Positions 1 through 64,000 of a DNA stretch of 64,000 bases are shown here, piece after piece. The stretch comes from Brachionus manjavacas (taxonomy: Eukaryota > Rotifera > Eurotatoria > Ploima > Brachionidae). How positions within the stretch are numbered: position 1 is the stretch's first letter; each line of letters starts with the position of its first letter. The notes beneath the pieces were generated by a model, which saw only the letters and a list, made by a program, of their open reading frames with translations, ran no database searches and was not told the DNA's origin. The position numbers and the translations under genes are program-made. The stretch is taken from NCBI GenBank assembly GCA_019054805.1, contig JAHQIY010000002.1:434001-498000 (forward strand), given 5' to 3'.

Positions 1-762
1 TTTTATTTTCTTTAATTTTAATAATAATTTGAATTAAATTTGAAATTTGATTTTAACAAAAATCGCTCGGAATGAGGCTTAAAAAAGTTCTCATTTAAAT
101 AAAAAACTTAGCAACTGGTTATGCGCGTTGCTTCATATTTAAACTTAAAATTTTGTTTTATTAAAGACAGTTTAATTAATAAAAATTTAAAATAACTTTG
201 ATTAGAATCTGATTTACATTAAAGTTGATTCAAGATTTTGCTGCATGTATGATGACATAAAACAATGCTATTAAGTTTTGAAGTTAATCATTTAAGACAA
301 ATTAATTGATAAAAATTCAGTGAAATCAAAGAATTTTTTTTTTAATTTCTATCAATGAAATTATTAAAATTTGCTATGAACTTCTTCTTTTAAAAAAATG
401 CTAGACTGATCCAAACAAAAAGTATAATTATAAAAAATTTTTAACAAGTTTTATTTTGAAATTAAAATAATTATCTTTAATTACTTATTTAATTAAAGCA
501 TAAATTAATTTTTTATTAAATTTAATTTGAAAAATAAAAAATTATAAGTGAAATTCAAAAAATTAAATTAAGTTATTATCATTTTTCATTTTAAATATAA
601 TTTATCAATCTTTTATACAGTTAAATTGGTTAATAATTTAGCGTATTTTAATTAGGTGTCTATTTTATAAGGGCCCATAGTTTTCCTCACCGCTAATTTT
701 AATAAAAATAGATTCCTAAAATAAAGTTAAGACTAATTGAATAAAAAGACCCAAATCTTCGG
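1..762. other. AT-rich intergenic DNA, no gene seen
   Basis: Very AT-rich with frequent stops in all frames. I see no conserved protein segment, RNA gene or paired terminal repeat here. Confidence 0.6.
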
Positions 763-1100
763 CTTACCCGAAACCCTAAACCAAGGCTCTGCCCCGGATC
801 CTGGCTGGCTGCACCCGCTTCTGATTTAGATGAGTTTCTATTAAAAATATCGGTACCAAAAAATTATTTGCCTTCTATTTGTATAATAAAGAAGTAGAAT
901 ATTAAACCGTCATATCGATGATTAAATGGTCATATAAAATAAAAATTGATTGTCTTATAAAAATTAAACGGACAGAGCCCTAGTTTTCGATTCGGGCATG
1001 TTTTAGATCAGAGAACTTTTAGTAAAAAATTTAAATTTATAATTTAACTTTTCAAAAAATTAAAACCTTTAATTTAATTATCCATATGATGATTTTATTT
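763..1100. repeat. Dispersed GC-rich-core repeat, copy 1 (inverted pair)
   Basis: A GC-rich core (CCCGAAACCCTAAACC followed by GGCTCTGCCCCGG) sits at about 763-801, and a diverged reverse-complement copy lies at about 969-1000, so the two form an inverted pair. The segment from about 905 to 1100, including the downstream TTTTAGATCAGAGAACTTTTAG stretch, is clearly related to 54060-54230, and the core recurs at 31492-31532. It is a repeat family of unknown class; no coding capacity is visible. Confidence 0.6.
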
Positions 1101-1812
1101 ATTTTCATTTGACAATTTAATTATTGATATAACGGGTTAATATGCATCCTTATGAAAATATACATTTCATTTTCATTAGATGTATAGTGTATTTACATTT
1201 GATTTTTTTTAAGTTTTATCAATTTTAAAATAATATCATGCTTTGGGTGCAAGTAGAGAGCAGTTTTTTTTTTTAAATGGTCCTGAAAGACCAAAATCTC
1301 TACATTTCGATAAATTACTAATTGACACTGAGAACTAATTGATTATTTTATTTTTACTTCGTTCAACATTTAAAAAATAGTTTTTAGTCAATATCTTTTG
1401 TTTCTAAAATATTTTTTCCCACTGGATAAATTTAAAAATTTTTAATCAAAACATTTATTTTACTAAACTTAATTCAATTATTTACTAAATAAAATTTAAA
1501 AAAAATCCATAAAATAATTTGAAAAATAAAAATAAATATTGCATTAATGCTAAATCAAAATATCTTAATGATAATGAATCGATACCAAATCAATTTTCAT
1601 TATGATGTAACTTTGAAGCGATAGGACAAGTTCTCATCAATGTACATCACTCTTTGTGATCAAATTGACTTTGACATCACTAAAAATTTCTTTTAAATTG
1701 GGAGACGATATGACCATTTAGTTGGTATAAAGTTTGATCTTATGCTTATGAAACCTCCATATTTTTTTTTGGCAAAGGCAAATGAAAATCTGTTCCATCT
1801 AATCCTGTTAAT
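1101..1812. other. AT-rich intergenic DNA, no gene seen
   Basis: No supported gene or repeat. Runs of A and T dominate. Confidence 0.5.
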
Positions 1813-1958
1813 CTACAGTACATCCTAAAACTAACTTCATCGCTTTCTTTTCCGTTCCTCTTCCTTTCCTCTTCCTTCTTTTTTCTTAGAGGAAAGGAAG
1901 AGGAAAGGAAGAGGAACGGAAAAGAAAGCGATGAAGTTAGTTTTAGGATGTACTGTAG
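1813..1958. repeat. Perfect 65-bp inverted repeat (hairpin)
   Basis: Bases 1813-1877 are the exact reverse complement of 1894-1958, with a 16-nt loop. The inner half of the stem is polypyrimidine/polypurine (TTCCTCTTCC-type on the left arm, GGAAGAGG-type on the right); the outer half is mixed sequence. The 89-codon open frame that overlaps it on the minus strand only reads through the palindrome and looks spurious. Perfect identity implies a recent origin or selection on the stem. Confidence 0.85.
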
Positions 1959-2123
1959 TTCACTTAGGATACAAAGTCTTCCTACAAATAAATATTCGTG
2001 AATTAATTCGAGCAAAATTACTGTTTTCTTGGTTTTACATTTATGTGAGACACTTTATAGTTAAGATTATTTGCATTTTAGAAAAAAATTGACAAACTTA
2101 AACCGAGTTTCTAAAATGAATTT

Positions 2124-2693
2124 TTATTTAAAAAGAAATTTAAACATTATCAAAAGAATCAAAAAATTAGTTTCAATTTTATTAGAAGAATTGCTTTGAT
2201 TCACACTTGGCGAATTTTGTATAGTGGTAGTATCTGCTCTAGTGAAAATTGAATTTTCCAAAATTGTAGTCTCTATTTCAGTAAAAGGCGATTTTGTTTT
2301 CCCACAAACAGTCCGATAATTGCTATATTCTGTTTTAAATACAACACTTGAGTCAAAATTTCTACAAACAAGATCCGCAAAAAAACATTCAGATTCGTTA
2401 TTATACCTACAAATGCTATCACATGATGACATCTTATTGCACAAAGTTGAGCATGCATAATCATGACAATCACGGTCTGTAACTAAATTGTTTTGATCTG
2501 TTTCTAGACAACCTGAACAAATGTTCAAAATTAAACTTTGACAGCATTCGCATTCGCATGAACCATTCTCCAAAATGGTAACTCTTTTTGTTTCAGTGGA
2601 AAGTGCACAATACAAATTTTGTGAGCAGTTAGTTTGGCATGAGATAATTTTGAATAAAAATAGAGTTAATAAATTATTGACTAAAAAGTTCAT
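2124..2693 (-). CDS. Secreted or membrane-anchored cysteine-rich protein, 189 aa
   Basis: I do not recognise the family. The first ATG at 2693 opens a single-exon frame of 189 residues. Residues 1-20 are a typical signal peptide: a short polar start, a hydrophobic core rich in Leu and Phe, then a Ser-Cys-Gln end. The middle, about residues 20-125, holds roughly 22 cysteines, many in close pairs (CECECC, CSGC), so a disulfide-bonded extracellular fold is likely. A Ser/Thr/Asn-rich stretch follows with several N-glycosylation sequons. The last 12 residues are hydrophobic (FLILLIMFKF), which fits a GPI-anchor signal or a short membrane tail. Its nearest neighbours are transposon debris, so context says nothing about function. 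That it is a real gene is inferred from signal peptide, cysteine content and tail occurring together; unseen extra exons are possible. Confidence 0.6.
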   Translation of the reverse strand: MNFLVNNLLTLFLFKIISCQTNCSQNLYCALSTETKRVTILENGSCECECCQSLILNICSGCLETDQNNLVTDRDCHDYACSTLCNKMSSCDSICRYNNESECFFADLVCRNFDSSVVFKTEYSNYRTVCGKTKSPFTEIETTILENSIFTRADTTTIQNSPSVNQSNSSNKIETNFLILLIMFKFLFK

Positions 2694-3140
2694 CAATAAC
2701 GTAATTTTTATTTTTAAATCTTTGTTTCTTAATGCGAATAACTAAACTTCCTAAATATTGAAATTTAATCTTAGAATTGCATATTACTCTAATTGATGCA
2801 TTTTTAGCTAAAAATTTTTAAACTCATAATAATAAACGGATTAAAGTCATTTTTCCAAATATGTTTAGTAAATGTGTCTCTAATTTAATTTTATTTCCAA
2901 ACTTTAAATAAAATAAAATAAAGAGAAATGAAGTATGAGAAATAAGTCTAATCTTTAATTTAATTGGCACTGTATATTTAATTGAAAATAATGCATTTTA
3001 TTGACTGACAGGCAGTCATACAGCACTGATTTGCTACGAGGGTCTGACGACATTTTACGTAAATTAACGTTATTTTACGTTAAAAATTTAATTTTACGAT
3101 AAATTTCGTAAAATAGTATAAAATGACTTTTAGCGAGTTT

Positions 3141-3714
3141 TTTTTTTTTTTTGAAAAAATAATTTTGGAGATTAACTCCAGGGCGGTTCCGAGTGGTGTA
3201 GACCCTCTTTTCAGTCCTCTTTTTAGGAAATAAAAATTTTAATTGAGAAACATTTTAAAGCGAGTCTAAAGGAGTCTTATATTTTGTTTGATTTGTGGTT
3301 TTGTTCGAGTATTTGTAGATTTCTTTGGAAATTAGGTCGAGGTTTTTTTCGATTTTAAAAATAGTGCGTTAGCGCTGTCGTCAATTATTTCTATGTTTAG
3401 AGTCTTATGTATAGTTTTAATGCTTGTTTTTATCGGGAAAATTTAATGATTCGAAAAATTTTGTTTTGAAAAATTTGAAGGTCTTGTAGGATTTTTTGTA
3501 TTCCGGTTTGAAGAATGACAAAGCAATAGTCGAATAACGATCTGATGAGAGACTTATATAGCATTTTATTTATGTTAAGTGATGACTTCTACTTGAACCC
3601 TTTAATTTTTTGTAGAATAATGATTTTGGGTTTCGCTTTCCTGACTAGTTCACGAAAATGATCGGCATATTTTAGTTTGGGGTCGAGTTTAATGCCGAGG
3701 AAAGCTGAATAGCT
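3141..3714 (-). mobile_element. 5'-truncated LINE fragment (non-LTR reverse transcriptase C-terminus)
   Basis: On the minus strand, with two or three breaks, the sequence encodes the thumb region of a Jockey/CR1-like reverse transcriptase: FLGIKLDPKLKYADHF, then a YKSLIRSLFDYC block and a QNKIFRIIKF block. A poly(T) run at about 3138-3153 is its poly(A) tail on this strand. A 17-bp target-site duplication with two mismatches flanks it (3124-3140 and 3715-3731, TGAYTTTTAGCRAGTTT). It is truncated and dead. Confidence 0.75.
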
Positions 3715-3848
3715 TGATTTTTAGCAAGTTTGATTATTGCATTTTTTGAAAAATAACATTCAAGAGTAGAACAATAATCAAAATAAAGCAAAATAAATGA
3801 GTATATTTTTACGGATGTAACTAGCTAGAAAAGTCTTCTATAAGTAAG

Positions 3849-4270
3849 TTTTGAAAAATTTAGAAAATAAGATAATTTAACACTGAACCTTTTGGTGAAG
3901 TAGATTTAGATTTACATTTGAAAATTAATTTAAGAAAAAGTACCTAAATTTTGAAAAAGAAATAAAGTAATGTTCCACTTTTGAGTGAGTTAATTGTAAA
4001 ATGTAAATTTATTTTATGGTTCGTAAATTTTGGATAAAAAAAAAGTGGAACATTACTTTATTTTTTTTTCAAAATTTAGGTACTTTTTCTTAAATTAATT
4101 ATCATTTTTAAGTAAAAATTATTTTTGTTTTATCCAAAATTTACGAAACATAAAATAAATTTACGAAATAAAAGACGCCAAAGCACTTAACGTAAAATCA
4201 AATGTAAATCTAAATCTACTTCACCAAAAGGTTCAGTGTTAAATTATCTTATTTCCTAAATTTTTCAAAA
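3849..4270. repeat. Nested foldback (two-level inverted repeat)
   Basis: The outer arms pair 3849-3923 with 4197-4270, including the shared segment CACTGAACCTTTTGGTGAAG and its complement. The inner arms pair about 3929-3986 with 4042-4097, and a third pair, about 4010-4036 with 4130-4165, interleaves with them. It lies inside the Tc1-type element. No coding capacity; probably a MITE or a folded tandem insertion. Confidence 0.7.
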
Positions 4271-4627
4271 ATATAGCTGACATGATTTTCAGCATAAAAC
4301 TCGATTGAATATTATCATTTTTTTAATTACAAACACTATCTTCTCATAATTTAGATATTTTTGTTTTAATTTGCTATCATTTTTTAATAAAAAGTGTAAA
4401 TAAGTAAAAAATAGTGGTTTTCTATTTAATTTCGAGTTAATTAATTTTTTTATGCATAAACTTAATAATTGGGGAATTTATTTTATATTTGAGGAAAAAA
4501 ATTAAAAATTTGAGGTATTTTATTCAAAATTTGTGGTACTCGAAATAAATTTCTCAAATATTCAACTATTTGATTATTTTTACAAATTTCTGAATTGTAT
4601 TTGGGTCTTTATAATGCTGTGTAAATA

Positions 4628-4930
4628 ATAATAATTGTCCCTTTTCTATCCTAGTGGATAATGGGGAGGCGCTCATCTCCTTTTCAAGTACCTTTTTGAG
4701 CAACGACTCCGATCTGACACAGAGGCCACTGCATCGAGTTGATCATCTACACCGCAATTATTACCCAGTCGAAACTGGTCCTCCTATTTTTATGATGAAA
4801 GAGATTTAAACGTTCGCCCCGTATTGCATAGATATTTTGAAGATTTTTTCACCCTCAGCGGGTTTTGAACTCACGATCCTCTGCTTGCATGACTAACACG
4901 CAAACCACTCGGCTATACGGGCTCTCATAT
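4628..4930 (-). mobile_element. tRNA-derived SINE with perfect 10-bp target-site duplication
   Basis: On the minus strand the 5' end (about 4925 down to 4857) reads like a tRNA: box A TAGCCGAGTGG, an anticodon arm with loop CATGCAA (anticodon TGC, Ala-like), and a box B-like GTTCAAAACCC. The acceptor stem does not close well, so this is a tRNA-derived SINE head and not a working tRNA. The 3' end finishes with an ATT-repeat tail. The duplication TGTGTAAATA is present at 4618-4627 and 4931-4940. A partial second copy of the 3' half lies at 17530-17580. Confidence 0.75.
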
Positions 4931-5527
4931 TGTGTAAATACGGTGTCATATTTATCATTAATTCTAAAAAATACTCACCCAATGTATCCTAATGATCTGA
5001 ATTCATCGTTGTTTTAAAAAGCTATGAATTTGTATTAAGAAAGTTAAACACTCAAAGAAATTAAATTTAATGCAAAATCATTTATTCATTTAAAGAAATA
5101 CCATCAGAAATATGTATTTTGCTTTCAAATTTTGAATAACAACCTAAGTAGATAACTTGGCTTATCAAAGACAATAAAATTGAATTTTACATTTTTTTAT
5201 ATTATTTTATGATTTTTTACTCCAAGAAAAAATTCTTTGCGTAATTTTACTTAAAATTAAAAAATTTATCTTCTGTGAAAAATTCAATCAAAAAAATTTG
5301 AAAATCAATTTTGAATGGAAAACCCAAAAATCAAGCGACTTTTGTCATTTTTGAAAATTGGTAATTTTACGTAAATTAACGTTATTTTATGTAGAAAAAC
5401 GTTGTTTATCGTCAATTATCGTTATATTACAAAAGTAATTTTACGCCATTTTACGAAATTTTTTAACGTAAAACAACGTTAATTTGCGTAAAATATCGTC
5501 AGACCCTCGTAGCAAATCATTGCTGTA

Positions 5528-7616
5528 AATTAACCGAATTTGAAAAACCAGTTCAAACAAATTTTAAATCGAACTGGTTTTTGATCAAAATTTTTCTAGT
5601 TTTTATAAAGAACTTAATTCTGAAACTGAATGCAGAAAAGATAAGTTTTTGAATATTTTGAATTTTTAAAAAAATTTAATTGATTTAATTTTAGCTTTTT
5701 TCGTAAACTAGCTTTAAATTTTTTAAATTTGAAATAGCTCATCTATATTTAGAGTCCATACTTTATATTTCCAAAATGTCAAGAGTTTTGGTTATTTTCT
5801 TCTAAAATCTTTATGTCGTTGTTCTCTCAATAACTATAACACCCGCTCTAGTCTACTTAAGTGTCTATAGTTTGACAGTACAATACAATGATCTGATGCG
5901 TTTAGTAAGTTTTTAGTATTTAACACTGTGTAAAGCATTAGTAATTCGGACTTGGATTTATAAACATAATTCCTATTCTTTTTCTAATTGGTAATTTTCT
6001 TAATTATTCGTCTAGGATAGAAGTAGCCATTTATTAATAAAATTACTTTTCCCGGAAATTTAAAAAAAAATTTAAATAAAAAGGATTTTTATTTAGAGAG
6101 TTCCAAACAGGTGCAGCATATTCAAGACGAGGTCTTACAGATGTTTTGAACACTAATTTAAACATTCAAGCATTTGTCCACGTTCTAAAAGTCCTTCGAA
6201 GCATTCCAAGCTTCATCTTACGACATAGAACAAGTTCTATTGATATGTTCACTCCACTTTAAGTTATTCTGACAAACAGAAATTTTAAAAATTAAATTTT
6301 AATTTAAAAATGAAATTATTAATGATAATTTTAATTTTGTACTATTTTTTTTAAATAAAATTACAATACAAATACAAAGAAAAAGCGCGAAATTGATTCT
6401 GCTAACTGTATCAGATTATGCGTTTAATGTATCACCTAAGTTTTTATTTTAAAATTTCCAAGAGGTTTTTTAAATTAAAGCTCAAACAACTTAATAAAAT
6501 ATTTTTTATTATTAAAACTGTAATTGTTTTTCTTAAATTTAATAATGCTTGATATTGTTATTAATTGTGGGTATCTCTAAAATAAAATAGGTGATTAAAT
6601 TAAATTTTGGTGACAAATTTTTTGAATCACTACATAACCTTACAATCTATTTTACTCTTTTTTTCTCTTTATATTTTTACTTGTCTATACAAAACATCAC
6701 CACTCGTTCTCTGACAACTATTGCAGACAACTGAATATTAGTGATCAATAGTGATCACATATTTAAAGGTAAAATTAATCACTTTTCAACAACTTGCAAC
6801 AATTTAATAATTGTATTCACACCAAACTATTCTTAAAGGTTCAATTTAATAAAAAATATTTAAAAAATTTTAAATTAAATGATACCAATGATAGAACCTG
6901 ATTGAAAAAAAATACAATTTATGAACATTTATTCTTGATTTTTTTTTCCAAATTTGTGATGTACGCATTTTTCATAAAATTGTAGAGTATCTGCAGAAGC
7001 TCGATTTTGGTAATACATCTAATGAATCATTTGATATAATTTACAAAAAAAATAATTAATAAGCGTTTTACTTTTCTAAAATTGGCACTGCCTTCCAATT
7101 TTTTTAAAATAAATAAAATTATTTTGTTTATATTTGATAATTTTTTTTTATTTTGTTTAGACCTATTCTATTTGAAAGAATATTTTTAAGCAAATCGTCA
7201 CTTATCTAAAGCTGAATTTTCATCCAGTTGGATTCAAAATAAAGATAGTTGTATGCACTCAAATACTTCTTTAGTTGTAAAATATTTGCACGATTTCAAT
7301 AAAAAAATTTTCTATATTTATATTTTACTATTAATTTGCAATATCTAAAGCGTATATAAACCTTTCTAAAATCTAATGAATAAATAAATATATGTATAAA
7401 TTAAAATTGCAAAAAATTTTTATTTTATACATAAAGGACTTTCGTCATAAGATTTTTTCGTCTCCTGGCCTCTATCATTCACTTTGACAAATCAACATAA
7501 AAAATTTATTTCTCTGACAAGTATCCCTTAAAAGACATAAAAGTTTTAAAATTATTATTTACAGCTCCAATAAATCCGCTCAACGTAATAGCCCAGCCCA
7601 AAGTAACCTGGACAAA
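5528..7616. other. Intergenic DNA upstream of USP47
   Basis: Apart from the LINE scrap at about 6095-6262 I see no conserved segment. The last stretch before 7617 must contain the USP47 promoter and 5' UTR, but no promoter element can be named with confidence. The frame of USP47 stays open upstream of the chosen ATG back to a possible splice acceptor (TTTACAG ending at 7564). Confidence 0.5.
6095..6262 (-). mobile_element. LINE reverse-transcriptase fragment
   Basis: The minus strand encodes a CR1/RTE-like reverse-transcriptase thumb motif, KLGMLRRTFRTW followed after one stop by FKTSVRPRLEYAAPVWNS. Only about 55 codons survive and there is at least one frame break. It belongs to a different lineage from the fragment at 3141-3714. 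Confidence 0.65.
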
Positions 7617-10600
7617 ATGGTCAGAATAGACAGCTCCTATCAAAATTACAAAAATAAGACCTTTAGTGACACTCTCGAAATTTCTTCTTCTAACCATCAC
7701 TCAAATGTTTGCTTCACTTGTATTCTGATTGACATGACAGACCCGATGAACACGTGCCGCAGACACGCCATTACATTGTCTGGCTCGTGTGCTCTTGAGA
7801 CTTTGGTAAAGGAAGCCAGCTCTCAGTATTCATACGAACCAGACTCCTTTAATCTAATGTGGAAAAACAACAACAAGCTGCTAAATATAAGTGAGATTCA
7901 GTCCACTAATTTGGCTGACTTGGGACTCAGCAGCACATCCAAGAACATTTTTGAAATTCACGAAAAAGAAGGACCACCTAAACGCCTAAAAAGAGACGAT
8001 TTTAGCTTTCCTAGTCCCAATCATCAAATGACTATTTTCGATGACGACTCAAAAGGACCAAGCTCAGAATCCTATTCCCCTTCGAGACGCAACGCTTGCT
8101 CAAATACCGTCTACGGACCGGCAAACTCGTCACTTCCGTCTCTTAGTCTCTTCGAAGAGGATAACAATGGATACGTTGGTCTTATTAATCAAGCTATGAC
8201 CTGCTATTTAAACAGTCTTTTGCAAACTTTGTACATGACTCCTGAATTTCGCAATGGAATTTATCGGTAAGTTGAATTTTGGTGATTTTTTTTTTAAATT
8301 TAGGATCTGTAAATGAAGATTATAGAATTTTAAAAAATTAAATTTTTTTTAATAAAATTTAATTTAAAAACAAAAAAATTAGAACAGCTTTAATTTAATC
8401 TAGAAAAAAGGGAAAACTTTTTTTTTTATTATTTTAGTAAAAATAAATTGATAAAAATTTAAATCTGAAATAAACAGGAGAATAAAAATTTAAATAAGGT
8501 TAATTCGATTTTTTAAAGCATTTTATTTAAATAATAATCAAAAATTAAAATAAAGCATTTTATCGGTTATATTTATTTATTTTGGTTAATTTGTTTCTAA
8601 ATTGCTCTTCATTTATTTTTTATTCTTCAAAATAAGTTATATATCTAAAACAAGATTAGTTAAATTTAAGTTTTTTCCTAACACAAACTAACTAAATCAA
8701 CTAAATTTTAGTGCATGTATAAGTGATCATCAATCTCATCAATCAAAATCGACTAATCTTATCTAAATTTTTAATATTTAACGCGACATCAAGAATTCGG
8801 AATTTTAAAATTCCGAAAATTTTCACTTCAATTAAAACCAAAAATCCAGTGGTAGTGCTACATTAAAAATAAAAAATGCAATTATTTAAATTTAAAAATT
8901 ACATTTTCACAAAACTATTTTTCGATTGATTAAAAATCGAAAATAAAATTTAATTTTAAAATAATTTAAAATTCAAGAATAAACTTTTTATTAAAATAAC
9001 AAAAATCTTAGTTTTTGATGCGGAATTAACTGAACAAACAGATTGTAATATTTTATTTAATTAAAATTCATTAGTAAATATTTTAGCTATACAGTTGAAT
9101 TTTTTAAATTTTAGAAAGAAGGAAAATGAAAAGAAAATTTGCATTTAGATTATTTTAACCCTAAATCAAATAAATTTAAGTTCGCCTTATTTCTAAGGTC
9201 CAACATTATAATTTTAAATCAAAATGGCTTTATTTGTCTATCAAGCAATTTTTTTTTACAAAAATTTATGTGACTTACAAAAAAAAATACGTGACTCCAA
9301 ATAAAAATTTTTTTGACAATAATATTAAAAACTATCAGAGCCATGATCTAGCCCAAGAACCGAAAAATTTCTATGAAAATTTTTTTGAAACAAATTTTTG
9401 TAACAAGATTTTTTTTTATAATTTTTTATAAAATACTTTTAATTAAGAAAATTGAATTTTTTAAAAATACTAAAATATTGTTTTCAAAGATGGAATCATA
9501 CTGAAGTTTCAAGTGATCAAGAAGATATGAAAAAGAACATTCCCTATCAACTACAGCGTCTATTTCTGAATCTGCAAACATCGAAAAAAAAGTCAATTCA
9601 AACTCATGACTTAACAACTTCATTTGGTTGGAACAGTGAAGATGCATTTCAGCAGCATGATGTCCAAGAGCTCTATCGAGTAATGTTCGATGCTTTAGAG
9701 AAAAAAATGAAAAACACGAAACAAGAAACTATGATTAATGAGCTTTATCAAGGAAAAATTAAAGATTATGTAAAATGTTTGGAAGTTAGTATCTTTTAAA
9801 TTCTAAAAAATTTCTGAATAGAGAATATAGGTGTACTTGTCAACTTTTTTCTATAAAAATTCTTACATTTTAAAACACTTAAAAATGATTTTTCTAAGCT
9901 TAAGAATGTTATTTCACCATTCTACATTTAAATTGCTAAATAATTATTTTTTCAACATAAAAATTCGAAACAAATGGATCTAATTTTTTTGAAAGATTTT
10001 AAAAATTTATTATGAATTTTTAATAAATAAAAATAAAAATTCTTGCTAATTAAGCCTCATTTAAAACTTCATTTGTTTAGTTCTTGACCAAAAAATGTCA
10101 AATTTTTTTTTTTCAATTTTCTCTGAAATTAAAAATTTAATTTTTTTGGATCAACCTTCCAGAAAATAAATGAATTTATCGTGCTTATTTTGAAATTTTG
10201 CGTCAAATACTGATAATTTTTCACTGAAGTTTTTTTGATTTAAAATTAAATTAAAAGAATTTTTAATTTTAAATCAAAAAGCTAAAATCAATCTTATAGT
10301 GTAATTCTTGTAGATTAAGGAAGTAAATTTACAGGGTAAAAGAAAGTAAACTGAAAATTGGTAGGGTAAGCTTATGGTGGCTATCCATTTTGTAAAATTT
10401 AATTTTTATAAAAAAACATGTGATTATAAATAAAAGTTAAAATAAATTTTGAAAGCATTTTTCTTAACTACTAAGTCATCGTCAACATTGATCGGGTGTT
10501 TCTCTTATATTTTTTAGAATTTTTCGTAAATCTAAAAAAATTTTACTTTGATTTTTGAACAAAAATCAAGTCATGTTACTTTTATACTTTTCATAAAAAA

Positions 10601-13600
10601 TTTTGACCAAATTAATATTTTTTTAGATAATTTTTTCTTTTCATTTGATTTTTTGATAAGTAAAAAATTTTAAATTTTTCCTGAATTTTAAGTGAAAGGT
10701 GAAAAATTTTTGACATAAAATTAAAAAATGAAAAATTAAAAAAAAATTAGGGTATTTTATTAGTTATTTGAATATTACTTTAAGGAAATTTTAGAAAACT
10801 TTTTTCATACTTGTTTATCGAACCAAAGTTATTAATGGGGAAAAGTCAACCAGTCATTTCAAAAACCATTAAGCATTGTTTTCAGAAAAATGTACAAATA
10901 TTATTGCTGATCACTCAGCTAAATTAGGAAAATCACTAAAAAAATTCAATTAAAAAAAATAATTAAAAAAAATATAAGTAATAGAAATTATAATTGTAAG
11001 GGACTGGTGGTTGGTAAAACCACCAGTCTAACAGAGGTGTTTTTTTAATTTTTTGGTCTTTTGTAAATTTGTTCTTTTCTACAAAAAAATTCAAAATTTC
11101 AAAAATTTTGAAAAGTTAAGATTTTTTTTAAAACATTCAAATCTATATTTATTTCAATAAAATTCAATTTTATTTAATTTTCAATTCTATTATATTTTTT
11201 TACGAAAATTCAGTAAAAAATTGTAAAAACCACAAAATTAAACTTTCAATCACAGATTCAGTTCTCTTTGTCAATAATCTAGTTATTTTACCTATAATTT
11301 TTTTTCTAAACCATTTTTTGATTACAATATTCATAAATTAAAAAAAAAAATATCAAAATAAAAAAAAATATATAGTGCTTTATTTATTCAAATAAAAAAA
11401 GAATTTTTTTTAAACTGCGTGTCACAAATTTTACATTTCTTGATATTTTCGAATCTTTATCATTATAAACAATTTAAAATCCTCTAAGATAATAAATTAT
11501 TTATTTTATCATCTTTCAAAAATGAGTCAAACCTAATAAAAAAAAGGCATTTTAGAGGGTCCAACTGACCAAACATCAGACGATGCTGATCAAGCTTAGG
11601 CCCATGAACTCAAATCTCTGTTTAAAATTAGAATGCGAGGTAAAGCGATCACTTACGGTCTACACAAGTTATTTGAAGACTTAAATCAAATTTTCAAAGA
11701 AATCCGGAAAGGAAGAAATTAAAGAAAGTTTATGGTATCTACATATTCTAACTACCAATTCAGCCGTGATTAATTATATTGATAAATGATTCGAAAATAT
11801 CAAGAAATGTAAAATTTGTGACACGCAGTTTAGAAAAAATTCTTTTTTTATTTGAATAAATACAGCAATATTTTTTTTTTTGCTATTTTTTAATAAATTT
11901 ACGAATATTGTGTAATAAACCAATTCCTCAGCCATCAAGACAAACGTTGACAGTGAACATGGAGTTAATAGAAGAATAAACTTTCTTCCCATTCAACGTT
12001 TCAACGTTTTGTATTTTTATTCCCTTAAATAACCTTAAATCAAAAAATCATTTTACAGTACTGCTACGATACAGTGATTTTACTAAAAATTACGTGTTTT
12101 TACTAGATTTTACGTAAAAATCGGAAAAAATCTGTGAAATTACGTTAAAATACTAAAGTAAAATAATGTAAATTTACCAGATTTTACGTAATTTTACGTA
12201 ATTTTACCGGATTTTTCGTCAATTTTGGTAATCTTCAAAAGGGCCAAAAAAGTCCAATTTTTGGTGAATTTTTGATTTTTTTTATTTTTTTTATAAATTT
12301 TATTAAAAAAAAACAAAAAAAAAAACGTTTTTTTACGTAATTTTACGTAATTTTTTATTATAAAATGGTAATTTTAAGTAAAAAAAAGTAAATTTTAGTA
12401 AAAAATACTAGTAAAAAATAAAGTTTTTTAAATTAACGCTAATAGCTAAAGTTTTAATGGTCAGACCAATCACCATTTTTATCTATACATCATTGAATTA
12501 TGCTTGGGGTCATTGTCTTGATGTAAATTAAATTCAAAATCAAATTTTGATGCACCAAAGGGAATCAAAAAATGTGACAAAATTCCCTGTACAAAATCGA
12601 ATCCATGTTTTCATTAAAAATCTAAAATTTCACTTTTTATTATCAAAATTTTATATTTTTTTACTAAAATTTACTTTTTTTTAATTAAAATTACCATTTT
12701 ATAATAAAAAATTACGTAAAATTACGTAAAAAAACGTTTTTTTTTTTTTGTTTTTTTTTTCATAAAATTTATAAAAAAAATCAAAAAATTCAAAAATTCA
12801 CCAAAAATTGGACTTTTTTTGGCCCTTTTGAAGATTACCAAAATTGACGAAAAATCCGGTAAAATTACGTAAAATCTGGTAAATTTACATTATTTTACTT
12901 TAGTATTTTTACGTAATTTCACAGATTTTTTCCGATTTTTACGTAAAATCTAGTAAAAACACGTAATTTTTAGTAAAATCACTATATCGTAGCAGTACTG
13001 TAAATAAAAATCACTAACAATAAAATAGTAGTAGTAGTTGTTAAAAATAATCTGCAACTTGAATAATATTCAAGCAAGCTCTACTGAGCTGTAGCAGATA
13101 CTTCACGGTTTTCAAAGAGCCACTTGTCAAGTTTCGATTTGAAACAGTTCATACTTCTTGCTTCGACCACATCCACCGGCAGACTGTTCCAATCGTTCAC
13201 AACCCTATTTCCAAAAAAGTTAAATCTTGGTAAACAATTCCTAACTTGCTCTCGATGCATTGATTTTCTATGCTTTCTTAAATTGTAGCTTGATTCAAAT
13301 AACTAGATTATGGGAAAAAACCGAATCTGTGGTTGAAAATTTAATTTGTGGTTGTTTTATTAAATTAGTGGTATAATTTACTATTTTTGTGGCTACAGTT
13401 TACTATGGTCCTTTTCTAATTAAAGAAAAAAAGAAGGAAAAAAAAATCTATTAAAAAAAAAATTCAAAAAATCGTTCTTTTTTGGTAAAAATTAATTAAA
13501 ACTTTAAACTTTAAAAAATTCTACCATCTTTTCGAAAATTTCGGTAAAAATGATAAATTTAAATGGTTAAATAAACACTGTTGTTTATGTAAGACTAAAG

Positions 13601-16600
13601 CTTTCTAATTTAATTTAGTGTCATACAGAAAGAGCCAAAGTAGATGTGTACCTGGACGTGCCTCTTTGCATCCGACCATTCGGTTCGGACAAAACATTCG
13701 AGAGTGTGGAAGAGGCGTTGGACGCGTTCATTCAGCCCGAAATCCTAGACGAAAACAACAAGTACTACTGCGAAACATGCCAACAAAAGTGCGCCGCTCA
13801 CAAGGGCCTCAAGTTCGAATCGTTTCCCTACATTCTTTCGCTGCAGCTGAAACGATTCGACTTCGACTACCGGACCATGTCCAGGTTCAAAATCGGCTCA
13901 GTAGTCAGCTTCCCGGAAATTCTCAACGTCAAAAAGTACCTGCCTGACACAGCAGCCCAAGAGCACTGCGACTACGAGCTCTTTTCGATCATGATCCACA
14001 GTGGTAGCGCCTCGGGCGGCCACTACTACGTTTTCATAAAGTCATTCGAAAACAATCAATGGTTCAATTTCAATGACGAAAAAGTTCTCAAAATCGACTC
14101 CCACGACATCATAAACACATTCGGCACCTCGTACTCGAGCTACAGCTCGACCACTGCCTACATGCTCCAGTACCGGCAGAAAAACCCAAAGCGGAACGAA
14201 ACATTCATCAAAGTGGACCAGTTCGACGAGCACTTGAGAACCATGCTGGAAAAGGAAATAGCCGAGCAAATAGAGGCCGAAAGGTTGCGGGAATACATGG
14301 AGAATACATGCAAAATAAGGGTCATTCTGCCCGAGCCCGACATCACCACAGACCGGGTTGTCGACGTGCACAAAGAGCTCACTGTGCAACAAGCAACAAG
14401 GCAAATAGTCAGGGACTTGCATCTGCAGGACTATTTGGACCGGACAAACAAAAAGCTTCGCCTACTCAAATTCGACTGCTACAACAACATGATCGAGCAG
14501 TCGTACACAGACGAGCAAATAAGTGTGTTCGAAGCGCTGGGCTATTCGAAAAATCCCTTCAATGTCAACTGGTACATCGAGTTGATACCACAGGACCAGC
14601 ACTTCAAGGACTACAAGCCCAGCGACATAAGTGTGAAGATCTTCGAGCTGAACATCGATGGATTCGAAGTAAACGAATTGTTTACCTTGAGACTGGACAG
14701 TGAGGCCACGGTGCAAGAGCTGAGGTCGATGGTGGCGCAAAAAATTGCCTGCGATGACAAGCAAGTGCGCATGGCACTGGAAAAAATGCACAGCTTGTCC
14801 AACTATGTGCACTTGGACTGCCATCTGACCGAATGCATTCAGGATGTGAATTTTACGCGTGTGAACAAAATTTTTGTCGAGTACAAGGATTGTGTGGATG
14901 GTGAGCTCGAGTTTTTGAACTCGAAATTTTACTTTTGTCTGGACACTTTGGTCAATTTGTCGAGCATAAGCGTTTTTTTGCCCAGTGATGAACAGTGCGA
15001 CAATTTTGTCAAAAAGTCAAAGCGCCACTTGGAATTTTTGCGCGCTAGACGAGGCGGCGAGTCGCACGTGAACAGCGACGACACGGCCACAATGGACAGC
15101 TGTGACACATTGGCCAGCGAGCAGACCTTGAGCTCAATAGTGGCCGACAGCGAACAGATGCCGTCGCCCAACAAGTACGCCGAGTCCTGTTTCAGAGCAG
15201 AGATGGAGACCAGCATGGACGAGGGCATAGGAGGAAGCAATGGGTCGCTGTCGGTCAATTTGATGTCCAAATTGAGCGCTGACGCCAATTGGTTCGATTT
15301 GAAGATGCAGCCTAGGACTGACTTGGAGCAGATTAGAGATGAAGAGACTGGCCTGGAGGCTCAGTGTGATGACCACGACTTGGATGTGCATGTGGATGAT
15401 AATGAGATAAACAATATCGATGATTTTTCAGATGATTTGGATGAGTACAAGAGTTCGCATGTGTACGGCGATGTGAACATGGCTGGTGAGTTTAGGGCTG
15501 ATAGAGATGGTCAAGATTTGAACAAGAAAATTGCTCTGGGTGATAACCTATTGGGAAAAAATGAGCTTGAATGTGACTTGGAAAACTTGCCAAAATATTC
15601 CGAGTTAATTTTGGACAGAAATTCAAATGGTCTGGCTCGCAATGCCAGGTTTATAAAATCGGAGCTTAATGAGAATAAAGAACTCGGATCTAAAAGTAAG
15701 CTGTTCTCTTTTTACTTGGGACTAAGTTTTTATCTTTTTTTTTCTAAATAAAAAAAAAATACTCTCTTTGATTTTTTTTACCAGGTTTCATTTCGTAGGT
15801 ATCGGCTTCGATTCAATCCATTTTTAAAGTGTTAAATCATTTTTAGAGAAATTAAATTAGGTCTAGTGAATAAAGCAAGATGGTCCATTTCGATTACACC
15901 ATTTGATTTAAAGAAAATATTTTCATGCAAATTTTTCTTGTATTTTTTTATTTTTTTGGGTTGTAATTCATTGATATAGAGGACCAAAAATTCATTAGAA
16001 ATTTATTTTTTGTTTTTTAAGTGGCATTGTGATTTTTTATACAAAACTTCCAAAAATTTCAATTTATTATTTTTTCATAATTCAAATTGACAAAATTGAG
16101 CCCTTTAAACTTTGATGATGAAACAACATGGAACAAAATAATGTTTCGCTAAATTTGACTAATAAAAGTTAATATAGATTAACAGGAAAATAATAATGAT
16201 CAAATAAAATATCAATATTATGATTATTAATTAGTTGAGTTTTGTTTGTTATTTGTCCCTATGATCTTTTCTGATTAGAATTTTTTTTTGCATTTTGTAA
16301 ATTTATTTTATCTAGATGTTAAATTATTGTCATCGCTACTTGAATAATTTTTAATTTAAAATTTTATTTTTCAATTCGAAATTAACATAGAATTTGTAAA
16401 TATTATTTAAATTTTTTTTATGAAATTTTTTCCATAAATTATTTCATTTAACATTTAATTGGGATGTTAAATGAAACATTGTTTGCTTCACCTTTTAAAA
16501 CGGGAAACGGTTAAATTAGCTTAAGTTAGAATAGCTCAATTAAAATAACCAGGTAAAAATAAAAATAGCCAATAGGCAAAAATAACTTGTTCAAAATAAC

Positions 16601-19600
16601 TAATTTTATTTAATAAAAAAATACATCTTTAATTGTTTATCTTTAATCTTAAATCTATTAATCAATATTTAACTATTAAAGCCAAATTATGATAGAAATC
16701 ATCAATTTTCGATTTATCGTAATTAATCAAAAGCTCTCTAACACGTTTTTCTAACAAAACTTGTTCACATTTACGACTTGGAACTAAACCAGTTTTTAAT
16801 TTAATGACAGTGTCAACAGTTCTTCTTGTTGTTTACGTAAACTTTCCACTAAGTCATAAATTAGTGGGTGACTTTTTTAGCATATTACCAAAAGCATTAT
16901 GCCATGACTCAACGCAATTTGTAGTGAGCAATTTGTAGTGGCTCAATTGCTTGAGCTATCATTATAATTACTTGTAAAAAGAATAAAAAAAGTGAGAGAA
17001 AATAGATATTTTTATTTGCTATCATGATTACGCTATTTTCAAAAAAATAAAAAAGCTATTTTGAAATAGCTATAATTAATTAATTTGTCTTGTTATTTTG
17101 TACAGTTTTTTTTGATATAGCTATTTAATTAAGAGCTATTTTAATACAGAGTCTTTAAAACTTACAGAAAAATCTTAAGTATAAAATATTTTTATTACGA
17201 ATTAAAATGTTGTATTAGAATTTTTGAATGAAAATTCACAATTTCTCTTTAAGTTCTATTTTTAGTTTCATTTGGGAAGAAAATTTTTTGTTAGAATAAA
17301 ACTAAATCAAATGGCACAATATGAAAAAATCAAAATTTTAAATTTTAGGATATTTTCTTAAACATATTGACGAGTTGAACCAAAAAATATTGAAAATCTG
17401 AAAATCAGAACTTTTTTAAAATATATTTTTAAGCTCAAAGTTAAAATCAATATTACACTTGAAATGAAAATTTTTTGGTCAATTGTTTAAGCTTTTTTTT
17501 ATTTTTTTTAAACAGACAAAATAAAGATAGCAATTATTTCCTCCCCATTATCTGCTAGGATATAAAAGGGACAATTTATACATCTTTCAGGCTTGTGCGT
17601 TAGTCAAAAATTTAAGTCATTTTAAATTCAAGTAAATGACTTGACTTAAGATATTTTTTTTAAAGTTAAGTCATTTGAATTGACTTGATAGATGACTTGA
17701 ATTTTTAGAAATTCTTTTTAATATAATAAATTTAAATTAAAAAAAATAAAAATTTCTTAATGATAAGTATGTTTTCTTCATTTTGATTTTTTTCTCAAAA
17801 ATAATAATATAGAAAAATAACTGAATATCAAACAATTCAAAATTGCTGCATTGTGGCGTTGTTGCCTCAAGATTGCTTTCTGTTAGTCGTAATCTATGTG
17901 GTCTATTAATGTATCCTGATCTGATCTCGAAAAAAGACGCTCAACTGGCCCTGATGATGCTGGAATTGACATAAATTCTAATGCTAATTCGAAAAGGCTA
18001 GAAAATCTTAATTGATTTTTAATCCAAAATGTCTTTAACCTTGGTAAGAAGATTTGAACTAGTCATCATTTAAATATTTTAATTTTTTTGTACATTAAAT
18101 TGAAAATTTTAGAATTTTAGAATTAAGGCTTTTCTTTTATGTTAATTTTAAAACTTAAAAAAAATTCTTTTAATGATTTAGCTTAAACTAAAAAAATGCA
18201 CTAAAATGACAAAAAAAATATCTTAAGTCTAGTCCCTGACTTGACTTTAACTTAGTGACTTACGCACAAGTCTTATTTTAGTTTCTGAAAATGAGTCAAG
18301 ACAGGAGAAAGTATAAGCTAAAGTAGATACAACTAAAGATTTATAATGGTTCCTTTAAAATTTTATAATTTAGGCTCCATTTTTTATTTTCATAGATTCT
18401 TTGGTTTAGAACAGCATTTAGCATAAAAAAGATTTAAGAATTCAATTCAAACCAATTTTCAAAATTCGATTTAGTTTCATTTAAAAATTTATCAAAATAA
18501 GTGATAATTAAATAATTTTCAATCAAATAGTATTAAAACAAAGTCTGTCATTATTTAATACAATTTCCTTTGAAAAGTATTGGAACCTGTCCCTGGCTGA
18601 AAATACATGTCTTATTCACAATTTTCTCTCAAAATGGTGCAGAAAAAAGAGAAAAAAGCTTCCTATAATATCCTGTTTGATAGCATGGGACAAATTATTT
18701 AATTATTATATCTATGACTTATTTCCTGTTATGAAACAACACAAATGCCATTTTTAACTCTCTAAATAATCAAAAATTTCAAGAAAAAACTCGAATCTTT
18801 TCTTTTGACTTTCAATAAGTCCAAGAAGAACTCAACTTGATGACAGTTTACTATAAACCCCAAAAAAAAAAAAAATTCTCAAATAAAGATAAATATATTA
18901 AAAATTCAACTTATTTAGTAAAAAAAAATAAAGATGGATTCAATTTTTTTTAAGTACAATCGTTCGGACAAAAATTTGAGTATATGCTCAAAAATGAATG
19001 ATCATGGTCAAAAGTTTTTATTAAAAACAGGTTATCAAGAATTTTCAAATTTAAAATCTATTGCTGAAGCATTTTTTTTGTAAATATTTAATACTTTGCT
19101 TAATTTTTAATATATGCAAAATTTCCTAAAACTTGGTTTTGGTTAAAAATCAAAGTTGAATATATACTTTTGAGCATAATCAGTAAATTTTGATCACAAA
19201 CTTCAAGTTGCCACAATAAAATCTATTTTTCTTTTTCATTTTAGAATTGGAATTTTTTGTAATTATATCATCATGCTTTCTTTAAAAATTTGTGCCTTTC
19301 ATAAGGTAAGCATCAACACGGTATCAAGCATTTTAATCAGAATTGAATAAAAAATTATAGAAGACCATTTCTAAACTCAAATTATAGCCTTTATAAGGAG
19401 TTTTGAATATTTTGACCACCTTTTTGTAAACTAAAAACAAAAAAAAATTCTCTATCAAAATATTTTATTAATTTTAGTTCTTGAGATAAAAATGGATAAA
19501 AGAATAAGTCTTGATGAGTTAAAAGCTCATATAAACGAGTACCTAAAACTAGGCCCGGAAAATTTTCGCATCTTCCGCATTTGTCAAGATGACTCCGAAA

Positions 19601-20521
19601 ATGAACTGATAAGCAACGAAAATCAATTCTTATACAACGGAATAAACAATAAATTTTTGATCAAACTCGGTCCACCGCTAAAATATGGCGAATATCTGTC
19701 GCCTGTTTACAAGCTCAACCGTGGCACCAAAAAAACAAAAGTATTTTTTTTCAATTTTTAAAAAAAAAATGTCTAACTTATTTTGAAATAGGGCTCATTT
19801 ACTTTTTTATGTGATTTTGTACTCTACAGTGGATTAACCATCTTAAATCACAAAGAACTGTTGGCTGATGATCTAAAAGATCTGTGCGACATTCAAGTGC
19901 CCATCGACAGAATTCGCTTGCGTAGAAAAAATGCCAAGCGTCCTGGAAACATTTTTCTGAATAATGAAATTATTGGTTCGGATGTGTTCATCAATTCGAA
20001 TAGTGATATCTGCGTGGAAATACTCGATGAGCCTGAGAAAAAAATTTCCAAATGTCAAATAAGTGTTTATTTGAGACACTGGATGCCTGATGTGTACGAA
20101 CTAGGAGACCTTGAAGAAATACTGCTTGAAGAGAGCTCATTCGATTTGTTGATAAGTCAAATTTCTAAAAGATCTGGCATTGACAAGGAAAAAATCGAAG
20201 TGCTGAAGTGTCAGCGCGATTTTCCTTTTAAACTTCCAATTTTAGACCTGCAACGAAACCAATCTTGGAAAGAGGATTCGTACCAGTGGCTGGAAAAGCT
20301 TGAGGATGGTGTTTGTTTTTATTATCGTAATAAGACCTTGCGTTTGGGCGAGTTGAGTGCAGAGAAAAGAATGGAGATCGAAAAAGAAGATAATCTAATG
20401 TAAAATTAGTCAAATTAATAAAAAAAATTAAAAAAAATTATATTTTAGATCCCGACCTACACCAACCTATTCATATATAAAAAAAGAAATAGGAATTCGT
20501 ATCCATGTGGAAAATTCATAA
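7617..20521 (+). CDS. USP47: Ubiquitin carboxyl-terminal hydrolase 47 (USP47), six exons, 1321 aa
   Basis: Deubiquitinase of the C19 family. Known USP47 removes ubiquitin from DNA polymerase beta and other targets in cytosol and nucleus. Exons I infer: 7617-8266, 9490-9784, 13619-15695, 19478-19740, 19792-20399 and 20449-20521. All junctions are GT-AG, phases agree, and the sum is exactly 1322 codons, close to human USP47 (about 1375). The Cys box is [13 protein letters not shown] with Cys196 as nucleophile; a conserved IPYQLQRLF...HDVQEL block follows in exon 2. Exon 3 holds the zinc-ribbon-like CETC...C, the QLKRFDFDY block and the His box [15 protein letters not shown] (His450). Later come ubiquitin-like folds and an acidic region, then the C-terminal VDKR-type domain in exons 4-6. 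The ATG at 7617 keeps the N-terminal block matching other USP47 proteins; an upstream exon is possible. Both large introns are full of transposon remnants. Confidence 0.93.
11002..11028. repeat. Short perfect hairpin in USP47 intron 2
   Basis: GACTGGTGGTT, a 5-nt spacer, then AACCACCAGTC form an 11-bp perfect stem. GC-rich against an AT-rich intron. No transcription signal is attached to it; it could be the end of a decayed repeat. Confidence 0.5.
11341..11900. mobile_element. Foldback element with 110-bp inverted arms
   Basis: The arm at about 11341-11465 is the diverged reverse complement of about 11785-11900; both contain AAACTGCGTGTCACAAATTT or its complement. On the strand leaving the element each arm could encode [10 protein letters not shown], a CxxC motif like half of a zinc finger. 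The spacer encodes a short open stretch ([20 protein letters not shown]) that I cannot assign. Probably a degenerate DNA transposon in intron 2 of USP47. Confidence 0.6.
12056..13000. mobile_element. Tc1/mariner-type element with about 370-bp inverted repeats
   Basis: Ends are CAGTACTGCTACGATA and its complement, with TA on both sides (12054-12055, 13001-13002). The arms, 12056 to about 12430 and about 12630-13000, are near-identical inverted repeats dense in TTACGTAA motifs. The 200-bp centre retains a transposase scrap on the minus strand, [14 protein letters not shown] at about 12480-12560, which is the Tc1-family motif around the second catalytic aspartate. This identifies the superfamily for the related elements at 3021-5525 and 48372-50525. 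Non-autonomous copy in intron 2 of USP47. Confidence 0.85.
13003..13305 (-). mobile_element. LINE 3' end: reverse-transcriptase C-terminus and 3' UTR
   Basis: An uninterrupted minus-strand frame ends at 13081 and encodes the widespread C-terminal block of CR1-like LINEs: [16 protein letters not shown], then [14 protein letters not shown], then FKSKLDKW. About 75 bases of 3' UTR with an ACT-type microsatellite follow, down to the TA bordering the Tc1-type element. 5'-truncated; inside USP47 intron 2. Confidence 0.8.
16520..17151 (-). mobile_element. Internally deleted MULE (Mutator-like) element
   Basis: Terminal inverted repeats of the form TTARAATAGCTC...AATTAAA are seen at about 16526-16550 and 17120-17151. 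On the minus strand, about 16925 down to 16674, the C-terminal part of a MULE transposase is readable across one or two breaks: [19 protein letters not shown], then [13 protein letters not shown]. The N-terminal and catalytic parts are missing. The right end (GCTATTTTAATACAGAG) is shared with the MULE at 26440-27040. Lies in USP47 intron 3. Confidence 0.7.
17530..17580 (+). mobile_element. SINE 3' fragment
   Basis: The segment CCTCCCCATTATCTGCTAGG with AAAAGGGACAATTTA matches the 3' half of the SINE at 4628-4930, here in the opposite orientation. Only the tail portion is present, next to the hAT remnant. Confidence 0.6.
17588..18274 (-). mobile_element. hAT transposon remnant (hATC domain)
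   Basis: The ends are inverted: CAGGCTTGTGCGTTAGTC at the left and TGACTTACGCACAAGTCTT at the right, each followed inward by tracts of TTGACTTAAGATATTTT or its complement. On the minus strand at about 17870-18000 the sequence encodes [16 protein letters not shown], the hallmark of the hAT C-terminal dimerisation domain, then breaks. I cannot find a matching 8-bp target duplication. Lies in USP47 intron 3. Confidence 0.75.
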
Positions 20522-20833
20522 AATGTCTTTTTTGTTTAAAAGATTTTTTTTTCAAAAAAAATTTAACTTATTAGATTTTTATGATTTTATAAAAAAAAGA
20601 GCCCGTCTAATTTATTTGTTTGTAGATCAAGTTTTTAACGAGCCTCATTAAATCAGCCCAAATTTTGTGATGGAAACTATTTACTTGTTAAAATTTGTAA
20701 AATAATTTTTAAATGAAACTATGATTTGAATAAAATTTATGAAAGAAAAAATGATTTTATTTAGTAAAAAATTGCCACGTGATTTTGGCCCACTTAAATT
20801 TTCGTACATTAAAATAATTTTAGCTTCGATAAG

Positions 20834-23800
20834 ATGAGTGAAATTAAGGTTGTACCCCTCGGAGCTGGACAAGGTTGATATAAAAATTGATAGTAACTAC
20901 AAATTATTTCAGCTTTTTATGTTTTTAGATGTGGGTAGAAGTTGTATTTTAGTGTCAATTGGAGGAAAAAATATAATGCTTGACTGTGGAATGCATATGG
21001 GATTTAACGATGACGTATTTTTTTTTTTAATTTAATCAGACAATTCATATATTTTAGTCAGTGCTTAGTGAATTTTTATATTTTAGGTCTATCTGACCGC
21101 TAAAAACTTTTTTAACAGACTAAATAGAGATTTAATTCATGTTTAATTTTCAAAAGATTTACATAGACAAAAACGCAATTTTTGAATTAATTTTTAGACT
21201 TTTTTTACGTGTGAGGTTGAATCACAAGCTAAAAAAAATGGAATATCAAATCTGGAAGTAAAGTTAATTTAAAAAATGTGAATTTCAGGCTTTTAAAATT
21301 TTTTTTCTGTTTAAGTCAAGCAAAAATGAGTTAAAAATAATACAAAAAGATTAAAGTCAAGCTTTTTTCTTAAAATTTATTTTACACATTACATGATTTT
21401 TTGTAAATTTTACTTTTTTAACAAAAAATAAACTTTTTAATTTAATTTAAAAGAAAACACCTAATTATCTTTTGTTAAAAAAAATTTTTCCAAAATTATG
21501 TCTTCTTATTTATTTATTAGAATTCTGATGAGTCAATTTTAAATTTTCAACGAAGGTCCAAATATTTTTTTTAGTATTTTAGAATAATTAGTTTTAAGAT
21601 TTTCTGTGATAAATTTATAAAGTTATTTATTTAATAAAAACAATAATTATAAATAAAAGAAGGCTGGTTAACTTTTTAATAAATAAAATTTTTGTTTTTA
21701 CAAGGATCTATGAAAACATGTTTAAAAAACATGTAAAAACATACAACTTTACTAAACTAAATATTAGAAAAATATTCAAGCTAGTAAAACAGATATCACT
21801 CGCTTGATTTATGATATTACTAAAAATTCATTTTTTAAAAAAGCTTGATTTAAATTTTCTAAGCTTATTTTTCACTCACAAAATTAAAAGTTTTGGATTA
21901 TTTTAAAAATTGATTAAAAAATATACATTCAGCTTTAAAATTTAAAAAAAATTGGTTCTTTAATGAATTTTTTTACTAAAAAACATGAAAATTCTCTTTT
22001 ATTAAAAAAAAAACTAAAAAAAGAAAAACATAATTATTTTAATTCTAGTAATACAAATATTTTCATCTGGTAAAAACTTTTCAGATAAAAAAATTCAAAT
22101 CAAATGATTATTGATTAGATAATTCTTTTCAAAATTTTAGTTAAGCTCGGATCAAAATATTTTGACATTCCATTTTTGCATTAGAGTTGAATTTTCTAGA
22201 TTTTCGAATCCATCCATTTTTACTAATTCCTTCCAAAATTCTGGTTGACATTGAAGTAATTTAATAGACAATCATAAAAAACAAGAATAGTTTAATAGCC
22301 ATTAAATAGCGGTTGATTGTTAAAAATAAATAAATTTATTAAAAAATTTTAGAGGAATTAAATTCAATTAAAATGTTTTAACTTTATTTTTAAGCGAAGA
22401 TTTCCGGATTTTTCTTACATCAGCAAAGAGGGTCCAGTGACGCCCTATTTAGATTGTGTTATCATCAGTCATTTTCATTTAGATCACTGTGGTGCTTTGC
22501 CTTATCTAACAGAAGTGGTTGGCTTTGATGGCCCCGTTTTCATGACCACTCCAACAAAATCAATCTGTCCAATTCTTTTGGTAAATTTTTTTAAACTTTT
22601 TTTATTAATTTTAAAAAAATTATTAAAGGAAGATTATCGCAAAATTACTGTGGATAAGTTCGCGGTGCAGAATTTCTTCAAAGCCGAGGACATAAAAGCT
22701 TGCATGAAAAAAGTCCGAACTGTTAATTTGCATGAAGTGGTGCAAGTAGATGAGGAGATGACGATCAAGGCCTACTACGCGGGACATGTTCTTGGAGCTG
22801 CTATGTTTGAAGTGAGAGTAGGCCAGCAGTCGTTTGTTTACACTGGTGACTACAACATGACACCTGATCGCCATTTAGGAGCTGCTTGGATTGACAAATG
22901 CCGTCCTGATATCCTAATCACCGAGTCGACTTATGCCACCACTATTCGCGACTCTAAGCGATGTAGAGAAAGAGATTTTATCAAAAAAATACACACTTGC
23001 CTAGACAAAGGCGGAAAAGTTCTCATACCAGTTTTTGCTCTTGGTAGAGCTCAAGAGCTTTGTATTCTTTTGGAAACTTATTGGGAAAGAATGCAGTTGC
23101 AGTATCCCATTTATTTTTCGCTCGGACTGACCGAAAAAGCTAATAATTATTATCAACTTTTTATCACATGGACTAGTCAAAAAATAAAAAAAACTTTTGT
23201 AGAAAGAAATATGTTTGAGTATAAGCATATAAAGCCTTTCGATCGGAGCTATGCCGATCGACCTGGCCCAATGGTTGTCTTTGCTACTCCAGGTATGCTC
23301 CATGCAGGTCAATCTTTGCAAGTGTTCAAAAAATGGGCCCCCTTTGAACAAAACATGGTAATTATACCAGGATATTGTGTCGCTGGCACGGTCGGACACA
23401 AAATTCTGAATGGACAAAAAAGAATCGAATTTGAAAATAAACAATTTGTAATTTTAAAAAAAAAGCAAAAGAAAAAATTTCTTAAATTAATATTGTAGGT
23501 TGATGTTAAATTATCAGTTGAATATATGTCTTTTAGTGCTCATGCTGATGCCAAAGGTATCATGCAGTTGATACGAAATTGTGAACCGAAAAATGTTGTT
23601 CTGGTACATGGTGAAAATGCCAAAATGGATTTTTTAAAAGATCAGATAGTTAAAGAGTTTGGTAATTTTATTTTATTTTTATTTTTTTTTTTTTTAATTT
23701 GACATTTAGTTCTTTGTTAACTATTAAGGTTCTTTTACAAATAAATTTAATGGCAAGATTAGATTCTCTATCAACTTTATGATTTTTTATTACAATTTTT

Positions 23801-24855
23801 GAATCTATAAAAAGGTGAATAAAACATGACAAGAGAATGCAAAATCTCTTCAAGATTTGTCTCTTTAAATATTTTAAAAAATTTTTAACATTCAAAAATC
23901 TAAAAATAAGATTAACTGAAAAATTTTTTGAATTTAAAATAAAAAAATTACAAAGAATACATCGAAATTAACCAGCATAATATTTTCTCTCATCGGTAGT
24001 TTTCTCTAAATAGATGAATTTTTAGCCCCATAAGTTTTAATTTGCTTTTCAACCTTAGTCTTAATTTTTATTATAAGGAATCGACTGCTTTAAGCCAGCA
24101 AATGGTGAATCAATAACAATAAAAACCAAGCCGATAGTACAAGCGAGCATTTCAGTAGAATTATTGAAAAAGGAACGATCAACTTGTAATATTATTGATT
24201 AAATTTTTAAATAATTTTAAATTTTTTTTTTAGTTAATTTTGATTCTTTATTTGACGATAAACCATTGAAAAAACAAAAATCGTTACATGGAGTTCTTCT
24301 TTTGGACCAGAATGTATTGCTAAATTTTAAAATAAATTTTAAATTATCTTTGATTAAATGAATTTTTTAAGTGCATTAAAGTAGTGCATCCAAAAGAGGC
24401 CATCAATCAACTTGGCCTTGTGTCACAGCAAATAAAATTCAATTCTATTCTCAAACTAAAATATCAAATTTTAATCGATCAAAATGGTAAGGGAATTTTG
24501 AACACTATCAATGAAATTATACTGAAGTAAAAAAATCATCTAGCTAATTTATATTAAAAAATTGACAAAATTTTTTAGAGAATTGGATGACCTGGAAACT
24601 GAATTAGTTAATGATTCAAAATTGTTGATAGAAAATGTAGAAGTTGAAGTAAAGAAAGACTTGTACATTCAAAATAAGCCGGTCAAAGACGGATTATTAC
24701 CAGATCATTTCGGTATTGTAATATCATGGAACCTTGAAGTAGATTTCTTTTTCTTTTAATTAAAATTTTGCTTTATAATTTTTAAAATTTATTTAATTTA
24801 GGATGAAGAACTCGGAAGTTATGTTTATTCGATATTAAAAGAAAACCTGAAATAA
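20834..24855 (+). CDS. INTS11: Integrator complex subunit 11 (snRNA 3'-end endonuclease), ten exons, 602 aa
   Basis: Catalytic endonuclease of the Integrator complex. It cleaves snRNA precursors and nascent transcripts in the nucleus and belongs to the CPSF73 metallo-beta-lactamase/beta-CASP family. Exons: 20834-20873, 20929-21014, 22395-22580, 22629-23447, 23499-23661, 24078-24185, 24234-24313, 24372-24486, 24581-24738 and 24802-24855. Phases agree and the sum is 603 codons, against 600 residues in human. Metal ligands are visible: HFHLDH at residues 68-73, [10 protein letters not shown] in exon 4 and [10 protein letters not shown] in exon 5. The beta-CASP region ([22 protein letters not shown]) is intact and the C-terminal PANGE block is in exon 6. 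The protein ends [17 protein letters not shown]. The ninth exon boundary (acceptor AGAG) is the least certain. Only about 310 bases separate it from USP47, on the same strand. AATAAA-type signals follow the stop. Confidence 0.95.
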
Positions 24856-26439
24856 AATAATCTCATTTAAAAAAAAAACTTAATTATTTAATCCATTGTG
24901 ATACCAGGACTAATTATATTTTTGAATTGTAAATATTTTAAGTATCGTCACCTTTATTATAATAAAAAAAGTGTAAAAAAATCTAATTTTTGAATATTTT
25001 ATTTGTACGGGATACTTAATGTTCTATTAAATTTGAATTCATTTTGTATTTAATTAAATTTAAATCTATTTTCTGTTTAAAGTTGTAAAACTTTATTTTT
25101 TTAAAATACTGTCAATAAAATTGACGTTATAAGTACTGACGACAAAAATAAATGAGAATAAAATGAGTGGAAAAGACTCTTTTGGCTTGCAGCGTTTTTG
25201 AAGAGACTCGATATTGGTGGTTCTTAGTGTGCATCTTCGGATACGTTTTGCATAAAAATTTTAAGACTCATTTTTAAATTTATGTTATTTTACTTTTTTC
25301 CTAAATTCATAATGACGTGAACGGGAGAGTTTAATATTATATAGAGATAAGAATGGGACTCATGATGTTATGAAAAAAAAATCAAAGTTCTAGAATAGAA
25401 AATTAGACCGCTAGGCTGTTTGATAAAAATTATATATTAAAACAAGTAATGAAGGATCGATTGAATAAATAAAAGTGAATTTATTTCTAATTTAATTATT
25501 TAATAATAATTAATTTATTATTAGTAGTTAGCAAAAGTTAAAAAACAATTGGGGTTTTATCTGACTATATCAGTTACAGTGGTACAAGAGATGGTGAAAA
25601 CGATGTCGAAAAAATATTAAACAAACAAAAATCTATTCGATATAAATATACAGTTAATGCTTATGAATCAGTGAATCAGGATACACATATATAATGCTAT
25701 TCTTGAACTATCAAGAGAAAAAAATATAAAAGTTCCAAAATATTCGATTTTATTTTTCTTTTTTATAATAATTCAAGTAAAAAATTTGGAAAAAAAATAT
25801 TAAGCTTTGGAAAACTTGAAATTTGGTAAAAAAATAATCAAATGAGTAAAAACGATGAAGATAAACCTATGCATAAGAGATGTTCCAAACGAAGAATAAA
25901 ATAAACGTGGTCGTCAGGCCAAAGCTCTTATGAGACAAAAACTTTTTTTTTGTTATTTCTTATTTTTTTTTAACATTACATTTTTTAAATTTACATAGTA
26001 TTTTTTTTTATTTGCTATCATTTTTATTAAATTTACATAGAAAAATCAATTAATAATATCAAGCAAAAAATAATTTCTATCTTTGTTTTTTACTTACATG
26101 GCAAATTAACATTTGTTTATAGAGAATATTTTTGTTTGCCTAGCATTTTGAATTTTTTTAACCAGCGTTAATAATTAAAGTCTAAAAAATTTCCCATTTC
26201 TCAAGTTAAAAAAACACTCATAATAACTTTTTAATTTAAAAAAGAAGAGTGAAGAAATCCGCTAGTTCGTGTATAAAATCCCTAAAATAATCCTGTTTGG
26301 GCTAGTAAAATTGAGTAATTTTATTTTCAAGATCTAAAATCAGTGAAGTGAAGCTAAAATTATTAATAGGGTGATAGGACTGAATAAAAGATCGAAAATT
26401 GAAACAAAAAAAATCTCTCCCTTGAAAAAAAAACTAATA
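24856..26439. other. Intergenic DNA, no gene recognised
   Basis: Contains only short frames. One stretch at about 25555-25695 (plus strand) reads SDYISYSGTRDGENDVEK for about 45 codons, which I cannot assign. Otherwise AT-rich filler. Confidence 0.5.
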
Positions 26440-27040
26440 GTCTAATATCGAAAATAAGTTATCATAAAATTTATCAAAGGTATCAAATGAATAAGTTTTG
26501 ACTATCTCATTAATTCTTTCATCCAAAAGAATTTACTTTTGCTTATGTTTATATCGAATTCCAGTTTCTTATTTTACTATATTTTCTTCAGATTTTTTTT
26601 GTTCTTTACGGAACATATCAACTAAAGGGTACACAGAAGGATGTCTGATGATTTACAATTTACAATTTACAAGTTTTGTCTCAATACATCGCCAGTTTAT
26701 TTTTTTTTCTGACTTAGATGAAATTCGAAGCAAGAAACCGCCATAAGATAACATTGGAAAATTTTTTTGAAAGGCTATTATTTTTCCTGTATTTATGTGT
26801 ATATTTTGTAAATCATTAATTAGATCATCTAAAGAGTTTTCATCGATCGTTAATAACATAATTTTAATTGAACAAATTTAAAAGAATAAAAAAGTAAGAA
26901 AAAAAAGTTGGAACTTAGTTATTTTTTTTGCTATTTTTTTCCTCTTAATTGCTATTTGATATAAATTAATATTTTTTTTTCTTTTTGATTGTGCTTAATT
27001 GACCATGCTAATTTATTGACTGCTATTTTAATATAGAGCA
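26440..27040 (-). mobile_element. MULE deletion derivative: FLYWCH finger fused to transposase C-terminus
   Basis: From 26859 leftwards a frame encodes a FLYWCH zinc-finger start: MLSYGGFLLR, then KKINWRCIETKLVNCK. After a stop it changes frame into a MULE transposase C-terminus (HPSVYPLVDMFRKEQKK, then LDERINEIVKTY). The whole catalytic middle is gone, so this is an internal-deletion derivative. Its upstream end at about 27022-27040 carries GCTATTTTAATATAGAG, shared with the MULE at 16520-17151. The left end is not clearly defined. Confidence 0.7.
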
Positions 27041-28325
27041 CTGCCGAAGATATGCTGATCATAAGAAAATTTGAATTTGCTAAAAGAATAGAAAAAAATA
27101 TTTTTACAAGATATTTAGTAAATGAAAAATTGAAGAATCTCAGAGAAGTAATAATGACCTTAACAAAAGTTCCTTGATCTCAGAATACAATGAGTGTCTC
27201 GGTGAAAAACAGAGTAGCATAGAGGAAATCAATGAAAATTCTTCTTTTCAAATATTATTAATAAAAGAAAAAATCAGAGAAAAAATGGGATCGTTGAATC
27301 TATAATATTTTGCCTTAACAAGGAGTTCCAACAAGAAAAACAAAGAAGTATGTGGCATTATAATAATATTTAATAGGATTGGTTTCGAATATTTAGTAAA
27401 AAAATTTTAAAAATTTTAAATATTATTAAAATATTCAAAATTTAATTCAAATCACGATCATGATTTTGATACTTTATTTAAATAAAATAAAAAACAAATT
27501 CAAAAAAGTAAAAACATAGATCTGTTCAGAATTTTGTCTAGTTTTGTTTAAATTAAAAAAATTTATAAGTAATCCCTGGGACTACAAACGATTAAACTGA
27601 AAAAAAGTGTTCTTTTTGACTTTTTTTCAATAATAAAAATTGGCACATCCTTTTTTAAAACAAACCTATATACCAGGATGTAGAAAATTTTATGCTCTTT
27701 AATAATATATATAATTTTAAAAAAGATTTTAATTCTGTCTTTAAGTAATTAAGTCTGAAAGACCTACAACATTTTAAAGGGTTAGTTCTTTTAAGACACC
27801 TGGATATAAATTTTTTTTTAGCCCCTAAAAAAAATGATATTTAGGGTTTCAAATGATTTAGTTTACGAATTTAAAGTCAAAAATTAGAAATTCAGATAGT
27901 TTTGAATTTCCGGAATCTGAATTTAAAATTTTACTTTTTACATCGTCTTTGAGGCGTTCTTTGAAATTAATAATAATAAAATAGTAATAATAATAGAAGA
28001 ATTGCGACTAAGTATTTGAGCAAAGAAAAGATCAAAAAATTTTTTTACTAATATTAATTTATTTTGAATAATTATAAAATTTTTTTTTAATTTTTACTTT
28101 CAACTTAATTCCGGGTCTCATAAATAAAAGTCAAATTAAAACTCTAAAAATAATAAATAAATTAATTGATTAATAAATAGCATCAATAATGAGGGTGATT
28201 TATCGTGACTAAAAACTTTAAACTAGAACATAAATGCAAACACAATTATTTAGTTTTGATTTAATTGACAAACATTTTTAAATTAGGGTCGTAAACAAAA
28301 ATTTAATTTTTTTTCTCTGTTTAAT
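27041..28325. other. Intergenic DNA, no gene recognised
   Basis: At about 27040-27360 there are short open stretches rich in Lys, Glu and Asn that break often and match nothing I know. The rest is AT-rich. It presumably includes the 3' UTR of the V-ATPase gene on the minus strand. Confidence 0.5.
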
Positions 28326-29967
<1,642 letters not shown>

Positions 29968-31269
29968 TTTATAAAGTCTAAATAGAAAATAATTTTTTGT
30001 TATAAACTATTTAAAATCACTTGATCATAAGTGAAATAATAGTGATGCGAGTGAGAGTCTCGGCAAGAGCTAGTTTTCAAGCAAGATATGTTTTATATCT
30101 TTGATGTTGATTTAAAATTTTGCCACAAATTGGATCTATTATGAATGCATATCTAGTTTTTGATTATATGGCTTAATAGTCGTGGTATTTTCTAAATGAT
30201 TATCTAGTTTTTTTTTGCTAAATTGCATGCACTTACAGTTTGAAATTACCATTGAATCATCATTTCAAATTATGTTATTTAATAAAATGGTGACAAATTT
30301 TGTTTCTTTTTTTTCTTGAATTATTTATGAAAATTTATTTTTTTTATTTTGAATATTAAAATTTTATTTTCTTGTCAATAATTTTATTGATTTTTAAATT
30401 TTTAGTTCTATCCGATTTTGCCAAAAATTAAGTAAATTATTTTGTAAGAACTTAGAAATGAAGCACCATCTTAATCTGTGACAAATATTGGATCAAGGTC
30501 CAATTTGAAAAAAAGAAATGTTTTTAATAAATTATTTTTCTCTTTTTAATTTAATTAATTTTATTTAAAAATTTGCGATTCAAATTTTATTACGAAAATC
30601 AATTTATCTATTTTAGTTACTTAAGACCAAGCTGCTAACTGAATTTAAAAAATTCGAAATTTCAAAATTTTTTCGAAAACTAAAAAGGCACTCATTTCTT
30701 TTTCAATCCTTCATAACTGACTTTTTTTAATCATTTTTAAAAATAAATTTATCAAAGTTTAATCTTACATCTTTCTGTTTTATCCCAACAGCAGAAAAGT
30801 GGTTCAGTTCGAATAAGATGGTCCGATTTTTTTCCAGGGGATGGCAAAAGAAAAAATGTACAAATGTCTGAATTGAAAATAAGTAAAAATTACACTGTGG
30901 ATGACTAAGTGCTTGTTTTAGTGAGGAATGTAAATTTAAATTTTGACAACAATCCTCAATATTAATATTATTAATGTCTGTGTTTATTTTTTTTTACTTT
31001 TATATTTTTCTTCACTTTTTAAAATTCTGTCAAATCGGCAAATTGAAGTTTGAGATCAAAATCAAAATATTAAAAAAATGTAATATTTTTTTATGATAGA
31101 GAAAAAATTATTTTTTTCTAAAGCTATTACTTGATATACCATGTCAATTTTGATTTAATATATAGAATTTTAAAATATCCCTTATTATTGAACTTAAATA
31201 GGTTTTAATTTTTTAATTGATTTTATTAAAGACAAAAAGATTTAATGCTTTAAAATTTATAATTTGTTT
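29968..31269. other. Intergenic DNA upstream of V-ATPase B
   Basis: Nothing coding or repetitive is recognised. It should include the promoter of the V-ATPase gene at its left edge. Confidence 0.5.
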
Positions 31270-31675
31270 AAGGAGGTATAGACAAGAAAATATTTAAAAG
31301 TAAAAATCCTTTCTGTACTTTTTGTACTTTTTCTAATTAATTTATTTGGCCCTCTTCCTTTTTGTACTTTTTTAAAATATTATTTTATTCCTTTTTGTAA
31401 TTTTTGTTCTTAATGGTAATTTAAAATCCTTTTATTAATCAATATTTTAAATATAAATTTTATATTTAACTAATATTTTTCTTACCTTCAGCATACCCGA
31501 ATCCCTAAACCAGGGCTCTGCCCCGGACCCCGTTTAAGTTTTAATAAAATGATTAAAATTACCATTAATCACAAAAAGTACAAAAAGGAACAGGGCCAAA
31601 TAAAATAATATTTTGAAAAGGTCCAAAAAGAACAAAAAGAAAAATGATTTTTTAAAAGTTTGATCTCATTGTCTA
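31270..31675. mobile_element. MITE-like foldback carrying the dispersed GC-rich core
   Basis: The arms at about 31272-31470 and 31545-31675 are imperfect inverted copies: TATTTGGCCCTCTTCCTTTT against AAAAAGGAACAGGGCCAAATA, with TATAGACAA/TTGTCTATCC at the tips. The apex contains the GC-rich core at 31492-31532 that also occurs at 763-801, 969-1000 and 54111-54152. Confidence 0.6.
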
Positions 31676-32606
31676 TCCATGGAATTATTTAAATTATTGA
31701 TTGCTTTTGTTGAATAAATTAGAACTCAATCATTTTGATAAAAATTTGATTATGAACCATTATTAGACACAGCATGTCTAGTAATGTCTAGTGTTTATAT
31801 TTTAAAAATTATCAAAATCATTACATTAATTAGGTTTAAAAATTTTAAATGATCACTTTGAAATTAAAATCTGATCTTAAACGCATCATTATTTAAAAAA
31901 ATTTTAGCGACCGGAATGCAAATGAAAGTAAAATTCTATAATTAAACATTGTCTGTTGTAAATATTGTAGAAAAATTTGAAATTTAGAATTTACTATCTT
32001 TTAGATGATAAATAATAATTCCACTATGGAATCTTTGATGCGTCATGATCACATAAACCTAAAATAGAAAAAAATTCACAAAAATATAATTATTTTTATA
32101 ACCGCTAGATTTACTAAATTTTTAAAGAAAAAATTGTCATAGAAAAAAAGTATCATCTCCTCATTTGAACTCAGTCATTCCAAAATTTAATGAATCTTTA
32201 AAAATTTTACAAGAAAAATTTATTTAGATTCTTAAAAGATATTTGACTCAATTTCATTGAAAATTCATTGACGATTCATTATGAAATCAACTTATTATCA
32301 TCTTATAAAATGAATTTTTTTATTCAATTCTTTTCATTGGAGAAATTTTTAAAGTTTTTTTTCAAAAGGTTGTATAAATGATTTTAGACAAACTTTTATC
32401 TATTTGTGATTTATCCCCTCAGATATCTTGAAGATAATTTAAAATAAACATTTTTGATTCAATTAACGCCAAATCTGGTGTTGAAAAAAAAATAAAAAGA
32501 GAAATATTTTGAAATTTTAATTTTCTTAAATAGTGACTTTAATTCGAATAATTTTGTTATTTCTGTACTAATAAATAACTAATAAATAAATATTGAAATA
32601 ATATCA

Positions 32607-32926
32607 AGAAAATGCTCAGCAAAACCGATGAGGTGCTAAGTGGTTAAGATATCGAATATTTAAAAGAACCTTTAAGAACCATTAAATCATTAACTATTTC
32701 AATATATTTCTTTAAACTTTCTATACATTTTTATTTACTTTATTTTTATTTTATTAACTCTATTTTTTTTATTTTTTTTTTTAAATTTATTCTGAAGGAG
32801 CTCTAGCTGGGTACAGAAAACAAATAAATAAATAAAAATAAAATTTTTTTCTGATTGTCTATTTATTAAAAAAATTCGATATATTAACCATTTAGCACCT
32901 CATCGATATTGCTGAGCATTTTTCTT
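32607..32926. mobile_element. MITE, 320 bp, about 50-bp terminal inverted repeats
   Basis: The left end AAGAAAATGCTCAGC with CCGATGAGGTGCTAAGTGGT mirrors the right end ACCATTTAGCACCTCATCG with GCTGAGCATTTTTCTT. The interior has a LINE-tail-like stretch (AGCTGGGTACAGAAAAC followed by AAAT repeats) near 32800-32840, which may be a later insertion. No protein. Confidence 0.7.
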
Positions 32927-33267
32927 AATAATCTTTTGTAGCAAAAAAATTAATTAATTTAAATTTAAATAAGTTTTTTTAATCCATTTTCATTTTTTTA
33001 TAAAATTAATTTGAGTTTTCAAGTAAATCTCCAAGTGACCTAGCCAAAAATAGTATCAAGTCAAGTCTGTATTTTTGAAGACCCCTTTCTTTAGATATTC
33101 TAAAAATATTTTGGTTTTTAATTAAAAGTATTAAAAAACTTTTTTAAAAACCTTTCAACATTTCCGTTAATTAAAATACAAAAAATAGGTAGCTCGGTAT
33201 CAATTTTTTTATCTTACATTTTCGAATATAAATTCTATATTATCTTTCTTTTAAAAATTAAAATTAA

Positions 33268-33483
33268 ATTTTATACACTAAGCTAAACACTAAGTTATAC
33301 ACTAAGTTAAACACTAAGTTTTGTTTCAGTACTCCTTTTATTTCGTTAAAAGAAAGATGCCATAAATATAAAATAAGTTTGTTTAAATATACGGTGCCAA
33401 GCCAAACAAGTTGTTTGATTTTTATTAGCAAACACCACGCAAGCACGCATCTAATGCATGTTTGCTAAAACCACTACATAACA
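33268..33483 (-). repeat. 3' LTR
   Basis: 216 bp, starting TGTTATGTAG on the element strand. Nearly identical to the 5' LTR except that it has four, not five, units of a 12-bp tandem (TAWACACTAAGT on the plus strand) and lacks one C. High identity indicates fairly recent insertion. Confidence 0.9.
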
Positions 33484-33580
33484 TCCTCCCCTCTTTATTT
33501 GAATTATATAACACGAAATTAAGTCAAACGGTACAAAAGTACTTTTAAGTGAATAGATGAAGTAAATAAATTAAAAATAA

Positions 33581-35152
33581 TTATATATCTAAATTAGAGT
33601 TTTTTAAAAAAATCTGTTGAGAATTTCCATGATTGTATAGTCGCGCCTCTTTGTAGCTAATTTGCCGTTTGCATGCTCTGTTATGTTTCTCTCGCATCGG
33701 CTCACTCGTAGCCTCTTCGATTCCATCACCAGACTCGGAAGCTCTCGGTGTGCTTGAGTTAGAGCTTATAAAAGAGAAATACTCGTTTGGTTGCTGCTCA
33801 ACATCAGACTCTATTGTTGACCGATCAGAACTCTCGCCATCCCCATTCTCATGTTCAGACTGGTTTAGGTCCTCTAAACTTGGCATCTGTTCTATCTCCT
33901 TTGTTATGTGTTCCACTTTTGACTCAGATTTGACTTGAGAAGGTTCGTTAGCTTGCACACCTCCGAACAGAATTTTCTTGAAATAGCTACAGTTCCTAGT
34001 TACCTCCCTTTTCTCATTTTTCACAGTTACCATTGTTCCTTTGACACTAACCACACGATATGGCTCTGGCTCATACTTCGCCTTAAACTTGTTTAGCTTT
34101 GGTTGTTTCACCAAGACCCAATCACCAGTCTTTAACTCTTTCGCACCATCGCGCACCCCTTGGTTACAGCGTTGTTCTGCTTTGATTGCCGCCTTTAAGT
34201 CATTTTCTAGTGCTATTCTCATGTTCTCATTTGGTTTCACCTCCTCGACACATGGTAATTTTGTAAAATTTGATCTATTATACATCAAAGTTACTGGTGC
34301 CACTTTAGTCATTGAATGTGGAGCAGAGCTGTAGGCTCTAATAAATACATTCAGTTCTTTTCGCCAGTTTTTCCGAGCCATGTGAGCTCCGGTCACCACT
34401 TTTTCCATCTGTTGCATGAATCTTTCGCACTTCCCATTCGCTCTTGGCCATAGTGGAGTAATTTTTTGGTGACGAATGCCTAGGTGTTCACAATGCGCTC
34501 TAAAAGCCCTACTACTAAACGGAGGTCCGTTGTCGCTCTTAATTGCTCCCGGAATGCCCAGGACCGCATAAACCTCATCAAGTTTTGAAATAGTTGAATC
34601 CGCTGAGGTTGATCTTACAATTTTGACCACTTTGAATCTTGTGCCTTCGTCAGTGATCACTAATCCATACTCACCAGTCGGCAAAGGTCCATAAAAATCG
34701 ACGCTTATTTGATCCCAAACTTTAGTTGGCATCTTGGACATCACAATCGGAACTTTGCTTTTCTTGTCAGTTGTACAGCATTGACAAATCCTACAACTAC
34801 CAATCTTACTCTCGACCATTTTGTCCAAACCTGAAAACCAGACTTTCGATCTTAACAAACCTTTGGTTTTTATAATACCTAAGTGTCCTTCATGTGCAAT
34901 ATCAACTGCCATCGCCTGTAGTGACTTTGGTAAAACAATTCTTCGACCACGAAGCAGTAGACCATCACTTGTTGCACCTAGCTCATCTTTAATGTTGTGA
35001 AAAACTCCCAAGGCCTTTTGATCATCTCTATTAAGATACTTTTTCTCAAGACAAGACTTCACAAAGCATAAATGTGTGTCTTTCAAGGTCTCTTTTGCAA
35101 TGTACTCCCTTGTCATCAATTTCGGAACCGAATTATCAGCAACAAAATTCAC
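33581..35152 (-). pseudogene. Pol: integrase and C-terminal region of the Gypsy element
   Basis: Open for 523 codons. The zinc-binding HHCC module (AHEGHLG, then CRICQCC) comes first at about residues 85-130. The integrase core follows with the three acidic residues in VDFYGPLP, SDNGPPF and NGKCERF. The C-terminal half is charged and Ser/Glu-rich. It is in a different frame from the reverse transcriptase upstream: the segment that should join RNase H to integrase (the connecting block after TDNQAIQF) is missing about 40 codons, so a deletion made the break. Confidence 0.88.
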
Positions 35153-35952
35153 AAACTCTTCGCTAAGCCACTCGTCCGACGACTTCTTGCTTGTGACCTA
35201 CCTTTCGATCCATTATAGATGAACTGGATTGCTTGGTTGTCTGTGATTAACTTAAATGGCTTTCCGAACAAAAAAATATGAAATCTTTCACAACCAAAAA
35301 CACAAGCCAAAGCTTCCTTCTCGACTTGAGCATATTTACGTTCGAGTTCGGTTAGCGCTCGACTTGCATACGCAACGACTCTTTTGTTTTTGGCATCCGC
35401 TGGATCTATTTGTACTAACACAGCGGCCAATCCAACTGGGCTTGCATCCACAATAAGTTCAGTCTCCCAGTTCGGATTAAAATAGGCTACGGCCTCATCG
35501 GATAAAGCATTTTTCAACTTGTCTAAAGCTTGATCATGCTCTCTGTTCCAATTTAATATTTTACCATTGTTCTTCTTACCAGCCTCTCTCAGTGGCTCAG
35601 TTAGCGTACTGAAGTCACATATGAATCGAGATGAGTATGTGGCCATGCCCAGCAGACTCGCTAGTTCGGTGGTATTTCTCGGTGGCTTCAGACACTTCAA
35701 CGCTTTCACTCGCTCTGGACCGGGTGATATTCCTTTTTCGCTAAATATTAAGCCAAAAAACTCAATCGAGCGTTTGCCAAATTCGCATTTTTCTGGATTT
35801 GCAGTCAAACCACTAGAGTTTAATCTTTCTAAGACTTTTCTGAGACGCTCGTCGTGCTCTTCCTTTGTGTTTCCAAAGATTATGAAATCGTCACTCACAT
35901 TAGTCACTCCATCTAGCCCTTCAAGCACATTTCCAATTAAAAACTGGAACAT
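35149..35952 (-). pseudogene. Pol: reverse-transcriptase C-terminal half and RNase H
   Basis: Encodes the catalytic NVSDDFIIFG motif, the ANPEKCEFG and FFGLIFSEKGI blocks and the LLGMATYSSRFI connection. RNase H follows with its first aspartate in LIVDASPVGLAAVL and ending near TDNQAIQFIYN. It is one base out of frame with the preceding segment: a T run near 35985-35995 appears one base short. That is a common type of assembly error as well as of mutation. Confidence 0.88.
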
Positions 35953-37625
35953 CTCTGCGGCTGAACAATAACCAAAATTAAGCCGCGTATCTCTGAAAGA
36001 CCAATGTGCGTGCTGAAAGTTGTTAAGTGACGACTGTCTGGATGAAGCTCAATCTGACGGTATCCGCTGTTGAAATCGAGCTTAGAAAACCAAGACGCAC
36101 CATTCAACAAATGGACCAAATCATCAACAGTTGGACAAATATGACGCTCTCTTTTGATCGCCTTATTTACTTGCTTGGCATTCACCACTATTCTTATTTT
36201 ACCTGTTTGTTTTTTTGGAACCACGTGAATTGGAGAAATCCACGTTGTTGGGCCTTCTGCTCTTTCAATGATGCCTTGTTCTAATAACGACTTCAATTCG
36301 TCTTCAACCTTTTCCCTCAAGTGAAACGGTATTCTATTGTGAAATTGTTTAGTTGGCTTAACACTGTCGTCCACATGAAATTTGAGCTGATAGTTTTTCA
36401 GTTTGCCAATACCTTGACTAAAGAGATTTTCATACTGGCTTTTAAGTTTCTCACATGAGTCTAGCTGATTTACAAAACTAATCAGTCCAAGCTCAGTTGC
36501 TGTTTCAAAACTCATCAGACAGTCCGCTGAGTTTTCGACAACAACAAACTCCGCATTTTTACGTGCTTCGCGAAATTTAATTTCAGTCTTAAATTCGCCA
36601 ACCATTGGCAGTGGTACGCTTGACTTGTAAGGGTATACTTTTCTCTTACACGGGCGCAAATTTACTAAATTCTTGATCCTACTGTAGCACCTCTCGTCAA
36701 CAATGTTCACAGTTGTACCAGTATCCACTAAAAATTTAGTACTCTTGCCACATAAGTCTATACTTATAAATGGTAATTTACTAGCTGGTCCAACTGAAAA
36801 TGCATAATCAGATTCTTCAGTGCTCTCGTGATCAATCGCATTAACCTTACTGCCATTAACTTTCTTTTCCACCGACTCCTGCCGACACTTCTTTTCAAAA
36901 TGTCCAATCTTTCCACATCTGTTGCACTTTTTATTTTTAGCCGGACATTCGCCGACGTGCGGATATTCCAAGCCACAGTTGTAACATTTCCTAAGACCCA
37001 AGTTACCAAACTTAACTCTCCTTTCCCCTTTAACTTGATTCACTAATATTGAAGAGTCAAAACTTTTAGTAATGTCCTTCAATTGGTTGTTGACAACTTC
37101 ACGTGTCCGACCCCAGTCTAATAACTCGTCCAACTTCAAGTCATTATTCGACCCTAAAATTTTACTTATTATCTCTTTATTGCAAGTTCCCTCTACGATC
37201 TGACTTATTATTTCTTCATCAACATCATGAAAACCGCAGTATTTAGAGAGGTTTCGAAGTCTAGTTGCGTATGAGGCTATTGACTCACCCTCTTCCTGCT
37301 TGGTCGATCGAAAAATGTGCTTTTCGTAGTAGCGATTCTTTCTAGGATTAAAATGATCACCAAGTTTCCTTTTCATATCCTCATATGTATCAACAGTCTC
37401 GGGGTCTTCTTTTCCATCTTTATAGTTTTTTTCCACTGCTTCATAAATTCGAATGACCTCAACGCCAGCATGATGTAGTAGTGCAGCCTTTTTTCTTTCA
37501 CCATAAGTTACATTCACCCATTTTAAATAGTTTTCTAGTCCCTTGATCCATTCATTCCATTTTGCACCAACTGCAGCATCTTCCAAATCACAATCAAACA
37601 TCTGATAAAATCCATTGAGATTCAT
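35937..37625 (-). pseudogene. Gag, protease and reverse-transcriptase N-terminal half
   Basis: The likely Gag ATG is at 37625, just after the primer-binding site. The open frame continues upstream into the LTR but without meaning. Gag has a retrotransposon-type capsid region (about residues 15-190) and two CCHC zinc knuckles: CYNCGLEYPHVGEC (irregular spacing) and CNRCGKIGHFEKKC (canonical). The protease active site is FLVDTGTTVNIV. Reverse transcriptase begins with GIIERAEGPTTWISPIHVV and reaches KLDFNSGYRQIELH before the frame break. Gag and Pol share one frame here, with no stop between them. Confidence 0.88.
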
Positions 37626-37644
37626 TGTTTTTCCTCGTCGCCAG

Positions 37645-37873
37645 ATTTTATACACTAAGCTAAACACTAAGTTATACACTAAGTTATACACTAAGTTAAA
37701 CACTAAGTTTTGTTTCAGTACTCCTTTTATTTCGTTAAAAGAAAGATGCCATAAATATAAAATAAGTTTGTTTAAATATACGGTGCCAAGCCCAAACAAG
37801 TTGTTTGATTTTTATTAGCAAACACCACGCAAGCACGCATCTAATGCATGTTTGCTAAAACCACTACATAACA
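37645..37873 (-). repeat. 5' LTR
   Basis: 229 bp. Contains five 12-bp tandem units near its inner edge, one more than the 3' LTR, plus one extra C. The tandem lies at the R/U5 side on the element strand. Confidence 0.9.
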
Positions 37874-38708
37874 ATAATGACTTCCTGAGAAATTGATCCG
37901 GATCTTTTTTGAAAAACATTTTTTTTAAGAAAAATTTATTCAATAATTTTCTTACTCAAAATTTCATCATAAAATTTTTAAATTTTCAATGATTTTCTAA
38001 TGATTCTTTTAAAAATCATTGAGTTTTCATTACTTTTGGATTAACTAGGCATTTATGCTATTTATTTCAAGATATTTCAAATCCTCGCTAGCAATTTTTT
38101 ATTAAACTTATTCAGCTTTTATTATACAATACAAAAATAATGAAAAGTTAATTTTAAATATTTAAATTTTGTTGAATATAAGTCATGCTTTATTAATTTG
38201 AAATAAATTTTGCATTCGATTATTGAAGCTCGTAACAGTAGATCAGATGGATTATTGATCTCATTTTATCTGTTCTACAAAAAAAATCCATATTCTAACA
38301 CCTAAGAGACTCCTATTCATACCAGGTAAATATGGATTATTAAAACCATCAATTAAATTGATAAAAAAGTCAAGACTTGGACTAATTTTTTTAAGATTCG
38401 ATTTGGTATTCTTAATTTTGATTAGTGTCCTCCCTTTTATGTAATCATTCTGGTCACCAAATCATGTTTTACCACATTATAGCTTTTTATATTATTATTA
38501 TTTTTTAATTAGGAATGACTGTAGAAAACTAAAATTAAATCATATCCTGCATTTTAAAAACGTGAACAGCTTACGCTTTGAAAGTAATTAAATAATAGAG
38601 ACTTTTCCCCATAAATGTATTATTTAATGCCATTTCTTACATAAATAAAAAAAGGTTTATATAAAAAGCTAAACGTAAAAACTAATTCAAAAGTTTCAAA
38701 TCTCAAAA
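37874..38708. other. Intergenic DNA between LTR element and ABCG gene
   Basis: No coding or repeat structure recognised. It should contain the ABCG promoter. Confidence 0.5.
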
Positions 38709-41700
38709 ATGGAAAGAAAAGTTACACCAGTAATAATTTAAATTTTTAAAGAGAAATTAAAGTTATCTCTATTTTAATTAGACCAAAATTAATTTGGAAA
38801 CCGATCAAATCAATAAAAATACAGTTGTGGACTTGAAGCCCATTTATAATGAAAATAAACCTATTACTCTATCTTGGGAAAACATCAATGTTCAAACGCC
38901 TAATTTTAAAGACACAATCATCGGAAAGCTACTTTGCTGCAAGAAAGACGTTCCTGGAAAACATCTGATCAATAATGGTTAATTGAATTGGAATTTTTTA
39001 TTTAAAATAATTTAAAAATTTTAACATTTAGTTAATGGAGTCGCAAAATCTGGCTCGATGATGGCAATAATGGTAAATTAAACTGATAAGTTTATAAAAC
39101 TTATTCATCATTTTTCCAAGGGAGCCAGTGGTGCCGGTAAAACAACTCTTCTAAATGTTCTAAATTTTCGAAATAGAGGAAATTTAAAAATATCTGGTGA
39201 GGTAAAAATTAATGGAACACCGGTCAAAAGCCGAGCAGCACTTACTTCAATATCTGGCTATGTCCAACAAGATGATTTATTCATTGCAACTTTGACCGTA
39301 AAGGAACAGCTAAAATTTCAGGTAAATAATCTATTAGTTAATATTTATCACAATATTAAGATTTAGTCAATTATTTTCTAAGGGTTGTACAGATTAAAAT
39401 TGCCTTAGATTTTTCATTTATTTCTAAATTTTACAAATTTTTGAAAATTTTAATAAACAAATTCTAGCACAAGAATTTGTTATTGTTGATATTTTTTGAC
39501 TGATTTGATTTTTGAAAAAAATTTTTTTGTAAATTGATTCATTTGACATTAAATTAAGCAAAAATTTTTATTCAAAACATGTTTTACTTTGAAGAGTTTT
39601 TTTGAATCCTTTATGCTAGATGATCATGACTTTTCACCAAACCTGTGTTCATAAAAGGATTTAATGCTATTTAACATTTTTTTTTGTTTGATCTCATAAA
39701 CTCATTAAACTAAATATCCTTGAACAATGTTTAAGAGCCTTTTAGAGGTGGGGGAGGATTAAAATTTCACAAACCTTTATATAATAAAAAAAATTTAGTC
39801 TTTGTTTAGCTTTATAATAAATTTGATTCGAATTACATAAATTAAATTTTAAAATTCTTTAATATTTTAATTTAATTTTACTTTTATTTGGTCATAATAC
39901 CATTAGTCTCATAATTTCTTGTAACATGTAAAAGCAAATTAAAGATTGCCGTCTAAAATTCTGCAAAACACTAAATATCAAATTTTTGCAGAATTTTAGA
40001 GGTCTAAAAAATTAAATTGGCTAATATTAAAATTTTTCTCTGTATTAAATTTTAAAATCGAAAAATACTTTAAAACCTTTTTTAATATTAATTTTTTTTA
40101 TCATAATCATTGCTTTGTTTTTGTCAATGCATAAATTTTTTTAATAAACATTTTCTGATAGACAAAGGTTCAAATTAATTTATCAAACTATATATCATTT
40201 AATATAAAAATTAAAAATTAAAAAAAAAAATATTTTAAAGATAAACTGGGCATCAATCATAAAAAAATTCAATTAATCTAGTTACAGCTTTTTCAATAAA
40301 GCATACTCTAGAATAAGAGAGTCCTAATTAGACTAGACCATGATGATTAGTTAATTTAAAAATGTTTATTTGAAGGCAATGTTGAGAATGGAAAAAACTG
40401 CTAGTTACAAGGAAAAGAAACAAAGAGTCGAAGAACTAATGCTACAGGTTTTGATTTAATTTTATTTTGTAAGTAATAGTAATTATAATATGCTTTTAAA
40501 GTTAAACTTAAAAAAATGTGAATCGACTGTTATCGGAGCACCAGACTTAAACTTAAAAGGTATTTCTGGAGGTGAAAGACGCAGACTTGCTTTTGCCACT
40601 GAAGTAAACAACTTTATTTTCCCAAAACAAGATAATTAATTATTTTTTAAGTTAATCACAAATCCAAATTTATTATTTCTTGACGAACCTACATCAGGCT
40701 TGGACAGTTTTATGGCTTTGACAATCGTTGACTGTATGAGAGATTTGGTCAAACAAGGAAAAACAATAATTTGCACGATTCATCAACCATCAAGCGAAGT
40801 TTTTCAAAAATTCGACAAATTGTGCTTGCTAGCTGAGGGAAAACTTGCTTTTATAGGAGAACTAGAATCTGCCGAGAAATTTTTCTCAAGCCAAGGCTTT
40901 GATATTCCAATACACTTTAATCCAGCTGATTATTACATTCAAACTTTGGCTATGATCCCGGGCAGAAAAGAAGAAAGTGAGAAAACAATCAATAAAGTTT
41001 GTTCCGGCTTCCAAGAATCATTGCATTGCTCAAACCTTACCCAGGATCTAATTAAGGCCAACATGATGGCCCAAGATCCCGAAACTATTTTAAAATTAAA
41101 AAATAGAATGAGGTAAATTAAATTTGATTGAAAAAATTTTGTTTTATTTTTTTAGTTATAAAGCTAATATTTTTGTTCAATTTATTTGGTTACTCTGGAG
41201 GTCGTTTTTGAGTACAATAAGAGATAAACTGTCATTTCAAATAGCAATTGTTCAAACTATAGTAAAATTAAAGTTTAAATTAAAAATTAATCTTATTTTT
41301 AATTTTTCAAGCTTATTGCTCTAATCCTAGGATTAATTTATCTACGGATAGAATACAACCAAGCAGGTGTTCAAAATATTAATGGTAAATGTTAAAAAAA
41401 AAATTAAAAAACTCTTTCCATTAGATTTTTGCTAATGATGTATACAAAGTAAAATTAATTTTTGCTTTATAAAGTTATGAAAATATAGAGTTCCAATAAG
41501 ACGATCCTGGTAAGCTATGTATTACTGTTTGTTCCTTTACAAAGCATTTGATGCAATTAAATGTGATCTTAATGAATGCTTTAAAAATCACCTTTTAATT
41601 ATTTTTTTATAAATAAATCCTAAATCGAAATTATGGAGATTTTCTATTTAAAATTTTTTTTTTCAAGTTTTTACGATATAGAAATAATTGCAATTATTTA

Positions 41701-43359
41701 TTAGATTTGTTTTTAATTTCGGAAGATTGTTTATTAAAAAAAAGGAACGGCTTTGGTTTTTCCGATTAAGTCTTGACCTTTTTTTACATTAAAATTAAGT
41801 TATTTAAAAGAGAATGTTATCATATACAATTTTTTTGTTTTAAACTAAAGAAATTCAAAATAAACCTGAAAAAAGTAAATTTTTGCAAAAACAAAAAAAT
41901 TTTTTGTATATTTAAATAATGTGTAAAAATAAAGACCATTTTAGATAATCTAATCATGTAACTACGAAATGCGCATATTTATGAAATTTTAAATTTATTT
42001 ATTTACCTGCTACCCAAGGAAAATTGGTTTAGTTATAAAAGTTAAAAAAAAAATTTGGTTGTGGAAATGATCAACAAATACTATTAAGGAGAGACCCGGT
42101 AAAATAGATAAAATTTAATTCAAATAAATTTTTACTGGATATTTTTTATCGTATTTGATTATCTATTACATAAATTTAGCATCATAAATTGATTTAAAAT
42201 TGACCTTTTTTACGCACCAGCTTTTAATCTTATGGAATCCTTTTTGTAATTTAATATAGCAGTAATTTTAGGATTTTTCTAAATTCAAACAATGTAAGAT
42301 TTAAAAAATTTTTTGTAAGAATTTCATCATTAGTTTAAGTCTTAAAAATATTATTTAAATTCTTTAAAAAGGTATCATATTTTTGTTTTTGACCAACACC
42401 AGTTTTTCCAATATGTTCTCAGTCATAAATGTAAGTAAATAAAATATTAAAAAATAGAATAAAATAAGTCTTTTAATAAAAGACATTTCCAGTTGAAATT
42501 CCGATATTTTTAAGAGAACACCAAAACGGTATGTACATGGTCGCTCCGTATTATTTGTCCAAAGTAGTTGTAGACGTAAGATTTTTTTTCAATTTAACTT
42601 TGCTTCATAGTTAAATTATTTTTGTAAATGATTGAAGCAAATTTTTATCACAATAATCTAATTTTTAATCTCTTAGCTTCCTAAATTCATACTTCTGCCT
42701 TTTATCTTTATAACTATTAACTATTGGATGTCAAATTTAAATAATGATGTTGGAAGATTTTTCATCTGCGTCGGAATAGTTATTTTAGTCGCTAATGCAG
42801 CTGTGGCTTTTGGTAAGTCTACTAACAAACTGTTAAATACATATTTTATTAATACAAATCTTTAATTTAAAATAAAAAAATTCAAGGGTCGATTATATCT
42901 GCAGTGGCACCAAATCCGACAGCGGCGTCTGCTCTATCAGCACCACTTTTAGTGCCATTAATGATTTTCTCTGGATTTTTCCTTAACAATGCGTAATTTT
43001 TATATTCTAAAATTAGTTCCTATTTCTTTATTCAAAACTAAAGAACCATACCAGATTATTTTATCTGGCTGCGATACTTATCATGGTTTAATTACGCGAA
43101 TGAACTTTTATTAATCAATCAATGGGACGGAGTAGAAAACATTGCTTGTAATGAAGCTATTTGTGCTTTCACTAAAGGGGATGACGTTCTGAATTATTTA
43201 AAAATGGAAAAAGTATATTTTTACAAAAACAAAATTTTTTTATTAATTTTTGCTTAAAAGTCAAATTATGGAATTGATTTTGGAGCCATGGTTGCCTTGC
43301 TTGTCGGATTTCGGCTTATTTCCTTTTTTATTTTGTTCTTTAGATCTTTTAAAAAATGA
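38709..43359 (+). CDS. ABCG-family half-transporter (White type), fifteen exons, 644 aa
   Basis: ATP-driven membrane exporter of the G subfamily, with the ATPase domain before the membrane domain; works as a dimer on sterols, lipids or pigments. Exons: 38709-38729, 38782-38977, 39032-39072, 39121-39321, 40376-40447, 40502-40603, 40652-41112, 41156-41261, 41312-41384, 42372-42430, 42483-42575, 42677-42812, 42887-42992, 43044-43212 and 43261-43359. Phases agree throughout, 645 codons. Walker A is GASGAGKTT (residues 87-95), Q loop GYVQQDD, signature GISGGERRR (197-205), Walker B LLFLDEP (218-224) and the switch His lies in CTIHQPS. Membrane helices follow ([22 protein letters not shown] and others), and the [12 protein letters not shown] block before the last helix is typical of ABCG1/4/White relatives. 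The 7-codon first exon is the weakest call. Which paralogue it is cannot be decided from sequence alone. Confidence 0.9.
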
Positions 43360-43500
43360 TCAGTTAAAAAATAGATTAAAAATTTAATAAATTTTTTTTT
43401 GATAATTCTAATTGTGTTATTTTAAATTTAAATTTTAATATTATACATAATAATTATTATTTAATTTCTCAAAAAATTATAAAATTAAGTACCATATTCC

Positions 43501-44800
43501 CTCCTTCAAAATCATACCAGAGGACTGGTCAAAAGGCCTAATAGTCAAACTCCCTAAGAAAGGTAACAAAATGAATGAATTGGCGAGGAATAACAGTGTT
43601 ACCAATAGGGAGCAAGGCGTTCTGCAGCATAATTCTCAACTCCTTGGATGTTATACTCAGAGAAGAACAAGCAGGATTTAGAAGAGGTAGAGGATGCATA
43701 GACCAGATATTTACACTAAGGAACATCATAGAACAAAGTCTGGAATGGAATAGCCCCCTGTATCTAAACTTCATTGACTTCGAGAAAGCCTTTGATAGCA
43801 TACACAGAGAAACCTTGAAATCCATATTAAGATCTTATGGCCTGCCACAGAAGATAGTTAACTTGATAAAACTCTTCTACGAGAAATTCGAGTGTAGCGT
43901 GAATCTGTAAAAAGGACAACTGAGAGCTTCAAAGTGTGTACATGAGTCAGACAAGGGTGCGTTCTCTCTCCGACACTATTCCTAAAACTGATTGACTATG
44001 TCATGAATAAAACAACTATTAGTGCGAGGGGTATTCAATGGAAATTAACAGCAAAACTTGAAGATTTATACTTTGCGGATGATCTGGTGCTAATATCTAA
44101 TACAGAAGCACATATACATTTGAAGACGCAAGATTTGGCGAATAACGCCAAACCAACTTGACTCGAAATAAGCTGGGCCAAAACGAAAGTTATGTGCATA
44201 AACACCAAATTGGATAACCCGGTCACCATCGATGGTACGCAAACCGAGTGTGTAAATGAATTCTCATACTTAGGAAGCATTATCATTACAGCGCTGGGAA
44301 CACACAGAGACAATCAGAATAGACTTGTCAAAGCGAAGAGTACCTTTGCTAGACTCCGACCAGCATGGAAATCAAACTTAAACTATACAACAGTGCAGTA
44401 AAAGCAACACTGATGTACGGAAGTGTATGTTGGGGGATGTGTGAATCTGATAGGAAAAGCCTTAACACCTTCCACACTGGAAGCCTGCGGAGGAATCATG
44501 GGATACACTGGCCTAAGACATTGTCGAATGCTGACCTAAACAGAAGAAAAAATTCAGAGCCATTAAGTCAGTGTATTAAGAATAAAAGACTGTAATGGCT
44601 TGGGCATGTACTTAGAATGAAAGAAACACGGATACCAAAACGAATCCTTCAATGGACACCCCAAGGGTGACGTAAGGTAGGAAGACATGCAGTAACATGT
44701 AGGTCAACAATCACGAAAGAGCTCATCGAAATGGGAATGACATGGTTTAGGCAAACGATCGACTTGAGTGGAAATCAAAAGTAATGCTCCAAAAGGAGTG
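43501..44800 (+). mobile_element. 5'-truncated LINE (RTE-like reverse transcriptase), decayed
   Basis: Across several frame breaks the plus strand encodes a non-LTR reverse transcriptase: IIPEDWSKGLIVKLPKKG, EEQAGFRRGRGCIDQIFTLR, LNFIDFEKAFDSIHRE, then EDLYFADDLVLIS (the catalytic ADD), EFSYLGSIIITALG and LMYGSVCWGMCES. The C-terminal part has a VGRHAVTCRSTITKEL block. At least four stops or shifts. It begins about 140 bases after the ABCG stop codon. Confidence 0.85.
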
Positions 44801-46470
44801 AATAAGGAAAAAGAAAAAAATTTCACTCCTTCGATTATGCTTTTTCTTAATTTTGGTGCTGTACTAAAATGGGTTATTTGTTTATTTATTCAATAGACGC
44901 CTAAAAGGCGATGTAAAAATAAAAATTTTTAAAATAAGAGTAAATTAATTAAATTTAAGACAAAAAGAGAGCAACTTCTAATAATATAAATTTAAAATGT
45001 TAATATTTTTAATTTTCTTTTAATTTCGATAATTATTATTCAATTTTTTCATTTTTCTTTTCTCTCTTTTTTTTTCTTTTTTTTATGTTATGTCTAAATC
45101 CATCAAGACTGTGAAAAAACAACACCGGGTGTAAATCACCAAAATTTTTATAAAAGTTCAAATTTTATTTGATGCATTTATTCCTAATTATCTGAATTTT
45201 AGTGGACACCAATATTCAATCAAAAAAAATTATCATCACCTTTAAATTCAGAATGAAAAAAAAACAACATAAAACACCCAAAAACACCCTCATAATTTTC
45301 AAGATACACTCAAAAGCTGATTATATTTTTGAAAAGAGCATAAAAAAATCTTTTTAAAAATGTGGTTTTTATATATTAAAAAATAAAATTTTGCCAATAA
45401 TCAAAAAAACAATTAATGTTCGCGATAACAACATGATTTTTTATTATTTATCATTTTTTCATTTTTAACTCTTAGTCCAAAATTTTTGTAATTTTAGGTT
45501 TTATTGTTTATTTGTGAAAAAATTATTTGAAATTTTTTTAATTAAATTTTACAATTTAAATGAATTATTTATTTTTATTTTCAATTGAATTATAATTTGA
45601 ATTTAAAATTTTATCCACATCATAATTTTTGAAAAATATTTTGACACAGTTTTAAAAAGCATTTAAATTAATTTTTCTATTAAATAAATAATTTGCAACT
45701 AATCTGAGTAAATCAACTATTAAACTTTATGAAAAAAACTGTATATTCAAATTATTCAAATCATGAATAAAATATTACAACCCCGAGAAATCATATCTAA
45801 ATGGTTTGGAAAAAATTAATGTTTTTCTAAATGAAACACTGATGAAAGGAGAAATTTTAGCAAAATAAAAAAATTCTTTTGGAAATCGGAAAAAAAAATA
45901 AAATTGTAAAGTTGTAACCTCATTTATCTCTTATTTTTTAGATTTGTGTGGCTTTTAGGTGTTTACAACAGGGATCAGTCTCGAACTAGTCAAGAACCCT
46001 GAGTCGTTCACCTTCAGACCACTTTGTTCCACAATAAAATGGAACAAATTTTTGTTAGTTATAGATCGTATTCAAAAATCCACAAGAATTTTTGTCAGAA
46101 TCTAAAACCGAACCCGATCCTATTCAAGTTTCCCCTTTCGGATCATTAGAGTCCGGCAAGATTGCTCTTACGATCTAAAACACACATCTCCTCGATGAAT
46201 CTGATTTTTATTAAGCTGACCAGATTCATCAAGATGAACAGCTTTGAAATTCAAAATTTGGGTTAGGGTTATGGGTGAAGATGTGATGATTTAATGTCGA
46301 ATTTGACATTTTATTTATACTGTTTAGAAAAACTTTTGAAAAGAGTTAAAAAATTTTAAATTCAAAAAAAATTTTTTATTTTAATTTTTCTTAATTCAAA
46401 GTGACATCTTTATTCAATTTAATTTTTTTGTTTAATTTTCAAATAAAATTATTTATTCAATATACATTAG
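44801..46470. other. Intergenic DNA with a short telomere-like motif
   Basis: No gene recognised. A degenerate telomere-like tract, GGGTTAGGGTTATGGGT, lies at about 46259-46277. A 10-bp hairpin (GATGAATCTG ... CAGATTCATC) lies at about 46193-46233. A tRNA-like scrap is possible near 45970-46030 (minus) but too weak to call. Confidence 0.5.
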
Positions 46471-46607
46471 GTGTTTTAAAAACGACACGAACAAAAAATT
46501 CGAGACCAAAAACCGTGTTATCAGGGGCGCCGTACCGTACCAACTTTACAGCTGATGGTTCTGTTTTTGGTCCCGACTTTTTAGGTCGTTTCGTTTTCAA
46601 AATATCC
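46471..46607. repeat. Imperfect foldback just downstream of the PCNP stop codon
   Basis: The left arm (AACGACACGAAC, then TCGAGACCAAAAAC) mirrors the right arm (GTTTTTGGTCCCGA, then GGTCGTTTCG). It ends about 10 bases past the PCNP stop, so the PCNP mRNA 3' UTR would contain this hairpin. Confidence 0.6.
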
Positions 46608-46616
46608 ACGGTTTTT

Positions 46617-47359
46617 TCATTTTTGCTTTGATTCTTCCTCTTCTTCAAGCATTTCATCGGCTTTTTCAAATAGTTTTTTTTCGATTATTTTACGAGCATC
46701 AACGAAACCAAGTGCCCCGTATTTTCCATAGCTGTTAGGTCCTGTTGAGGTCGGTGTTTCTCTTTAAATAGAATCTAAAAATTCATTTTAAAAATTGTTG
46801 TAGACTGTTACCTTCCAATATTTTTCATCCTCATCTTTGCATTTAATGGCATTTCCTCATTCTTTAAAATAACCGATCACAAAGTTATAAATAAAACAAT
46901 CAGACTATCCCACCTCTTCTTCTTCATTACTTCCGAACACTTGTGATACTAAATTGCTATCATTTTTGGTTGAAAAATTTTGGTTTTCGCTAGAAAATTT
47001 TGCGATTTTTTCCATTCTAATCACATCTGTTGAGCTCTAAATTTCTTGAAATTTTAAATGCCCTGTAGAAGCGTCAGTTTAGTGAGGACTTTAATTTAGA
47101 ATTTTGTTCTGTCAAAGCCCAATAACTTAGAAAGGTCTATAAAATTAAAACATACTGTCCCATTATTTTTTGACTTAGACTTCATCTGGATAGACAGTTT
47201 AATTGGAATTTTTAATTTTTTACTATTTGCTGAATCTGTCTTGATTTCTGAATCGTTTTTACGTTTGGTGCACTCATCTAATGTTTTAATTAATATTGCA
47301 TTTGACCAAAAAGCCGTCATTTAAAATTTACTTTTAGCAGCTTGAAGGTAGTTACTCAT
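46617..47359 (-). CDS. PCNP: PEST proteolytic signal-containing nuclear protein (PCNP), five exons, 155 aa
   Basis: Homologue of PCNP, a small nuclear PEST protein reported as a ubiquitination target. Exons on the minus strand: 47359-47332, 47277-47156, 47036-46914, 46861-46812 and 46761-46617. All have GT-AG borders, phases agree, and the total is 156 codons (human about 178). The decisive match spans exons 4 and 5: NEEMPLNAKMRMKNIGRETP, then TSTGPNSYGKYG. The N-terminal half keeps the Lys-rich KLKIPIKLSIQMKSK block, and exon 3 the VSQVFGSNEEEE stretch that precedes EEMP in the family. The C-terminus (KLFEKADEMLEEEEE) is acidic. The longest exon is only 145 bp, so the gene is easily missed. 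Functional data for this family are sparse. Confidence 0.87.
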
Positions 47360-47835
47360 TATGTATTTCAACTAAAAAAAAATTACTCCGGAAAAATATT
47401 AATTCCTAAAATTCTTTCATTTTGTTGAATTTTTTTCCATACGTTTTTTTTAAACTTTTTCTTAATCATAATTTGCATGCGTGTATTTGTGAATTATTCC
47501 TACTCGAGATTGAGGAAGCGATTAACTTTCAATTTTTTTGATAGATGAAATTTTTTAATTTTTTTTATTGAAATGGGATTTCTTTATTTTGTGTTTAAAA
47601 ATAACATTTTTGAAGTTTTTTTTCTAAAAAAATTATGTCAATTGAAAATTAAAGAAATTTAAAATTATTTCTTGACCTTAGTTATAAAAGAATTTTCATT
47701 AAACTAATATTTATAAATGATAAAAAAATAAATATTTGGGTTTGTATTTATTGTCAAAATTTCAAAAAAAATTATTAATGAATAACTTCTAGTGCATTAT
47801 TTGTACTAGAAACATATAATTACGAACCTTCGAAA
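47360..47835. other. Intergenic DNA upstream of PCNP
   Basis: AT-rich; no conserved segment seen. Must hold the PCNP promoter. Confidence 0.5.
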
Positions 47836-48098
47836 CTAGAGTTGTACAAAAGTTCTAAATTAAAGTCCAAGGCCGGACATTGACACTTGCTAGGCCACCA
47901 TAATAACTACTTGGAGCGGAAGAGATTATATTTTTTCGTGATTCTGACTGATGGATTTTCAATGCTATTTATTTAACTCAGTTCATTTTAAAAAAATTTT
48001 ATTTTTTTTTTAAATGATCAAAATAAAAGTCTTTGGATAGGACATTTGAAAAAAAAAGAAAGTCTTGACTTGAGACTTGTGACTTTTAAACAACTCTG
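47836..48098. mobile_element. hAT-type MITE, 263 bp
   Basis: Terminal inverted repeats (CTAGAGTTGTACAAAAGT left, ACTTTTAAACAACTCTG right) are flanked by an 8-bp duplication with one mismatch: CTTCGAAA at 47828-47835 and CTTCGAAC at 48099-48106. Eight-base duplications are diagnostic of hAT. No coding sequence. The inner ends carry the same TTGACTTGA-like tracts as the hAT remnant at 17588-18274. Confidence 0.7.
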
Positions 48099-48654
48099 CT
48101 TCGAACCATCTTGGATGCAAATTTATCAATTCTTTACAAAAAAAATACCTTAATGGACGCATTGATGAATTTCTTAATCCATTGGAAAATGCATTAACAT
48201 TTAAAAGCTATTATTTCTTATTTCAATTTGTCTTTTTTAATAGTATAACTTATGCATATCGAAATGATTTCGATAATCAAGTTTGGTAAAAAAAATAGAT
48301 AATAATAATTCATTTTTAAAATGTCTAGTTCGATAAGTATTTTGAAAAATTAGTGTTTTTTTATTTGAATACAGTAATGCTTTGACACGTGGATTTTACG
48401 TAATTTTACGTTATTTAACGTGTTTTTACGTTAATTAACGTAATTTTTCGATAAAATACGTAAAATTACTTTTTTAAAATTGCGATAATTATATACAAAA
48501 TGAAGAGGACGCCGTAAATGCAATTTTTGAGTTTCAAAAATCTATTACTCCAGCAAGATGCCAGTCTTATATCAATCATTTAAATAAAGTATTTTTTTTT
48601 AAATTTTGATTTAAAACATGGATTTATACGTTTAATAAGGTAATAAACATCGTA

Positions 48655-50100
48655 CAGTCAATCCTCGATATAACGAGCAAGTTGGGCGAAAATTTCGTTG
48701 CTCGTTATATCGAAACTCGTTATATCGAAATTGCATTGAAAAAGATGGGCAAAAAAATTTTTTTTTTCAAAATGTTTATTGGTAAAAAAATACAAAATTA
48801 TTGTTTTTTTACAAAATCTTTAATCGATGTTTGTTTGGTATTACATTTTTCAATCACAACATTTTCAATATTAAACAAAAAATCAACTGTTTTTGAGAAA
48901 TCTTGGTTTTTATTCAAAAAAAAATCTTTTAAATCATTAATTTTATCGAAAACATCTTTGGATTGTTAATGCCGAAACACCATCCCATGCACGTTTGATT
49001 TTATAAATTGCCGAGAGAATATCTATTTTGGGCATTTCTGAACCATACTCGATTGCATTTAGTTTTTCTCTCGCAATATCTGTGCGATACTTGACTTTGA
49101 ACGACTGAATAACACCCTGGTACAATGGCTGTAAAACCGATGTACAGTTGGCTGGAAAAAACTGTTTCTGGTGATTTATAGTTATTCATGAAGATAAGTT
49201 AATTGTTTTATTTTTATTTTTTTTTATATAAAAAGTGTGAAAAAATTTCTTTTGTTCAAGCTCGTTATAGGAAGTTTTTATTCTTAAGAAAATGATTAAG
49301 CGGTATTTCATTATAAGCTCGTTATAACTAGTTTTCGTTATATCGAAACTCGTTATATCGAATTAATTTTTATATCTTTTTCTATTTATGTATAAACAAT
49401 ATGCACAATCAATTTTTAGGTATCATCTTGATAATGTTTTTTTAACTGAAAAGAAATTATCCGAATATGACACAAGACAAAATATTTTAATTAAACGAAC
49501 TATTGGTTAAAGTAAGTACAGTCATACAAGACCTCTATTTGAAGCCCTCAAACTAGAGTCTATCAAACAGATTTACTACAAACATAAATTTTTTTTCTTA
49601 AAACAAATTATAAATAATAGCTTATGCTGGAAAGTTTTTAATGAAATTAAAAAAGGAAATGAAGTTTATGACAGGGACAACACGTCCTTTTGTAAACAAA
49701 TCAAAAGTGTTGAAGAAAAACTGTATATAAACTGTCTTGATTATGATCCAAATACGATGGTAGAACTAGTTAATTCCCTATTTAGATGTAATAACATGGG
49801 CTTAGTTGATTCTGTAAAATACTATTTTTATCTAATACAAAAATTTATATTGAATAAAACTAATTATTTTTATTTGTACAATGAGCTAAATGCTTTATTA
49901 AAAGTGACTTAAATTTTTATATAAATACTTTTTTTTTTTATATATAAATGAACCTTTTTTTACTAAATGCCTATGAGGTGTATGTATTTTTTTTAAAATA
50001 ATAATAATAAATAATAATAATATCTTTTTCTATAGCTCGTAATCGGTTCTAGCCAAGTTGCTCGTTATAAAGGGTTTCTCGTTATACGGAGGATTGACTG
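48655..50100 (-). mobile_element. Tigger/pogo-type element inserted in the Tc1-like transposase
   Basis: Terminal inverted repeats CAGTCAATCCTCGATATAAC and its complement, with TA on both sides (48653-48654, 50101-50102). Further ends-proximal repeats of CTCGTTATATCGAA are typical of the family. On the minus strand, about 49175 down to 48945, the CENP-B/pogo-type DDE transposase C-terminal block is recognisable: ANCTSVLQPLYQGVIQSFK, then AIYKIKRAWDGVSALTIQ. Frames are broken. The right part was later split by a LINE. Confidence 0.87.
49386..50019 (+). mobile_element. 5'-truncated LINE, innermost insertion
   Basis: Flanked by a perfect 14-bp target duplication ATATCTTTTTCTAT (49372-49385 and 50020-50033). 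Ends with an ATA/ATAAT microsatellite tail at about 49997-50019. Encodes the last 120 or so codons of an unrecognised LINE protein (for example RPLFEALKLESIKQIYYKHK, then YNELNALLKVT) ending at about 49912. One stop lies near the 5' edge. Identification as a LINE rests on duplication, tail and 5' truncation rather than on protein match. Confidence 0.75.
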
Positions 50101-50525
50101 TAATTGATAAAAACGGAGGTTGGTCAAACTGTTAGAAACAAAAAAAATTATTTTTGAATAAATTTGAAAACTTACGAATTTTTACTTTTATTTTACTATT
50201 TATTACCATAAAATTACAAGATTCTACATTTAAAAAATTGAAATTTTATATTAATTTACGGAAAATTTCGTAATTTTACTTTTGGTTAAGAAATTCGTCA
50301 AAAATTTCAAAAATCTAATTTTTTGTGAAAATTTGCGAAAAACAGCTGAAATTCGGCTATTTTTTGGCAATTTTTTTTTCTGTAAAATTGCGATAATTAA
50401 CGTAAAAATACGTTAAATAACGTTAAATTACGTAAATTATCGCAATTTTACAAAAGTAATTTTACGTAATTTATCGAAAAATTACGTTAATTAACGTAAA
50501 AATACGTTAAATTGTTAATTAGCGT

Positions 50526-51154
50526 AATTTTTTGTACGGGCTGACGGGTGATCTCATACTCACCCGTACATGATCAAGTTTTTGGCCATGATCATTAAAT
50601 TTTGAGGAGAAAAAATTAGTCCAAATAATAAAAGGGGATAAACAGGTCTGCAGAGACTAAATTTTCGATTTACATTCGAGTAATAAAATTTAAAAATTTA
50701 AATATTGAGCTTTTTAACTTAAAAATTTTAAGTAGATCATTTATTGTTGGATACAAAGCTGACTTGTGTGAAATGTTTAGTTGGATGTGAACAATTTTCA
50801 AAAAGACTAAAAATTTAATTCAGTATAAATTAAAAAATTAAACTAATTTTTGAAGTAATTTCAAATAAAATTGACTCAATATTGCAATATGAACGTAAAA
50901 TTAAAGCAAGCTGCATTATTATTTAACACAAAATTTTTATATAATCATACACTTTAAAATATACGTCTTGAATTTTTAAAAAGTGCTAAAAGGGCACAAA
51001 ATTTCATTTTTTGTTCAACCAGAATGAAACTCATCTTTTTTATTGAGAACAATTTTAAAATTTAAAAACAATTAACAAAAAACAACAAGACAACATAGCC
51101 TAGCAATGATTTTGTAAATTGAATATTTCATCCGCCCGATCGAAACCCATTCAA
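50526..51154. other. Intergenic DNA upstream of SMG7
   Basis: A small imperfect hairpin (TGTACGGG ... CCCGTACA) at about 50533-50570 may be the scar of the deleted transposon end. No coding sequence seen. Confidence 0.5.
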
Positions 51155-53385
51155 ATGAGCAATTTAATTGACAAACGGAGCCCAGAGCTCGACGATCCGC
51201 TGGAGACCAAAGTTCCCAAGCATGCACTCGATGTCCAGGCCTTGTTTAACAAAATCGAGTCCATTAAGAGCACGGTGTCGCTGACAAATGCCGACAGGTC
51301 CGAGTTTTGGGTACAGCGCCAAAATCTGCTTGATCTTTACCAGCAAATAATTCTAAAGTATTTATTTTTTTCTCAAATAAAATTTAAAATTTTCTATTTT
51401 CTTTTTTCTTCAGCGATCTGGAGTTCACCATTGACAAAAGACTGGAGCAGGAACTCTGGAATTTGGTCTTCAAAAACCAAATAAACTACTTTCAGACGCA
51501 AATAAAAGAGAGTTCTTCCAAGACCAAGATTTCGAGTGCTCACAAAAAACTCGAGGTCCAGGCTAATTTGTCTTTTTTCCTCGAGGCAGCCAGAGGTTTT
51601 TACACAAAGTTGCTTGACGATTTGGCCCAAAAGTATGCTCTTAACGAAAAAAGAAAAGACAACAGCTGCATAAATGTTTCATTTTACCAGCGATTTCCGT
51701 CTTTATTTGACCAAATGAGCCTGGACCCAGCAGGGACCATGGAGCCCACCAGGGAAAAACAAATTCTCTATCTTTGCCAGCACACGCTGACCCATCTGGG
51801 CGACATAGCCCGCTACGCCTTTCAGTTCCAAGAGGCCAAAAACTACTACTTACACGCCATCAAACTAGTTCCTTACCTGGGCCACCCGTACAACCAGCTC
51901 GGCATCTTGTTCGAGACCTCTCGCACCAACCAACTATCGGCTGTGTTCTACTACATCCGCAGCATTGCCACTCGGTGCACATTTCCGCTAGCCTCGACCA
52001 ATTTGGAAAATTTTTTCCACAAAATAATCGACACTCAAATGTCCAGATACCAGTCTCAATTGTCACAAAAAGACTTGCTGAATCTTTTCTTGCAAATAAA
52101 TGCCATCATTCACTCGCTGGAAACGGGCAAAAATTCCAAATCCCTCAACAGCAATTGCGTTAGATTGAAAAATTTTTTCGACTTGTTCAAAACTTTGTTT
52201 GTTAATTTCACGAGCTCGCCAGGTTTCGAAAAACTCGACTGGTCACAGCTATGTCAAATAGTGTCCATTGTGATGTTTCACATGAGCCAGAGTGCCACCG
52301 CTTTGGTTCAATCAGACGCCAAAATGAAAGAAAACTTTGAGTTTGCGGCCAAAACAGCCCTTGATTTATTCCTTTTTTTTCTAAACCAGTTCATTTTGAT
52401 CTATTCAAAAAGTGACTCTTTAAAAAACTTGGTCTTGCCAAGCATCTACTTGTGCACAAATTTTCTCAGCAGCTTTAAGAATGGACAACTGGTAAAACAA
52501 AATTTGCTATTCTCATACAACGAAAATGCATCGGCTAATTTTGAGACATTGTTGAATTTTTTAAACAACCTCAATGCGGAAATTTCCAACCGCGACTTGA
52601 GAGAAAGTGCCGATTATCCGCTTTGTGAGGACCGAATGTTGGACGGCTTTGTTCCATTCAGAGAAGCGCATGTGCATCTCAATTTCAAAAAGTATATGTC
52701 CAACAGTCAGTTGATGTCCGAGGACGAGGAAAAAGTTCTCAGAAAATTCCGCATAATTTCCTTGTTTGAAAATTTGGCCGAATCGGCCGACTGCTATTTG
52801 AAGGCAAGTGGTGGCGCGGTCAAATTCTCCAGCAAGGAAAATTGTCCATTTAAAGAGAGTAGAAGAGAGAGTAAGCCAGAGCAGCCGAGGAGAAGACGTC
52901 AAAATGTGGCATTGTCTTCGATGACTGCAGAAATGGACAAGAAAACTCCAGTCCAAGAAAATTTATTTGCTAGCCGTGTGGTCAATAATGCCTTTCCGAG
53001 TTTTTCATCGCCTTCAGGAGCCAGCAGACAGAATGCAGGTGCTGATTTTTTTCCAAGCGCGTTCTCGCGCCAATTTGCGCCTCAAAATAGAATGCCAGTC
53101 AATAACGGCTTTCCGAGTTTTTTGCCAAACGAAAACTCGAGCAATCCTAGTTTGAGAAATTTTCCCATTCAGCAAGAGTTCTCTGCTGACTTGGAATCTA
53201 AGGCCATGAATAATGAGGCGAATCTGTCCAATTTTTTGATTCAACAGTTGATGAATAATACCCGAAATGAGACAATTGGTAATCCGATGGGGCAAAATTT
53301 TAATATGGTTAACTACATGCAAAATTCGATGCCAGATTTTAGCAATTCCATTTGGTCGTATCCGAAGGCTCCAGAGGAAAAATAA
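51155..53385 (+). CDS. SMG7: SMG7-like nonsense-mediated decay factor, two exons, 724 aa
   Basis: SMG7 binds phosphorylated UPF1 through a 14-3-3-like domain and recruits mRNA decay enzymes in the cytoplasm. Exons 51155-51357 and 51414-53385; phase 2 junction, 725 codons. The N-terminal EST1-type 14-3-3-like/TPR domain is clear: WVQRQNLLDLYQQ, DLEFTIDKRLEQELWNLVFK, LEVQANLSFFLEAARGFYT, then HLGDIARYAFQFQEAKNYY and LGHPYNQLGILFETS. The latter parts form the TPR helices whose family members carry HLGDIARY and PYNQLAI. The middle is helical and less conserved, but DGFVPFREAHVHLNF matches the family block near LQGFLALRPSFRNLDF. The C-terminal 200 residues are Asn/Ser/Pro/Phe-rich and disordered with repeated NAFPSF/NGFPSF motifs, as in SMG7 tails. 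The open frame extends upstream of the ATG at 51155 without another ATG. Shorter than human (about 1,090-1,140) owing to the tail. Confidence 0.9.
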
Positions 53386-54059
53386 ATTCACAGAGATTTG
53401 GATTTGGGCTCAGTTTGTGGACCGGGACATTCAAGACTTCATCCCTAACAGTGTTTTTTTCTACTTGATTATAGTGAAAAATAATTAATTATTCAAATAA
53501 AGAAATCAGAACTAAAATTTTTGTTTTGTGTTAGAATTAAAAGTCGGCATAAACCCTGACCTTGAATTTTTGTTAAAAAGCTGGTCAAAGCATTCATTAA
53601 AATTTATAAAATAAACTTTTTAAAAACTCAATGTAATGTATGTAGAAATTTCATTAAGAATAAAGTTGATCTTATCTTGTGTTTTGATTTAAATAAAACT
53701 TTTATTAAATTAATGGAATAAAGAAGCATAAACATCAATAGCAGAAAGAATAGTATTATTTTAGAATTCTTTTTGAAATGAAAGTGAAATGAAAGTTATA
53801 AAATTAAAACAAATAAAAATGAAGGAATTTTAATAGATTTAATTTTCAATAAATTTCAAGTCTAATGATTTAAAAAAAAATCAAAATTTAATTTTAAAAT
53901 TTTAAAATAATTATAAATTGATAACGAAATAGAGGAAAAAAGAGAAAAAATTTTCAATTTCATTAAAAATGATGATGAACCAGAATTGATATTTCCAAGG
54001 TCAAAATGATGAATAGTATGGTATGAAATTATTTTTGGTAAAATTTTAAGCCAATTTCA
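53386..54059. other. SMG7 3' UTR and intergenic DNA
   Basis: AATAAA signals occur near 53498. No gene or repeat recognised in the remainder. Confidence 0.5.
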
Positions 54060-54230
54060 TTTCAATGATTAAATCGTCATATAGAAAAAATCTTGTGATA
54101 TAAAATTAAAAGGGGGTCCTGGGCAGATCTATGGTTTAGGGATTCGGGTATGTTGTGGATTAGAGAACTATTAGTTGAAATTAAAATTAATAATTAATCT
54201 TTGATTTAATTGTCCATTTAACGATTTTAC
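54060..54230. repeat. Dispersed GC-rich-core repeat, copy 3
   Basis: The core at 54111-54152 (GGTCCTGGGCAGATC, then GGTTTAGGGATTCGGG) is the complement of the cores at 763-801 and 31492-31532. Flanking sequence matches 905-1100 in the same orientation (ATGATTAAATSGTCATATA before it, GATYAGAGAACTWTTAG after it), so the unit is at least 170 bp. Confidence 0.6.
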
Positions 54231-54883
54231 TTATTTTCTAAGAAACCTAAAATTTTTATTAAATTTTTAGTTTCTTCTTTTGATTAAAGAAAATTAGCTT
54301 TAATTATTATTAGTTTTGTCAAATTCAGTACTAAAGAACAGAACAACGTGTAAAAAGATTAAATAATTTTTTTCTTAAAAGTTTAAAATTAGTTCTGCAG
54401 CATTCTAATTTGCATGAAATGAAAAAGTCTGCTAATGGTGTGCAAAATCTCTGCAAATTTAGCAGACCTTGATATTTGATAAAGCTTTGAATGTTGCACT
54501 ATGTCGCATTTACAGAACTAAGTTTAGACCTTTAGAAAAAAAATGATTCAAGTTTTTTACATTTTTTTCTGTTCTTTTGATTTTTTTGAACTGAATTTCA
54601 AAAAACCTAAGAATTTTCAATCATTTTTTTTATCAAATCTAGAACTTTTCGGTTTAATAAAAATCTAGTTTTAAATTTTTAAAATCAGTGAAAAAATTTA
54701 AATAATCAAATAGGACAACAGAAATTTTTAATTAATTAAGTAAGAAGTAAAAAAAATTGATAGTAGTTTATGTGCATAACAATTTATTGGGTCTAAAAAT
54801 TTTTTTTAATTTTAATAAAATCAAATGCATGCTTTGACCAAAAAAATCTTCCATTAACTTATCAATGATTTTTTCCCAGTAAA

Positions 54884-57161
54884 ATGCAACAAATAGCCGG
54901 GACGCAAATTTGCTTAACACCATCAACTTCATTTCTTAATCGGGCCTTGATTAAGCAAAAACTAAGTACACTTTTACAAACTTTGAGTCAATACAGCCAA
55001 AATCTTGCTTTAAACGATGACAAATCAGTCGAATCGCTTAAGCATGATCTTACCAAGCAGCTAGAGACTCTTGAAAAAGACGCTCGAAGCCTTAACGAAG
55101 CAACCATTCAATCCATGATGAAACAACTGGCCGACCAGGTTAAAAAATTTGACTCGGACCATCACAAGTTTGTCATCGACCCGGTCCTAAAACCAGTCTT
55201 AGAGCCAAGTTTTTTCGAGAATCGTCACGGCTTCAAATACGCCGACTTAATAAACTGTCAATTCGGCACCCAAACACTTCTCAAGAGAGAAAAAAATCTC
55301 TACCACAACCAAACTAGAGGCTTTAAGACAAAAAGACGGTCCACTCAAGAAGACCAAGACGATGGCCTGTTTAGCTGGCGCGGCTTTTCAAAAAACTCCG
55401 AAGACCCGTTCAAATCTTTGAATAATCTTTTATCCCAGCCGATTTTCAAATCGGCCGAAACCAAAAAATCAACTTCCCTAGGCTCAATTTTTAATGACAA
55501 AAAATCGGATGATTTAAACAAGTTAAAATTAGGCAACAATGAATTAGATAATAAAATAAAATCAGCTTTTATTGAGGGATTTTTGTACAAACAGACCAAA
55601 GATGAAAAAACATCCCAGCGTCGCTCCAACACTCTCTCCCTAATCCGATTCATAACTTTCATCGTGATAATCTTTATTCTTTACAATTCAATAAGCATAA
55701 GCACAGTATCGAACGGAAATGGCCGTAATTCGGCCGGAAATGGCATCAACATCCGTGCACTCACGGGTAATGTCAATTTTGAAATTAACCCTGAGACCGT
55801 GTCCATTCGCTTTGAGGATGTGAAGGGTTTACCTGAGGCCAAAAAAGAGCTCACAGACATAGTTGACTTTCTAAAAGATCCGGAAAGATACACCAAACTG
55901 GGAGCTAGATTGCCCAAAGGAATTTTGTTGGTTGGACCACCGGGCTGCGGCAAAACGTTGCTGGCCAAATCGGTCGCTGGTGAAGCCGGAGTTCCTTTTT
56001 TTCAGGCAAGTGGCAGTGACTTTGATGAAATGTTTGTTGGTACAGGGTCCAAGAGAGTTAGACAATTGTTCGCTGCTGCACGCGCCAAAGCACCTTGTGT
56101 TATTTTTATTGATGAAATCGACTCGGTAGGCTCTACCAGAACTAATAGTATGATTCACCCACATGCTAACCAAACCATAAATCAGCTGCTGGCCGAAATG
56201 GACGGCTTTCAGAAGAATGAAGGAGTAATAGTGCTGGGCGCGACTAATAGACGCGACACACTGGACAATGCTTTGCTCAGACCGGGACGCTTTGATGTGG
56301 AGGTCAGGATAGACAAGCCGGACTTCAAGGCAAGGAAAGAGATTTTGGAATTTTATTTGGAAAAAGTGGCCAAAGACCGAAATGTCGATGTGGAATTTTT
56401 GGCCAGACAACTAGCTGGTTTTGGTGGATCTTCCATTGAGAACATAGTAAACCAAGCAGCGCTGAGAGCTGCGGTGACTTCAAGCCACACAGTCGCCATG
56501 GAACATCTCGAATGGGCTTTGGACAGAACATTGCTCGGCTATGGAAAATCTAGACTCGCTGATGAAGAGTGTAATAAAAACACTGCCTATCACGAGGCTG
56601 GACATGTCCTGGTCGCTTATTTCACCAAAGACTCGGACCCCTTGCACAAAGTCACCATTTTGCCAAGATGTAAAATTTTTCACTTTTTTAAGCAATTTTT
56701 TACAATGTTTCATTTAGCTCAATCGTTGGGTCATACAGCTTTTGTACCTGAAAACGATGGCTATTCGATGACACGGTCACAATTGCTGGCCAAAATGGAT
56801 GTGTCAATGGGAGGTCGTGTTGCTGAAGAGCTGGTCTTCGGCCATGATAAAGTTACCACTGGAGCCATGTCCGATTTCAAGTCTGCCACCAGTATTGCTA
56901 CCCAAATGGTCAGAATGCTTGGCATGAGTGAAAAAATTGGCCCTAGGGTTTTTGACGATGAAAAAGTCGAATCTGAGCTCTTCAACTCAGGAGTTGTTGG
57001 ATCAAGAGATAAAGAAAATACTAAATGAATCATACGACCGAGCCAAAAATATACTAAAAAATCATCCTGTTGAGTTGAAGCTTATTGCCGACGCCCTGAT
57101 GATCTACGAGACGCTAGATGTTGACCAAATTAAGAACCTTATAGAAAAACATAAATTGTAA
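54884..57161 (+). CDS. YME1L1: YME1L-type mitochondrial i-AAA protease, two exons, one frame break
   Basis: ATP-dependent zinc metalloprotease (AAA plus M41 peptidase) of the mitochondrial inner membrane facing the intermembrane space; degrades unassembled or regulatory proteins such as OPA1 forms. Exons 54884-56669 and 56718-57161. A long N-terminal region with a likely targeting sequence comes first, one membrane helix at about residues 252-272 (IRFITFIVIIFILY), then Walker A GPPGCGKT (351-358), Walker B VIFIDEID, the second region of homology GATNRRDTLDNALLRPGRFD, and zinc site HEAGH (570-574). The third ligand is the Asp in TTGAMSDF. The single transmembrane helix and domain order fit i-AAA, not m-AAA (two helices). 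At an A run, 56961-56965, the reading frame slips by one base; the conserved C-terminus (QEIKKILNESYDRAKNILK, then YETLDVDQIK) continues in the next frame to the stop at 57161. The run seems one A too long: assembly error, recent mutation or frameshifting. Confidence 0.92.
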
Positions 57162-57539
57162 AATGACGCCGTATATTGTTAGTTAAGTCATGATAATAAA
57201 AAATAAAAATATTTTATTTTTTTCTTTTTAAATAAATTAATTGAATTTTGAAATTGTATTTAAATTTTTATTTTGAATTTTTTTAAATCATTCAGATGAA
57301 TTCAACTAGCCAAAAAGGATAAGGAAAAATTAAATTTTTTTATTAAAAGCTAAATAAAGTATGTTGGTTTTATCAAAATTTAACCATCTAATGATTGTTT
57401 CTTAAAATTTATGAATTTAATTTGATTTTTATTTTTTTGATTATTCTCCCTTTAGAAATTGCTCCACCACTGATTGAAATTAATAATAAAATATTTAATA
57501 TTCAAGGATGTGTATACTTTCATGTTGTATTTTTTTGAC
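57162..57539. other. Intergenic DNA
   Basis: YME1L 3' UTR followed by AT-rich DNA; may contain more decayed MULE sequence from the minus-strand copy but none that I can read. Confidence 0.4.
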
Positions 57540-58168
57540 TACGTTTAATTGGACGTGATATAATTGACGAAAGAGAATTTTCCATCAACATACCAATTCA
57601 AATTGGACTTTATTAATTTTTAATTTTCTGTGCCAAACATAATAATTCGATTTGGATCGCCGTTTCCAGAATCAAAGATATTAAATTTTTGCTTATTACA
57701 TGTAAACGTGAACTCTTCAGGCAATATCAGATCTTGTCTTTTTTCTGGCTTTGGATAGTGCGAATAAGGTTTTTTTTTTGATAACATACGCTGTCTTAAG
57801 GCGTCATAATTTGGTAAAATTACTTGTGCTTCAATGGATAAAGTTCTTTGTGCGTTTTGAATAGTACTTTTTGCTGTACTTGTATTTGTACTTTTTAGAT
57901 CTTTTATTGCTTTACGAACTTCTATTTTTGCTGGTTGAGCAGGATGTTCATGCCAAACATTACCCTCTGTAATTGGCGGGTACAAACCAATTGTATAAAT
58001 TCGATCTTTACAGTCTGGTTGAGTGTTACATCTCCAACTATGTTTATTGGTAGTTTTCGCCACATAATCTAGTTTGTGTTCGAAATTACGATAAATTAGT
58101 AAATTTCCGACACATTGTGATCCACATAAATCTAATTTTTCAAAGCAATTAGACAATTCTTCGTCCAT
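57540..58168 (-). pseudogene. MULE transposase N-terminus with FLYWCH zinc finger (left arm copy)
   Basis: Starts at the ATG at 58168 and is open for 182 codons to 57620. Residues 20-80 form a FLYWCH-type zinc finger: NLLIYRNFEHKLDYV, then HSWRCNTQPDC and WHEHP (Cys-Cys-His-His). The segment YSHYPKPEKRQDLILPEEFT, then FNIFDSGNGDPNRIIMFGTE is the standard block that precedes the MULE catalytic domain. A stop follows, then in a shifted frame NWYVDGKFSF at about 57570, which contains the first catalytic aspartate of the Mutator DDE domain. The rest is lost. A nearly identical inverted copy runs off the right edge of the window. Confidence 0.8.
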
Positions 58169-59650
58169 TATTCAATCAACTTTTTTATTTTTAATTATTT
58201 TCGCCGAGTCAAGTCAAGTTAAGTCAAGTGAAGTCGAATTTTATGTCAAGTTTTTAGTTAAATTAATAGACGTCGAGGTTTTATGGTGTCTATTTATTTT
58301 TTAGTCAAAATTAACTCGTAAATTACATCTAGTAAAATTAATGGTCGTCGAATTTATTAGCGTCGAATAAACCTACTACCAATATTTAATTAGTAATTTT
58401 TATTTTTAATTCAAAAAGAGTCCACCTTCCATTTTTTATTAATACTTAGAAAATGGTATTGTTGCGGCTCAACAATCCGCCGACAAAATAACTAGGGATC
58501 GTTAATCAAAACTTGTACCACTAATCCAAGAATCCAATCACTCCACATCAATTAAGACCAGCTTGGGGCTAAAAAACAATGCAATCCATAAATGGATGCT
58601 AGCACATCCAAGAAAAATTCCTCCTTTCCTCCTTGCCAATATCCCTAGGAACCCAAACTCCATGAATCTTCGACTTGGAAATAGCAGAATGAGACATAGC
58701 AATAAAGGTTTTTGTTGTTGGAAAATTGTTTACTTTGAATCTAAAATAAACAACTGAGACCAGCAAAGATTTAAATTCTTAAAAAATAAATAATGATATA
58801 AATTTTTTTATTTAAGTTATTATCAGAGAAAATGCTATTTTTAAAGCTTCTTCAAATTAAAAAAAAAAAAACAATTCTATTTCACTAAAAAGTTTAATTT
58901 CAAATAGAAAAAATCTTAGAGTATTAACTTATAATTATTTTTTATTTGAAACTGAAAAAAAAATTTTAAACATCGCACTTTTTGAATTTAAACTTTGGAT
59001 ACATTTTTTAATTCAAACACAAAATATTAAACTTTATTTATTCATAATTAAGAAAAATTTTTTATTCATCAATATCTTTAGGACAAAATTTTCTTTACTT
59101 AAATAGTGCATATTAGCGATTTTAATCAATGTAGAGGGAAAGATTTATCAAACAGAAATTAATGATTAGATGCAAATGAAAAGTTGAGGAGTTGAATAAT
59201 AATTTGGATAAGAGCTTAAATGATCCAATTTTGTTTCATGTTCCCGTAAGACCTATCCTTGTTTAGTGTTCAACTGCTCTTAAATTTAACTTAAAAATTA
59301 GATCTAAGGAGGCTAATCCAACAGAAATGTTTAAGTCCCATTTATTTTTTTTTTATCTTTTAAGAGAATCCAATAAACCTTTTAGCATCGTATTTTTTGT
59401 TATTATTATATCGGATATCTAGTGCTTCGAAAAGACTTACCGAAATGTGTTTGAACGCCATCGAAGCTGACTTAGATAGCTTTTTACAGGATTTGTACTA
59501 ATTAAAAATTAATTAATCTCTTCAGCAAACTTACTAAAAATACAACTTATTAAAATCATGGGCAAATTATTTAAACAAATTTAAAAGTTATTTTGATTTT
59601 TATAAGAAAAAATTCTTTCATTTTAAGTACAAGTTAAAAAAAATATATTT
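57640..59650. repeat. Left arm of a giant inverted repeat
   Basis: This arm is nearly identical to the reverse complement of about 62030-64000. Mirror coordinates sum to about 121,640 near the outer end and 121,645 near 59,500, so only a few indel bases separate the arms over 1.9 kb. The arm carries the MULE transposase N-terminus, a short AAGTC-type tandem at 58203-58232, the CXC-like fragment and AT-rich DNA. Beyond 59650 a further 110 bp pairs, much more diverged, with 61540-61690. Confidence 0.92.
58520..58757 (+). pseudogene. CXC/CRC-domain-like fragment (left arm copy)
   Basis: A 64-codon frame without an ATG start (58563-58757, ending at a TGA) contains RNPNSMNLRLG, then RMRHSNKGFCCWK. 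This resembles the linker and second-repeat start of tesmin/TSO1/LIN54-type CXC (CRC) DNA-binding domains, where RNPxAFxPK(I/L)G is followed by RRHSKGCNCKKSGC. The cysteine positions that should continue are lost after CCWK. It may be a captured host fragment or a transposon-encoded CXC module. The match is a recognised pattern, not a database result. Confidence 0.4.
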
Positions 59651-59761
59651 AGTATCATTATAATTTTAAAACAATGAAGATAAATTCAAGATTTACAATT
59701 TTGTGTTTTTTATCGAATTTTTATATTTGATTAAAAATCTTTGTTAATTAAAATATTATTA

Positions 59762-59872
59762 TCTTTTATGTTCTGTTTTTGGACACATTTTCAACGCCTA
59801 GCGAATTCATGCCAAGCAAAACATCTGATCCATCTCTTCGTGTTTATTCAGGTGAAAAAATCCTTTTTCAGC
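59762..59872 (+). repeat. 110-bp direct repeat, copy 1
   Basis: The unit TGTTCTGTTTTTGGACACAT through GTTTATTCAGGTGAAAAAAT overlaps the start of the broken CR-like gene. It recurs at 61020-61112 and 61325-61430 in the same orientation. Confidence 0.8.
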
Positions 59873-60653
59873 CTATTTATTTGCTCCCTAATTGGGACGT
59901 ATTTGCAAAATCAGCCCAAAATATTAGCGAAACAATACTTTTTGATTATAACAGCAATTTTGGTCGCGTACTCTGGGGATCTTGGATCTATACTAGAAAC
60001 AGTTCACATGAAAAATTTAAGACTATTGGTTATTCAGAACTTTATACCGCAACAGCAGGCAAATTAATCGTTGGTGAAAATTTAGATAAAATTTAAAGTG
60101 TTACCGATTGCTTATCTATTTTGAGTTCAAGAATTGGAAAAATTAAACCAAAATTGATTACTAAATGTCAAGAGTAAGAGACCAAAATTTGGCTGTGTGC
60201 ACATTTGTTGATTCAAATACAAGTCGTCTTGAAATCGATTACCCATCAGAGCCGATTTTAGCTGAAGCTTCAGCTTATTTAAGGCATAAATCAAACAATT
60301 TAAATCTTTTTTTAAAAAAATTAAGATTAACAATTGAATCTTCACTCATTTCCCGAAGAGAAAATGGAGAAATTATCGGCAAAATAATTATAATTATTGC
60401 CAAAGATAAAGCTCCCAATTCATGTCAGTTATACCATCCAATAATGTATCATAACTTAAGTAAAGTTCGTGAATTTGTTCAAGGTTTATATGCAAAGTGT
60501 AATGAAAGTCATGGAAATACCGAAAATGAATTGGAATGTAAATCTGAGACAATTAAAATAATAAATCTGCGAATAGTAAATTATACAGAATTACTAAATA
60601 GGTGGTTGTTTAAGAATGAATCATCTTTAGGGACAGCGATTCAATCCATTTAG
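59779..60653 (+). pseudogene. Broken gene resembling Crinkler/RHS-type (CR) NTPase C-terminal region
   Basis: Two open segments, 59779-60096 (105 codons) and 60165-60653 (162 codons), seem to be parts of one former protein; an in-frame stop at 60094-60096 and a frame change near 60165 separate them. The first has FGRVLWGSWIYTR and IGYSELYTATAGKL. The second has LAVCTFVDSN, then YPSEPILAEASAYLRH, then GEIIGKIIIIIAKD. The order (WGS block, helix with KL, YPSEPxLAEAsA, GExxxxxLLxxA) resembles the helical region after the P-loop NTPase in CR-type (Crinkler/RHS-like) proteins of fungi and some animals, many of them transposon-linked. This rests on remembered pattern only. No P-loop is visible in the window. 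If wrong, these are two unassigned ORFs. Confidence 0.4.
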
Positions 60654-60745
60654 TAGAGCAATTTCTTTTAACCAAGATTTTGGTCTTAAAAAATGGTTAA
60701 AATTCATCCAGCCATTCAGTAATTCTGTATAATTTTCACATTTTT

Positions 60746-60878
60746 TATCCAGAACTAAATTTTTGACAAAATCATTTTTTCTTGATTAAATTTGTATCAA
60801 AATAGACTTGAACCTAAGGATTTTTTTGACAAATTTAATCAAGAAAAAATGATTTTGTCAAAAATTTAGTTCTGGATA
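60746..60878. repeat. Perfect 50-bp inverted repeat (hairpin)
   Basis: Bases 60746-60795 are the exact reverse complement of 60829-60878, with a 33-nt loop. It begins about 90 bases after the broken CR-like gene, in the centre of the giant palindrome. Confidence 0.85.
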
Positions 60879-61002
60879 TAAAATGCGATGAAAAAGATAA
60901 TGTCTTTGTTTTTGACAAAGAATCTTCATTATTAGAATGATCAACAGAGATACAATTTTTTATCTTTAATTTAGGTATTTTGAGAAGTTTAATAATTTAA
61001 TT

Positions 61003-61430
61003 AAAGAAAAATATTTTTGTTCTGTTTTTGGACACATTTTCAACGATTACTGAATTCATGCCAAGCAAAACATCTGATCCATCTCTTCGTGTTTATTCAG
61101 GTGAAAAAATAGTTTTTAACTAACCCTCACCCTAACCCTAATCCTTATTACATAAATAAAAAAAAAGGAATTAAATAAAAATAATTACTTTTATAAAAAA
61201 AGTAGCCAAATAATTTGCAAAAGGAAGAAACTATTTGCTGTTTGTTTTATTTTTTAGATACGTAATAGAATATAAATTTCTTTAATACTAGAATAAATGA
61301 AAAAACCTTAATTAAAGAAAAATATTTTTGTTCTGTTTTTGGACACATTTTCAACGCTTAGCGAATTCATGCCAAGCAAAACATCTGATCCATCTCTTCG
61401 TGTTTATTCAGGTGAAAAAATCCTTTTTCA
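61003..61430 (+). repeat. 110-bp direct repeat, copies 2 and 3
   Basis: Copies at about 61003-61112 and 61309-61430, each preceded by TTAATTAAAGAAAAATATTT. Copy 3 continues into CCTTTTTCAGCCTATTTA as in copy 1, copy 2 does not. Between them is a telomere-like CCCTAA tract at about 61120-61143. Confidence 0.8.
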
Positions 61431-61690
61431 GCCTATTTACTTTTATTTGTCGCTCTAAAGTCCCTGAAGATTTTTTTTTAAAGAACTGATTGACTAGAGG
61501 AATTCTGATTGAGTAATAAAAAGTCTTGGAAAATGCGAATTTTGATTTTTATTAGATAATAATCTTTTGATTAACATAAGATTTTTAAACAAATATAAAA
61601 ATTGGATAAAAAACAAAAAATTGTTATAAAAATATTTTCACAAATATAAAATCTTGAATTTTTCTTCATTGTTTTAAAATTATTCCAATG

Positions 61691-62025
61691 TTTCTTTCAT
61701 TTTTAATCATTTTTTCATTTTTCTCAATGTAAGCAGTTCGTTGAAACTTTAACTTAGTTCTGTATCTGAAAAATTATTAAAAAAAGCTTTTTTTATTTTT
61801 AAATTCCTAAATTAAAAATTTACTAATTATGTCAAGAAATTTTTCTTTTTTATCATTAATACTACATCTAAGAGTACAATTCAAACTAAACTTATTAGAA
61901 TTAACAAAGTAACAAGATTTTAGTTTGAGATTTGAGTGAATCCATTTTAATCTTAAATTTTTTTTCCAGTTTTTAGAATAAATTTTCAAGAACTAAAAAT
62001 TTTTTTTTTTACTTGTACTTAAAAT
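61691..62025. other. AT-rich insertion in the right arm
   Basis: This segment has no counterpart in the left arm at the mirrored position (about 59650). No terminal repeats or coding sequence are visible. Confidence 0.5.
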
Positions 62026-62881
62026 GAAAGAATTTTTTCTTATAAAAATCAAAATAACTTTTAAATTTGTTTAAATAATTTGCCCATGATTTTAATAAGT
62101 TGTATTTTTAGTAAGTTTGCTGAAGAGATTAATTAATTTTTAATTAGTACAAATCCTGTAAAAAGCTATCTAAGTCAGCTTCGATGGCGTTCAAACACAT
62201 TTCGGTAAGTCTTTTCGAAGCACTAGATATCCGATATAATAATAACAAAAAATACGATGCTAAAAGGTTTATTGGATTCTCTTAAAAGATAAAAAAAATA
62301 AATGGGACTTAAACATTTCTGTTGGATTAGCCTCCTTAGATCTAATTTTTAAGTTAAATTTAAGAGCAGTTGAACACTAAACAAGGATAGGTCTTACGGG
62401 AACATGAAACAAAATTGGATCATTTAAGCTCTTATCCAAATTATTATTCAACTCCTCAACTTTTCATTTGCATCTAATCATTAATTTCTGTTTGATAAAT
62501 CTTTCCCTCTACATTGATTAAAATCGCTAATATGCACTATTTAAGTAAAGAAAATTTTGTCCTAAAGATATTGATGAATAAAAAATTTTTCTTAATTATG
62601 AATAAATAAAGTTTAATATTTTGTGTTTGAATTAAAAAATGTATCCAAAGTTTAAATTCAAAAAGTGCGATGTTTAAAATTTTTTTCAGTTTCAAATAAA
62701 AAATAATTATAAGTTAATACTCTAAGATTTTTTCTATTTGAAATTAAACTTTTTAGTGAAATAGAATTGTTTTTTTTTTTAATTTGAAGAAGCTTTAAAA
62801 ATAGCATTTTCTCTGATAATAACTTAAATAAAAAAATTTATATCATTATTTATTTTTTAAGAATTTAAATCTTTGCTGGTC

Positions 62882-63119
62882 TCAGTTGTTTATTTTAGAT
62901 TCAAAGTAAACAATTTTCCAACAACAAAAACCTTTATTGCTATGTCTCATTCTGCTATTTCCAAGTCGAAGATTCATGGAGTTTGGGTTCCTAGGGATAT
63001 TGGCAAGGAGGAAAGGAGGAATTTTTCTTGGATGTGCTAGCATCCATTTATGGATTGCATTGTTTTTTAGCCCCAAGCTGGTCTTAATTGATGTGGAGTG
63101 ATTGGATTCTTGGATTAGT
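62882..63119 (-). pseudogene. CXC/CRC-domain-like fragment (right arm copy)
   Basis: Identical at protein level to the fragment at 58563-58757, in mirror orientation. Same RNPNSMNLRLG and RMRHSNKGFCCWK segments and same stop. Its preservation reflects the recent duplication or conversion of the arms and is not evidence of function. Confidence 0.4.
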
Positions 63120-63471
63120 GGTACAAGTTTTGATTAACGATCCCTAGTTATTTTGTCGGCGGATTGTTGAGCCGCAACAATACCATTTTCTAAGTATTAA
63201 TAAAAAATGGAAGGTGGACTCTTTTTGAATTAAAAATAAAAATTACTAATTAAATATTGGTAGTAGGTTTATTCGACGCTAATAAATTCGACGACCATTA
63301 ATTTTACTAGATGTAATTTACGAGTTAATTTTGACTAAAAAAATAAATAGACACCATAAAACCTCGACGTCTATTAATTTAACTAAAAACTTGACATAAA
63401 ATTCGACTTCACTTGACTTAACTTGACTTGACTCGGCGAAAATAATTAAAAATAAAAAAGTTGATTGAATA

Positions 63472-64000
63472 ATGGACGAAGAATTGTCTAATTGCTTTGA
63501 AAAATTAGATTTATGTGGATCACAATGTGTCGGAAATTTACTAATTTATCGTAATTTCGAACACAAACTAGATTATGTGGCGAAAACTACCAATAAACAT
63601 AGTTGGAGATGTAACACTCAACCAGACTGTAAAGATCGAATTTATACAATTGGTTTGTACCCGCCAATTACAGAGGGTAATGTTTGGCATGAACATCCTG
63701 CTCAACCAGCAAAAATAGAAGTTCGTAAAGCAATAAAAGATCTAAAAAGTACAAATACAAGTACAGCAAAAAGTACTATTCAAAACGCACAAAGAACTTT
63801 ATCCATTGAAGCACAAGTAATTTTACCAAATTATGACGCCTTAAGACAGCGTATGTTATCAAAAAAAAAACCTTATTCGCACTATCCAAAGCCAGAAAAA
63901 AGACAAGATCTGATATTGCCTGAAGAGTTCACGTTTACATGTAATAAGCAAAAATTTAATATCTTTGATTCTGGAAACGGCGATCCAAATCGAATTATTA
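63472..64000 (+). CDS. MULE transposase N-terminus with FLYWCH finger (right arm copy, partial at window edge)
   Basis: Open from the ATG at 63472 to the window edge (176 codons visible), identical in protein sequence to the left-arm copy: FLYWCH finger, then the ILPEEFTFT and FDSGNGDPNRII blocks. It reads outward, away from the palindrome centre. Whether it continues into an intact catalytic domain or breaks at the same point as the left copy cannot be seen here. Confidence 0.75.
   Translation, partial: MDEELSNCFEKLDLCGSQCVGNLLIYRNFEHKLDYVAKTTNKHSWRCNTQPDCKDRIYTIGLYPPITEGNVWHEHPAQPAKIEVRKAIKDLKSTNTSTAKSTIQNAQRTLSIEAQVILPNYDALRQRMLSKKKPYSHYPKPEKRQDLILPEEFTFTCNKQKFNIFDSGNGDPNRII

Follow-up and report, generated by a model that had tools for sequence, protein, structure and literature searches.

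A long inverted repeat with host protease gene sequence in its arms in the rotifer Brachionus manjavacas

Inverted segmental duplication is an already known kind of event. The DUP-TRP/INV-DUP class and inverted copy number variants of the factor 8 type belong to the inverted duplications that are mediated by inverted repeats. For the factor 8 type, one of the two junctions is placed within pre-existing inverted repeats, and little or no homology is described at the other (PMC10766186). A rival route to inverted-repeat-mediated inverted duplications is ODIRA. Short inverted repeats beside a break are described as seeding long palindromes in yeast and hamster cells, the repeats that seed such palindromic amplification being 42–229 bp long (excerpts of PMC7999016). 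Palindromes whose inverted arms lie on one chromosome are known from the primate Y and have been reported for Adineta vaga and Folsomia candida; they are held to permit conversion between arms, which has been proposed for them (available sections of PMC7953838). Finally, Mutator/foldback elements such as Tm1 exist in animals, and 8–10-bp target duplications are given as typical of these and of FLYWCH-MULE (Phantom) elements in the portions available of PMC3169594 and PMC5225508.

Here, we analysed a window of 64,000 nt from Brachionus manjavacas (contig JAHQIY010000002.1, hereafter C2, positions 434,001–498,000), in which two long inverted arms enclose an asymmetric centre. We read it, with a probability of about 0.5, as host DNA that was recently duplicated in inverted orientation, primed at an older inverted pair, and not as a transposon. 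As in the factor 8 type, one junction would lie in a pre-existing inverted repeat and the other would have little or no homology, but the locus is of kilobase scale, its centre is already scrambled and no triplication was seen. It shares a short inverted pair central to a long palindrome with seeded palindromic amplification; however, the spacer of this pair is over 1.7 kb, so that intrastrand fold-back would be less apt than invasion of the sister or the same chromatid. Like the gene-converting palindromes it has inverted arms on one chromosome, whereas each arm holds only part of one gene, a diverged outer margin is missing and conversion is a candidate only. Primate Y palindromes are also far longer. 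The common point with Tm1 and the Phantom type is a FLYWCH-MULE fragment with a target duplication of typical size, but the arms are not MULE inverted repeats, and neither the outer ends nor the copy number fit.

Extent, identity and content of the arms

A preliminary description of the window had noted near-identical inverted arms of about 2 kb, starting at position 57640. Self-comparison within the window indeed returned 57640–59666 against 64000–61980 (99.3% identity over 2028 columns, E = 0), a repeat far beyond chance. By following the right arm past 64000, as the description had suggested, and continuing the numbering along C2, we found that it runs on to 65447: once the following 12 kb of the contig were added, BLAST aligned 56199–59666 with 65446–61980 (99.4% over 3475 columns, E = 0). 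Identity and orientation thus held, while the length was an underestimate and the supposed start was the mirror image of the window edge. Self-comparison and global alignment place the true arms, 3.44 kb or 3437 bp apiece, at 56198–59634 (plus strand) and 62011–65447 (minus strand; C2:496011–499447), with 62011–64000 of the latter inside the window. Strict global alignment of 56198–59634 with 65447–62011 gave 3430 aligned pairs with one mismatch and nine indels. The sole mismatch was the outermost base, leaving no internal substitution, and eight of the nine indels were pure A/T homopolymer-length differences; the ninth comprised three bases (two T and a C) adjoining a T run.

Besides the 3′ part of a YME1-type protease gene, the arms contain a dead MULE fragment and intergenic repeats, among them a fragment of a high-copy interspersed repeat present in both arms (approximately 58850–59050 in the left one, strand unassigned). 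They are ordinary host sequence, with no element termini at their ends. Sequence and profile matches identify the protease gene (54884–57161, plus strand) as a host FtsH/YME1-type AAA-M41 metalloprotease. It matched a YME1 chain at 3.6e-110 and an AFG3L2 chain at 3.1e-97, and the FtsH/YME1 type is preferred here to AFG3L/paraplegin. Bacterial FtsH chains equalled YME1 in score; the match to the NCBIfam FtsH model, at 528.6 bits, stayed below its curated cut-off of 600. The outer end of the left arm falls within a coding exon of this gene, so that the outer 964 bp of the arm, from 56198 to the gene end, are 964 of its 2278 bp. The right arm carries the same 3′ part reversed, the rest of the gene is present at the left locus only, and a genome search found no second copy of the 5′ part. 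Between the two copies, a one-base homopolymer-length difference shifts the C-terminal frame on the left, and in one coding test the right copy retained an open frame and the left did not. The frame shift is possibly a consensus error.

This anatomy rests on one assembly, and it could be asked whether the right arm is spurious, an inverted copy of the left one that assembly or whole-genome amplification created. The indel pattern, homopolymer lengths in eight cases and a C beside a T run in the ninth, is what one sequence plus consensus noise would be expected to give. In the available text of the respective sources, small-sample amplification is said to make artificial palindromes, and inverted duplications to appear in assemblies of such reads (PMC6218980); misassembly is named, as a warning, as a cause of false palindromes (PMC7953838); and long palindromes are called unstable and said to be rare in natural genomes (PMC10766186). 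However, an asymmetric centre of 2.4 kb together with an older, in-register inverted pair would be unexpected of a read palindrome. The preliminary description had already argued in this way from the asymmetric centre and the diverged inner pair. In addition, the right arm runs on into another flank, which carries a hAT element, its open protease frame indicates that it is not the poorer consensus there, and genome searches found no contig with an alternative version of the locus. We retain an artefact as an unlikely explanation that still carries appreciable weight.

The MULE fragments and the outer junctions

Each arm harbours one MULE fragment. The left one (57506–58380, minus strand) is an internally deleted element of 0.9 kb, in which the FLYWCH head of a FLYWCH-MULE transposase is joined to the element's distal end; its mirror copy, computed from the arm alignment, lies on the plus strand at about 63259–64134. 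The head fragments therefore face outwards, as had been described, but they lie inside the arms and not at their ends. The FLYWCH match of the head ORF (18.4 bits) was below the curated cut-off of 23.6, but the ORF matched heads that directly adjoin PF10551 domains elsewhere in the genome, for example C4:2369838–2370320 beside C4:2369526–2369804. The head ORF of the arms gave no match to a catalytic MULE domain. PF10551 matched all 150 candidates scored (the best 150 of 394 first-look candidates), and transposase help in trans is conceivable from these sequences. The fragment is flanked by repeats at 57497–57505 and 58381–58389 that match at eight of nine bases, a near-perfect 9-bp target duplication (168 of 200000 random 9-mer pairs from the region reach 8/9). 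In a relative on contig C10, whose 58380-side end is one base further in, the flanks match at all nine bases; inspection by eye of a C11 relative (L012) revealed no target duplication. The self-comparisons listed no inverted match between the fragment's two ends. Long terminal inverted repeats are typical of the FLYWCH-MULE/Phantom type, although not universal.

It had been suggested that the whole structure could be a composite or foldback MULE able to mobilise a central cargo. One outward-facing MULE fragment per arm and the existence of Mutator/foldback elements in animals, such as Tm1 (PMC3169594, as excerpted), would suit such an element. Its defining features nevertheless fail in this assembly: the MULE termini at 57506 and 58380, with their own target duplication, sit inside each arm and away from its ends; the outer 964 bp are host gene; and the outer ends lie in a protease exon on the left and beside a hAT on the right, neither being a MULE end. 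The 8–11-bp target duplications anticipated at the outer ends did not materialise either, as no 8–11-mer was shared between the flanks of 56198 and 65447 when compared by eye. Likewise, four genome searches for further copies, with 54800–57200, 57640–58640, 58380–59670 and 59600–62000 as queries (57201–57639 falling between the first two), recovered only pieces of the unit among the best candidates, which were scored. We regard a composite MULE as scarcely credible; the MULE fragment is a passenger in the arms. The case shows how a reading of raw sequence can turn a host segmental duplication with transposon debris into a 'giant transposon'.

At its outer end, the right arm stops 2–3 bp from the 8-bp flanking repeat of an unrelated hAT insertion. 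The two flanking repeats match at seven of eight bases, a level reached by 394 of 200000 random 8-mer pairs. The hAT dimerisation domain PF05699 was found at 6.4e-18 in a relative (L042) and in the right-flank element as two split pieces, one over the cut-off and one below. The proximity raises the question of whether the hAT caused the duplication, by aberrant or alternative transposition followed by repair copying. Against this, the copy is decayed, its transposase pieces being split between frames and its main-body pieces about 84–89% identical to the four relatives compared, and the inner junction showed no hAT end. Since its target duplications still match at 7/8, it gives the impression of an older insertion that has retained both flanks, whereas the arm event looks recent. 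A causal role of the hAT is thus very improbable. The right arm was not found to resume beyond the hAT as far as position 76000, nor was a diverged remnant of the protease gene found beyond the outer end.

Block U, the centre and the origin of the arms

The inner ends of the arms lie in a sequence that we call block U, the upstream region of a gene that has a relative on contig C1 (the C1-like gene). The left copy (59552–59764, plus strand) is without about 330 bp found in the right copy (61554–62093, minus strand), which is the long version and runs colinear with the C1 locus. With the stretch absent on the left included, the right U aligned to C1 at a local score of 139, whereas 200 letter shuffles that did not keep dinucleotides reached at most 57; the likeness of the left U alone was weak (score 64 against a maximum of 50 under the same shuffling). 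The possibility that the arms are terminal repeats of the C1-like gene family was discarded, as the C1 homology comprises block U and gene pieces only and not the arms outside 59552/62093. Arm identity ends at 59634/62011, within block U and 82 bp from its outer edge at 59552. Further inwards, an inverted pair in register with the arms (59660–59764 and 61554–61683) differs at 6 of 105 aligned bases and has 25 gap columns besides. The much greater divergence of an inner pair, which the preliminary description had pointed out, is therefore borne out by the comparison with the arms and their lack of any internal mismatch (Fisher p about 6e-10 on the mismatches). The colinearity of the right U with C1, together with an identity edge inside U, suggests that the old, in-register inverted U pair was likely there before the arms.

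The most likely cause of the arms is a recent replication or repair accident that copied a stretch of chromosome backwards to a place a few kilobases away. From the anatomy, which is directly observed, we infer the following steps. The right U, or DNA beyond it, would have suffered a break or a stalled fork, whose 3′ end may have annealed in inverted orientation to the left U. From there, break-induced replication or template switching could have copied outwards for 3.4 kb, through the MULE fragment and into the protease gene, and the new end would have been joined, without evident homology, to DNA 2–3 bp outside the old hAT's target duplication. In favour of a recent inverted duplication are a host gene in the arms with its remainder solely at the left locus, the identity edge inside block U, a single mismatch among 3430 pairs of the arms where the inner pair has 6 among 105, and an outer junction beside a hAT, past which homology was not found to continue. 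The seeding of long palindromes by short inverted repeats in yeast and hamster cells, as given in a review (PMC7999016), speaks for it as well. The exact point of entry is uncertain, as the left U may have lost its 330 bp after the event.

As a counterpoint, a single recent arm-wide conversion would likewise yield identical arms. The locus could be an old palindrome that formed with the C1-like gene at its centre. Gene conversion between its outer arms would then maintain their identity, and the scrambled centre and the innermost 105 bp, isolated by the 330-bp heterology, would diverge. Conversion tracts often stop at heterology, and here identity does stop where the heterology begins. The in-register position of the inner pair and its divergence of about 6% also fit, as do the gene pieces on both strands, which would be those of a decayed palindrome centre. 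On the other hand, the arms have no diverged outer margin and are free of substitutions up to the outermost base, so that the latest tract would have to span all 3.4 kb, and the lack of a detectable protease-gene remnant beyond the outer end is likewise unfavourable. Gene conversion and a recent inverted duplication around an older foldback, both raised in the preliminary description, are the two best surviving readings; we favour the second and hold the first to be possible but doubtful. Rather improbable is a stronger form, an old, actively self-converting palindrome whose truncated right copy would act as a template for repair and so hold the single-copy YME1-type protease gene free of mutations in its 3′ part, with the 330-bp heterology as the inner bound of the conversion domain.

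If real, the locus is an apparently very young case in which an older short inverted pair stands in register with a far longer identical one and both junctions can be read. A comparison of isolates or sister species could make it a test case between break-induced replication and gene conversion.

The asymmetry of the centre was likewise confirmed. Positions 59765–61442 hold five scrambled, out-of-order pieces of the C1-like gene on both strands (no strand assigned to the whole). Three partial direct copies (59761–59882, 60997–61117 and 61308–61443) and a hairpin at 60736–60885 are also present. The centre and its innermost flanks are what is left, in older and diverged form, of this gene, and its upstream block U forms the inverted pair. 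The C1 relative itself is an open frame of 688 aa when read from a TTG codon (C1:3251358–3253424). It had no match in Pfam (E up to 1), NCBIfam (0.001) or PDB sequences (E up to 1); its Walker-like motifs may point to a likeness to Crinkler-type NTPase-nuclease proteins. About four degenerate telomere-like units of the TTAGGG type, read by eye, lie on the minus strand at 61120–61144. TTAGGG arrays occur in this genome.

Extent and identity of the inverted arms

A self-comparison of the window matched 57640–59666 to 64000–61980 in inverted orientation (99.3% over 2028 columns), in agreement with the inverted arms of the preliminary description; the arm length of ∼2 kb proposed there did not hold, as the window edge cuts the match. 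The window spans C2:434001–498000. When the next 12 kb of contig C2 were appended (coordinates above 64000 are extended window coordinates, i.e. contig position minus 434000), the match grew to 56199–59666 versus 65446–61980 (99.4%, 3475 columns). Strict global alignment of 56198–59634 with 65447–62011 (3437 bp each) yielded 3430 aligned pairs with nine indels, no internal substitutions and a single mismatch, located at the outermost base. Applied to this absence of internal substitutions, the rule of three puts the true divergence of the arms by substitution at probably less than about 0.09%. Eight of the nine indels were pure A/T homopolymer-length differences, and the ninth comprised three bases (two T and one C) adjoining a T run. 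Homopolymer lengths are frequently affected by consensus errors and also change quickly in reality, and these indels therefore give no date for the event.

A host gene and a MULE fragment within the arms

On its outer side the left arm begins with the 3′-terminal 964 bp of a host gene 2278 bp long (54884–57161), which encodes AAA and M41 peptidase domains. Its best NCBIfam match was an FtsH model, with a score under the curated cut-off. Comparison with PDB chains gave higher scores to bacterial FtsH and mitochondrial YME1 (3.6e-110) than to AFG3L2 (3.1e-97). Searching the genome (114 Mb, 61 contigs) with 54800–57200 returned three matches: the query itself, the right arm and a 260-bp segment at another locus, which matched at 68%. 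Since the right-arm match was limited to query positions 1400–2401, the 5′ part of the gene was found at the left locus only. A one-base homopolymer-length difference (window 56961/extended 64685) shifts the frame of the left copy near the C terminus, while the right fragment is open through to the expected end. The shift in the only complete copy found may be a genuine lesion, or it may stem from an error in the consensus of the arms. Four other window ORFs with conserved host-gene domains were unbroken over 353 to 701 codons, a weak control given that they were chosen for length. Window ORFs include pieces with USP47-type, beta-CASP, V/A-type ATPase and Est1 domains, and the USP47-type gene points to an animal source.

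Next after the protease part lies a MULE fragment (57506–58380). Six relatives (on contigs C5, C6, C10 and C28, and two on C11) have matches ending at ∼58377–58399, and the other end, near 57500, is common to two of the six (the C10 copy and one C11 copy). The 9-mers flanking the fragment agree at eight of nine bases, and in the C10 relative the 9-bp duplication is perfect when one end is placed one base further in; inspection by eye of the flanks of a C11 relative (locus L012) revealed no duplication. A 182-aa ORF of the fragment gave a FLYWCH match under the curated cut-off and resembles heads directly adjoining PF10551 domains (among 89 matches, self and mirror copy included). The shared ends, the flanking 9-mers and this likeness suggest an internally deleted FLYWCH-MULE, which would have lain beside the protease gene already before the duplication. 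Further inside the arm, at about 58850–59050, is a ∼200-bp piece of a high-copy repeat, with at least 64 matches, both arms included, from the best 40 of 1419 first-look candidates scored.

An older inverted pair and the two junctions

The centre (59765–61442) consists of five out-of-order gene pieces, three on the + strand and two on the − strand. Their relative on contig C1 is a 688-aa open frame (C1:3251358–3253424; L040:2359–4425), which has Walker-like motifs by eye and is without a match in Pfam, NCBIfam or PDB sequences. Three partial direct copies in the centre are pairwise 92.6 to 96.7% identical and a hairpin (60736–60885) is 86.8% identical; judging from these values, the rearrangements of the centre are likely older than the identity of the arms. 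At 61120–61144 lie a few degenerate telomere-like units of the TTAGGG type, which may be the trace of an old break whose repair used telomeric sequence; the genome contains 22 perfect five-unit TTAGGG matches on 9 contigs.

On both sides of the centre, in inverted orientation, lies block U, the region upstream of the C1-like gene. The right copy (61554–62093) runs colinearly with C1, with a local score of 139 where 200 letter shuffles reached at most 57; the left copy (59552–59764) lacks about 330 bp (score 64 versus a shuffle maximum of 50). In the innermost pair, 59660–59764 versus 61554–61683, six of 105 aligned bases mismatch and there are 25 gap columns; compared with the arms, which have no mismatch inside them, the difference in mismatches has a p of about 6e-10. 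Arm identity stops at 59634/62011, within block U.

At the outer junction, 2–3 bases past 65446 are followed by the 8-bp flank repeat of a decayed hAT element (65457–68406). Its flank repeats agree at seven of eight bases; a relative, L041, has a perfect 8-bp pair (ends read). PF05699 is carried at 6.4e-18 by a relative (L042), and the local PF05699 match is divided between frames, one piece above the cut-off and one under. The protease gene was not found to resume past the right arm, either in the appended 12 kb or in the genome search. An assembly or amplification artefact appears fairly unlikely: although palindromes made during amplification reportedly find their way into assemblies (PMC6218980), the centre is asymmetric, an older pair is present and the right arm runs into a different flank, all of which speak against it.

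Proposed origin of the palindrome, and other repeats

The preliminary description suggested arms homogenised by gene conversion, or a recent inverted duplication around an older foldback, possibly forming a composite MULE. Its general part survives in part, but the transposon reading is rejected: a host gene lies within the arms, the ends are the wrong ones, and no second copy was found in genome searches over 54800–57200 and 57640–62000, in which the best candidates were scored. Among host mechanisms, a homology-primed event fits an end point within block U that is aligned with the older inverted pair, whereas a simple inverted insertion would not be expected to end there. We favour a mechanism in which the right U primed synthesis on the left U, by break-induced replication or by template switching; copying would have run outwards from the left U and ended in a join without evident homology. 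Such an event would set the inner edge where it is found, extend the identity as far as the outermost base and leave the gene truncated. Gene conversion acting on an older palindrome, a fairly unlikely alternative, would explain most of these facts but leaves the missing outer margin unexplained. The structure is a fresh instance of an already known kind of rearrangement: the portions of PMC10766186 on human inverted CNVs describe a similar two-junction outcome, with one junction in inverted repeats and the other with little or no homology, and sections of PMC7999016 offer a parallel in palindromes forming beside short inverted repeats in yeast and hamster cells.

Other repeats occur in the window and in its extension. 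Two inverted pairs lie beyond the right arm, at extended 73949–75346 (173 columns, 97.7%) and 72315–73477 (158 columns, 94.9%). Shorter pairs at 12052–12416/12649–13004 and 11324–11468/11774–11911 (93.8% and 88.4%), between two + strand ORFs with ubiquitin-hydrolase domains, are perhaps foldback-type elements. On the − strand, an LTR retrotransposon-like unit (33272–37873) has flanking direct repeats of ∼212 bp with 98.1% identity, and gag, reverse transcriptase, RNase H and integrase domains across three overlapping ORFs.
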